Source: Thermoanaerobaculia bacterium (GTDB taxonomy: Bacteria; Acidobacteriota; Thermoanaerobaculia; Multivoradales; JAHZIX01). Taken from it: a stretch of DNA of 37,829 nt. Of the stretch, positions 1 to 37,829 are shown piece by piece. Within the stretch, counting starts at the first letter, position 1; every line of letters starts with the position of its first letter. The position numbers were made by a program, and so were the translations under genes. The notes beneath the pieces were generated by a model. It worked only from the letters and a program-made list of their open reading frames with translations, made no database searches and was not told the origin of the DNA. The stretch spans positions 1 through 37,829 of the forward strand of contig JALXFE010000547.1 in NCBI GenBank assembly GCA_027069135.1, written 5' to 3'.

Positions 1-585
1 ACCGCCACCACCGCCACCACCGGTATTTCCTCCACCGGTTCCTCGGGCGGCAATGATGCGGGTGTTGAGGTCACGGGCGCCGCCTACAAAGACCAGGTCG
101 TAGAGCTCGCCACCGTGGTAATCCATGTCGTGGGTCGCAGGATCCCCCATGAGGTTCTGGAGGGCGGCGGGGAGGGCCGCGTAGTTATCACAGGCCCAAC
201 TTAGATTGCTTCGCAAGGTGGCGAGAGATTCAGCCCAGGGCTCGCCGACCGGCCCTCCGAGGGGCCAATATCCCGGCGGTCGGTCGGAAGACCAGCCATA
301 GCGGCTATTGCCCGCGGCAGCGACTTCCGGAAGATTGAAACGGGGATAGGTTCGGTAGGGCAGCCCGGTCAGCTGGGAGCTGACCAGCCAGGGGTCGGAG
401 CTCAAGTTGGCGGTCGCGCATTGGGGCGAGGAGCCGCTACCGTTCTTGGTATCTCGCCAGCAGGAGACGTTATCGGCCAGATGGAAACCGCAGCCAGGTT
501 CGAGCGCTTGCAGCATTTCTCCGCTCGAAAGCATCAGTGTCAGCAACGCGGTCGCCAGAAAAGGCCGCGAAAGCAGATTAGACAT
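1..585 (-). CDS. Secreted protein of unknown function, 3' end outside the window
   Basis: An uninterrupted reading frame of 195 codons starts with ATG at 585 and runs off the left edge. An AAGGAG ribosome site (595-600) lies 9 bases before the start. Residues 1 to about 27 look like a Sec signal peptide: a basic start (SNLLSRP), then a hydrophobic stretch (FLATALLTLML) and a small-residue region. The mature part is rich in Trp, Pro and Gly, with at least three Cys (in PGCGF, VSCWRD and PQCAT) that could form disulfides in the periplasm. Close to the window edge the chain becomes almost pure glycine, which looks like a flexible linker before a further domain that cannot be seen here. I do not recognise the family. 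The gene is divergent from the lipoprotein gene that starts at 943. Confidence 0.75.
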   Translation of the reverse strand, partial: MSNLLSRPFLATALLTLMLSSGEMLQALEPGCGFHLADNVSCWRDTKNGSGSSPQCATANLSSDPWLVSSQLTGLPYRTYPRFNLPEVAAAGNSRYGWSSDRPPGYWPLGGPVGEPWAESLATLRSNLSWACDNYAALPAALQNLMGDPATHDMDYHGGELYDLVFVGGARDLNTRIIAARGTGGGNTGGGGGGG

Positions 586-942
586 GGTTGGATACTCCTT
601 GTGTGATGGACCGCCGAGAGCTGGGACGGCCTTGGCTGCTCATCTCCGTCGCTGGAGGGCTCTTACGTTTCGAAAGTTCAATTCGTCCAACTTCTTGGTT
701 CAAGTTGTAGATCTACCCAAGTATTGAAGCGTGGACACCGGAGGGTGAATATGCCGCAAAAGCATATTCAAGTCAAGATGTTTTCTCCTCGCTGCCGTTC
801 TGGAGCGGTGGTGGATGTCGAAGATTTCGATGCGGAGCTCCATGAAAGGGGAAACCCCTGACAGAATGAGCTTGTGAGTCTCCGTCTGGAAGCCCAGATG
901 GCGGTAGGATTTCGTCAGAGTCTTGAAGGGACGATACGTCGC
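586..942. promoter_or_regulatory. Divergent intergenic region with several perfect palindromes
   Basis: No credible gene lies in these 357 bases; the frames here lack ribosome sites and resemble nothing. The region separates two divergent genes and must hold both promoters. Three palindromic elements stand out: CAACTT (688-693) with AAGTTG (702-707); the perfect 10-mer GTAGATCTAC (707-716); and a 9-base arm TGAATATGC (746-754) with its exact complement GCATATTCA (762-770) around a 7-base loop. The last is A+T-rich against a G+C-rich background and looks like an operator for a dimeric repressor. No convincing -35/-10 pair was identified. Confidence 0.5.
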
Positions 943-1527
943 ATGGAGAAACCCAATAGAAAGGTCCATCGAACCTGGGTCGCATTCGCTCTCTTTCTCG
1001 GGAGCATCGCGGCCCCTGGCTGCACCGTTTCCGTAGATGTCGGGAACGGGGAGGTCGCCGAAACCTCCGGCCTGCCGATCCCTGGGGAGCCCGGACCCCT
1101 GGACGCCATGTTCGGTCCCTACGACATAGTTCGCCGGGCTTTGCTCGAGGACCATCTCGACGGCGTAGGGGAAGCAGCGGCGTCGATCCGGGATGCGGGA
1201 ACAGCATTCATGGAAGGCTCCCACGACGGAATGCCTGCCGAGAAAGCCACTGCGCTAGAGGCCCTGGTGCCCGCCTTGATCTCCGCCGCCGAAGACCTGG
1301 CCCAAGCCGGGGACCTCGCCGCCGCTCGCGACTCCTTCTGGGCCTTGACGGAAGCTCTCGTCACCTACCGAGAGCTTTTCGGCAACGACAGCCTTCGCGT
1401 CGCTTACTGCCCGATGGCGGAGAAATCCTGGCTGCAACCGGATGAGGAGATTGGCAATCCCTACTACGGCCAATCCATGGCTGGCTGCGGAGGCTTCGTG
1501 GATGGGGAGGAAGGCGGCGGGTCTTGA
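943..1527 (+). CDS. DUF3347-domain lipoprotein, possible metal-handling protein
   Basis: The product has 194 residues. The chosen ATG at 943 has GAAGGG upstream (925-930) and gives an N-terminus with a basic start, a hydrophobic stretch (WVAFALFLGSIAAPGC) and a likely lipidation Cys, though the box before the Cys (APGC) is not ideal. A longer form from 874 would bury the signal sequence. The C-terminal half matches what I know of DUF3347: a helical region (ALEALVPALISAAEDLAQ) followed by AYCPMAEKSWLQ and NPYYGQSMAGCG. This domain usually sits at the C-terminus of CusB-type adaptor proteins of Cu/Ag efflux systems or in small periplasmic copper proteins, with the CPM and CG residues as likely metal ligands. 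Here it stands alone. Copper export is inferred from the family and from the csoR/copA-like pair about 20 kb away. Confidence 0.75.
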   Translation: MEKPNRKVHRTWVAFALFLGSIAAPGCTVSVDVGNGEVAETSGLPIPGEPGPLDAMFGPYDIVRRALLEDHLDGVGEAAASIRDAGTAFMEGSHDGMPAEKATALEALVPALISAAEDLAQAGDLAAARDSFWALTEALVTYRELFGNDSLRVAYCPMAEKSWLQPDEEIGNPYYGQSMAGCGGFVDGEEGGGS

Positions 1528-1543
1528 CTCTGCCCCGGGCTCC

Positions 1544-1570
1544 GGCGGAAAGGTTCAACACCCTTCCGCC
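1544..1570. terminator. Hairpin between convergent genes, likely bidirectional terminator
   Basis: GGCGGAAAGG (1544-1553) can pair with CCTTCCGCC (1562-1570) with one bulged A. The flanks GGGC and GCCC extend the stem. It lies between the ends of the DUF3347 gene and the porin gene, where a two-way terminator is expected. There is no long T run, so the call rests on position and stem strength. Confidence 0.55.
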
Positions 1571-1594
1571 AGGGCCCATGATTCTTACGTTGCC

Positions 1595-2803
1595 TCAAAA
1601 ACCATACGAGGTAAAGAGCCACACTTTGTCCGTGTCGGTGGCGAAGCCGTCGCTGTTGTAGAAGGCGGCTTTGAGACCGAAGGTCTGTTGCCAAGAGGTT
1701 TTGTGGGTGACTTGGAGGTCGAGCTCGGTGCCGTAGTCCGCATTCGAGCTCTCGGCACTGAAATCGTGATAGACGGCTTTCCAACCTACCCCGTGAGTCT
1801 TTCCGGAGACCGAGAGGTAGAGGTCTTCCAATCCATTTGTCGGAGTGCCCAGAAATTTGTCCGCCCAACCGTTGAATTTGTGGAGGGTCGCCAGGGGTGT
1901 TGAGAAGCGACCGTCCCCGGGGCTACCCTCCAGGACTTCGAGACCCAGTTGGACGGTGACGGGGCCGCTGACCACTCCCGCCATGCCATGGAGATATCCG
2001 GCGTCAATATGGTTTCGATTGTCCGCGGTGTCATCTTGCTGCGCAAGCTCCGCTTCCCACAGAAGCTTTACACCACCCACGGCGTGGCTTCCTTTGTATT
2101 CGGCACCATAGGTCAGCGTGGACAAGCCAGTGTCGGCGGATCGCTCATAGTCGAGACGGAAGCCGTAGAGGGTGAGCTTACCCACCGGCAGCTCCGAGGT
2201 GGCCTGGAGAAGATGGCTGGCCATGGGCTTGTCGTCGCCGAAGATCCGGTTCACGTTTTCGAGAAAGGCGTAGCTCAGGGCGACCTTTCCCGATACTTTG
2301 GTGTCGACCCTGAGGGCATCGATGCTCTGGTGGTTCTGACGCCAGCCGACCGGGCCGACGAAGCGTTGATCCCCCAGGGCGATGGTCTGGCGTCCGGCGG
2401 TGAGGGTTGTCTCCCCCTTCTCGAAGCGCAAGTAGGCCTGGTTGACCTCTGTAATCTCCGGATCGGCCACCACCGGCCGGTTCCGGACCCTGTTGTTCAA
2501 GCTGCCGGCGCCGGCGTTGCTATAGCTGTCGTCGGAGAAGACGGCAGTGACGTTTTCAGCCTCCAAGAAGAGGCTGAAGCCTTTGAAGGGCACCGTGCGG
2601 TAGCCCAGGGTAGTGCGTAGAGTCGAGGCGTTGGCGTCTTTGTCGAAGGGCACCTGATCGACGGTCTCGAAGCGGTACCGCAAGGAAACGCTCACCTTTC
2701 CTCCCGTGAGGGCCTCTCGGAGATCTGTAGGTTCTTCCGCGAGTGCTGTGGAGGTGAGGCCTATGGTGAGAAGGCCCCAGAGGAAAGTCTTTTGAAGGTT
2801 CAT
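1595..2803 (-). CDS. Alginate-export family outer-membrane porin
   Basis: The product has 402 residues, with a Sec signal at 1 to about 22 (MNLQKTFLWGLLTIGLTSTALA). The start has AGGAGG 5 bases upstream. The mature chain consists of alternating amphipathic strands typical of a beta-barrel and ends in an aromatic residue (WLFTSYGF), as is usual for outer-membrane proteins recognised by the BAM machinery. The segment GRQTIALGDQRFVGPVGWRQ, followed by NHQSIDALRV, is characteristic of the alginate-export (AlgE-like) porin family. Many members of this family do not move alginate but serve as general or substrate-specific channels; the substrate cannot be read from the sequence. The gene lies 174 bases downstream of the octahaem cytochrome gene in the same direction and may be co-transcribed, although a hairpin at 2957-2974 separates them. 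Confidence 0.8.
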   Translation of the reverse strand: MNLQKTFLWGLLTIGLTSTALAEEPTDLREALTGGKVSVSLRYRFETVDQVPFDKDANASTLRTTLGYRTVPFKGFSLFLEAENVTAVFSDDSYSNAGAGSLNNRVRNRPVVADPEITEVNQAYLRFEKGETTLTAGRQTIALGDQRFVGPVGWRQNHQSIDALRVDTKVSGKVALSYAFLENVNRIFGDDKPMASHLLQATSELPVGKLTLYGFRLDYERSADTGLSTLTYGAEYKGSHAVGGVKLLWEAELAQQDDTADNRNHIDAGYLHGMAGVVSGPVTVQLGLEVLEGSPGDGRFSTPLATLHKFNGWADKFLGTPTNGLEDLYLSVSGKTHGVGWKAVYHDFSAESSNADYGTELDLQVTHKTSWQQTFGLKAAFYNSDGFATDTDKVWLFTSYGF

Positions 2804-2956
2804 AACCCCCTCCTGAAGGGTTCTGTCGATCGTTAATTTTGTAAGGCATTACTGGTGCCGTAGTCGCTCCTCATGGAGGTACGGATCTCGTCTCTAGCTG
2901 CTGGGCCCCTGTGGCGGGCAGAGCAGCGTTCCCGCATGAAGACCGGGAGGGGGCAT

Positions 2957-2974
2957 CACCGGCGAAGCCTGGTG
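2957..2974. terminator. Compact hairpin just after the octahaem cytochrome gene
   Basis: CACC GGC / GCC GGTG arms close on a GAA loop with one bulged T. The hairpin starts 3 bases past the stop codon of the minus-strand cytochrome gene. It lacks a T run, so it may be a terminator or an mRNA-stabilising 3' hairpin. Confidence 0.4.
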
Positions 2975-2977
2975 TGG

Positions 2978-4624
2978 CTAGCTGGCTTTCCCTCCCGGAC
3001 CGTAGCGCTTTTCCATCTCTTTGCGTATGACCTTCATCTGGTCTTCGGCACCTTGCTCGAACCAAGAGTGCTCGGGGCGGCGGAGAATGCTCTTGATGAC
3101 GGCTTCCACCCTTGAGGCGGCGGCTCCTTGACCGGTTTTACGGCCGTGGGCGACGAGTTCGCGAGCCTGCGGGATGAGCTCTGTGTAGAAACGCTCGGCG
3201 ACCTCGAACATACCGTGCCAATGGGTGTAATCCGGCGCCATCATGGAGGCTCCGTGGCGGGCCCGTCGTCCTTCGTGATGCCAGAGGTAGAACCAGGTCC
3301 ACTCGATCTCTTCGTCAAATTGAGTGGGGGTTCTCAACCCCTCCTTGGCGAGGGCGGTCATGATGTCCCGTCCGGGCTTGGCGAACTTCTCGTTGAAGAG
3401 GATCACCAGGTTGTCGTATTGGTCGTAGAAGGCGTTGATGTAGGGCGGCGTATGGCAGTGGGAGCACACTGCTTTCATGCGATTGCGCTTGGCCTCCGCC
3501 GTGTCGGTGATGAGTTTCTGCCGTTCCGCCGGGTCGGTCGCGGTGACGATGTTGCCGTTGATGTCGGTATCCATCACGACGCTGACCGGTGGCCGGTTGG
3601 TCCAGGAGATGCGCTCCCCGGGATCGTGGGTGATCTTGCCGCCGTTGCGGGAGTTGCCGGAGAGGTGGCAGGTCGCGCAGGTCGGGGCCTGAGAGTAGTC
3701 CTCCCCGAGGACCCAATCCGGGGCGTCCAGGTTCATCTCGTCCTTGAGGTCTCGGTAGGCCACGCCGTGCTTGGATTCCTCGAAGATCTCCTTCTGGGGA
3801 TGATCCGGGCCGAGGTGGCATTTACCGCAATTCTCCGGCTGGCGAGCCCGCCGAGGAGAAAAGTCATGACGGCTGTGGCAGGCGGTGCAGGAACCCCGAG
3901 AGCCGTCCAGGTTGAGGCGGCCGATGCCGGTATTGGGCCAGGTGGTGCTGGCCAACTGAGGTTTGCCGCTCTCGTCCCGAAGGATCCGTCCGAGGGCCTC
4001 GGGATTGGTGGGCTGACCGGTCTCGTCCGGTGCCAGATCGTCGACATCGATCGTCCCGCCATCGGTCCCTTGGAACGCGACCTTACTGCCGTGGCATTGT
4101 TGGCAGCCGGAGAAGGAGCTGGAATTTCCCAGGACCGCTTCCACCACCTTGCCGGGGGTGGGCGAATGGGGACTGAAGAGCGCCGGCCCCCCTTCGACGG
4201 TCTCTGCGAGAAAGTTGTCGAGGGAAGCAAGGATATTTCCTGCCGCAGCGTGGTGGCTGCGCTGGAACTCCTCAGCGACTTGCATATGGCAGCGAGCGCA
4301 ATCCCTGGGAGTCACGATCACCGCTACGCTCTGGCCGTAGTGAGCGAAGGCGTCCGCGTCTCCGGATTCCGCCTTGTGGCAGTCGAAACAAGCGACTCCG
4401 CTGACCGCGTGTTTGGAGCCCTTCCAATGATCGATGATGGCCGGCGTGGTTTCGCCATGGCAGTCGACACAAGCCCGGGAGGCCGCAGGCACCGCCACGT
4501 GGGCCGGGGCGATGCCCAGCTCCTCGTGCTTGCGGGCTACCTCTCGCCATTGGACGACGATCAGGGAAGCCAAGAAAAGGAAGGATAAGCCGATGAGGAC
4601 CAGGCGTTTTTGATTCAGAGTCAT
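2978..4624 (-). CDS. Membrane-anchored octahaem cytochrome c, HAO-like
   Basis: The product has 548 residues. Residues 8-24 form an uncleaved-looking hydrophobic anchor, so the body would be periplasmic. Exactly eight CxxCH haem-binding motifs follow (CVDCH at 52-56, then CFDCH, CARCH, CQQCH, CTACH, CGKCH, CATCH, CSHCH). The length, the haem count and the C-terminal block WHHEGRRARHGASMMAPDY followed by THWHG fit the hydroxylamine oxidoreductase (HAO) family of octahaem proteins. Members either oxidise hydroxylamine or hydrazine, or act reductively on nitrite. Oxidative members carry a Tyr cross-linked to the catalytic haem; Tyr466 in the APDY motif is a candidate, which I cannot confirm without an alignment. 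The gene starts 26 bases after the cytochrome b gene ends, with a GAGGGAG ribosome site. It occupies the place of cytochrome c1 in a Rieske/cytochrome b operon. Confidence 0.85.
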   Translation of the reverse strand: MTLNQKRLVLIGLSFLFLASLIVVQWREVARKHEELGIAPAHVAVPAASRACVDCHGETTPAIIDHWKGSKHAVSGVACFDCHKAESGDADAFAHYGQSVAVIVTPRDCARCHMQVAEEFQRSHHAAAGNILASLDNFLAETVEGGPALFSPHSPTPGKVVEAVLGNSSSFSGCQQCHGSKVAFQGTDGGTIDVDDLAPDETGQPTNPEALGRILRDESGKPQLASTTWPNTGIGRLNLDGSRGSCTACHSRHDFSPRRARQPENCGKCHLGPDHPQKEIFEESKHGVAYRDLKDEMNLDAPDWVLGEDYSQAPTCATCHLSGNSRNGGKITHDPGERISWTNRPPVSVVMDTDINGNIVTATDPAERQKLITDTAEAKRNRMKAVCSHCHTPPYINAFYDQYDNLVILFNEKFAKPGRDIMTALAKEGLRTPTQFDEEIEWTWFYLWHHEGRRARHGASMMAPDYTHWHGMFEVAERFYTELIPQARELVAHGRKTGQGAAASRVEAVIKSILRRPEHSWFEQGAEDQMKVIRKEMEKRYGPGGKAS

Positions 4625-4650
4625 TTCTTAGATTCTCCCTCTCGAGCTCA

Positions 4651-5703
4651 CTAGTGGGCGACTAACCCTTCCCAAACCGTCAGCGCGATGATCAATAGGG
4701 TCGCGGCGATACCGATCCAAACACTGGCTTCCGCGTAGCGGGTCCGGCGCCTTATCCAGGCGTCGATAAAAGGCCATAGGTACATGATGAAGACGATGAA
4801 TCCGGTCGACAGAATGGCGAAACCACCGGCGAAGAGCTTGAGCCATCGGAAGGTCACGTAGAAGAACCATTCCGGTTTGATGACCTCCGGCGTGACCAGC
4901 GGATTCGCTTTGGGCCCCAGGGTTGCAGGCAGGATGGTTGCGAGCACCGTGAGGAGAATCATCAGGCCGAGGCCCATGATCAGCTCCGTGTACAAATGGT
5001 CCGGAAAGAAGTTGAAATGCTTCTTCTCTTCCTTCTCTTCTTCCTCGAATTGAAACTCCGTCACTCCTTGGAGCCGGATCAATGCGATATGCACGACCAG
5101 GAGGAGGATCAACGTCACGGGCAGGGCCGCCGCATGGAGGACAAAGAAGCGTGGCAAGGTCCGAGGGTTGTAGCCGTCGCCGCCGAGAAGCATCTGCCGA
5201 AGAAATTCTCCGACTACGGGCACGCTGCCGGTGAGGTTCGCCGCCACCGTAGCTCCCCAGAAGGAGAGTTGCTCGTAGACCAGGCTGTAACCCGTGAAGC
5301 CGATCATCAGGGTGCAGATGAGCATGGTCATGCCGACCATCCAATTGAGCTCTCGGGGCTTGCGATAGGCGCCGGTGAAGTACACCCGCATCTGGTGCAG
5401 AATGACGGCGGCGATCATCAGGGTGGCTCCCCATTTGTGGACCCCCCGCAGATACCAGCCGAAGGCCGCTTCCTCAGTGATGTATCGGACGGATTCGTAG
5501 GCGGTTTCCGGGGCTGGCTGGTAATAGACCGCGAGCACGATCCCGGTGACGATCTGGATGACGAAGAGGTAGGCGGGAGTGCCTCCGAGGGCGAACCACC
5601 ATCGCTTGAGGTGGTTCGGTACCGGCTCGTTGGTAAGCTCCCGGATCTGCCCTCCGGAGATGGGGATGCGATCCTGAATCCAGGTGGTGATGCGATCGAC
5701 CAT
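4651..5703 (-). CDS. Cytochrome b of a Rieske/cytochrome b complex (b6-type haem spacing)
   Basis: The product has 350 residues, a quinol-oxidising membrane subunit. Haem ligand pairs are visible: His89 and His103 (14 apart) in one helix pair and His190 and His205 (15 apart) in the other. The unequal 14/15 spacing is that described for cytochrome b6, not mitochondrial-type cytochrome b. The Qo-site motif reads PEWFF, a variant of PEWY. b6-like and subunit-IV-like halves are fused in one chain, joined by a charged stretch rich in Glu and Lys (EEEEKEEKK, about residue 222). The ATG at 5703 overlaps the stop codon of the Rieske gene (TGATG), which favours this start by translational coupling. 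A longer form from 5757 is open but less likely. Electrons should pass from quinol to the Rieske protein and then to the octahaem cytochrome. Confidence 0.9.
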   Translation of the reverse strand: MVDRITTWIQDRIPISGGQIRELTNEPVPNHLKRWWFALGGTPAYLFVIQIVTGIVLAVYYQPAPETAYESVRYITEEAAFGWYLRGVHKWGATLMIAAVILHQMRVYFTGAYRKPRELNWMVGMTMLICTLMIGFTGYSLVYEQLSFWGATVAANLTGSVPVVGEFLRQMLLGGDGYNPRTLPRFFVLHAAALPVTLILLLVVHIALIRLQGVTEFQFEEEEKEEKKHFNFFPDHLYTELIMGLGLMILLTVLATILPATLGPKANPLVTPEVIKPEWFFYVTFRWLKLFAGGFAILSTGFIVFIMYLWPFIDAWIRRRTRYAEASVWIGIAATLLIIALTVWEGLVAH

Positions 5704-6308
5704 CAGCTGATCCGCCCGGTTGCTGTCGTGTCCATGTCGGTTCCGGGGTCGCCGCAAAGGCAGGGGTCCTGATCGGCCCCTCGTACCGGCCCGGGAGCCT
5801 CGAGGCGGCCGTCACCGAGGGCTGCGACCTGCAGCGGTACCTGGATATAGAGCAATCCCCCCTCGATCTTCATCGGGTACTGCGGTAGAGATTGCCCGGC
5901 ATCTCCCGGTGGACCTCCGATGCCCTTGCCTTCCGGGGTGAAGACGCCGTTGTGGCAAGGGCAGAAGAAGCGATTGTTCTGGGGTTCCCAATGAACCTGG
6001 CAACCGAGGTGTGGGCAGGTGCTCGAAAGGGCGATGAAAGTCTCGGGATCCTGGCGAGTGATATTGACGGGGCTGCCGTTGGGTAAGCGGTAGAGGAGGG
6101 TTTCCACCTCCCCGAGGCCGCGCAGCTCCCGAACGAAGAGCCATCCGTAATCGGCCGGGCGGGCGGGAAAGAGGAAACGCCCGATGAAGCCTGCAAAGGT
6201 CCCATAAGCCGTTACCAGGGCGCCACCGAGGGCGAGGCTCGATAACCACCCCAAAGCGGATCGACGACCCGGATCCTTGAGATTTGCGCCAGCGGCCTGG
6301 TCGCCCAT
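5703..6308 (-). CDS. Rieske [2Fe-2S] iron-sulfur protein
   Basis: The product has 201 residues and is the first gene of the Rieske/cytochrome b/octahaem operon. Residues 19-47 form an N-terminal membrane anchor preceded by DPGRRSALG, a form of the twin-arginine motif expected for Rieske export. The cluster-binding boxes are CPHLGC (98-103) and CPCHNG (116-121): ligands Cys98, His100, Cys116 and His119, with the stabilising disulfide Cys103-Cys118. GEGKGIGGPPG-type sequence follows, as in the family's Pro loop. The C-terminal 30 residues (rich in Gly, Asp and Pro, with CLC) are an extension beyond the usual fold. Start: ATG at 6308 with GAGAGAGGA upstream; a start at 6353 would add 15 polar residues and lacks this support. 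Confidence 0.9.
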   Translation of the reverse strand: MGDQAAGANLKDPGRRSALGWLSSLALGGALVTAYGTFAGFIGRFLFPARPADYGWLFVRELRGLGEVETLLYRLPNGSPVNITRQDPETFIALSSTCPHLGCQVHWEPQNNRFFCPCHNGVFTPEGKGIGGPPGDAGQSLPQYPMKIEGGLLYIQVPLQVAALGDGRLEAPGPVRGADQDPCLCGDPGTDMDTTATGRIS

Positions 6309-6520
6309 ATGCCAATCCTCTCTCGGTTGGTTATTAATCTCTTCAGGATACACGATCAGCTACCCGCGGGACTCTTTTTGGTGAGGGATCGTCGCCAAAT
6401 TTTCTAGCAGGCCCGACCTTAGGGAGATAGCAGGCGGTTGGGACCACCCGGCGGGGGGGGCCTGGGCTACACCTTGAGGTGGTTGGGGGGTAGTTGGAGG
6501 CGGAGATCGAGAGTGTCCCC

Positions 6521-7183
6521 TCAGGCGGTCCCCGGATCTGCCTCGAGAAGCCCTTCGCGAAACGCGTAAGCGACGACCTCGGCGCGATTGTGGAGGTGAA
6601 GCTTGTCGAGGATGTTCCGGATATGGAATTTCACCGTGTTCTGGCTGACTCCTAGGCTCTCGGCGAGCTTTCGGTTGGAGGTCACCCCGGTGCCCATCAA
6701 TTCGAGGACTTCCTGCTCTCTTTCCGTCAAAGCGTCCGGGGAACGAGAGGGTCGGCGGGATTCTCGCGGACCGTCGGAAAATTCCTCGAGCAGCCGGCGA
6801 GCCAAGGCCGGGCTCAATGCCGGCTCGCCCCGTTCGACCCCACGAAGGAGGGTGAGAAAGCGCTGGGCCTCCAGATCCTTGAGCAAATATCCCTTGGCTC
6901 CGGATTTTATGGCCTCGAAGAGCTTGGAGTCGTCGTCCGAGGCGGTTAGCACGACGACTTTGACCTCCGGCAGCTCCGCGGAAAGACGGCGGGTTGCCTC
7001 GAGGCCGTCCATTTCCGGCATGGTGAGGTCCATAAGGACGATTTGAGGTTTGAGCAACCAGGCTTTTTCGATAGCTTCCCGGCCGTTCCCGGCCTCTCCG
7101 ACGACATGGACCTCGTGGGCTTCCAACAAGCTCTTCAAGCTCTCGCGGAAGAGAGCATGGTCGTCGGCGATCAGTACTTGCAT
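6521..7183 (-). CDS. NarL/FixJ-family response regulator
   Basis: The product has 220 residues. The receiver domain (about 1-120) has the acidic pair Asp7-Asp8, the phospho-acceptor Asp52 in VLMDLTMPEMDG, and the conserved Lys in GYLLKD. A LuxR-type helix-turn-helix occupies about 150-215 (LTEREQEVLELM, then SQNTVKFHIRNIL). The linker is basic and Ser/Arg-rich. The ATG at 7183 has an AAAGGAG ribosome site and begins exactly at the receiver domain; a longer frame from 7264 has no such support. No sensor kinase is present in the window, so its signal is unknown. It is divergent from the universal stress gene at 7438 and could control it. Confidence 0.9.
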   Translation of the reverse strand: MQVLIADDHALFRESLKSLLEAHEVHVVGEAGNGREAIEKAWLLKPQIVLMDLTMPEMDGLEATRRLSAELPEVKVVVLTASDDDSKLFEAIKSGAKGYLLKDLEAQRFLTLLRGVERGEPALSPALARRLLEEFSDGPRESRRPSRSPDALTEREQEVLELMGTGVTSNRKLAESLGVSQNTVKFHIRNILDKLHLHNRAEVVAYAFREGLLEADPGTA

Positions 7184-7437
7184 TGTCGGTGGCTCCTTTG
7201 GGGTCGCTAGCTGAGCTTGCAAGGTTACCCTATGGCCTTGGGAAGTCTTCACCAAGCCCTGCACGGGTAGCCCTTCCCACCCTTTGGGGTAGTTAGTTTC
7301 CTTAGAAAGGCGGCCCGAGGCTACCCCTACGGCGCTTTGGACATCAAATATAGACGCCTAAGATCATTGGGAACCTGAGTAAGGGGCGTGCCAAAACCTC
7401 AGCTCACCCAAGCCTACTAGAGCCCGGAGGCATCCTG
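7184..7437. promoter_or_regulatory. Divergent region between response regulator and stress protein
   Basis: These 254 bases hold no gene. GGGGTAG (7286-7292) and its complement CTACCCC (7321-7327) form an inverted repeat 28 bases apart. The second arm reads TACCCCT, which fits the published NarL heptamer TACYYMT; further GGGTAG/TTACCC-like copies occur at 7225 and 7265. Use by the adjacent NarL-type regulator is inference. No firm -35/-10 pair was found. Confidence 0.35.
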
Positions 7438-8361
7438 ATGAAGAAAATCCGAAGCATCGTCCTCGCGACAGATTTCTCGACTTCCGCAGAGCCTGCTCGA
7501 GATATGGCAGCGACCCTGGCGACCGCCCTCGGGGCCAAGCTACACCTCCTTCACGCCGTCGTCCTACATGGGGACGATGAGTATGGCCTGGCTCTACCGT
7601 TGGTGGACCTGGAGCGGCACGGCAATCGGGTGCACGCAGCGGCGGTCGAGCGTCTGGCGAATCTTTCCGAGTCGCTGATCGACAGCAGCCTGAACGTGAC
7701 CACGGCGGTTCGGCGATCTACCCATGCCGTTCCGGCAATCCTTGACTACGTCGCTGAGGTTGGAGCGGAACTCGTCGTTTTGGGGACTCACGGTCGGCGG
7801 GGCCCTGGACGCTGGTTGCTCGGCAGCGTCGCAGAAGAGGTTGCCCGGCGCTCAGATTGTGCGGTTCTGACCGTCCGGCGCCAGGAGGATTCCTCAGCAC
7901 CAAGCTCGATTCGGAATATCCTCGTTCCAATAGATTTCTCCGAGGCATCCATTGAGAGCCTCTCGGTAGCCCGTTCCCTGGCAGCGCTGTGGGGAGCCCG
8001 GCTCCATCTACTGCATTTGGTGGAACCGATGATCGTGCCGGGGCCCTACGGCATGCTACCGGTCGGTCAACCGATCACCCTGGACTATGACGTTCTGGCC
8101 CGACAGGCTCGGGAGCGGCTGGTCGAATTGATGGGAGCAGCGGGAGAGGAATCCTTCGAGGTTCAAGCCCGGATCGGTTCTCCCAGGGTCGAGATCGTCG
8201 AGGTCGCCGACCAGGTCCCAGTGGATCTGATCGTCCAGGCGAGCCGGGGTTTGACCGGCCTGTCACGGTTGCTCCTCGGCAGCACCGCCGAACATGTTCT
8301 GCGCACCGCCCATTGTCCTGTGCTCACGGTAAAGGTCCCACCTTCTACGAAGGAGGATTGA
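7438..8361 (+). CDS. Tandem-domain universal stress protein (UspA family)
   Basis: The product has 307 residues made of two UspA folds (about 1-147 and 157-302). Domain 1 begins IRSIVLATDFS and contains the nucleotide-binding signature G-x2-G-x9-G-S (GTHGRRGPGRWLLGS). Domain 2 begins IRNILVPIDFS and has the same pattern with Ala in place of the first Gly (ASRGLTGLSRLLLGS). Both probably bind ATP. Such proteins are cytosolic and accumulate under energy, redox or starvation stress. A GGAGG ribosome site lies before the ATG. The gene stands between a response regulator and the lanthipeptide cluster and appears to be its own transcription unit. Confidence 0.9.
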   Translation: MKKIRSIVLATDFSTSAEPARDMAATLATALGAKLHLLHAVVLHGDDEYGLALPLVDLERHGNRVHAAAVERLANLSESLIDSSLNVTTAVRRSTHAVPAILDYVAEVGAELVVLGTHGRRGPGRWLLGSVAEEVARRSDCAVLTVRRQEDSSAPSSIRNILVPIDFSEASIESLSVARSLAALWGARLHLLHLVEPMIVPGPYGMLPVGQPITLDYDVLARQARERLVELMGAAGEESFEVQARIGSPRVEIVEVADQVPVDLIVQASRGLTGLSRLLLGSTAEHVLRTAHCPVLTVKVPPSTKED

Positions 8362-8707
8362 ATCGCTCCGCCGCGGTTCTCACATCTCTCGCCGTGCTAC
8401 CATAGGCGAGCTTCGATATCTTGAAGGCCTTCTCCAAGGCTTATGTTTGGGTCCTCTGCAAGTCATGGTTCCTGCTTCCGGTCGTCGCCTCTAAGGGGCG
8501 GCTCCGGAGAGTCGGGTCATTAGGGATCGTTTTGCGGTGGAGTGGATCTGCGATGCGCTGTTCTTCGAATCCGGGGGGCATTGAGCTCAACGAGCACCCC
8601 GACCTTTCCTCTGCTTCCCCAACGCCCCTTATCACCGCCAAGCCTCGACACCGGCTGAGCGCTCCCGAACGGTCCGCGATCTACGCTCTCGCCTCGAGGA
8701 TCACGGT
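8362..8707. other. Intergenic region before the lanthipeptide cluster
   Basis: These 346 bases should contain the cluster promoter. A 99-codon frame (8421-8720) ends inside the start of the LanB gene with an ATGA overlap, but it has no ribosome site, no recognisable domain and no precursor-like leader, so I do not call it a gene. No clear -35/-10 pair or hairpin was seen. Confidence 0.35.
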
Positions 8708-11569
8708 GTGCCGGGAATGACCGTCAGCACCTCGGCAGATCAAGCACCGGACCTTTCGACAGGGATCCTCTTTCCTCACGTCGTGTGCCGAGTCGCGGGC
8801 CTGCCGGTTTCCTGCTTGGAGCCTCTTCGGGCAGAGGAGAGCAGTCAGCTGTGGACGGAGATTCGAGGCCTCATCGGGCAGTTGGAGGGGCAGCGAGATC
8901 GATTGGTGCCCCGGATCTTCGAAGCCATTGGGAGGTTGGATGAGAGCTCCCAACGCCGTCCTCTGCTCAAGCTGAAACGGGATGTTCACAACCTCAGATC
9001 CCTGAGCACGGCGGCGATGGAGGCCGTCACCGCCCCTCGGCTCCGCCGAGATCTCGAGGTGTACCAGCGAGCTCTGGAGAGTCTCGAGGCGGCGCAGCGA
9101 CGATGCTCGCAGGTGTATCAAAGAGAGCTCGTCGCGGTCCGCTCGCGGTTCCAGCGCTTGGTCTTGAACGAGGACTTCCGTCGGGGTCTCCTGCTCTCCA
9201 GCAGGACCCTCGCGGCACAGCTGTCCCGCTACGTTCGGCTGGCCGCGGACCGTCCCGGTGCCAAGGGGCGACAGGTGGAACGCAGCCTCATGCGCTACCT
9301 ATCGCGTATGGTGATGAAGCCGACGCCCTTCGGTACCTTCTGCAGCCTCTTGGCGGGCCGTGTGGAGGAAGGGACACCCGCGGATCTCGGCATCGGCCAC
9401 CGGGCTCCTTCGAGGTTTTCCGGAGACCCCCAGCACAAGACGACCCACCTGCGGCTCAACAAGACCATCTACGGCCGCCTGCTCCCTTTGATGATCGCGC
9501 GGCCGGCGATCCGCCAGGAGCTTCGGGTCGAGCTCAACCCGACGCTTCGCGAAGAAGGGGATCGGTGGGTGTTCCTGGCGGCTGCCGGCGGCGCCGAGGT
9601 TTTCCAGCGATTGCCCCGAAATCCGGTCCTCGACCTCTTGGGTCAGCTCCTGACGAGGGGAGGCCCCAAGGCCCTGGCGGTCCTGATCTCGAGCCTCGGA
9701 TCCCATCCTTCGGTGGAGGCGAGCCCGGAGGAAGCGGAGGCCTTCGCCCTCAAGCTCATCGAGTTGGGCTTCCTGCGCTTCCGGGTCGGAATACCCGAGC
9801 AGGAAGTGGATTGGGATGCACCCCTGCGGGCTGTTCTCGAAGTCGTCGAGGATGAGCATGCGCGGCTCATCCTGCGCTTTCTTACACGATTGCGGGAAGC
9901 TGCCGAGCAGTATGAGGCCGCTGACCTCGATCGGCGCCGCGAGCTTCTCGAAGAGGCCGTGGCCCTGGTGCGAGGGATTTTCGAAGATTTGGGAGCCCCC
10001 ATCGCCGACAACGATCCCGCTCTGGGACAGCTGCCACCGTTCTTCGAGGATTCCGGGGGGGAGGCGCTCCTCCACCTCCAGGCGGCAGGATTCGAGGACG
10101 ATCTCCGGGATTACGTGCGCCGAGCTCTACCCCTCGCCAGTGCCCGGGGCGAGCAGGCGAATATGCGTTGTTTCTTCGATCGCTTCTACGGTGAGCGGGG
10201 GGAGGCCATGGTGCCCCTGCTTCGCTTCTACGAAGACTATTACCGCGAGCATTTCAAGGGTCATCTGGAGCGCCAACGCCCGGCGAAACAGACGGATGCG
10301 CCCACCCCGGCAGAGACGTCGGCAGAGCCCTACGACCTCTCCAATCCTTTCGGTTTGGACCTGATTACCCGGTTCCATCGGTCGAGGGTGTTCCTGGAGC
10401 GGCGAATTCAGGAGCGCTGGGCGGCAGCCTCGGGGGCCGAAGAGATCGAGCTCTCCCCGGGGGACCTGGACGCTGCGACGGCGAAGCTGCCACCGTTGAC
10501 GGATCGTTGCCGTTCGGTTTCGGTATTCGGTCACCTTCTGGAGGATTGGGGGCCGAAGGGGGAGCCGGGCCTGGTCACCGGGCATTGTCTTACGGGTTTC
10601 GGGAAGTATTTCTCGCGCTTTCTTTATCTCTTGCCGGACGAGGTGCAAGAAGCCCTTGTGGCGTCGAATCAGAGTCTTACGGATGAGTTGGTGACCGAAA
10701 TCTGCGGCGATGCGAGCTTCAACGCCAACCTGCACCCACCGCTTCTGCCTTGGGAGATGAGCTACCCGACGGGGGAGAGCGGGACGGCGGAAGAACAGAT
10801 CTTGGTCTCCGAGCTCTGGGTGGAGCCGGTCCCTCTCGATTCCCATCGCCTGCGGCTTCGGCAGGGGCCAAAGGGTCGGGAGGTCGTACCGGTCGATCTG
10901 GGGTTTCTCAATCCGCGGATGAGGCCACCGCTGTTTCAATTGTTGGCTCGGTTCTCGCCAGCGGCCAATTTTTCTTTGCCCTTGCCGGAGTTCTTGCCGT
11001 CGCCCCCCACGACTGCGGGAGCGTCTTCCCAGGTTCGCGTTCAGGTGCGGCCGAGGATCACCTACGGTCGGTTGGTTCTGGCCCGGCGACGATGGAAGGT
11101 CTTTTCCGCGGATCTACCCCGTCGCCTCGGTGCCGAGAGCGAGGCCGAGTTCTTCCTTCGTCTTCAGGAGTGGAGAGAGCAGGTCGGGCTTCCTTTGGAA
11201 GTCTTCGTCAAGGTCCAGGTTCTACCCCAAGGGCCGCCCGAGGAGCCCAAGCCGGAGGGCGAGGAGGAATCCGGGGAAGATGTGTCGAAGGGGAAGCCCC
11301 GGAAACCCCAACCCGAGAAACCCCAGCCCCAGAAATCCCAGCCCCAGATCCGGGAACACCTTTATAAACCCCAATATATCGATTTCTTCAATCCGATTCT
11401 GGCGGATCTCTTTAGCCGTCTGGGGGAGGGCCTTCCCGCCTTCATCGCCGTCTTTGAGGAATGTCTCCCGGCCAAGGGCCATAGGGTTCCGGCAGACGGG
11501 AAAGAGTACGCGACGGAGTTGGTGTTGCAGCTCGATTATCCGGAGAGCTCCGAGGGGGCTGCAAGATGA
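8708..11569 (+). CDS. Lanthipeptide dehydratase, glutamylation domain (split LanB, N-terminal part)
   Basis: The product has 953 residues. In class I lanthipeptide synthesis this domain uses glutamyl-tRNA to esterify Ser and Thr of the precursor. Family features: YLSRMVMKPTPFGTFCSL (about 198-216), LNKTIYGRLLPL, NANLHPPLLPWEM, DLGFLNPRMRPPLFQLLA, and PRITYGRLVLARRRWKVF near the C-terminus. The elimination domain normally fused to it is encoded by the next gene. At 953 residues it is longer than the usual N-terminal part; one addition is a Lys/Pro/Gln-rich insertion (about 855-885) between beta-rich segments. GTG at 8708 has GAGGA 7 bases upstream; an ATG at 8717 is an alternative. The 3' end overlaps the next gene by 4 bases (ATGA). 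Identification is by family motifs; catalytic residues were not mapped individually. Confidence 0.9.
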   Translation: MPGMTVSTSADQAPDLSTGILFPHVVCRVAGLPVSCLEPLRAEESSQLWTEIRGLIGQLEGQRDRLVPRIFEAIGRLDESSQRRPLLKLKRDVHNLRSLSTAAMEAVTAPRLRRDLEVYQRALESLEAAQRRCSQVYQRELVAVRSRFQRLVLNEDFRRGLLLSSRTLAAQLSRYVRLAADRPGAKGRQVERSLMRYLSRMVMKPTPFGTFCSLLAGRVEEGTPADLGIGHRAPSRFSGDPQHKTTHLRLNKTIYGRLLPLMIARPAIRQELRVELNPTLREEGDRWVFLAAAGGAEVFQRLPRNPVLDLLGQLLTRGGPKALAVLISSLGSHPSVEASPEEAEAFALKLIELGFLRFRVGIPEQEVDWDAPLRAVLEVVEDEHARLILRFLTRLREAAEQYEAADLDRRRELLEEAVALVRGIFEDLGAPIADNDPALGQLPPFFEDSGGEALLHLQAAGFEDDLRDYVRRALPLASARGEQANMRCFFDRFYGERGEAMVPLLRFYEDYYREHFKGHLERQRPAKQTDAPTPAETSAEPYDLSNPFGLDLITRFHRSRVFLERRIQERWAAASGAEEIELSPGDLDAATAKLPPLTDRCRSVSVFGHLLEDWGPKGEPGLVTGHCLTGFGKYFSRFLYLLPDEVQEALVASNQSLTDELVTEICGDASFNANLHPPLLPWEMSYPTGESGTAEEQILVSELWVEPVPLDSHRLRLRQGPKGREVVPVDLGFLNPRMRPPLFQLLARFSPAANFSLPLPEFLPSPPTTAGASSQVRVQVRPRITYGRLVLARRRWKVFSADLPRRLGAESEAEFFLRLQEWREQVGLPLEVFVKVQVLPQGPPEEPKPEGEEESGEDVSKGKPRKPQPEKPQPQKSQPQIREHLYKPQYIDFFNPILADLFSRLGEGLPAFIAVFEECLPAKGHRVPADGKEYATELVLQLDYPESSEGAAR

Positions 11570-12510
11570 AGGGAGCTCCCGAGGGCGGGTCCGGCGAGAG
11601 GGGTTGGTTGAGCGCTCACCTACATTTCGAGGGAGATCTCTACGGACCTCCGGCAGACGAGGTCCTGTGGCAGGTCGCGGAGCCCATGGTGCGCTCAGCG
11701 CTCCGGGAGCCTTGTGTGGACCGTTGGTTCTTTCTTCGCTACAACCAGCCTTCGAGCCATCTCCGGCTGCGCTTGGGGCTCACATCTACAGTGCATCTCG
11801 AAGCCGTCCGGGAGAGGATCGAAGCCGTTTTCGAAAGCCATCCGCAGGAATCCGGCAAGGCCGCCGTGACGGACTTGCGATGGGTGCCCTACGAGCCCGA
11901 GTGGGATCGCTACGGCGGGCCTTTCGGAGTCGCGTTGGCGGAGGATCTCTTCCATCGCTCGAGTGAGACGGCCCTCGCGTTGCTGCGCAAGGTGGCCGCG
12001 GACGACCGACCTACTCGGCTGGGCAAAGCCATGCTCGCCATGTTGGTGCTGATTCATGGCTACACACCCCAACGCCGTCGCGCCGCCGCTTTTTCTAGAT
12101 CCTACGGTTACGGCTACTTGCACTCCCTGGTTCCCGATCCCCAAGCTCAACAACGTTGGCTGGCCACCTTCGAGGCGGGCTTCGAACGCCAAGCCGGCGG
12201 ACTTTCGCAGTATCTGGAAGTGGCTTGGGAGGCTTTGGAAGACGGGGAGCCGATGACTCCCGAGCTAGATCTCTACCGAGAACAAATGGTGGCCCACGGG
12301 GCGCGCCTCCAGGCGGCGTGGGAACAGAAAAAGTTGAGCTCGGAGGGAGAGCAGTATCCGAGCTGGGAGGATTGCTTTCACCGAGTCGTCCCCGGCTATC
12401 TCCACATGATGAACAACCGCCTCGGGATCAGTCTTCAGGAAGAGTCCTACCTCTCGGTCCTGATTGACTGGACGCTCCGGCATCCCGAGACGATGAAACA
12501 GTTGATGTAG
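11566..12510 (+). CDS. Lanthipeptide dehydratase, elimination domain (SpaB_C-like, split LanB)
   Basis: The product has 314 residues. It matches the SpaB C-terminal / thiopeptide-type biosynthesis family: WLSAHLHFEGD at the start, then WFFLRYNQPSSHLRLRL (about 46-62), the signature of the domain that removes glutamate from glutamylated Ser/Thr to leave dehydroalanine or dehydrobutyrine. Later come WDRYGG and HMMNNRLGIS, also typical. It should work in trans with the preceding glutamylation protein, and the ATGA overlap with that gene would give equal amounts of both. Split dehydratases are known in some class I systems; as I recall, the pinensin cluster is one. The stop is followed by 72 bases and then the precursor gene. 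Confidence 0.88.
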   Translation: MKGAPEGGSGERGWLSAHLHFEGDLYGPPADEVLWQVAEPMVRSALREPCVDRWFFLRYNQPSSHLRLRLGLTSTVHLEAVRERIEAVFESHPQESGKAAVTDLRWVPYEPEWDRYGGPFGVALAEDLFHRSSETALALLRKVAADDRPTRLGKAMLAMLVLIHGYTPQRRRAAAFSRSYGYGYLHSLVPDPQAQQRWLATFEAGFERQAGGLSQYLEVAWEALEDGEPMTPELDLYREQMVAHGARLQAAWEQKKLSSEGEQYPSWEDCFHRVVPGYLHMMNNRLGISLQEESYLSVLIDWTLRHPETMKQLM

Positions 12511-12520
12511 AACGGTATTT

Positions 12521-12935
12521 CCCGAGGGAGGAGAGCCGATAGAAAGTATTGTTTAACCCCGACTTTTTGAAGGGAGAGATTCATGAAAAAAATGAAGCTC
12601 AGTCTCGATGATTTGAAAGTGGAGTCCTTCCAGACCACGCCGGAGGTTGCTGGCGAAGAAGGAACCGTCGTCGGCTACATCACCTGCGACCTGACCGTTT
12701 GTAACGAATGCGGTCCGGGCTGTGGTTCCACCCGACAGGCCAGCTGCAACGGTACCTGTGCCGCCAGCTGTAATGGCACCTGCGATCCCAGCTGCGGGGG
12801 TACTTGCTCTTCTACCTGCAGCGGTTGCGGTGGCAGCGGCGTGACCTGTTTGGGCTCCTGTAACACGGACTTCGCCTGCTTTATCTGTACGCGTTACCAG
12901 TGCTAGAGATCTGATAGATAGCTCCCTCCCTCGGG
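12521..12935. repeat. 11-base inverted repeat flanking the precursor gene
   Basis: CCCGAGGGAGG (12521-12531) and its exact complement CCTCCCTCGGG (12925-12935) bracket the precursor gene, one arm 52 bases before its start and the other 19 bases after its stop. The arms could pair in the transcript and isolate the small gene's message, or be chance in purine-rich DNA. Confidence 0.35.
12583..12906 (+). CDS. Class I lanthipeptide precursor (LanA-like, Cys-rich, pinensin-like leader)
   Basis: The product has 107 residues; a GAAGGGAGAG ribosome site precedes the ATG. Residues 1-31 form a leader with no Cys: MKKMKLSLDDLKVESFQTT, then EGTV. This resembles the leader of pinensin-like lanthipeptides (L-x-L-D-x-L-x-V-x-S-F-x-T). 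Residues 34-107 form a core with 17 Cys and 19 Ser/Thr, so nearly every dehydrated residue could find a thiol partner. Residues 54-79 are seven consecutive (S/T)-C-x-x units, Cys at 55, 59, 63, 67, 71, 75 and 79. The gene sits between the dehydratase and cyclase genes. The leader cleavage site and ring pattern cannot be read from the sequence; no GG or GA site is present, which fits cleavage by the cluster's subtilisin-like protease, not a C39 peptidase. Confidence 0.88.
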   Translation: MKKMKLSLDDLKVESFQTTPEVAGEEGTVVGYITCDLTVCNECGPGCGSTRQASCNGTCAASCNGTCDPSCGGTCSSTCSGCGGSGVTCLGSCNTDFACFICTRYQC

Positions 12936-12965
12936 GATTGTTTCGATAGGTCTTTCGGTTAAGCC

Positions 12966-15023
12966 ATGATACTGAGCCATGATGATGAGCCTCGGGAGTC
13001 AAGTGATTTGAAAGCCTCAGATTGTGTCCATGCGGCGTCTCGGATCGGCCATCGGGTTGCAGAGCAGGCCCGATGGCGAGGAGATCTGTGCACCTGGGAA
13101 ATCAAGGTCCTGGACTCAGGGCCGGGTCTTTCGACGGTAGGGAAGACCGCAGGGCCGGAGCTCTACCAAGGATCCTCGGGGATCTCCTGGTTCCTCGGAG
13201 AGCTTTTCGAGCGGACCGGAGAGGAGCCCTTCCGCCGAGGGGCCACCGGTGGGATTCTTCATGCGTTGGATGAAGCCGAGAATTTGCCGCCGGGGAGCTT
13301 TGGCTTTCATGGCGGAAGGGTCGGTATCGCCTGGGCTGCGGCGCGGCTGGCGAGGCTTCTCGAGAGACCGGAGCTCCTTGTGAGCTCCTGGACGATCCTC
13401 GAACCTCTGCGGGGGTCGGAAGAGCAGGACCAGGGCATTGACGTCATCAGCGGCGCCGCCGGCGCGATTCCAGCTCTTCTCGAGCTGGGAGAGCTGCTCG
13501 AACGGCCAGAGCCTGGGGAGATAGCCCGGGCTCTCGGGGACCGTCTGCTGCTCCTGGCGCAACAGGAGCCGGGTGGGTGGTCCTGGAATACCCTCCCGGG
13601 TACGTCGGTTCGCCATCTCCTGGGACTCGCCCACGGCACGGCGGGTATCGCTCTCGCCCTCCTGGAGTTGGCTCGGGCTACCGGCGAAGGCCGGTTTCTC
13701 TTCGCCGCCCAGATGGCCTTCCTGTACGAGAATCGGTTCTTCGACGAAAGGGTCTCGAATTGGCCGGATCTTCGGGACCAGCGCCTGGGCGAAGAGGTCC
13801 GCAGTGGTCGCCACGAGACCCTTCGGCAAGCGGTCCGAATCGGTTGGATGCCCCGATGTGAGACCCATTTCATGACCGCCTGGTGTCATGGATCACCGGG
13901 CATCGGGCTTTCGAGGCTGCGGGCTTATGAGCTCACGGGGCAGGAGCGCTATCGCCGTGATCTTCGCGCGGCGGTGGACTCGACCCTCGGCTCCATCCGA
14001 GGAGACGAATTACGAGCCGCAAACTTTTCTCTCTGCCACGGCACTGCGGGCAATTGCGAGCTTCCCCTGGCGGCTTGCCAGGTGCTCGGGGATCCTGTGC
14101 TTCGGGAGGCCTGTTTGGAGGCCGCGCAATATGGTTGGGAGACTTTTGGCAAGGATGGGGGGGGCTGGCCCTGCGGTACCCTCACCGGTGAGGCGGATCC
14201 CAGCCTGTTGATCGGTGAGGCGGGGATTGGAACCTACTTCTTACGTCTGGCGGATCCATCCCTGCCGTCACCCCTGTTGTTGCGTCCGAACCTCGCGCGG
14301 ATCGACCGGGAGGGCTTGGGCCCGGAGCTGCCGGGTTTTGAAGAATCCTTGCGGCAGGCGGAGGAGTTTTTTTTCGGCACCACCGCCGGTCTGTGGAGCC
14401 GGCTGCGACCGGATTGGAAGATCCCCCCGGAGCCCGGGGGCGAGGTGCCGCTGGTGGTGCCTCCGGTGGTTCACCGATATCGTGAGATGTGCCGTTTTCT
14501 GGAACACGCTGCCCCGTCGTCCAAGCTCCTGGAGGATGCCTTTCGAGTCGACCAGGAGCGCTATTTGTTGGCCTCGGCGGAATCGGATTTCACCCATGAC
14601 TTCGTCCGTGCCCTGGCGCGCTTTCGTTGGCAGGAGATCGATGTCCGGCAGGTTCGCTTTCGGCTCGCTTTCGGTGCAGCTCTGACCGAGACCCGTTGGG
14701 ATTGGCAGAGTTGGCCCGCCGAGGCCTCGGAGCCGCCAGAGGAGGAAGCCTACTTTCTTCTCCTTCGCCAGAGCGGCCAAGTGAGTGTGCGCCGCGTGGG
14801 GCCCTTCGCCTTTCTCCTGCTGGACTCGGTTCGGGGCCCAGCCCTATATTCTGAGATCCTCGAAGCGGTATCAGAAGCCTTGGAAGGGGCGGCTCCGGAC
14901 CCGGAAGCTTTGGAGGCCCAGGTCTTGCCTCAACTCCAGCAGCTCTATGAGATCGGGGCCTTCGACGTGGTCCTGCCCGAACAGGGCGCAAAAGAGATGG
15001 AAAGAGCAGTGGTCTCCGTATGA
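12966..15023 (+). CDS. LanC-type lanthionine cyclase with C-terminal extension
   Basis: The product has 685 residues. Residues 1 to about 440 form the LanC alpha-barrel that adds Cys thiols to dehydrated residues. Zinc ligands by comparison with NisC: Cys307 (WCHGSPG), Cys357 and His358 (LCHGTAGN). The acid/base residues correspond to Asp159 (DVISGAAG) and His223 (LAHGTAG). NisC-type enzymes end near residue 420; here about 240 further residues follow. Their last 80 (from RRVGPFAFLLLDSV to LQQLYEIGAFDVV) look like the winged-helix fold of PqqD-like RiPP recognition elements, which would bind a leader peptide; this is inference from pattern. The ATG at 12966 is the only in-frame one nearby; its ribosome site is weak. 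The stop overlaps the transporter start (ATGA). Confidence 0.88.
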   Translation: MILSHDDEPRESSDLKASDCVHAASRIGHRVAEQARWRGDLCTWEIKVLDSGPGLSTVGKTAGPELYQGSSGISWFLGELFERTGEEPFRRGATGGILHALDEAENLPPGSFGFHGGRVGIAWAAARLARLLERPELLVSSWTILEPLRGSEEQDQGIDVISGAAGAIPALLELGELLERPEPGEIARALGDRLLLLAQQEPGGWSWNTLPGTSVRHLLGLAHGTAGIALALLELARATGEGRFLFAAQMAFLYENRFFDERVSNWPDLRDQRLGEEVRSGRHETLRQAVRIGWMPRCETHFMTAWCHGSPGIGLSRLRAYELTGQERYRRDLRAAVDSTLGSIRGDELRAANFSLCHGTAGNCELPLAACQVLGDPVLREACLEAAQYGWETFGKDGGGWPCGTLTGEADPSLLIGEAGIGTYFLRLADPSLPSPLLLRPNLARIDREGLGPELPGFEESLRQAEEFFFGTTAGLWSRLRPDWKIPPEPGGEVPLVVPPVVHRYREMCRFLEHAAPSSKLLEDAFRVDQERYLLASAESDFTHDFVRALARFRWQEIDVRQVRFRLAFGAALTETRWDWQSWPAEASEPPEEEAYFLLLRQSGQVSVRRVGPFAFLLLDSVRGPALYSEILEAVSEALEGAAPDPEALEAQVLPQLQQLYEIGAFDVVLPEQGAKEMERAVVSV

Positions 15024-16837
15024 CTCCGTCCCCGCCACAAGAACGAATCCCCACGTTGCGGGAGGCTCTGCGCCAATTCCTCCGGCTGGTGCGACTGATC
15101 CGGCCCTATTGGGGAGATCTGTCCAAAGGGATCGTCCTGGCCCTTGTCCTGGGCTTGATGGGGATGATTCCCCCGCTCTTTACCAAGCTTCTCTTCGACG
15201 AGGTCTATCCGTCCGACAACGTCTCCCTGATGCATGTCTTGGTGGGGGCCATCCTGGCCTTCACCCTGGCCTCGACCCTCCTGGGATTGGTGAGAAGCAT
15301 CTTCTCCCTCTACGTGAGCAGTCGCCTCAACAGCGCGACACGCCTCTTTTTTTTCAATCACCTCCAGCATCTGAGGCTGGGATTTTTCGATCGGCATCGG
15401 GTCGGGGAGATCACCAGCCGGTTCCAGGACGTGGGGAGGGCTTTGGAGTCGATCCACCGGGTCTTCCAAACGATTTTCGTGCAGGGGATCTATCTCTTGC
15501 TGGTGCCTCCCATCCTCTTCGTCTTGGAGTGGCGCCTGGCGTTGGTGGCCTTGGTGAGCCTGCCGCTCTCCGTCCTGGCCACGGCCCTCTCGGGACCGGT
15601 GCTCCGACGCTCCTTTAAACGCAGCTCTGAAGCCTATGCGGATCTGAGTGCCTTCCAGGTGGAAGCGCTCAGCAATATCCGGACCTTCAAGACTATGGGG
15701 CTCGAGCCCTACGTCTACGGGCGAGCCAAGGATCTGGTCGAACATGCCATGGGCCAGCAGCAGCGAGCCGGGCGTCAGGCACAGAGCTTCGGGGCCCTCA
15801 ACGGCCTGCTGCGGGGCTTGAATATGGCGCTCTTCACCTGGTTGGGCTGGACTCTGATTCTCAGTCGCCAGATGACCTTGGGCGAGTTCCTGGCCTTCTC
15901 CGCCTATCTGGCCTATCTTTTCAATCCGCTGTCTCAGCTGGTTGAGCTTTTCTCCGACTTTCAGCAGTCGGCGGTCCATCTGGACCGCATGTTCGAGTAT
16001 CTGGACGAGCCTCCGGAGCAGGATCCGGCCCGGGTCTACGAAGCCCCGCGACCGATACGCCAACGCCTGCGAGGAGAGTTGAGCCTCGAGGGAGTAAGCT
16101 TTTCCTACGTGGCGGGGCAGAAGGTTCTCTGTAGCCTGGACGCGAGGTTCGAGGAGGGTTCCGTGACGGCTCTCGTGGGGGCGAGCGGCTCTGGCAAGAC
16201 GTCTCTCCTACGATTGCTCGCAGGCCTCGAGCGACCGCAGGAAGGGGTCGTTCGGGCCGACGGAAGCTCTCTGACGGTGTTGCCCCTCCACGAGCTACGC
16301 CAGCAGCTCGCCGTGGTCTGGCAGGAGGTCAGCCTGGTACAGGGCACCTTGTGGCAGAACCTCACTCTCGGTGGCTTGGACGCAGACCGCCCGGAAGTGG
16401 ATCGCATCTGCCGCCTGTGTGGTCTGGAATCTGTGCTCCGGGCGCTGCCCCAGGGCTACGAAACGCCGGTGGCGGAATGGGGCTCGAGTCTTTCCGCCGG
16501 CCAACGCCAGCGGGTCGCGCTCGCTCGGGCACTCCTGCGCAAGGCGCCGATCCTGCTGCTGGATGAGGCGACGGCGAATATCGACGTCGCCACCGAGATG
16601 GAAATTCTCCGGGGGATGTTCCAAGAGCTGCGCGGCCGCACGGTAATCTTTGCCACCCACCGCCTGGCGACGGCGGCCCTGGCGGATCAGGTCTGCGTCC
16701 TGGTCGAAGGGCGTCTCGAGGGATTCGGTGGTCACGAAGACCTTTTGGACAGCTGCCCGGCGTATCGGCAAATGCACGGAGCCGCGTCGCCTCCCCGGTT
16801 GGTGAGCGTCGCGGCGGCGGGATCGAAAGAGGGGTGA
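15020..16837 (+). CDS. ABC exporter, fused membrane and ATPase domains (LanT-like)
   Basis: The product has 605 residues. Residues about 20-320 hold six membrane helices of the type 1 exporter fold, with FFDRHRVGEITSRFQD as the usual first intracellular coupling segment. The ATPase domain (about 355-600) has Walker A GASGSGKTS, signature LSAGQRQRVALARAL, Walker B ILLLDEATANID and the switch His in FATHRLAT. There is no N-terminal C39 peptidase, so it should export the modified peptide without cutting the leader; the nearby S8 protease would do that. It starts inside the LanC stop codon and ends overlapping the region upstream of the adaptor gene. Export of the lanthipeptide is inferred from position. 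Confidence 0.9.
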   Translation: MTPSPPQERIPTLREALRQFLRLVRLIRPYWGDLSKGIVLALVLGLMGMIPPLFTKLLFDEVYPSDNVSLMHVLVGAILAFTLASTLLGLVRSIFSLYVSSRLNSATRLFFFNHLQHLRLGFFDRHRVGEITSRFQDVGRALESIHRVFQTIFVQGIYLLLVPPILFVLEWRLALVALVSLPLSVLATALSGPVLRRSFKRSSEAYADLSAFQVEALSNIRTFKTMGLEPYVYGRAKDLVEHAMGQQQRAGRQAQSFGALNGLLRGLNMALFTWLGWTLILSRQMTLGEFLAFSAYLAYLFNPLSQLVELFSDFQQSAVHLDRMFEYLDEPPEQDPARVYEAPRPIRQRLRGELSLEGVSFSYVAGQKVLCSLDARFEEGSVTALVGASGSGKTSLLRLLAGLERPQEGVVRADGSSLTVLPLHELRQQLAVVWQEVSLVQGTLWQNLTLGGLDADRPEVDRICRLCGLESVLRALPQGYETPVAEWGSSLSAGQRQRVALARALLRKAPILLLDEATANIDVATEMEILRGMFQELRGRTVIFATHRLATAALADQVCVLVEGRLEGFGGHEDLLDSCPAYRQMHGAASPPRLVSVAAAGSKEG

Positions 16838-16842
16838 TCTCG

Positions 16843-17358
16843 ATGTTTCGATTGCCCAATCTCATGGAGGAGCGCTCCTGGGGAGCCTGGTTGTCGCACC
16901 ATGTGGGGCTGGTTTTTGTCGGCATGGGCGTTGTTTTGGCGAGCCTCGGGGCTTTGATTCTGGGCCTCGTGGAGCTTGAAATCACGGTGGCCGCACAAGG
17001 GGTCCTGGAGGAGGTGGACGGTGAGTGGATCGCCTCCCTCGAGGTTCCTCGGCTTTCGGAAGCGGAGCTTTCCGTCGGACAGGAGCTCCTGATCCGGTCC
17101 CTGGAGGCCGGTCCCCGGCGGGAGGGGGCACTGCGGGGAACCGTCCGGTCCGTCGGTAGATCGCTCCGGAGGGAAACCGAACCGACCGGGCCGGAATTTG
17201 TGCATTTGACGGTCCTCGTCCATCGCTTGCCGGAGACCGTGGCCCCCTCTGCTGGGAAAAGCCCGGTTGCCGGCCGTTTGGTGATCGGCAAACAATCTGC
17301 AGGCCAGGCGCTGCTGCGGGGTTTTCGCCGCCAAGGGCCGGGAGGGGACGGCCTTTGA
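16843..17358 (+). CDS. Short single-span membrane protein, reduced HlyD-like adaptor
   Basis: The product has 171 residues. One membrane helix (about 20-46, VGLVFVGMGVVLASLGALIL) is followed by a short periplasmic part. The stretch after the helix (ITVAAQGVLEEVDGEWIASLEVP, continuing LSVGQELLIRS) has the pattern of the beta-barrel/lipoyl half-motif of HlyD-type adaptors of ABC exporters, but the long coiled-coil hairpin of that family is absent. It would therefore be a minimal adaptor or a different exporter partner. ATG at 16843 has GAGGGG 8 bases upstream; a GTG at 16834 overlapping the transporter stop is possible. It is coupled to the next gene through a TTGA overlap. Family assignment is tentative. 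Confidence 0.65.
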   Translation: MFRLPNLMEERSWGAWLSHHVGLVFVGMGVVLASLGALILGLVELEITVAAQGVLEEVDGEWIASLEVPRLSEAELSVGQELLIRSLEAGPRREGALRGTVRSVGRSLRRETEPTGPEFVHLTVLVHRLPETVAPSAGKSPVAGRLVIGKQSAGQALLRGFRRQGPGGDGL

Positions 17359-18167
17359 CCGAAACCCCTCTTCCTTCCATCGATAGGCCGGGGTGGCTAC
17401 ACGGGGCGCTCGGCGACGCGACGGGCCGCGGTGTACGCATCGCGGTGATCGATAGTGGCAGGGATCCGCGTTGGAAGGATCGGCGCATCCTGCCGGGCGT
17501 CGGCCTGGCGACTCCCGAACGCCCTTTTGAATTCTTTCGATCCGAGGACGATGCGGACCGCCTGGGGCATGGCACAGCCTGTATCGACGTCATCCTGGGT
17601 CTGGCGCCGGGGGTGGAAATCTTTCCCATCCGAGTGTTCGGAAATCGTCTCGAAACTTCGCCAGACCTTCTCCTGCGGGCTCTCGAAGCTGCTTTGGAAG
17701 CGCAGGCACAGATCGTCAACCTGAGCCTCGGGACGCAGGTACGCAAGGCTCATAATTCTCTTTTCGAGGCCACGAAGGTCACCGATAGCTTCGGCATGCT
17801 GATGGTCGCGGCCTTGCCGGAGCCCTCCGCCCCGAGCTTTCCCGGCTCCTTTCCCCATGTCCTGGGGGTTGCGTCCGGGCGGTTTCCTAATGTCTTCGAC
17901 TATCTCTATCGGCAGGAAGGCCCGGCCGAGTGCATGGCCCCGGGAGAGCGGGAGGTGCGATGGCTGGGCGGGGAGCGTCGCATCTCTGCCGGTTCGAGCC
18001 TCGCCGCCCCCCATATCTCGGCCCTACTGGCCCTTTTCTTGGAGACACACCCAGGAGCGGATCAGGCGGCAGCGCGGGAGTTTTTGGGGCTCTATTCGCT
18101 GGAGAGACGGTTGGGAGTGGAGGCTCCGGTCGTCCCTGGAGCCGCCCCGGGTGGGAACGTTCTTTGA
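17355..18167 (+). CDS. Subtilisin-like (S8) serine protease, probable leader peptidase
   Basis: The product has 270 residues. The S8 triad is visible: Asp33 (IAVIDSG), His72 (GHGTAC) and Ser215 (GSSLAAPH). The strand motif NLSLG (122-126) is also present. There is no signal peptide and no pro-region, so the enzyme should be cytosolic and able to cut the modified precursor's leader, as LanP enzymes do. The oxyanion-hole Asn, normally in a VAAAGN-like motif, appears to be replaced: the equivalent segment reads VAALPE (151-156). The start is TTG at 17355, overlapping the preceding stop (TTGA); no in-frame ATG exists before the catalytic core. It is the last gene of the coupled cluster. Confidence 0.85.
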   Translation: MTETPLPSIDRPGWLHGALGDATGRGVRIAVIDSGRDPRWKDRRILPGVGLATPERPFEFFRSEDDADRLGHGTACIDVILGLAPGVEIFPIRVFGNRLETSPDLLLRALEAALEAQAQIVNLSLGTQVRKAHNSLFEATKVTDSFGMLMVAALPEPSAPSFPGSFPHVLGVASGRFPNVFDYLYRQEGPAECMAPGEREVRWLGGERRISAGSSLAAPHISALLALFLETHPGADQAAAREFLGLYSLERRLGVEAPVVPGAAPGGNVL

Positions 18168-18320
18168 AGACGAGCCGTTCCTCCTCCGAGTAGAAATATG
18201 GTCTGCAGGGAAGAGCCTCGACTCGGGTACTGGGAGTTGGCGATCTGGAGAGTCGCCTTCGGGCCCGCTAGACTCAGCCGAAGGAAATCGCGCTTCCCAG
18301 GCAGGATAAGGATTCCAACT

Positions 18321-19820
18321 ATGAGAACGAATTCGCCCATCATCATCGGTTGCATTGTGGTTTTGGGAATCGGGGGACTCAATGCCCTTGCCGACGAGGC
18401 TCACTCTGTCCCGGACCCGCGAGCTGAGGCCTATCGCCAGTTGGGGCATTGGGAAGTTCCCTCCGATCCCTATATCGCCGTACCCTTGGAGGCCCGCAAG
18501 ACGAGTCCGGCTCGCCTTTGGCGACGAGGGGCTTTCGTCAGCGTTCAAGTCAACGTCGATGGCGACGGCAACAACATCGTCGGAGACGCCGCCAACGAGC
18601 CTTCTATCGCGGTCGATCCCACGAATCCGAACCGGATGGCCATCGGCTGGAGGCAGTTCGATTCCATCGCCAGCAGCTTCCGCCAGGCCGGCTGGGGTTT
18701 CAGCGACGATCGGGGCGCCAGCTGGACCTTTCCCGGATCGATCGAAGCCGGAGTGTTCCGTTCCGACCCGGTTCTCGCCGCAGATTCCCTGGGGAATTTC
18801 TTCTATTACAGCCTTCAAGTTCCCGGCGGCAGCTTCGTCTGTGATTCTTTTCGATCCACCGACGGCGGCGCGACCTGGGATTCCGGGGTTTCCGCCGCAG
18901 GTGGTGACAAGGCCTGGATCGATATCGATCGCAACGGCGGCCTCGCCGACGGGCATATCTACTCCGCTTGGTCGATCAACGCTTCCTGCTGCGGAAGCGA
19001 TGTCTTTTCCCGCTCGGTGGACGGAGGGGCCTCCTTCGAGGCCGCCGTGCCGGTGCAGGAGTCGCCGATCTTCGGCGCTACGGCGGTGGGCCCCGACGGG
19101 GAGGTCTACGTCGTGGGGCGACGGTCGGGAAACTCGTCCCAATTCATCGTTTCCAAGTCCGTCTCGGCCCGGAATCCCGGAGGCACCGCCAGCTTCGAAT
19201 CCGCGGCGCAGGTGGATCTGGGCGGTAACCAGGTGATCGGCGCCGGCCCGAATCCCGGGGGGCTCCTGGGGCAGGCCTGGGTCGTGGTCAATCCCGCTCC
19301 CGGGCCTCGGCGCGGGGAGGTCTACGTCCTCGTTTCAGTCAACCCTCCGGGAACGGATCCGTTGGATGTGCATTTCGTTCGCTCATCCGATGGTGGCGCG
19401 ACCTGGAGCGCTCCGGTCCGAGTCAACGACGATCCTACGGACAACGGCGCCTGGCAATGGTTCGGCACCCTCTCGGTGGCCCCGAACGGACGCCTGGACG
19501 CGGTTTGGAATGACACCCGAGCCGACCCCGGCGGGTTCGATTCGGAGCTCTACTACTCGTTTTCTTCAGACGGCGGGACGACCTGGTCCCCGGGAGTCGC
19601 CGTGAGCCCGGCGTTTGATCCTCACCTCGGCTTTCCACAGCAGCAGAAGCTCGGGGACTATTACCACATGATCTCCGACGACGTCGGCGCCGATCTGGCC
19701 TGGGCCGCGACCTTCAACGGGGAGCAGGACGTCTACTATCTGCGTCTGGGGGCCGGAAGACTGTTCAGCGACGGCTTCGAGTCAGGGGACGTTTCCGCCT
19801 GGTCCGCCGCAGCACCCTGA
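18321..19820 (+). CDS. Secreted Asp-box (BNR) repeat protein with DGFESGD tail
   Basis: The product has 499 residues. ATG at 18321 has AAGGA 8 bases upstream and opens a Sec signal (TNSPIIIGCIVVLGIGGLNALA); an earlier start at 18198 would hide it. At least five Asp-box motifs (S-x-D-x-G-x-[ST]-[WF]) are seen: SDDRGASW, STDGGATW, SVDGGASF, SSDGGATW and SSDGGTTW. They mark the turns of a sialidase-like beta-propeller. The Arg triad and Tyr of true sialidases were not identified, so an enzymatic role is uncertain; binding or a structural role is equally possible. The C-terminus LFSDGFESGDVSAWS matches a tail I know from many secreted proteins of Acidobacteria and some Proteobacteria. It lies 153 bases after the protease gene, with its own ribosome site. 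Confidence 0.85.
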   Translation: MRTNSPIIIGCIVVLGIGGLNALADEAHSVPDPRAEAYRQLGHWEVPSDPYIAVPLEARKTSPARLWRRGAFVSVQVNVDGDGNNIVGDAANEPSIAVDPTNPNRMAIGWRQFDSIASSFRQAGWGFSDDRGASWTFPGSIEAGVFRSDPVLAADSLGNFFYYSLQVPGGSFVCDSFRSTDGGATWDSGVSAAGGDKAWIDIDRNGGLADGHIYSAWSINASCCGSDVFSRSVDGGASFEAAVPVQESPIFGATAVGPDGEVYVVGRRSGNSSQFIVSKSVSARNPGGTASFESAAQVDLGGNQVIGAGPNPGGLLGQAWVVVNPAPGPRRGEVYVLVSVNPPGTDPLDVHFVRSSDGGATWSAPVRVNDDPTDNGAWQWFGTLSVAPNGRLDAVWNDTRADPGGFDSELYYSFSSDGGTTWSPGVAVSPAFDPHLGFPQQQKLGDYYHMISDDVGADLAWAATFNGEQDVYYLRLGAGRLFSDGFESGDVSAWSAAAP

Positions 19821-19860
19821 GCGCCTTCGGTTATTTTCTGGCCCTGGCCTCGAAGGGCGC
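19821..19860. terminator. Hairpin directly after the Asp-box protein gene
   Basis: GCGCCTTCG (19821-19829) can pair with CGAAGGGCGC (19851-19860) with one bulged C, around a loop of about 21 bases. It starts at the base after the stop codon. There is no T run after it, so the terminator role is only plausible. Confidence 0.35.
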
Positions 19861-20041
19861 AGCTCCAATCGGGATGCCATGGGCACCTGTCTTCAATGTC
19901 TTCCTACCTCTCTTGGTTCCTCGGGGCTTCTGTGTAGGCATTGTCTGACATCAAGGCCCGTTTTGTCCCGCTAGCATTTCCTCGGAACACTCTGCCAATA
20001 ATGAGGGTTGAACTATGTCAACTTACGAAAGGTGCTCACTT

Positions 20042-20800
20042 ATGTTGAAAAGGATCGCCACTACTCGGGCTGTTCCTGTCGCGCTGATCCTCGCTATCTT
20101 CGCCATCTCCCCGCTGGCGGCTCAGGCCCCGTTGCGTCTGGCGGGGACCGAGGCGCCCGCTACGGAAGGCAGTGCAGACGTCTACCCTGGCACCGTCGCC
20201 GTGCGTTCTTTGGTGGATGGTTACGTGGTCGCGGTGAGCGGGGAGTGGGGCAGCGCAACTCTCCTGCTTCACGCCCCGGGTGTGGTCACTCCGGTGGCAG
20301 AGCTTGACCCGCGGGGAACGTTGCTCGTCCGCGTTGGGGAGTTGGTGGCGGTGCTTCCGGGATCTGGGCAGGTCTTGCGCCTGACGCTACCCACCACAGG
20401 CCCTCAAAGTCTCGCAGCTCCCCTCCATCTGGCCAAGCCGCAGATCGACCGGCTCCATGCTCGCTACGGAACGACCGATCTGCTGGAGGAGGTAAGCCGG
20501 AACGTCATTTCCTATACGCCGGCAGTGGAAGGCCTGAATGTTGACACTCTCCTCGCGGTGGAGGACCTCGAGGCCGCCGTCGCCGCGGCCTTCACGCCAC
20601 CGAGCCCCGCCACGGATCTGCAGACTCTCGTCGCGGGAGCGTTCAACCAAACCCCTCCGGACGACGGTGGTGATGGCTGCTCCTCGAGTTGTTCCGTAAC
20701 TTGCCCACCGACCAACAACCGCTGTACCGCAACCACCGGCGGCACCAGTTGTTGTAGCTGTTCCTGCAGTCGAGGCTCGGCTTCCTGCTCCTGCCGTTAA
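20042..20800 (+). CDS. Secreted protein with a Cys-rich C-terminal tail, unknown family
   Basis: The product has 252 residues with a Sec signal (about 1-28, ending PLAAQA). The ATG at 20042 has GAAAGG 9 bases upstream; an ATG at 20015 would add nine residues. The first 200 residues after the signal have no Cys and contain a beta-rich part (VAVRSLVDGYVVAVSG, then LLVRVGELVAVLPGSG) and a helical part. The last 41 residues hold all ten Cys, many directly after Ser or Thr (SSSC, SVTC, TSCCSCSC, ASCSC). This recalls the precursor core at 12583, but the Sec signal means it should be exported unfolded and could instead bind metals or form disulfides. I do not recognise the family. It follows the lanthipeptide cluster but has a 221-base upstream gap. 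Confidence 0.7.
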   Translation: MLKRIATTRAVPVALILAIFAISPLAAQAPLRLAGTEAPATEGSADVYPGTVAVRSLVDGYVVAVSGEWGSATLLLHAPGVVTPVAELDPRGTLLVRVGELVAVLPGSGQVLRLTLPTTGPQSLAAPLHLAKPQIDRLHARYGTTDLLEEVSRNVISYTPAVEGLNVDTLLAVEDLEAAVAAAFTPPSPATDLQTLVAGAFNQTPPDDGGDGCSSSCSVTCPPTNNRCTATTGGTSCCSCSCSRGSASCSCR

Positions 20801-21082
20801 AGATCCTCTGCGGATGTTCATCAAGCCAAGGCGAAGCTTGCCGCGCGTATCATCGGTTTCCTTGATGACCGGGCATTGAGCGTGCGGAAAGCACATGCCC
20901 TGACCGGCTTTGCTGCGAGTGATTTCTCACGTATCCGAAATGCCGACCTCAGGCGTTTTACGATCGACCGCCTGATCCGCATCCTAGGGGCCTTGGGGCA
21001 AAGTGTGGAGGTTCGCCTCGAGATTCGCGACCGCCCGACCCCCCGGCCTCCCGGCGGCGAAGCGTTGCGCTCGGCTGTGTAG
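20801..21082 (+). pseudogene. N-terminally truncated XRE/HTH antitoxin-like remnant
   Basis: Directly after the stop codon of the Cys-rich gene, and in the same frame, is coding sequence reading DVHQAKAKLAARIIGFLDD, then LSVRKAHALTGFAASDFSRI and RFTIDRLIRILGALGQSVEV. This is the helix-turn-helix of the XRE-type antitoxin/regulator family (HigA2-like), whose members usually have 20-40 residues before this point and an ATG start. No ATG, and no start with a ribosome site, lies between 20798 and 20876; a TTG at 20876 would start inside the first helix. It is therefore most likely a broken or translationally unstarted gene. No partner toxin is next to it. Confidence 0.5.
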
Positions 21083-21086
21083 GGCT

Positions 21087-21848
21087 CTAACGCTCCGGCG
21101 TAGCTACTTTCCGAAACCGCAGGAGGTAGTTCTCCTTGAGCCCCTTGAGGTCGATTTCTTCGACGAGCTTAAAGCCGGAAGCCTCGATTTCGGCGATTAC
21201 GGTTGCTTTGGGCGCGCGGACGTGTCCCAGGATGAAGTTGGAGGAGAGGCCGGGGATGCGTTCGAAGTCGACGACGAACATGTCTGCGCCGGGCACGAGG
21301 GCGCGGGCCAAGTCAGCCGTCAGGGTCTTCGGGTACTCGAAATGGTGGTAGGTATCGCAGTGGAAAATCACATCGACGGCGGCCTCCGGCAGGCGGGCCG
21401 TCCGATCCTCACCCTGTACCGTCACAATGTTGGTCAACCCTTCGGCTTTGGCATTCTCCGCGATGAAGTTTAAGAAAGGCCGTGAGATGTCGACGGCGAA
21501 GACTTTTCCCTCCGGCCCGACGGCTTGGGCGAAAAGCTGAGTGTAGAGCCCCGTTCCCGCACCGATGTCGGCGATGCGGGTTCCGGGCTCGAGTCCAAGG
21601 CTTTCGAGAATGTCGAATCGAGAGACGAAAACTTCCCGGCTCTCGCCGGTAAACCGTCGTGCCCACCGGTCGACATCTATGTTCGTGTCCTTGTAGTTCC
21701 GGTTGATGTCCGGAGCGACATTGGCTTCGCCGTCTTGGCTGGGGGCCGAGCCGTTCGAGGCGCAGGCACAAGCGAGGAGCAGGATTGCGAGTATCGGTCC
21801 CGACGGTCGGCGGTGGAGTCCGGAGGTCTGCGTTCTCTCAAGGGTCAT
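21087..21848 (-). CDS. Class I SAM-dependent methyltransferase with lipoprotein signal
   Basis: The product has 253 residues. ATG at 21848 has AAAGGA 9 bases upstream. The N-terminus (basic RR, then ILAILLLACAC) is a lipoprotein signal with a LLAC lipobox, so the protein is predicted to be lipid-anchored in the periplasm. The rest is a Rossmann-fold methyltransferase: motif I IADIGAGTGLY, the acidic residue in VFAVDIS, motif IV IFHCDTYHHF, and a C-terminal substrate part. Periplasmic methyltransferases are puzzling because SAM is cytosolic. Similar predicted exported methyltransferases are known in several phyla, without clear function as far as I know. Convergent with the HTH remnant, with 4 bases between; divergent from the csoR-like gene. 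Confidence 0.85.
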   Translation of the reverse strand: MTLERTQTSGLHRRPSGPILAILLLACACASNGSAPSQDGEANVAPDINRNYKDTNIDVDRWARRFTGESREVFVSRFDILESLGLEPGTRIADIGAGTGLYTQLFAQAVGPEGKVFAVDISRPFLNFIAENAKAEGLTNIVTVQGEDRTARLPEAAVDVIFHCDTYHHFEYPKTLTADLARALVPGADMFVVDFERIPGLSSNFILGHVRAPKATVIAEIEASGFKLVEEIDLKGLKENYLLRFRKVATPER

Positions 21849-21991
21849 CGTAGGGGGTCCTTTCGGCGTCTCGATTCCGGATCGAGAGTAGTTTCGATCC
21901 GGCATCGGCGTCCAATTCTAAGGGCAAAGGACCGCAGCGCAGAGGTATTCTCGAGAGAGGGTTGGAGCTCCTCGGGTTCGCTATTCTCTCA

Positions 21992-22022
21992 TTGACAATG
22001 ATACCCATGGGGGGTAGGGTAT
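21992..22022 (+). promoter_or_regulatory. Promoter and CsoR operator of the copper operon
   Basis: A -35 TTGACA (21992-21997) and a -10 TAGGGT (22015-22020) are separated by exactly 17 bases. Between and over the -10 lies an inverted repeat, ATACCC (22001-22006) and GGGTAT (22017-22022), with a G-rich 10-base centre. That matches the form of CsoR operators: flanking inverted arms around a G tract. Apo-CsoR would block the -10, and Cu(I) binding would release it. The expected start of transcription falls at or near 22027, the A of the ATG. Confidence 0.75.
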
Positions 22023-22026
22023 TAAA

Positions 22027-22299
22027 ATGAAGCAAGCAAGCCACCAAAGCCAGCTCAGCCGTCTCAAGCGCATCGAGGGTCAGGTCCGGGGCCTGGCCCG
22101 GATGATCGAAGAGGAGCGCTATTGCATCGACATCCTCACCCAGGTGCGAGCGGCCCGGGCGGCGCTGCGGAAAGTTGAGGAACAGATTCTGCGGGAGCAC
22201 GTGGAACATTGTGTCGTGCAGGCGGTTCAGGGGGGAGGCGAGGAGCGGCGGAAAAAGATCGACGAATTGCTGGACGCGGTGGCGCGGTTCTCCGTTTGA
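22027..22299 (+). CDS. csoR: CsoR-family Cu(I)-sensing repressor
   Basis: The product has 90 residues, all helical, of the CsoR/RcnR family (DUF156). The Cu(I) ligand set is present: Cys33, His58 and Cys62, the same 25 and 4 spacing as Cys36, His61 and Cys65 of M. tuberculosis CsoR. The N-terminal basic residues (RLKRIEGQVRGLARM) match the DNA-contacting helix of the family. It has a recognisable operator overlapping its promoter (21992-22022), so it should repress itself and the ATPase gene 16 bases downstream. There is no proper ribosome site before the ATG and the predicted transcript starts at it, which suggests leaderless translation. Confidence 0.9.
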   Translation: MKQASHQSQLSRLKRIEGQVRGLARMIEEERYCIDILTQVRAARAALRKVEEQILREHVEHCVVQAVQGGGEERRKKIDELLDAVARFSV

Positions 22300-22315
22300 G
22301 AAGAGGAAATAAGCC

Positions 22316-24790
22316 ATGAGTGATTGTTGTAGCGGTTCCGGGGGCGTGACCTCAACCAAGGCCGAGGCGCCACCTCCGGTGGTAGATCCGATCTGTGGGA
22401 TGACGGTGGACCCGAAAACGGCGAAGTATCGCACGGAGCATAAGGGGGAGATTTTCTATTTCTGCTGCGACGGGTGCCGGAAGCGCTTCGAAGCAGATCC
22501 GGAAGGGGTGTTGGGAAAGGCTGAAGCGCCTTCTTGCTGCGGTGGAGTCGCCGAAGCTCCGGTGGCGGGGCCGGGCCCTTATGTCTGTCCCATGTGCCCG
22601 GAGGTCTTGGAAGAAAAGCCGGTGCCTTGCCCGAAATGCGGTATGGCGCTTCAGCCGGCGGCACCGGTGGCACCTCGGCGGAAGGTCGAGTACACCTGCC
22701 CGATGCATCCGGAAGTCGTGCAGGACGGCCCCGGGGCCTGCCCGAAATGCGGCATGGCCTTGGAGCCCCGGACCGTGACTCTGGAAGAAGAGGAAGATCC
22801 GGAGCTCGTGAGCATGACCCGGCGGTTCTGGGGCAGCGTGGCGTTGACGGTTCCGCTCCTGGCCCTCGCCATGGGGGAGTTGATCCCCGGAGTCTCCTTT
22901 GAGGGCTGGATTTCGCCGAGAGCCAACCCCTTGATCCAGCTTCTCTTGGCGACACCGGTGGTGTTGTGGGCGGGTTGGCCCTTCTTTCAAAGGGGTTGGG
23001 CCTCCCTCGTTCACCGTAGCCTCAACATGTTCACGCTCATCGCCGTGGGGACGGGAGCGGCCTACGGATTCAGCGTTTTCGCCACCCTGATGCCCGGCTG
23101 GTTGCCGAAATCGGCTCTGGGGATGGGGGGGACGGTGCCGCTGTACTTCGAAGCGGCGGCGGTGATCATCACCTTGGTGTTGCTCGGGCAGATTCTCGAG
23201 TTGCGGGCGCGGGCGAGGACCGGTCAGGCGGTGCGGGAGCTGCTGGAACTGGCACCGCCGACCGCACGGCGGTTGGGGGACGACGGTAGCGAAGAAGAAG
23301 TTCCCCTGGAGCTGATTCATCCCGGAGACCGTTTGCGCGTCCGCCCGGGAGAGAAAGTGCCGGTGGACGGGATGGTGCTCGAGGGTACCAGCTCGGTGGA
23401 TGAGTCGATGATGACGGGGGAATCCGAGCCGGTCTCCAAGGTGACCGGTGATTCCGTCACCGGCGGCACGGTCAACGGCGCGGGAGCTTTGATCCTGGAA
23501 GCCCAGCGGGTGGGGGAGGACACACTCCTCTCCCAGATCGTTCGCCTCGTCGCTTCGGCCCAGCGCAGCCGGGCACCCATCCAGCGATTGGCAGATCGGG
23601 TGTCCGCCTACTTTGTCCCGGCGGTGATCTTGGCGGCGATCCTGGCTTTCGGGTTTTGGTGGTGGCTCGGGCCGGAGCCCTCCCTGAGTCACGCTCTCTT
23701 GGTAGCGGTATCTGTCCTCATCGTCGCCTGCCCTTGCGCCTTGGGTTTGGCGACACCCATGGCCATCATGGTAGCGACGGGCCGGGGCGCCCGGTCGGGG
23801 GTTTTGGCGCGGGATGCAGAGGCGTTGGAAGTCTTGGCTCAGGCCGACGTTCTATTGGTCGACAAGACGGGAACCTTGACCGAGGGGCGCCCCAAAGTGG
23901 TGGCGGTGGAGGCCCAGCCCGGGGTCGACGGGCAAGAGCTGCTGCGACGGGCCGCGGCGGTGGAGCGATCCAGCGAGCATCCCCTGGCGGGGGCGGTCGT
24001 TCAGGAGGCGGAGCAGCGGGGCCTACAGATACCCCAGGTCCAGGAGTTTCGTTCGGTCACCGGCCTCGGCGTCGCGGGCCAGGTGGAAGGTAGCACCGTG
24101 GCTGTCGGGAACCGGCGCTTCCTCGAGGAAGAGAGCGTTGCGGGGTTGCCGCAGGAGCTCGAAGAGTCGCCTTCCGCCGGTAGCGCCGTTCTGGTGGCGG
24201 TGGACGGGACATTCTGGGGCCAGATGCGGGTAGAGGATCCCATCAAGAGCGACGCCGCGGAGGCTTTGGCCGTCCTGCGGGACGAAGGGATGAAAGTTGT
24301 GATGGTGACCGGAGACCGTCGCTCCACAGCAAAGGCCGTGGCGGAGGCGTTGGGGATCGGCGAGATCGAGGCGGAGGTGCTGCCGGCAGATAAGGAAGCC
24401 GTGGTGCAGCGCTGGCAGCGATCCGGGCACCGGGTCGCGATGGCCGGCGATGGCGTCAACGACGCCCCGGCCCTGGCCCGGGCCGATGTGGGAATCGCCA
24501 TGGGGACCGGAACGGATATCGCCATCGAAAGCGCTGGCATCACGCTGGTCAAGGGAGACCTGCTAGGGGTGGTTCGGGCTCGGAAGCTGAGCCGGGCGAC
24601 GTTGAAGAACATCCGCCAGAATCTCCTTTTCGCCTTCTTGTACAACGCTCTCGGCGTGCCGGTGGCGGCGGGGTTGCTCTATCCTTTCTTTGGGTGGCTC
24701 CTTTCGCCGATGCTCGCCAGCGCAGCGATGAGCCTGTCTTCGGTCTCCGTCATTGGCAACGCCCTACGCTTGAGAAGGCTCTCTCTCTAG
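22316..24790 (+). CDS. copA: Cu(I)-transporting P1B-type ATPase with YHS and HMBD N-terminal domains
   Basis: The product has 824 residues. It pumps Cu(I) from the cytosol. N-terminal metal sites: a Cys-rich start (SDCCSGS), a YHS domain (about 24-65, [10 protein letters not shown] and [12 protein letters not shown]), then two heavy-metal-binding modules (about 89-120 and 125-152). The second has the standard CPMHPEV plus CPKCGMAL, the first has Cys in place of His (CPMCPEV). The ATPase core has the membrane CPC motif (472-474), phosphorylation motif DKTGTLTEG (Asp516), TGES in the actuator domain and [10 protein letters not shown] at the hinge. The C-terminal helix ends [15 protein letters not shown], as in Cu(I)-ATPases. 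It lacks the usual ferredoxin-like HMA domains. A GAGGAAA ribosome site precedes the ATG, and the gene forms an operon with csoR. Confidence 0.9.
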
Positions 24791-24860
24791 TCATGTGCGT
24801 GCTAAGATCCGCGAAAATTCTGGATCGAGCACGCGTTCACTGCCGTTGAGGGGGAGAATC

Positions 24861-25973
24861 ATGCAGTTACCGGAGCTGACCATTGGGATCGAGGAGGAGT
24901 ATCAGATCATCGATCCCGAGTCGCGGGAGCTGAAGTCTTATATCCAGGAGCTCCTGTCCCAGGGTCAGGCGGTTCTTCATGACCAAATCAAGTCGGAGTT
25001 TCTGCAATCCCAAGTCGAGGTGGGAAGCCAGATCTGCCGCAATATCAAGGAAGCGCGGTTGGAGCTGACGCGTCTTCGGCGCACCATCAACGAGTTGGCC
25101 CAAGCCAACGGCTTGCGAGTGGCGGCAGCGAGCACTCATCCCTTTTCCCGTTGGGAGAAGCAGGATATTACGGCCAGCGAACGCTCGTTGAAGCTGGAAG
25201 AAGATATGGGGGAGTTGGCGCGGAGGCTGCTGATTTTCGGTATGCACGTCCACATCGGCATCGAGGACAAGGAGCTGATGATCGACGTCATGAATCAGGC
25301 ACGGTACTTCTTGCCGCATATCCTGGCCCTATCGACCAGCTCGCCGTTTTGGGACGGTCGCAACACGCGGCTCAAATCCTACCGATCGGTAATTTTCGAG
25401 AACCTACCTCGAAGCGGCTTGCCACCCTCCTTTGATTCCTGGGCCGACTTTCAGGGGTTCGTCGATACCCTCGTGCGCACCGGATGTATCGATGAACCGA
25501 GCAAGATCTGGTGGGACGTAAGGCCTCATTCCAAGTTCCCGACCCTGGAATTTCGGGTGTCGGATATCTGCACCCGGGTGGACGAAGCGATCTGTATCGC
25601 GGCGCTGATCCAGGCTATCGTCGCCAAGTTGATCCGCCTGCGGGCAGCGAATATGAGCTGGCGCCTCTATCGCCACCACCTGATCGAAGAGAATAAATGG
25701 CGCGCCGTGCGCTATGGACTGGATGGAAAGATGATCGACTTCGGGGCCCGCCAGGAGGTGCCCGCACGTTTTCTGGCTAGCGAGCTCCTGAATTTCGTGG
25801 ATGACGTTGTCGATGAGTTGGGGAGTCGGGAGGAAGTGGAATACGTTCACACGATCCTCAAAGGCGGGACCAGCGCGGACCGACAGCTCCAGACCTACCG
25901 TCAGACCAACGATCTACGAACCGTCGTCGACCAGCTGATCGAGGAAACCAGCGAGGGGTGCTCCGCCGACTAG
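24861..25973 (+). CDS. YbdK-type carboxylate-amine ligase (glutamate-cysteine ligase 2 family)
   Basis: The product has 370 residues. The ATG at 24861 has GGGGA about 8 bases upstream and begins just before the family start (LTIGIEEEYQIID); a frame from 24795 adds 22 unrelated residues. Key blocks of the GCS2/YbdK family are present: GIEEEYQ, SQVEVGSQICRN, MHVHIGIEDKE, STSSPFWDGRNT, and FRVSDICTRVDEA. E. coli YbdK has weak gamma-glutamylcysteine synthetase activity, and related proteins in other bacteria make ATP-dependent amide bonds; the true substrate here is unknown. A thiol-producing role would suit the neighbouring copper genes, but no glutathione synthetase gene is present. It follows the ATPase by 70 bases in the same direction. 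Confidence 0.85.
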   Translation: MQLPELTIGIEEEYQIIDPESRELKSYIQELLSQGQAVLHDQIKSEFLQSQVEVGSQICRNIKEARLELTRLRRTINELAQANGLRVAAASTHPFSRWEKQDITASERSLKLEEDMGELARRLLIFGMHVHIGIEDKELMIDVMNQARYFLPHILALSTSSPFWDGRNTRLKSYRSVIFENLPRSGLPPSFDSWADFQGFVDTLVRTGCIDEPSKIWWDVRPHSKFPTLEFRVSDICTRVDEAICIAALIQAIVAKLIRLRAANMSWRLYRHHLIEENKWRAVRYGLDGKMIDFGARQEVPARFLASELLNFVDDVVDELGSREEVEYVHTILKGGTSADRQLQTYRQTNDLRTVVDQLIEETSEGCSAD

Positions 25974-26087
25974 TATCCGCAAGGGGCACGGGGGCGCCCG
26001 CTTCACTTCGTCTCGTCGCCCGAAACCTCCTTCAGCGATCCGCCGTAGTGTGGCTTCTAGATCCAACGATCGGGGGAGGTTTTCACC

Positions 26088-27146
26088 ATGGTAGCGACTA
26101 AGACCCAGAAGAATCGGCGGGGATGTTTCAAATACGGTTGCTTCGGTTGCCTGGGGGTCTTGGCCCTCGTGATCGGTCTACCTCTCCTTCTGGGCTTGGG
26201 GGGGTTCCTCATGGGAGCTCCGGAGGCGGAGTTTGAGTCGGTAGACGTTTCGCAACCTCTTCCCGAAGGTTCCGAAGGTTCGGATGCAGCCGGTTCCTTT
26301 GAAGATCCTGCAACCGCCGTCCCTCTCGCGCCCTCCGGTACCGTAGCCCCGACGGATGATCTGGGGGATGGTGGCCGGCAGATTCTCAATTTGGACCCCA
26401 GCACGCTAGCACCTCCTCCGACGGGGACGGTCCGTCTCGATCTAGGGATGGGAGAGTTCCACGTTCTGCCAGCACCTTCCGGGGAAGGGGTGCGGATCGA
26501 AGGGGATTACGATCACGCCAGCTTCGACCTGGAAGAAGTCTTCACCCAGAACGGCGACGGCACTTGGGAGTACAGCATCAAGTTGAAGAACAACGTGAGC
26601 TGGCTGCGGCGTCTCTGGGGCGATAAGCAAGTAGACAACGAGATTACGATCTATCTGCCGCGGGATCAGCCCATGGCCCTGGTAGGGGAGGTCGCCATGG
26701 GGAAATCGGAGCTCGAGTTGGGGGGGCTGTGGATCACCGAGGTCGACCTGGAGCTGGGGACCGGTGAGCACGAGCTACGCTTCAGCGAGCCGACCCGGGA
26801 GCCCTTGGACTCTCTGAGAGTAGAAAGCGGCATGGGCGAGATCACACTCGTCGGGATCGGTAACGCTAGCCCGGCGGGAGCGAGCCTCGAAGGTAAATTC
26901 GGCGAGTTCGATATCGATCTCAAGGGTGCCTGGCGGGGGGATAGCCAGATCGCTGTCGAGTTTCAATTCGGTGAATGCCGGGTGAGGCTCCCCGAGAATG
27001 CTCGTATCAACATTGAGCGTACGAAGATGGCCTTCGGGGACCGGCGCCTGGAGCTGCCCGACGGACAGGAGGATTTGCCGTCAACCGCCCCCACTCTCGC
27101 CTTGGCCATCGAGGGCTCTTTCGGCGAGGTCCGGGTGGCACCCTGA
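26088..27146 (+). CDS. Membrane-anchored protein with LiaF/toast-rack-like beta-rich domain
   Basis: The product has 352 residues. A Lys/Arg/Cys-rich cytosolic start (TKTQKNRRGCFKYGCFGCLG) is followed by a single membrane helix (about 23-42), an acidic low-complexity linker rich in Ser, Pro and Gly (about 50-110), and a domain of short repeated beta strands (VRLDLGMGEFHVLPAP, VAMGKSELELGGL, VESGMGEITLVGIG, LEGKFGEFDIDLKG, AFGDRRLELPDG). The recurrent G(M/K)GE pattern is that of the single-stranded beta-helix of LiaF-like/DUF2154 'toast rack' proteins. Such proteins are often tied to envelope stress sensing; here the role is unknown. GGGAGG precedes the ATG. The gene is convergent with the next one. 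Confidence 0.7.
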   Translation: MVATKTQKNRRGCFKYGCFGCLGVLALVIGLPLLLGLGGFLMGAPEAEFESVDVSQPLPEGSEGSDAAGSFEDPATAVPLAPSGTVAPTDDLGDGGRQILNLDPSTLAPPPTGTVRLDLGMGEFHVLPAPSGEGVRIEGDYDHASFDLEEVFTQNGDGTWEYSIKLKNNVSWLRRLWGDKQVDNEITIYLPRDQPMALVGEVAMGKSELELGGLWITEVDLELGTGEHELRFSEPTREPLDSLRVESGMGEITLVGIGNASPAGASLEGKFGEFDIDLKGAWRGDSQIAVEFQFGECRVRLPENARINIERTKMAFGDRRLELPDGQEDLPSTAPTLALAIEGSFGEVRVAP

Positions 27147-27150
27147 GCCG

Positions 27151-27162
27151 GGTCGCCCGACC
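27151..27162. terminator. Short G+C hairpin between convergent genes
   Basis: GGTC GCCC GACC forms a 4-base stem and loop, extended by flanking C and G runs, in the 33-base gap between two convergent genes. This is a modest candidate for a bidirectional terminator; no T run is present. Confidence 0.3.
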
Positions 27163-27179
27163 GGGGGTCTGAGGGCTGC

Positions 27180-28127
27180 TCAGCGCCGCTCTTCGTAGCG
27201 GTAGGCGGCCATCTGGCCGCTGAGCAGGCCTAGACGGAGGTAGATCCTCGACAACAAGACCATCTGGCCGGCGAGAAACGCCAGGACGATGCTAAAAACC
27301 GTCGATTGGCCCGTGCCAGGGCCGAAGTAGTGGTACATCGCTACCGGGAGGAGTCCCAGGAGGAGGAACCCCAGCTGGATACCGGCGGTTTTGATGGGAT
27401 GGCGAGCCACGAACCTTGCGCCGGAAACGAACGCACCTAGAGCACTGGCTCGCTCCTCGGTGACCAGAATGATCTTCGAATAGTCGAGGATTGTCCGCAC
27501 GGCGATGAGAATCGCGGCGATAGCTGCTGAGGCGAAGACCGTGGCGAGGAGGAGCGGGGTCTCGGAGGTTGCCTGGGGGCTGCTGGCTGCGACCCGTCCC
27601 AGGAGCCAGCCGGCGAAGCGAAAGACCACGTAGTAGAGGGGCGCTCCCAGGAGGGCGAGACGGATCATTCGCCCGGCGAACCGTCCGCAGGATTCTAGAA
27701 TGTGGCCGAAGGTCCAGAATTGAGAGGGTCTGGCGAAGCGGTCGAGGACGCCTCCGGCCAGGAGGGTCCAAAGAAGGCCGTAGATCGCTGCCAGGCCGAG
27801 GAGCGCCGGACGCTTGCGAAAGAGACGGCCACTCAACCAGGCCTCGGCGTTGTCCAGGAAGGGGCCGGCAGCAATGAGCTTGGAGGGCTCAAAGGTCTGG
27901 GCCAAGCCGCTTTGGCGCCCTTCGAACTCGCTGTACCAATCCATATCGAAGCCGTCTCGGAGCCCTTCCTGGGCGAGGCTGTCTCCAAGGTCTTGGCGGA
28001 TCGTCTCAGAGATCAGGAGAGCTCCGGGAAGGGCGACGAGCAGGGTCGCGAACCACAGCAGGAAGAGCAGACTCGGATAGGAAAGGCTCTGGGTCAGTCC
28101 GCGGAAAAGGGCTCGAAGAATACTCAA
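27180..28127 (-). CDS. Polytopic membrane protein of unknown function
   Basis: The product has 315 residues with about six predicted membrane segments (near 18-40, 108-127, 150-172, 190-212, 250-268 and 276-298). The loop between the first two is polar and about 65 residues long, with Trp and Tyr (DMDWYSEFEGRQSG). I do not recognise a family. The start is TTG at 28127 with GGAGAG 7 bases upstream. It lies 19 bases after the M1 peptidase gene in the same direction, so the two are probably one operon; the protein may help anchor or serve the peptidase, but this is only context. Confidence 0.65.
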   Translation of the reverse strand: MSILRALFRGLTQSLSYPSLLFLLWFATLLVALPGALLISETIRQDLGDSLAQEGLRDGFDMDWYSEFEGRQSGLAQTFEPSKLIAAGPFLDNAEAWLSGRLFRKRPALLGLAAIYGLLWTLLAGGVLDRFARPSQFWTFGHILESCGRFAGRMIRLALLGAPLYYVVFRFAGWLLGRVAASSPQATSETPLLLATVFASAAIAAILIAVRTILDYSKIILVTEERASALGAFVSGARFVARHPIKTAGIQLGFLLLGLLPVAMYHYFGPGTGQSTVFSIVLAFLAGQMVLLSRIYLRLGLLSGQMAAYRYEERR

Positions 28128-28146
28128 GGTCGGTCTCTCCCGGGTC

Positions 28147-30264
28147 TCATACGAAGAAAGCGAAGGTTTGCAGGAGGTCTTGCAACCAGATCATCCAACG
28201 GCTGCCCCATTTGTAGGCGGGCAGAGCGCTGCGGGTTTCTATCGCCCGGCTATTGTTGGTGAAGTCGAGGTCCAATAGGAGGATTCGATCCGGATCCACC
28301 CAGGCCGAGACGAGCTTCGAGGGTCCTTCCTCGGTGAACAGTTTCCAGCGGCCCTGGCCGTCCCAGGTATGGCGGATTTCGCTGCCGTCTTCGAAGGTCA
28401 TGAGGACCTCGACGGGAAACACCCCGTCCCCTTTTCGTTGTACCACGACCTCGCTGCGGAAGTTGTCCGGGGGATCTTCGGCATCCGGCGATGGGTTGGC
28501 TGTGAATTCCAACCCCCCGTCGGGGCCCTCCTGATATCCCTCCGGGACAAAAGGGCGGCTCTCGGCTCTGCCGATGGCATAGTCGAAAACCTGGCTGCCG
28601 CCGTGGACCTGGTCGAAATACCAATCCAGGTCCATTCCGGCGACCTCCTCGGCGACGGAGAAGAAGTCTTCCGGTTTCGGATGCCGGAAGCTAAAGCGTC
28701 GGTAGAAGGTCGAGAGGATCTGCTGGAGCGTATCCCAGCCGAGGTAGCGTTCCAGGGTCGCCAACCAAAGGGAGGTCTTGCTGTAGGAGATGCTCGAAGC
28801 GGTCGACGGATAGTAACGGAAGGTGGGGGTGGACTGATCGTCGGAGGTCGCGGATTTGCGGAACCGGTTCAGCCGGTTCCCGAAGACCTGCCGGCTCATA
28901 GAGATCTGGGGGAAGGTGACGGGAAGGAAGGCTCCTCGACCGCGGCGTCCCTCCTTTGGAAGACCCAGGTAGCGTTTGAGGAAGCGGCGCTCTCCGTAAG
29001 CGGCCTGGTAGGCCCGGGCGGTAGAAAAAGTGTTGAGACCTTCATCCAGCCAGGCGTGCTCGAATTCATTATTCCCGACCACCCCGTACCAGAATTGATG
29101 ACCAGCTTCGTGGATCGTCACCCCCTCGGGAGAGCCACCGCCCAAGGGGTTGAAGCGGCGGGTTCCGGAGGTGAACAACATCGGATACTCCATACCGCCC
29201 GCCCCGCTGCCGTAGGCCGGATCGACGATAGTCAGATGGTCGTAGGGGTAGGGACCGTACCAGGTGCCGTAGTACTTGAGGGCGGTGCGGGTCGCCTCGA
29301 AATGGCGTTGGGCCTGGGCCTCATGCTCCGGTTGAAGCAATAGGCGTAGGTCGACCGGCGGCAGGCCGGGTTCCTCGAATCGAGCAGAGAGGTCCAAGTA
29401 ATGAGGGCTGGCAGTCCAGGCAAAGCCATGGACATCCTGGGCCCGAAACACGTGGGTGGAGGTTCCGTCTTCGTTTGCATGGATCTCACCCGGGCGCCCG
29501 GTAGCTCCGAGAATCAAGTCGTCCGGGACGGTCAACTCCACATCGTAGACGCCATAGTCTGAAAAAAACTCCGTGGCGGAGTGAAATTGATGGCAATTCC
29601 AACCCGTCTCCTCGAAGACTCCGAGTTTCGGGAACCAATGGGCGATGAAGTAGAAATCTCCTCGGAACCCGGTGCGCGCGAAGGTCTTGGGGATCTTGGA
29701 TTGCCAGCCCAGCCGAATCTCGACGGTGCCGCCGGGTTCGACCGGCCGAGGCAGAGTGACGACCATCACCGTGCGATCTTCGAGGTTGCCGTCGTCCGGT
29801 GCCTCGAAGCGTAGTGAGCTCATCAGGTCGATGGGGCTCGTCTGCGGGGCGGTTCCGGTGTCGGTGCTGCGGGTCGTTTGGGCCGGAGGCCGCTGCGCCG
29901 GTGTTTCTGAGAGAAGCTCGATGAAATCGATTCGCTGGAAGGCCCAATCCTCGGCTCCGAGATCCTTGCCGGCGGTGCTGCGACCTCGAATCCGATCCTC
30001 GAGAAGCCAGGTGGAGCGGTTGTTTCGCCAAGCGTTCCAATAGAGATGGAACCAGAGCTCAGAAGTGGGCTGATCCTGGAGGTTTCGCCACACCAAGACC
30101 ATCTGTCCGTCGAGGATCTTGGCCTCTGGATCGAGGCGGGCCTCGAGCCGATAGTTGGCGTTGCGCTGCGAAGGAGCCTCGATATCTTGGGACCAGGCTG
30201 GGCCTGGCCGAAGCGAGCCTCCGGCGACCAGGCTGAGGAGGAAAAGCACTGTCGATATTCGCAC
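28147..30264 (-). CDS. Secreted M1-family zinc aminopeptidase-like protein
   Basis: The product has 705 residues. The start is GTG at 30264 with AAAGGA 7-8 bases upstream; residues 1 to about 25 are a Sec signal ending in AWSQ. The gluzincin zinc site is HEAGH with the downstream Glu in WLDEGLNTF, as in the M1 family. The exopeptidase motif GxMEN appears as GGMEYP, so the N-terminal-amine-binding site is altered and aminopeptidase activity is uncertain. The N-terminal beta domain (about 30-250) and the helical C-terminal part match the M1 layout; a further beta-sandwich-like part follows to 680, and a hydrophobic stretch ends the chain. It is the first gene of an operon with the membrane protein at 27180. 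Confidence 0.88.
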   Translation of the reverse strand: MRISTVLFLLSLVAGGSLRPGPAWSQDIEAPSQRNANYRLEARLDPEAKILDGQMVLVWRNLQDQPTSELWFHLYWNAWRNNRSTWLLEDRIRGRSTAGKDLGAEDWAFQRIDFIELLSETPAQRPPAQTTRSTDTGTAPQTSPIDLMSSLRFEAPDDGNLEDRTVMVVTLPRPVEPGGTVEIRLGWQSKIPKTFARTGFRGDFYFIAHWFPKLGVFEETGWNCHQFHSATEFFSDYGVYDVELTVPDDLILGATGRPGEIHANEDGTSTHVFRAQDVHGFAWTASPHYLDLSARFEEPGLPPVDLRLLLQPEHEAQAQRHFEATRTALKYYGTWYGPYPYDHLTIVDPAYGSGAGGMEYPMLFTSGTRRFNPLGGGSPEGVTIHEAGHQFWYGVVGNNEFEHAWLDEGLNTFSTARAYQAAYGERRFLKRYLGLPKEGRRGRGAFLPVTFPQISMSRQVFGNRLNRFRKSATSDDQSTPTFRYYPSTASSISYSKTSLWLATLERYLGWDTLQQILSTFYRRFSFRHPKPEDFFSVAEEVAGMDLDWYFDQVHGGSQVFDYAIGRAESRPFVPEGYQEGPDGGLEFTANPSPDAEDPPDNFRSEVVVQRKGDGVFPVEVLMTFEDGSEIRHTWDGQGRWKLFTEEGPSKLVSAWVDPDRILLLDLDFTNNSRAIETRSALPAYKWGSRWMIWLQDLLQTFAFFV

Positions 30265-30657
30265 GGGCGGGTCCTTTGGGGTTGAGGCCGCGGTGATCAG
30301 AAAGCTGAGTGTAAACCGAGTATAAGGCCTTGGGGAGACTTCCGGGGGAGGTTCAGGGGCACCTTTTTTGGCTCTCTGCGTCAGCGCTCAAACGCCCTAG
30401 GCAAGGGATTCCTCGGCGTGTGCGGAATGGGTGAGCGCATCTTTTTTCACAAAACTGCTGAAAACAAGACCAGACTGTTGTATAGTAGCAACGCCTTGGA
30501 ATTGACCTGCGTTTCACACGAAAAAGGTCGTTCATGCAGAGTCAAAAACGGATATGCGAAATGTTCCCCCCCGTCCAGGAGTCCGGTCCGGCATTCCAGT
30601 TGAGGAGGTCAGGCCGTCAATTTGGTTCATCTCACCAAAGTAAGGAGTAGGAAGATC
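30265..30657. promoter_or_regulatory. Divergent region with the promoter of the ArsR-type gene
   Basis: These 393 bases separate the M1 peptidase gene from the ArsR-type gene. A likely promoter for the latter is CTGAAA (30458-30463), a 17-base spacer, and TATAGT (30481-30486). It leaves an untranslated leader of about 165 bases. In the leader, GACCT (30504-30508) and AGGTC (30525-30529) enclose TTTC and GAAA arms around an ACAC loop, which can form a hairpin. No coding sequence was supported here; short frames have no ribosome site. Confidence 0.45.
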
Positions 30658-31005
30658 ATGGAGGCGACAGTAAGTTCCCAAGACATCTCACGGATCCGTC
30701 GCGATCTGGAGTACGCCCCGGATATCGAAGAAGCAGCAGAACTCATGAGCCTTGCGGGCAATGCCACGCGTCTCAAGTTGCTGTATTTGCTAGAGACCCA
30801 CAAAGAGATTTGTGTCTGTGATCTCGCGGAAATGCTCAGCGTTTCGGTTTCCGCCGTGTCTCAGCACCTGGCCAAGCTCAAGGCTCGCGGCCTGGTAGCT
30901 CCCCGGCGGGACGCCCAGACGATCTATTATCGTCTGACGGAACACACATTCAACCGCAAGCTCAATGAGAGCTTCCTTTGCGACCTGCAGGTCGACAACG
31001 GCTAA
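30658..31005 (+). CDS. ArsR/SmtB-family metal-responsive regulator
   Basis: The product has 115 residues. The ATG at 30658 has AAGGAG about 10 bases upstream; an in-frame TTG at 30622 is less likely. The winged helix has the family pattern: LAGNATRLKLLYLLE, then HKEICVCDLAEML, then SVSAVSQHLAKLKARGLV and IYYRLTE. The CVCDL motif on the alpha-3 helix is the site used by ArsR/CadC-type members for thiolate binding of As, Cd, Pb or Zn. No metal pump or arsenic gene lies next to it, so its target is not clear; it may regulate itself from the upstream region, or act on the following gene. Confidence 0.85.
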   Translation: MEATVSSQDISRIRRDLEYAPDIEEAAELMSLAGNATRLKLLYLLETHKEICVCDLAEMLSVSVSAVSQHLAKLKARGLVAPRRDAQTIYYRLTEHTFNRKLNESFLCDLQVDNG

Positions 31006-31025
31006 GCCCATCCTTGAGAAACGCT

Positions 31026-31073
31026 GGAGGGCGGCCCTAGACCTAAGGGCTTTCCCGGTTCCTGGGGCCCTCC
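31026..31073. terminator. Nested hairpin after the ArsR-type gene
   Basis: GGAGGGC (31026-31032) pairs with GCCCTCC (31067-31073), and inside it GCCCT (31034-31038) pairs with AGGGC (31046-31050). It begins 20 bases past the stop codon. There is no T run, so it is a candidate only. Confidence 0.4.
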
Positions 31074-31214
31074 GGCGCCTCGAATTTCTCCCCGTCCACT
31101 CTCCGCCGGTCAATTTCGCACTTCATCTTGTCTGCCATAGCTCCGCAATTCCGTTAGACTCTGGGACGAGATCCCGAGTGGAAGATCCGCTGTCTATGAG
31201 GAGGAGATCTGCAG

Positions 31215-31931
31215 ATGAGCCGCGGTGCACGTCCCCGATTCACTTTTCTCGGTCACTCGACGGTTCGATGTGATCTCCCGTCTGGCGAAGTCGTCCTCTT
31301 GGAGCCTTGGGTCCAGGGCAATCCGGCGTGTCCGGAGGAGCTCAAGACCTTCGAGCGCCTCGACGCGATCCTGATCACCCACGCTCACAGCGATCACATG
31401 GGGGATGCTGTAGAGATCGCCCAGAAGTATCGTCCCCAGAAAGTGGTGGCGACCTTCGAGATCTGCCATTGGCTCGCCTCCAAGGGGGTGGAGAACACGG
31501 CACCCATGAACCTAGGTGGCAGCCAGGATGTCCTCGGGATGAAGGTCTCGATGGTGAGGGCAGATCACTCCGGCGGCCTTATCGACGGCGCAGCGATCTA
31601 CGACGGCGGCGTCGCGAGTGGTTTCGTGGTCAAGCTCCCGGGAGGCTATACCTTCTACCACGCTGGGGACACGGCGCTGTTTTCCGATATGCAACTCATC
31701 GGTGAGCTCTACCGACCGGAGTTGGCGTTCTTGCCCATTGGTGACCTCTTTACGATGGACCCCAAGCAGGCCGCGCGAGCCTGCCGCTTTCTGGGAGTGC
31801 GGGAGGTGGTGCCCATCCACTGGGGAACCTTCCCCGGCCTCCCGGGTACCCCGGACGAGTTGGAGCGGGAGCTCAAGACTCTAGGGGTGAATTGCCAGGT
31901 CGTGAAATTACTCCCCGGGCAGAGTCGCTGA
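31215..31931 (+). CDS. UPF0173-type metal-dependent hydrolase (metallo-beta-lactamase fold)
   Basis: The product has 238 residues. It has the metallo-beta-lactamase metal motif HAHSDHMGD (about 57-65) and later ligands in RADHSGG, YHAGDTALF and VPIHWGTFPGLP. Length and layout match the UPF0173 (YtkL-like) family, whose biological substrate is unknown. There is no signal peptide, so it is cytosolic. A GGAGGAG ribosome site lies just before the ATG. It stands alone between the ArsR gene and the TPR gene, without tight spacing to either. Confidence 0.88.
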   Translation: MSRGARPRFTFLGHSTVRCDLPSGEVVLLEPWVQGNPACPEELKTFERLDAILITHAHSDHMGDAVEIAQKYRPQKVVATFEICHWLASKGVENTAPMNLGGSQDVLGMKVSMVRADHSGGLIDGAAIYDGGVASGFVVKLPGGYTFYHAGDTALFSDMQLIGELYRPELAFLPIGDLFTMDPKQAARACRFLGVREVVPIHWGTFPGLPGTPDELERELKTLGVNCQVVKLLPGQSR

Positions 31932-32248
31932 CGACCTGCGAAGGCCTCTCGCGCGGTCCGTTCCATCCTGGACCGGTGGATGAGATCGTCATGAACCATC
32001 CTCGAGACGGCTCCGTCGGCATCTAAATTGCATTTACAGTAGATCGGATCGAGGGGCTGCGGTCGCGGCCCGGTCTCGGTCCTCATTACCGGCCTATTGG
32101 GAGCATGAGATTCTTCGCGGTAGACTGCCGGCGGATAATTCTCCTGGTGCAGGCAGATTCAGCCCGTCCAGGTACCCTTCGAAGCCCATCTGTGATCGAG
32201 CTCAACGAAATCCGGAATCGGCGCCGGAGGAGGTAGAAAGGAAGAGAG
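31932..32248. other. Intergenic region before the TPR protein gene
   Basis: No gene was supported in these 317 bases. A short inverted pair CATCC/GGATG lies near 31968-31982, and an A+T-rich patch (CTAAATTGCATTTACAG, near 32025-32040) is the best place for a promoter of the next gene. No firm -35/-10 pair could be assigned. An AGGAGG and AAAGGAAGAGAG ribosome-site region lies immediately before the ATG at 32249. Confidence 0.35.
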
Positions 32249-33535
32249 ATGACTTTGAGAATGAATTTAGGGAGACGGAGTCTCAGACATCGGGTTTTGG
32301 TATTGACGGCTGCCTTCTTGGCATGGTCTTCGGCGGCGGTTTGGGCGGCCGGAGGAGGGCGCATGATCGGCACGGTGGTGGATGGAGACGGCAACCCTGT
32401 GGCCGGAGTCACAGTGATCATCACGTCGCCGGATTTGGGCAGCTTTTATGAAACCAAGACCACCAAGAAGAACGGCACGTTCGCGGTGGGTTTTTCGGAT
32501 GCCTACCTGGCCTATCTCTACAAGTTCGAGAAGGATGGGTATCAGGAGCGCTCCGTGGAATTCAAGGCGGCTCGCTCCGGAATAACCCGCAACGAGTTCA
32601 CGATCTACGCCGGGGCACCGCAAGATGCCGGGGATGCAGTGACTGCGGTGGACTCAGCCTCCAACGAGGCGATTCTGGCTTTTAACGAAGCATTGGCAGC
32701 CTTCAACGAAGACGACCTGGACACCGCCGCCATGAAGCTTCAGGAGACCCTGGTCGCGGACGCTGAGATTCACCAAGCCCATCTTCTTCTCTCGGAGGTG
32801 TACGCCAAGCAGGGGAAATACCAAGAAGCGGCGACCTCGGCTGAAGCCGCCCTGGTCTTGGTTCCTCAGAGCAACGACGGTCTTCGCCTACGCTACCAGG
32901 CGTACCGGAGTCTCGGAAATAAGGATAAGGCGGAAGAAGCTTTCGAGGCTTTCAAGGCCGCCGGTGAAGCTGCGGAGGAAGCCAAGCGGGTCTACAACGA
33001 GGGTATCGCCTTCGACAAGGCCGGCGATGGTGAGGCCGCCTTCGAGAAGTTCCTTCAGGCCGCCGAGATGGATCCGAACATGAAGCTCGCTCAGACCGCC
33101 ATCATGGCGATGGCCTTCAAGACCGAGCGTTACGCAGAGGCAGCCAAGGCCGCGGAGCAGCTCATCATCAACAATCCGGCGGATCCACAGGCTTTGCGGG
33201 TCCGTTACGACTCCTACGTGAAGCTGGAGGACAAGGAGAACCGTCTGGACGCCCTGCTCGGTCTGGCGAAGGTAGATCCGGAATTTGCGGTAGGAACTCT
33301 CCTCAACGAGGCGGCGGCGATCTTCAATGCCGGGGATTACAAGACCTCGAAGCCCATGTTCGAGAGGATTCTCAGCGTCGATGACTCCCAGCCGAAGGTC
33401 TACTATTTCCTCGGTCTGATCGCCGTCAACGAGGGGGACAACGCCGCAGCGAAACAGCACCTCTCGAAGTTCGTGGAATTGGATCCGGAAGACCCGGACG
33501 CCGGATCCGCCAAGGAGATGATCGGCTACCTCTGA
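32249..33535 (+). CDS. Secreted TPR-repeat protein with carboxypeptidase-regulatory-like domain
   Basis: The product has 428 residues. Residues 1 to about 34 are a Sec signal ending in AVWAAG. A beta-sandwich of the carboxypeptidase-regulatory-like family follows (about 36-115: MIGTVVDGDGNPVAGVTVIIT, then KKNGTFAVGF), then tetratricopeptide repeats to the end (for example AHLLLSEVYAKQGKYQEAATSAEAAL and YYFLGLIAVNEGDNAAAKQHL). TPR arrays bind other proteins, so this is likely a periplasmic scaffold. Its partner is unknown. It is convergent with the 1114-residue lipoprotein gene, separated by a strong palindrome (33554-33571). Confidence 0.85.
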   Translation: MTLRMNLGRRSLRHRVLVLTAAFLAWSSAAVWAAGGGRMIGTVVDGDGNPVAGVTVIITSPDLGSFYETKTTKKNGTFAVGFSDAYLAYLYKFEKDGYQERSVEFKAARSGITRNEFTIYAGAPQDAGDAVTAVDSASNEAILAFNEALAAFNEDDLDTAAMKLQETLVADAEIHQAHLLLSEVYAKQGKYQEAATSAEAALVLVPQSNDGLRLRYQAYRSLGNKDKAEEAFEAFKAAGEAAEEAKRVYNEGIAFDKAGDGEAAFEKFLQAAEMDPNMKLAQTAIMAMAFKTERYAEAAKAAEQLIINNPADPQALRVRYDSYVKLEDKENRLDALLGLAKVDPEFAVGTLLNEAAAIFNAGDYKTSKPMFERILSVDDSQPKVYYFLGLIAVNEGDNAAAKQHLSKFVELDPEDPDAGSAKEMIGYL

Positions 33536-33553
33536 TCCCTATCCCCCCCGGGC

Positions 33554-33571
33554 GAACGGGACGTCCCGTTC
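33554..33571. terminator. Perfect 18-base palindrome between convergent genes
   Basis: GAACGGGACGTCCCGTTC is a perfect palindrome; as RNA it folds into a 7-base stem with an ACGT loop on either strand, and flanking GGGC/GCTC bases can lengthen the stem past a small bulge. It lies between two convergent genes and is well placed as a bidirectional terminator. Confidence 0.6.
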
Positions 33572-33595
33572 TCGCTCGGCCCGCCGCCTCGGGAC

Positions 33596-36500
33596 TCAAG
33601 GTCCCACGGACGCTTCGAGGCGGCGGGTGAGCCACTCTCTGCGATATTCCTCAAAATCCTCCGGCGGAGTCTCGTCGGCCCGGTAGGGGTAGCCGCTCAT
33701 GGCCCGGAAGGGCAGCGGCTCCACCTGCTCAGCCGCGTAGGTGTTGCGGTCGGCGTCCTTATCCCAGCCATGGCTCTCGAGGAAGACTGTCCGTTTGAAG
33801 CCCGGTGCGATGGCCGGGAGGCTCGTGGCATCGAAGTGCAGCTCGATCTCATCCCCCGGAGCCAGGACGACGCTGTGGTCATCAGCTGCCGCGAGCAAAG
33901 GGCCCACATCGCCGAAGCGGGTATAGGCGCCGGGGAAGGGCAGCCAGGGGGACTCCGTCTTCTGGGAAGCGTAGAGAAACACGTGAGGTCCGTTGGGGGT
34001 GCTTCTTCGGACCTCTGAGAAGCCCCGGAATCGTAGATCGGCTCGGGTCGGTTGGAGGCGGGCGATCACCCGAGGCTCTTCGTCCGCGGGCTCCACGGTC
34101 CAGGCGACGCGGTCCCAGGAAAGCCATTGGGTCGTGACGATGCGCAGCCGGTGGGTACCCGTCGGCAACGGCGGCGTGTCGATGACCATCGTCTTGGTCT
34201 TGCCCGCCGGAAAGGCCATGATGGGTAGGAGAACCTCCCATCCTCGGGCCGTTTCCATCTCGAGGCGGGGGGGCGTCCAGGCAAGATCGGTTCTTTGGTC
34301 CAAGGCGAGATTCAGGCTGGCATCCGCCGGGAAGATCCAGCCGTCGAGGTGGAGGCGCAGAGCTTTTCCGGGGGCTTCACCGAGGTCGAAAGTAAACGTC
34401 CAGGGCTTTTCGGCGACGCCTTGGTAGGGGCTTCGGCGGTAGCCGTCGGCGTAGATATCGTCCCGGTTCTGTACTCTTTGGGTGACATCTCGCCCGGCGG
34501 CATCCCAGGCTCTGGCCACCGGGCGGACCTGGCGGCTGCCGAGAACTCGGTCCTCGATCTGACGGCCGAGCTCGATGCGCAAGCTGCTGGCGACCTCTAC
34601 GGCTTCCGGATGATCGACGACCCACAGGCGGACGAAGTCGAAGAAAGCGGCTTCCCAGAGCTCCTCTGTGATGCGCAGGTCGAATCGTCCGTCCCGTGGC
34701 ACCGCGCCGTCCACCCGGACCAATTCCTGCGGGTCGGCTCCCGCCCAGACCCCGGCAGCGACGGGCATTCCCAACGGGGCACCCCAGAGAAGGTCGGTGA
34801 CGAAGGCCATCTTCTCGCCGTCCCAGACGTAGAGGAAGGGGCAACTCCCTTTGAGGACCTGCTCTTCCACGATGAGCTGCCGGCCTTTGACCTGAAGCCG
34901 ATTCTGGGGCACGCCGTTGGTCCACACCACCCGAAGAATCTCAGCATGATCCGACGTACCTAGGCCGATCGTGTGGAGATCAGTGCCGGCTTCGAAGAAT
35001 TGGTAGGCGTCCCCGGAGAAGACTTCGAGAGTGGCTCCCAGCCCTAGGAGGTTGTTCTTGGAGTTGCCTTGATCCAGTCCCCGCAACCGAAGGGCCAGCC
35101 AGCTATTCTTCGTCGCAGTCGTATTCGTGAGTTGATAGAGCCCCTTTGCCCCGGTCGCCAGGAGGTCCAGGTCGCCGTCCTGGTCGGCGTCGAAAACGGC
35201 CACATCCAACGCACCCTCGAGAGCGTCCGGGAGGGGGTGCGGCAATAGGGTGCCGTCCTCCTGCTGGTGGAGGAGGACGATGGTGTCGGGGCCCGCGGCC
35301 AGGAGGTCCAGACGGCCGTCGAGATCCGCGTCGAAGGCTAGAACCGTCTCAAAGTTACCCGTCGCCAGAGGTTCCGACGCACCTTCGAGGGTGGGGCCGA
35401 GGTTCCTCCAGAGATGAAGTCCGTCTCCGGCGCTCACCAAATCCGGCCGACCATCCCGGTCGAGGTCCACCGAGAGGAGGGCGCGAGCCGGCGCAGCGGT
35501 CTTCAGGCCCGCTTCCTCGGTAGCGTCTTCAAAGACCCCTTGTCGGAGGTTGCGCAGGAATTGCAGCCCGGAGCTACTAGCGACGATGAGATCCAGGTCT
35601 CCGTCCCGGTCGAGGTCGGTGGCGATCAGGTCCTGAACGGGATGCGACGCGGCGGCCGAGAGGCTCTTTTTTCCCACTGCTTGGAGGGGGCCCTGGAGGT
35701 TGTTTCGAAGGAGCTCAAGACCTTGTTCTCCGCCGAGGGCCAGGTCCAGGTCCCCTTCGATATCGAAGTCGAAATGGGCCGCGGCAGACCCTCCGAAGCC
35801 TTCGAGGCCAAGCTGGGCTGTCGCCTCCGTGAGGGCGCCCAGGCCGTCACCTCGCCAGTAGTGGAGAACCTCGGGGCCCAAGGCCAGCAGATCCAGGAGG
35901 CCGTCGTTGTCTAAGTCCGAGATCGATAGATCTGCGATTTCCGCGGAGAGGGGAAGCTGCAGAACCTCATCGCTGCCGGAGAGGCGCAAGACGAGGTGTG
36001 GCTCTTTCGCCGAAGTTCCATGAACGATGTCTTGGCGTCCGTCGCCATTGAAGTCTCCGACCGCGAGGCAGCATCCCGGGGTCTCGGAAAGCCGTTTCGC
36101 TGTGAAGCTCAGCTGCGCCGTTGGGCCGAAGTCCGCCGCCGTCGGCTCAGCGGCAAAGCGAGGGATGGGAACGCCCTGGATACCGGTGAGAAGCTCCCGC
36201 AGGCTCTCGCGGTACATCGCAGTGACCTTGAGCACGTTTTCAAGCCGTAGAACGGCGATGCGGGCCGCGCCCAAATCATCGCCCTCCAAAGTTCCGAGGG
36301 CCGTCTCCATGGCTCGCTCCGAAGCACCGGGAGCCTGCCAGAGCAATTCCCGGACCCGCAACAAGGCCGTCGATGCCTCGGATCGATCCCCGTCGGCGAT
36401 CCCTTGCTTGGCTTGGGCCAGGAGCACGACGACGTTTTCCGGCCGCAGCCGGGCGAGCCGTCGGGCCGTATCGGCGGCTGCCGAGGCAGCCTCATCACCT

Positions 36501-36940
36501 TCCATGGTCGTCGCTTGGCGGTAGAGAGCATAGAGCGCTTCCAAATCTTCCGGTCGATCCTCGACCGCCCCTCGGTAGGCTGCCAGAGCCGTCTCCGGCT
36601 TGCCGCTCCACTGCAGGATATCGCCGCGGATGGCCAGCAAGTCTCCCCGTTTCGGAGCCTTCCCGAGGGCGCGATCAATGGCCGCAAGAGCCTCTTCGCT
36701 CTTCTGCTGCCGGAGTAGAGCGACGGCCAGGTTGGCCTGCGGCAGCGGATCTTCCGTGACCAACTCCGAGAGCTTCCGGTAGGTCGCTTCCGCCGCCTCC
36801 GGATCCTCATTCTCCAATTGGGCGAGGGCCTGGTTCTTGAGGGCGATAGCTTCAGAGGAGAGCTTCTCTTGAGGACCTGGGCAGGCCGAAAGGGTGAGAA
36901 GGAGGGCGAGGCAACCAAGACCGACGGTATAGCGCTTCAT
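33596..36940 (-). CDS. Large lipoprotein: TPR, FG-GAP/VCBS repeats and UnbV domain
   Basis: The product has 1114 residues. The start at 36940 gives a lipoprotein signal with the LSAC lipobox (LALLLTLSACPGP); a longer frame from 37108 lacks this and overlaps the polA start. Residues about 20-230 are TPR-like helices. Then follow at least seven Ca-binding-type repeats D-x-(D/N)-x-(D/E)-G-x-x-D (for example DFNGDGRQD, DLDNDGLLD, DLDRDGDLD, DADQDGDLD) of an FG-GAP/VCBS propeller (about 300-620). Next is an ASPIC/UnbV-like part (NSWLALRLRGLDQG, then GLGATLEV), and a long beta-rich C-terminus with CPFLYVWDGEKMAFVTDLL. It should be a periplasmic or surface lipoprotein; function unknown. It is divergent from polA with 91 bases between. 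Confidence 0.85.
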   Translation of the reverse strand: MKRYTVGLGCLALLLTLSACPGPQEKLSSEAIALKNQALAQLENEDPEAAEATYRKLSELVTEDPLPQANLAVALLRQQKSEEALAAIDRALGKAPKRGDLLAIRGDILQWSGKPETALAAYRGAVEDRPEDLEALYALYRQATTMEGDEAASAAADTARRLARLRPENVVVLLAQAKQGIADGDRSEASTALLRVRELLWQAPGASERAMETALGTLEGDDLGAARIAVLRLENVLKVTAMYRESLRELLTGIQGVPIPRFAAEPTAADFGPTAQLSFTAKRLSETPGCCLAVGDFNGDGRQDIVHGTSAKEPHLVLRLSGSDEVLQLPLSAEIADLSISDLDNDGLLDLLALGPEVLHYWRGDGLGALTEATAQLGLEGFGGSAAAHFDFDIEGDLDLALGGEQGLELLRNNLQGPLQAVGKKSLSAAASHPVQDLIATDLDRDGDLDLIVASSSGLQFLRNLRQGVFEDATEEAGLKTAAPARALLSVDLDRDGRPDLVSAGDGLHLWRNLGPTLEGASEPLATGNFETVLAFDADLDGRLDLLAAGPDTIVLLHQQEDGTLLPHPLPDALEGALDVAVFDADQDGDLDLLATGAKGLYQLTNTTATKNSWLALRLRGLDQGNSKNNLLGLGATLEVFSGDAYQFFEAGTDLHTIGLGTSDHAEILRVVWTNGVPQNRLQVKGRQLIVEEQVLKGSCPFLYVWDGEKMAFVTDLLWGAPLGMPVAAGVWAGADPQELVRVDGAVPRDGRFDLRITEELWEAAFFDFVRLWVVDHPEAVEVASSLRIELGRQIEDRVLGSRQVRPVARAWDAAGRDVTQRVQNRDDIYADGYRRSPYQGVAEKPWTFTFDLGEAPGKALRLHLDGWIFPADASLNLALDQRTDLAWTPPRLEMETARGWEVLLPIMAFPAGKTKTMVIDTPPLPTGTHRLRIVTTQWLSWDRVAWTVEPADEEPRVIARLQPTRADLRFRGFSEVRRSTPNGPHVFLYASQKTESPWLPFPGAYTRFGDVGPLLAAADDHSVVLAPGDEIELHFDATSLPAIAPGFKRTVFLESHGWDKDADRNTYAAEQVEPLPFRAMSGYPYRADETPPEDFEEYRREWLTRRLEASVGP

Positions 36941-37031
36941 AGGCAGGGATTCTACTCGGGGTGAAGAACCACCGGGAGGAGCTTGGAAATTTGCTGAGAG
37001 AGGACCCGCTGCGGCGGTACAATCGCTCACC
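36941..37031. promoter_or_regulatory. Divergent promoter region of the lipoprotein and polA
   Basis: These 91 bases must carry promoters in both directions. No convincing -35/-10 hexamers were seen. A GGAGGAG element (36973-36979) lies far from the polA ATG and is not its ribosome site. Confidence 0.3.
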
Positions 37032-37829
37032 ATGCCCGACAATGCAAAACCGACCGACCCCCAAGCTAGCCTCGTTGCGGATCCGGGGCCCAAGCGGCTC
37101 TTCCTCATCGACGGCTACTCCAATATTTTTCGAGCTTTCTACGCCATCCGCCATCTTTCCAACTCGAAGGGGGAACCGACGAATGCGGTGTTCGGGTTCC
37201 TTCAAATCCTGCGCAAGCTCCTGCGGGACGAGGAACCGGAGCTTATCGGCGTTGCTCTCGACGTTTCCCGCAAGACTGTGCGTTCGGAGAAATTCCCGGA
37301 ATATAAGGCCAATCGGGCCCCGATGCCGGAGGATCTCCGCCCGCAGATTCCCTGGATCCGAAAGGTCCTCGAGGCCTACCGAATTCCGATTCTGGAGTTG
37401 CCTTCCTACGAGGCGGATGACGTTCTGGGCACTCTCGCCGACAAGGCAGAGGCGGCGGGATACGTGGTGACGTTGGTTTCGGCGGACAAAGATCTCTTCC
37501 AGCTCGTCACCGACAAAGTCTCGATGTACCACACGTCCCGGGACAAGCTCTACACACCGGCCCTGGTGGAAGAGGACTTCGGGGTCACCCCTTCCCAAGT
37601 ACCGGATGTGCTGGCCCTCATGGGGGATTCGAGCGACAACATCCCAGGGGTCGCCGGGATCGGGGAGAAGGGCGCCAAGACTCTGATCCGGGAGTACGGC
37701 GACCTGGAGAATCTGCTGGAGCACGCGGGGGAGCTCAAGCGTAAGGCCTACCGGGAAGGCTTGGTCGAGCATCGCCAGATGGCGGAGCTTTCCAAGGATT
37801 TGGCCACGATTCATCGGGATATCGACGTT
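37032..37829 (+). CDS. polA: DNA polymerase I, N-terminal part (5'-3' exonuclease domain), 3' end outside window
   Basis: The frame has 266 codons from ATG at 37032 to the window edge. After a 20-residue unstructured start, the 5'-3' exonuclease (FEN) domain is clear: FLIDGYSNIFRAFYAI, EKFPEYKANRAPMPEDLR, YEADDVLGTLA, SADKDLFQLV, and the helix-hairpin-helix part ALMGDSSDNIPGVAGIGEKG. The conserved acidic residues for the metal ions are in place (ID near 25, EADD, DKD, GDSSDN). The later 3'-5' exonuclease and polymerase domains lie beyond the window. Its role would be Okazaki fragment processing and repair. Confidence 0.93.
   Translation, partial: MPDNAKPTDPQASLVADPGPKRLFLIDGYSNIFRAFYAIRHLSNSKGEPTNAVFGFLQILRKLLRDEEPELIGVALDVSRKTVRSEKFPEYKANRAPMPEDLRPQIPWIRKVLEAYRIPILELPSYEADDVLGTLADKAEAAGYVVTLVSADKDLFQLVTDKVSMYHTSRDKLYTPALVEEDFGVTPSQVPDVLALMGDSSDNIPGVAGIGEKGAKTLIREYGDLENLLEHAGELKRKAYREGLVEHRQMAELSKDLATIHRDIDV

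Follow-up and report, generated by a model that had tools for sequence, protein, structure and literature searches.

The window analysed here, the whole stretch of 37,829 bases, is one entire contig of a 7.17 Mb MAG (97.45% complete). Seven plus-strand ORFs are open between positions 8708 and 18167, with coordinates that an ORF check found to be as first read (Table 1); they overlap by 4 bases at four junctions (11566, 15020, 16834 and 17355), which settles the "three or four" of the first-pass annotation, and GC3 is uniform across the operon genes. The BNR-repeat gene that follows 3' of the operon at 18198 has no counterpart in any of the six loci from the same taxonomic order, and was left out of the operon. 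The seven ORFs, their family matches and their conservation as one unit bear out the original description of a compact seven-gene class I lanthipeptide system. Elsewhere in the window, a heavy-metal P-type ATPase gene with YHS and HMBD domains lies at 22316-24790 and is adjoined at 24795 by a glutamate-cysteine ligase-like gene; two more LanC-domain genes occur outside it in the same genome (G000:C182:10397-11470 and 90900-91970).

Table 1. Features of the operon, in positions of the window.
Feature	Position	Strand	Description	Matches
lanB_N	8708..11569	+	953 aa, split LanB, predicted tRNA-dependent glutamylation enzyme	PF04738 4.6e-50
lanB_C	11566..12510	+	314 aa, split LanB, predicted glutamate elimination enzyme	PF14028 1.6e-39
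lanA	12583..12906	+	precursor; leader MKKMKLSLDDLKVESF...EGTVVG; Cys-rich 76-aa core	NF038180 24.3 bits
GTVVG motif, LanA residues 27-31	12661..12675	+	conserved; expected leader/core boundary	
lanC, cyclase domain	12966..14264	+	LanM-like	PF05147 1.2e-48; TIGR03897 2.8e-72
lanC, C-terminal extension	14265..15023	+	DUF2063-like helical part and RRE winged helix, MNIO-partner fold (predicted model)	
ABC exporter	15020..16837	+	TMD and NBD, no C39 peptidase	PF00664, PF00005; PF03412 absent
Membrane-fusion protein (MFP)	16834..17358	+	shortened, HlyD-type; TM anchor and barrel start	
S8 protease	17355..18167	+		PF00082 5.6e-13; NF049966 (QhpE) 116 bits

The LanB glutamylation and elimination domains that mark a class I system are both present above cut-off in two separate ORFs (PF04738 and PF14028), as expected from the split LanB of 953 + 314 residues proposed at first reading. 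Solved relatives are TbtB for LanB_N (2.5e-23) and TsrE and MibB for LanB_C, and the two genes adjoin each other in related loci too. The split is not essential, since at one locus (L149:9438-12980) both LanB parts are joined in a single 1,180-residue ORF within an operon that is otherwise of the S8 type. Pinensin has a split LanB (PMC7268733), and in the SapT system LanB is likewise found in two proteins (PMC9011353), a likeness drawn on that feature alone.

LanA matches the NCBIfam pinensin leader model NF038180 with 24.3 bits where the cut-off is 24, so that the pinensin-like leader suggested from the sequence passes, but marginally; the corresponding score in the reference locus L098/L102 is 49.7 bits, and all five Thermoanaerobaculia precursors match the model. 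The leader ends in GTVVG where the pinensin type has GG, and the combination of a double-Gly leader with C39 is not found in the window. Cleavage would be expected at or directly after GTVVG. The motif G[TS][VI]x[GA] stands at the leader end in 26 of 31 leaders from loci with an S8 gene and in 0 of 23 from GG-type loci (Fisher, p 9e-11, or about 1e-10, with related precursors counted singly, a value that overstates the evidence because precursors within one locus are not independent). These counts were checked by hand, since a small number of ORFs in the automatic listing were clearly no precursors, and they leave five precursors in S8 loci that lack the motif. Two other precursor arrangements were seen: at L155:1132-15875 more than 12 GG-type pinensin-leader precursors are arrayed near a single gene for an extended LanC, and at L011:11829-11990 a short ORF whose leader is NHLP-like (ELVDVSGG) lies 3' of the S8 gene in a locus without ABC and MFP genes.

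When the LanC extension was used as the query, a match was found in 5 of the 148 genomes of the class (Thermoanaerobaculia, to which the window most likely belongs), and a single-protein scan of the genome contigs gave no matches; a scan with a full-LanC profile revealed more loci, in Thermoanaerobaculia, Gemmatimonadota, Ignavibacteria and Bacteroidota. Per-gene HMMs were then run on the flanks of these loci and on a second locus set from class-wide searches. An S8 gene lies beside the LanB/LanC set in 16 loci, the window included, 15 of them with strong matches and one (L152) with a weak S8 match only (8e-21) and no GTVxG; these S8-type operons come from three phyla, represented by Thermoanaerobaculia, Gemmatimonadota and Ignavibacteria. 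The usual unit consists of lanB, lanA, extended lanC, ABC, MFP and S8 genes in varying order, with L071 and L152 reaching contig ends and L023 beginning after lanB. Homologues of the adaptor (MFP) and of the protease do co-occur with such LanB/LanC genes, so the case against a single system that the first-pass annotation had allowed for, in which they would never do so, falls away; the set recurs in another 15 loci with an S8 gene, which shows that it is not a chance assembly. None of the five GG-type Bacteroidota loci (L090, L102, L103, L153 and L155) has an S8 gene nearby. Of the other loci without S8, several (L014, L016, L025, L143, L144, L146 and L148) are cut by contig ends, L015 consists of lanC alone, and L054/L147 show another arrangement of ABC, extended LanC and an erythromycin-esterase-like gene. 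No regulator or immunity gene recurs among the neighbouring genes scanned, and the missing clustered immunity, which the first-pass annotation took as a possible sign of a different role, does not show what the peptide does; it may act as an antibiotic, as a signal or in a structural capacity.

Further gene associations came to light in the same survey. In two Ignavibacteria operons a nucleotidyltransferase-like ORF lies immediately 3' of lanC (L020:7768-8487 and L022:12289-12996). Stand-alone LanC loci (L027-L093, e.g. L027:7834-11284) form a widespread class-V-like cassette, with an upstream HopA1-family protein in 51 of 62, an APH-like kinase in 49 and a third ORF without a Pfam hit that is common to 33; domains were checked in L027 and L036.

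The open-access literature searched, a scope outside which the original pinensin paper falls, does not describe this gene combination, and the Thermoanaerobaculia cluster of a paper on coral Acidobacteriota belongs to a different system, being class II with a GMC oxidoreductase. The set as a whole is thus seemingly undescribed, as first proposed. That every odd part of it is new is not supported: the adaptor is a degenerate MFP, and other clusters, those with pinensin leaders, share the extension of LanC.

LanC itself is a separate protein with a Cys-Cys-His zinc site, as in class I systems: PF05147 is matched, and C307, C357 and H358 are invariant in the alignment and correspond by motif to the LanC zinc ligands. 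TIGR03897 covers the cyclase part but scores below its own cut-off, and the fold matches of this part are CuvL, LanCL1, LicM2 and NisC; Bacteroidetes LanCs are related to LanM cyclases (PMC7268733). The C-terminal extension was modelled with AF2 from 17 sequences (pLDDT 84.6). In a fold search the model matches TglI (Z 13.1 and rmsd 5.8 over 199 residues) and NGO1945 (Z 12.5 and rmsd 4.8 over 192 residues), the high full-length rmsd meaning that the two subdomains are probably placed somewhat differently; the next matches have Z of about 7, and further down come the RRE domains of TbiB1 (Z 6.6), PqqD, MibB and TbtB, with RRE matches spanning 84-94 residues. The fold was also compared by Foldseek. 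Signals in the sequence of the extension are weak, with NGO1945_C (1.2e-4) and PF22106 below cut-off and PqqD matched in 3 of the 17 sequences, and the profile of the extension, when searched against PDB sequences, returned chance matches only. The predicted model contains the DUF2063-like helical domain and RRE fold of MNIO partners, with a sequence signature below cut-off.

The MNIO partners (TglI and NGO1945/DUF2063; PME-type 1 and 2, PMC12452194) share the overall fold of this extension but differ in setting, since the module is here fused to LanC and no MNIO is encoded alongside it. A search for PF05114 found no MNIO in the window's genome (97.45% complete) with which the extension could work; 15 further genomes were searched, and 12 of these have none either.

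The first-pass annotation was right that LanC is extended. The extension is not peculiar to this gene set, as Bacteroidota pinensin-leader clusters have it too. The LanCs of pinensin-leader loci carry an extension of 200-240 residues that matches the window-type profile weakly, along most of its length in L102 (16.4 bits) and chiefly in the RRE part in L103 (14.6 bits), and the extensions of L090, L153 and L155 match as well; the extension thus looks old in this LanC family and not specific to the window. The module is also found away from LanC. In two Gemmatimonadota genomes with the full system (G450 and G681) it occurs on a weakly Toprim-like protein without a LanC match, which adjoins three precursors with the same pinensin-type leader and a GTVxG motif. 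Loci of this kind, a Toprim-RRE-type fusion with three pinensin-leader precursors, were seen at L150:7889-10659 and L151:7488-10612, away from the main operon of the same genome.

Taken from the model, the extension is probably a leader-recognition module, and the Toprim-like fusion beside precursors with the same leader is the best indirect support for leader binding by it. Classical LanC cyclases, NisC among them, are not known to contain a domain for binding the leader. On the competing reading leader binding is not the function of the extension, which would have a structural role or dock a partner and simply retain the MNIO-partner fold; this reading draws on the weak sequence likeness to PqqD and NGO1945_C, on the existence of LanC enzymes without an extension, and on the fact that DUF2063-associated RREs have no known recognition motif (PMC12710340); it is clearly the less probable of the two, given that the model matches the RRE fold and that the module recurs on an ORF without LanC next to precursors with the same leader.

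The exporter fits its first description as an ABC protein without a peptidase, having PF00664 and PF00005 and no PF03412. Of the exporters compared, those of L090, L102 and L103 contain C39, whereas the window's and that of L020 do not. In the tree the operon exporters form one clade (100/100) whose branching tracks the host phyla, with those of the window and L017 as sisters (99/98). The "tiny adaptor" of the first-pass annotation turned out to be a shortened HlyD-type MFP: its 174 residues match the profile of the full-length operon MFP at 21.8 bits over residues 3-70 only, and it has no Pfam hit and no recognised lipoyl or hairpin domain. The lipoyl/barrel-sandwich domain that characterises HlyD, not found in the window, is present in L018 and L022, and the MFP is full length in most relatives. 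In L019 a PRMT-like methyltransferase lies between ABC and MFP (L019:14455-15873).

The window, L017 and L024 have in common long cores of 76-81 residues with 17-18 Cys (76 residues with 17 Cys and 19 Ser+Thr in the window), and those of L017 and L024 contain STC repeats. The near equality of Ser+Thr and Cys in such cores would fit extensive thioether formation. It is conceivable, if unlikely, that this long-core branch does not export an antibiotic and instead retains its product, in the periplasm or inside the cell, as a polypeptide with thioether links that has a structural or metal-handling function. The nature of the cores is consistent with such a fate, as are the shortening of the MFP in the window and its further shrinkage in L017 (to about 90 residues), the lack in the window of a second ABC exporter matching the operon ABC profile, and L024, where S8 is present but ABC and MFP were not found within the stretch; the ABC gene is nevertheless intact in the window and in L017, and an MFP or TolC could come in trans.

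The S8 protease called from the sequence is confirmed by PF00082 (5.6e-13). By inspection it has neither a signal peptide nor a pro-domain, and its triad D33/H72/S215 is invariant in the alignment, in which N122 is also kept. The best NCBIfam model is QhpE (NF049966), matched at 116.3 bits, below the equivalog cut-off of 165, and by all five Thermoanaerobaculia S8 proteins; in a tree that took in 10 further S8 proteins, the operon S8s fall together with QhpE (support 95/92.7), although the operon group itself is unresolved. Judged by these comparisons, QhpE is the nearest characterised relative of the window's S8. QhpE cuts off a 28-residue leader in the cytoplasm, and ABC export follows (PMC7876137). 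It resembles the window's enzyme in being a small cytosolic S8 beside a peptidase-less ABC exporter with a thioether-crosslinked peptide as its substrate, but the thioethers of QhpC are the work of the radical SAM enzyme QhpD and not of LanB/LanC, and the window's S8 adjoins lan genes, with no qhpC or qhpD as neighbours. Because the window's exporter falls outside the QhpF clade, a joint origin of S8 and ABC from a qhp operon is unsupported. An S8 gene on a Gemmatirosa kalamazoonensis plasmid, considered as marking a cultured host of the system, has surroundings without lan genes. That the operon S8 is not the leader peptidase, and instead clears misfolded precursor or has some other substrate, is improbable: GTVxG is missing from some precursors in S8 loci, but the presence of S8, the loss of C39 and the change of GG coincide, and QhpE, the closest relative that has been characterised, removes a leader.

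The window's system and the Bacteroidota pinensin type (precursor family I 17, PMC7268733) are alike in the NF038180 leader, the split LanB, the LanM-related LanC and, as this analysis adds, a related extension on LanC, about 200-240 aa long. They differ in processing: the Bacteroidota loci have a C39-peptidase ABC exporter, a GG leader end and no S8 nearby, whereas the window has S8, GTVxG and a peptidase-less ABC. GG leaders and C39 go with many Bacteroidetes class I precursors and are a frequent, not a universal, mark (PMC7268733). The gene set, the domain identities, their co-occurrence, the association of motif and protease and the fold model are what sequence and comparison show. By its genes, the operon belongs to the pinensin-type class I lanthipeptide family, in which it forms a divergent branch, a variant with swapped processing, and we think it likely that this branch replaced C39/double-Gly processing with a route through a QhpE-like S8 and a peptidase-less ABC.

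We infer all biochemical steps of this route, together with their order, the cut site and the product. LanB_N and LanB_C would dehydrate Ser and Thr of LanA, using glutamyl-tRNA; LanC, using its fused DUF2063/RRE-like module to grip the leader, would add Cys to the dehydro residues to form thioethers; the QhpE-like cytosolic S8 would cut the leader at the conserved GTVxG; and the peptidase-less ABC would export the leaderless product, with an MFP that is full length in most relatives and eroded in the window. A more speculative extension, doubtful as a whole, is that the MNIO-partner module is a portable leader-recognition unit adopted without the iron oxidase by pinensin-type LanC and a Toprim-like enzyme, and that the product of the long-core branch is a thioether-laddered polypeptide of the periplasm and not a secreted antibiotic.

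Together, these findings bring Acidobacteriota, Gemmatimonadota and Ignavibacteria into the range of pinensin-type chemistry, and provide, in S8 and GTVxG in place of C39 and GG, a usable signature for mining. Further, a cyclase with an MNIO-partner-like RRE would make leader recognition during cyclisation directly testable.

What the first reader, a model, noticed from the sequence alone, without database searches (positions are those of the whole stretch)
12583..12906. Lanthipeptide precursor with a seven-unit (S/T)-C-x-x ladder
Seen: 17 Cys and 19 Ser/Thr in the core, with Cys 55-79 spaced exactly every four residues and each preceded by Ser or Thr. Known: class I LanB/LanC enzymes convert Ser/Thr and join them to Cys as (methyl)lanthionine. 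Inference: the regular spacing would allow a repetitive, ladder-like chain of small rings, perhaps a rigid rod, unlike the two to six rings of most known lanthipeptides. It might also present free thiols for metal binding if only partly cyclised. I know of no described product with this pattern, but cannot search for one.
Basis: partly seen in the sequence, partly recalled or inferred. Interest (0 to 1): 0.9.

Follow-up and report, generated by a model that had tools for sequence, protein, structure and literature searches.

The report
Ladder-type pinensin-like lanthipeptide precursor
A bacterial gene cluster encodes a peptide in which a Ser/Thr-Cys pair recurs every four residues seven times (up to ten in relatives), next to the enzymes that normally turn such pairs into thioether rings, so it probably makes a long, unusually ring-dense secreted peptide; the product itself has not been seen.

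Summary
The ORF 12583-12906 encodes 107 aa with 17 Cys and 19 Ser/Thr after the leader; Cys55-79 fall every four residues, each after Ser/Thr. None of 200,000 shuffles of the core gave a run above 5. Within the 24-bp DNA copies, the (S/T)C codons differ only synonymously while the xx codons differ in residue (p=0.009). It sits in a compact operon: split LanB (glutamyl transferase, glutamate lyase), LanA, LanC, ABC exporter, short membrane-fusion protein, S8 protease. The leader matches the pinensin family model just above cut-off (24.3 vs 24 bits). Relatives in the same order have (CGST)n ladders of 8 and 10 units with the same neighbours; shorter ones have 3-4 units. Catalytic residues of the lyase (NisB R784/R786/R826/H961) and LanC zinc ligands are kept. 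Unexpectedly, LanC carries a C-terminal RiPP-recognition-like domain (best match TglI, then PqqD and TbiB1). Verdict: a new ladder variant of pinensin-type class I lanthipeptide precursor with a LanC-RRE fusion. The rod of small rings is untested; the adjacent S/T is probably not the ring partner; i,i+5 overlapping or reversed CxxS/T rings fit the spacing better.

The parts
8708..11569 (+). LanB-N: glutamyl-tRNA dependent Ser/Thr glutamylating part of a split class I dehydratase (953 aa)
   Evidence: Lant_dehydr_N PF04738 E 4.6e-50; PDB relatives 6ec7 and GodF 9jhq; SRMVMKPTPFG motif aligns with MadB R89/R93/T95 region, Lys in place of R93 as in 6ec7/9jhq (PMC12241602)
11566..12510 (+). LanB-C: stand-alone glutamate lyase (elimination) part of the split dehydratase (314 aa)
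   Evidence: Lant_dehydr_C PF14028 E 1.6e-39; R67, R69, R115, H280 = NisB R784, R786, R826, H961 by alignment to 4wd9, invariant in six homologues
12583..12906 (+). LanA: precursor peptide, 107 aa
   Evidence: NF038180 leader_pinensin 24.3 bits, cut-off 24
12583..12675 (+). leader, including LKVESF recognition-like motif and conserved GTVVG
   Evidence: MKK..L.LDD.KVESF.TT...G(T/S)V.G conserved in six same-order precursors and in the G304 paralogues
12742..12819 (+). seven-unit (S/T)C ladder, residues 54-79 (SCNGTCAASCNGTCDPSCGGTCSSTC), built of 24-bp copies
12820..12903 (+). C-terminal cap of the core (TxFxCFxCTxxxC), conserved with P0002 and P0003
   Evidence: alignment A1
12966..15023 (+). 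LanC cyclase (res 1-440, zinc ligands C307, C357, H358) fused to a helical plus RRE-like C-terminal domain (res about 450-685)
   Evidence: LANC_like E 1.2e-48; closest to LanM-type cyclase domains; C-terminal domain: NGO1945_C in 3 of 5 and PqqD in 2 of 5 homologues, TglI-containing 8hi7/8hci, PqqD 5sxy, TbiB1 5v1v by fold
15020..16837 (+). ABC exporter (permease + ATPase, no N-terminal C39 peptidase)
   Evidence: ABC_membrane 37-304 and ABC_tran 373-519 of 605 aa
16834..17358 (+). short membrane-fusion-like protein, 174 aa, one N-terminal hydrophobic stretch; assignment by inspection only
   Evidence: no family match; 4-nt overlaps with neighbours
17355..18167 (+). S8 subtilisin-like protease, probable leader peptidase
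   Evidence: Peptidase_S8 E 5.6e-13, QhpE-like below cut-off (116 vs 165 bits); VIDSG, GHGTA, GSSLAAPH motifs; found in all five related loci L013-L016 and L018

Best explanation
The operon makes a secreted class I lanthipeptide of the pinensin type whose core contains a period-4 (S/T)-C ladder. Steps: (1) the leader is bound by the LanB and, through its fused RRE-like domain, by LanC [inferred from domain content]; (2) LanB-N puts glutamate from glutamyl-tRNA on Ser/Thr and LanB-C removes it, leaving Dha and (Z)-Dhb, anti-elimination being predicted from the kept Arg826 equivalent [inferred from sequence]; (3) LanC adds Cys thiols to them, held on the substrate by its tethered RRE so that many rings can be closed on one long peptide [inferred]; (4) the ABC exporter with the short fusion protein secretes the peptide and the S8 protease removes the leader, perhaps near the conserved GTVxG [inferred]. 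In the ladder the most likely linkage is Ser/Thr(i) to Cys(i+5), giving a run of overlapping rings; reversed Cys(i) to Ser/Thr(i+3) rings are the alternative. The ladder grew by duplication of 24-bp units and is kept by selection on the (S/T)C pairs. The biological role is most likely antagonism of other microbes, by analogy with the antifungal pinensins; this last point is weak.
For: Leader over the NF038180 cut-off, 26.5 bits in the G027 relative. Split LanB, LanA, LanC and S8 syntenic in L013, L014, L015 and L016; ABC exporter in L014, L015, L016 and L018. Lyase catalytic residues kept. LanC zinc ligands invariant, and LanC resembles LanM cyclase domains, the trait reported for pinensin-family LanCs (PMC7268733). 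Ladder non-random, conserved as 8 and 10 units in two relatives and 3-5 units in several others. Within-array codon differences purifying at (S/T)C. RRE-like domain fused to LanC. Ser/Thr at least as many as Cys in 13 of 14 precursors scored.
Against: No product, mass or expression data. The NF038180 match of the window leader is only 0.3 bits above cut-off, and four of the five same-order relatives are below it. The codon test rests on 17 codon differences among three copies of one array. The isolated model of the RRE-like domain has low confidence (mean pLDDT 63), though most blocks of the same region are 80-90 in the full-length model. An i,i+5 overlapping ladder of seven to ten rings has no precedent known to me.
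Confidence: 0.6

Rival explanations
1. Pinensin-type lanthipeptide, but only the flanks of the ladder are cyclised; ladder Cys stay as thiols or disulphides, giving a Cys-rich, possibly metal-binding, repeat.
For: Adjacent (S/T)C offers no canonical ring; period-4 TCxx ladders also occur in secreted-looking proteins with no lanthipeptide genes nearby (L116 Theionarchaea, L091 Bacillota, L137 Clostridiales), so the ladder can have a use without rings.
Against: Every ladder member of the window's order has dedicated LanB/LanC; S/T is kept before Cys, which metal binding alone would not require; x positions carry no His and few acidic residues.
Confidence: 0.25
2. The (S/T)C ladder becomes a tandem string of separate reversed rings, Cys(i) to Dha/Dhb(i+3), i.e. 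beads (C-x-x-S/T)n instead of overlapping rings.
For: Spacing fits a four-residue ring exactly in every unit of all three ladders (C-N-G-T, C-A-A-S, C-G-S-T).
Against: Reversed orientation is uncommon in class I products (own knowledge).
Confidence: 0.2
3. The ladder is a neutral product of repeat slippage in an otherwise ordinary precursor.
For: 24-bp copies are visible in the window and in the G027 relative, so the array grew by duplication.
Against: Residues at (S/T)C never change between the three full copies while xx do (6 syn/0 nonsyn vs 3/8); ladders persist in different families with diverged codons; Cys preceded by S/T above chance in most members without a long ladder.
Confidence: 0.05
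4. Not a lanthipeptide but a thiopeptide- or goadsporin-like RiPP, since the dehydratase pair resembles split thiopeptide/goadsporin dehydratases and TsrE.
For: Best PDB relatives are 6ec7, GodF 9jhq and TsrE 7cww.
Against: A LanC with zinc ligands is in the operon; no azole-forming YcaO among the operon proteins; pyridine synthase model score 35 vs cut-off 325; the core is several times longer than thiopeptide cores (own knowledge).
Confidence: 0.04

Closest known systems
Pinensins / NF038180 pinensin-family lanthipeptides (Chitinophaga pinensis; Walker 2020 family I 17)
   Same: leader motif, split LanB, LanM-related LanC
   Different: core here about 75 residues with 17 Cys and a period-4 ladder; LanC fused to an RRE-like domain; pinensin cores are short (own knowledge)
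Split-LanB glutamyl transferase/lyase pairs (thiopeptide TbtB/TbtC, lanthipeptide SptBa/SptBb, GodF)
   Same: dehydratase halves on separate proteins; Arg826 equivalent indicates the anti type
   Different: here combined with a LanC and no azole or pyridine chemistry; unlike SptBb, not the syn type
TglI / NGO1945 (DUF2063-like) MNIO partner proteins
   Same: helical part plus RRE fold; best structural match of the LanC extension
   Different: here fused to a lanthionine cyclase; no MNIO enzyme among the operon proteins
Freyrasin (ranthipeptide with six Cys-Asp thioethers, PMC8326336)
   Same: concept of many repeated thioether links in one peptide
   Different: radical SAM chemistry, Cys-to-Asp bonds; none of that here
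Tha cluster of coral Thermoanaerobaculia (PMC13083261)
   Same: cysteine-rich lanthipeptide-type precursor
   Different: class II LanM plus GMC oxidoreductase forming thiazoles; no ladder mentioned in the passages read

Membership tests
pinensin-family class I lanthipeptide | pinensin-type leader (NF038180) | tested here: met
   24.3 bits vs cut-off 24; marginal; G027 relative 26.5
pinensin-family class I lanthipeptide | split LanB with separate glutamylation and elimination proteins | tested here: met
   PF04738 and PF14028 on separate overlapping genes
pinensin-family class I lanthipeptide | LanC related to LanM cyclase domains | tested here: met
   TIGR03897 LanM C-terminal part 243.8 bits, LicM2 6st5 best PDB sequence hit
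class I lanthipeptide | elimination-domain catalytic residues (NisB R784, R786, R826, H961) | tested here: met
   R67, R69, R115, H280, invariant
class I lanthipeptide | LanC zinc ligands Cys-Cys-His | tested here: met
   C307, C357, H358 invariant in seven LanCs
class I lanthipeptide | glutamylation-site residues (MadB R89, R93, T95, D128, D308, R483) | tested here: inconclusive
   only the R89/R93/T95 region aligned: R, K, T, with Lys also in 6ec7 and 9jhq
class I lanthipeptide | (methyl)lanthionine in the product | not testable with these tools
   needs expression and mass spectrometry
class II lanthipeptide | LanM dehydratase domain fused to cyclase | tested here: not met
   the LanC protein has no such domain
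thiopeptide | pyridine synthase / YcaO azole enzymes in the cluster | tested here: not met
   TbtD-type model 35 vs 325 bits; no YcaO among the operon proteins
ranthipeptide / sactipeptide | radical SAM thioether synthase in the cluster | tested here: not met
   none among the operon proteins
MNIO-modified RiPP | MNIO (DUF692) enzyme in the cluster | tested here: not met
   none among the operon proteins; only the partner-type domain, fused to LanC

The most novel reading that the evidence does not exclude
The mature peptide is a continuous run of seven to ten or more interlocked (methyl)lanthionine rings, a genetically length-tunable thioether ladder, closed processively by a cyclase tethered to its own leader-recognition domain.
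Probability: 0.3. Interest if true: 0.85.

Novelty: new variant of a known kind. Interest (0 to 1): 0.58.

Why it matters
If the ladder is cyclised, nature has a repeat-encoded, length-variable polycyclic thioether scaffold: relatives with 3-4, 7, 8 and 10 units give a ready series to ask how LanC chooses among equivalent Cys and Ser/Thr, and whether such peptides form rods. The LanC-RRE fusion would, if it binds the leader, explain how a class I cyclase stays on a long substrate and would be a usable engineering tool.

Tried and rejected
So absence of other ladder lanthipeptides outside the phylum is not shown. Viral contigs held no relative; plasmids held only distant LanC/LanM. The promoter scan found nothing above shuffles, and the LanA-LanC gap folds no better than shuffles. 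Sequence search of the LanC extension against PDB found nothing; only folds and Pfam did. Literature searches found no described (S/T)Cxx ladder lanthipeptide; a Carnobacterium 'STCGST' hit is a thiopeptide core. Considered and rejected: BNR protein 18198-19820 and Cys-tail protein 20015-20800 as parts of the cluster, because neither was found near the related clusters.

Full report
Observation. The ORF 12583-12906 reads as described: 107 residues, 17 Cys and 19 Ser/Thr after the leader, and Cys 55, 59, 63, 67, 71, 75 and 79 each four apart and each directly after Ser or Thr. Shuffling the 75-residue core 200,000 times gave at most a run of 5, twice. At DNA level the ladder is made of 24-bp copies. 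Among the three full copies, the (S/T)C codons differ only synonymously (6 to 0) while the xx codons mostly differ in residue (3 to 8), Fisher p = 0.009. The sample is small and its pairs are not independent, but it argues that the pair is what selection keeps.

Neighbourhood. The gene lies in a tight operon, most junctions overlapping by 4 nt: LanB-N 8708-11569, LanB-C 11566-12510, LanA, LanC 12966-15023, ABC exporter 15020-16837 without C39 domain, a short membrane-fusion-like protein, and an S8 protease 17355-18167. The leader passes the NCBIfam pinensin cut-off by 0.3 bits. Split LanB and a LanM-like LanC are the traits reported for pinensin clusters (PMC7268733), and both hold here.

Relatives. 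In the same order but another family, two genomes carry 60-62% identical precursors with long ladders, G027 with ten units and G025 with eight, mostly CGST. Three shorter precursors (G025 second locus, G024, G023) have 3-4 units. LanB-N, LanB-C, LanA, LanC and S8 lie together in L013, L014, L015 and L016; the ABC exporter is present in L014, L015, L016 and L018 but was not found in L013. A genome of another class, G304, carries eight pinensin-leader precursors on separate contigs, with period-4 runs of 1-5 units. In most of these, Cys follows Ser/Thr more often than chance, so the (S/T)C pair is the family's building block and the ladder its extreme form. A six-unit pattern search of 148 genomes of the class and 396 of the phylum found no further ladder lanthipeptide; the other hits inspected were simple repeats.

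Enzymes. Aligning the LanB-C family to NisB (4wd9) places R67, R69, R115 and H280 on NisB R784, R786, R826 and H961, all invariant. Arg826 marks anti-eliminating lyases (PMC9486935), so (Z)-Dhb and ordinary DL-(methyl)lanthionine are predicted. LanB-N is closest to the split dehydratases 6ec7 and GodF. LanC keeps its zinc ligands.

LanC extension. All LanCs of these clusters that could be read to the end have about 230 extra C-terminal residues. Three of five match Pfam NGO1945_C and two match PqqD weakly. The AlphaFold models give a helical part followed by strands and a three-helix bundle, and Foldseek ranks the TglHI structures (8hi7, 8hci) first, then PqqD and the lasso-peptide leader binder TbiB1. 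TglI and NGO1945 are partner proteins with RRE domains for MNIO enzymes (PMC12452194). That the matched chain A (269 residues) is TglI and not TglH is my reading, supported by the PqqD and TbiB1 matches. So the cyclase appears to carry its own leader-recognition module. E-values are modest (about 1e-3 for the best match) and the isolated model has low confidence; the agreement of Pfam, full-length model and domain model is what carries the claim.

Mechanism. Dehydration by LanB-N/LanB-C, cyclisation by RRE-tethered LanC, export by the ABC protein and leader removal by S8 follow from family knowledge; none is shown. Ring topology: in the window ladder the only Ser/Thr near a given Cys are at i-1, i-5 and i+3 (with one extra Ser in the last unit). 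Partial cyclisation with free thiols is not excluded.

Ladders without lanthipeptide genes. The collection scan (truncated) returned secreted-looking proteins with TCxx ladders in a Theionarchaeon (L116), a Bacillota bin (L091) and a Clostridiales bin (L137), none with LanB or LanC in the held DNA. The motif can therefore serve elsewhere without these enzymes, a caution against assuming full cyclisation.

Novelty. The chemistry is that of a known family; the ladder core and the LanC-RRE fusion are new as far as I could search (open-access papers only). I file it as a new variant of pinensin-type class I lanthipeptides.

Noticed in passing
20015-20800: Signal-peptide protein with a Cys-rich C-terminal tail (CSSSCSVTC...SCCSCSCSRGSASCSCR) downstream of the cluster; a paralogue with a similar tail sits at G000:C590:11679-12434 (L266), none elsewhere in the order.
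   Followed up: partly
L116:953-1471, L091:6468-7331, L137:2481-4094: Secreted-looking proteins with long period-4 (S/T)C ladders in a Theionarchaeon, a Bacillota bin and a Clostridiales bin, without lanthipeptide enzymes in the held DNA; function unknown.
   Followed up: partly
L020, L026-L032 (G304): One genome of another class of the phylum carries eight divergent pinensin-leader precursors scattered on separate contigs, suggesting a precursor library.
   Followed up: partly
L184 (G000:C182:10250-11482), G000:C182:90843-91985 and L002 (G000:C552): The window's genome has a second stand-alone LanC, a LanM-like frame and a second LanB on other contigs.
   Followed up: no
L209 (G027:C15:612040-612129, minus strand): A small open frame of repeated SCAY units in the genome that also has the ten-unit ladder precursor; probably a simple repeat.
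   Followed up: no
18198-19820: BNR/Asp-box repeat protein directly downstream of the S8 protease gene, not found at related clusters.
   Followed up: partly
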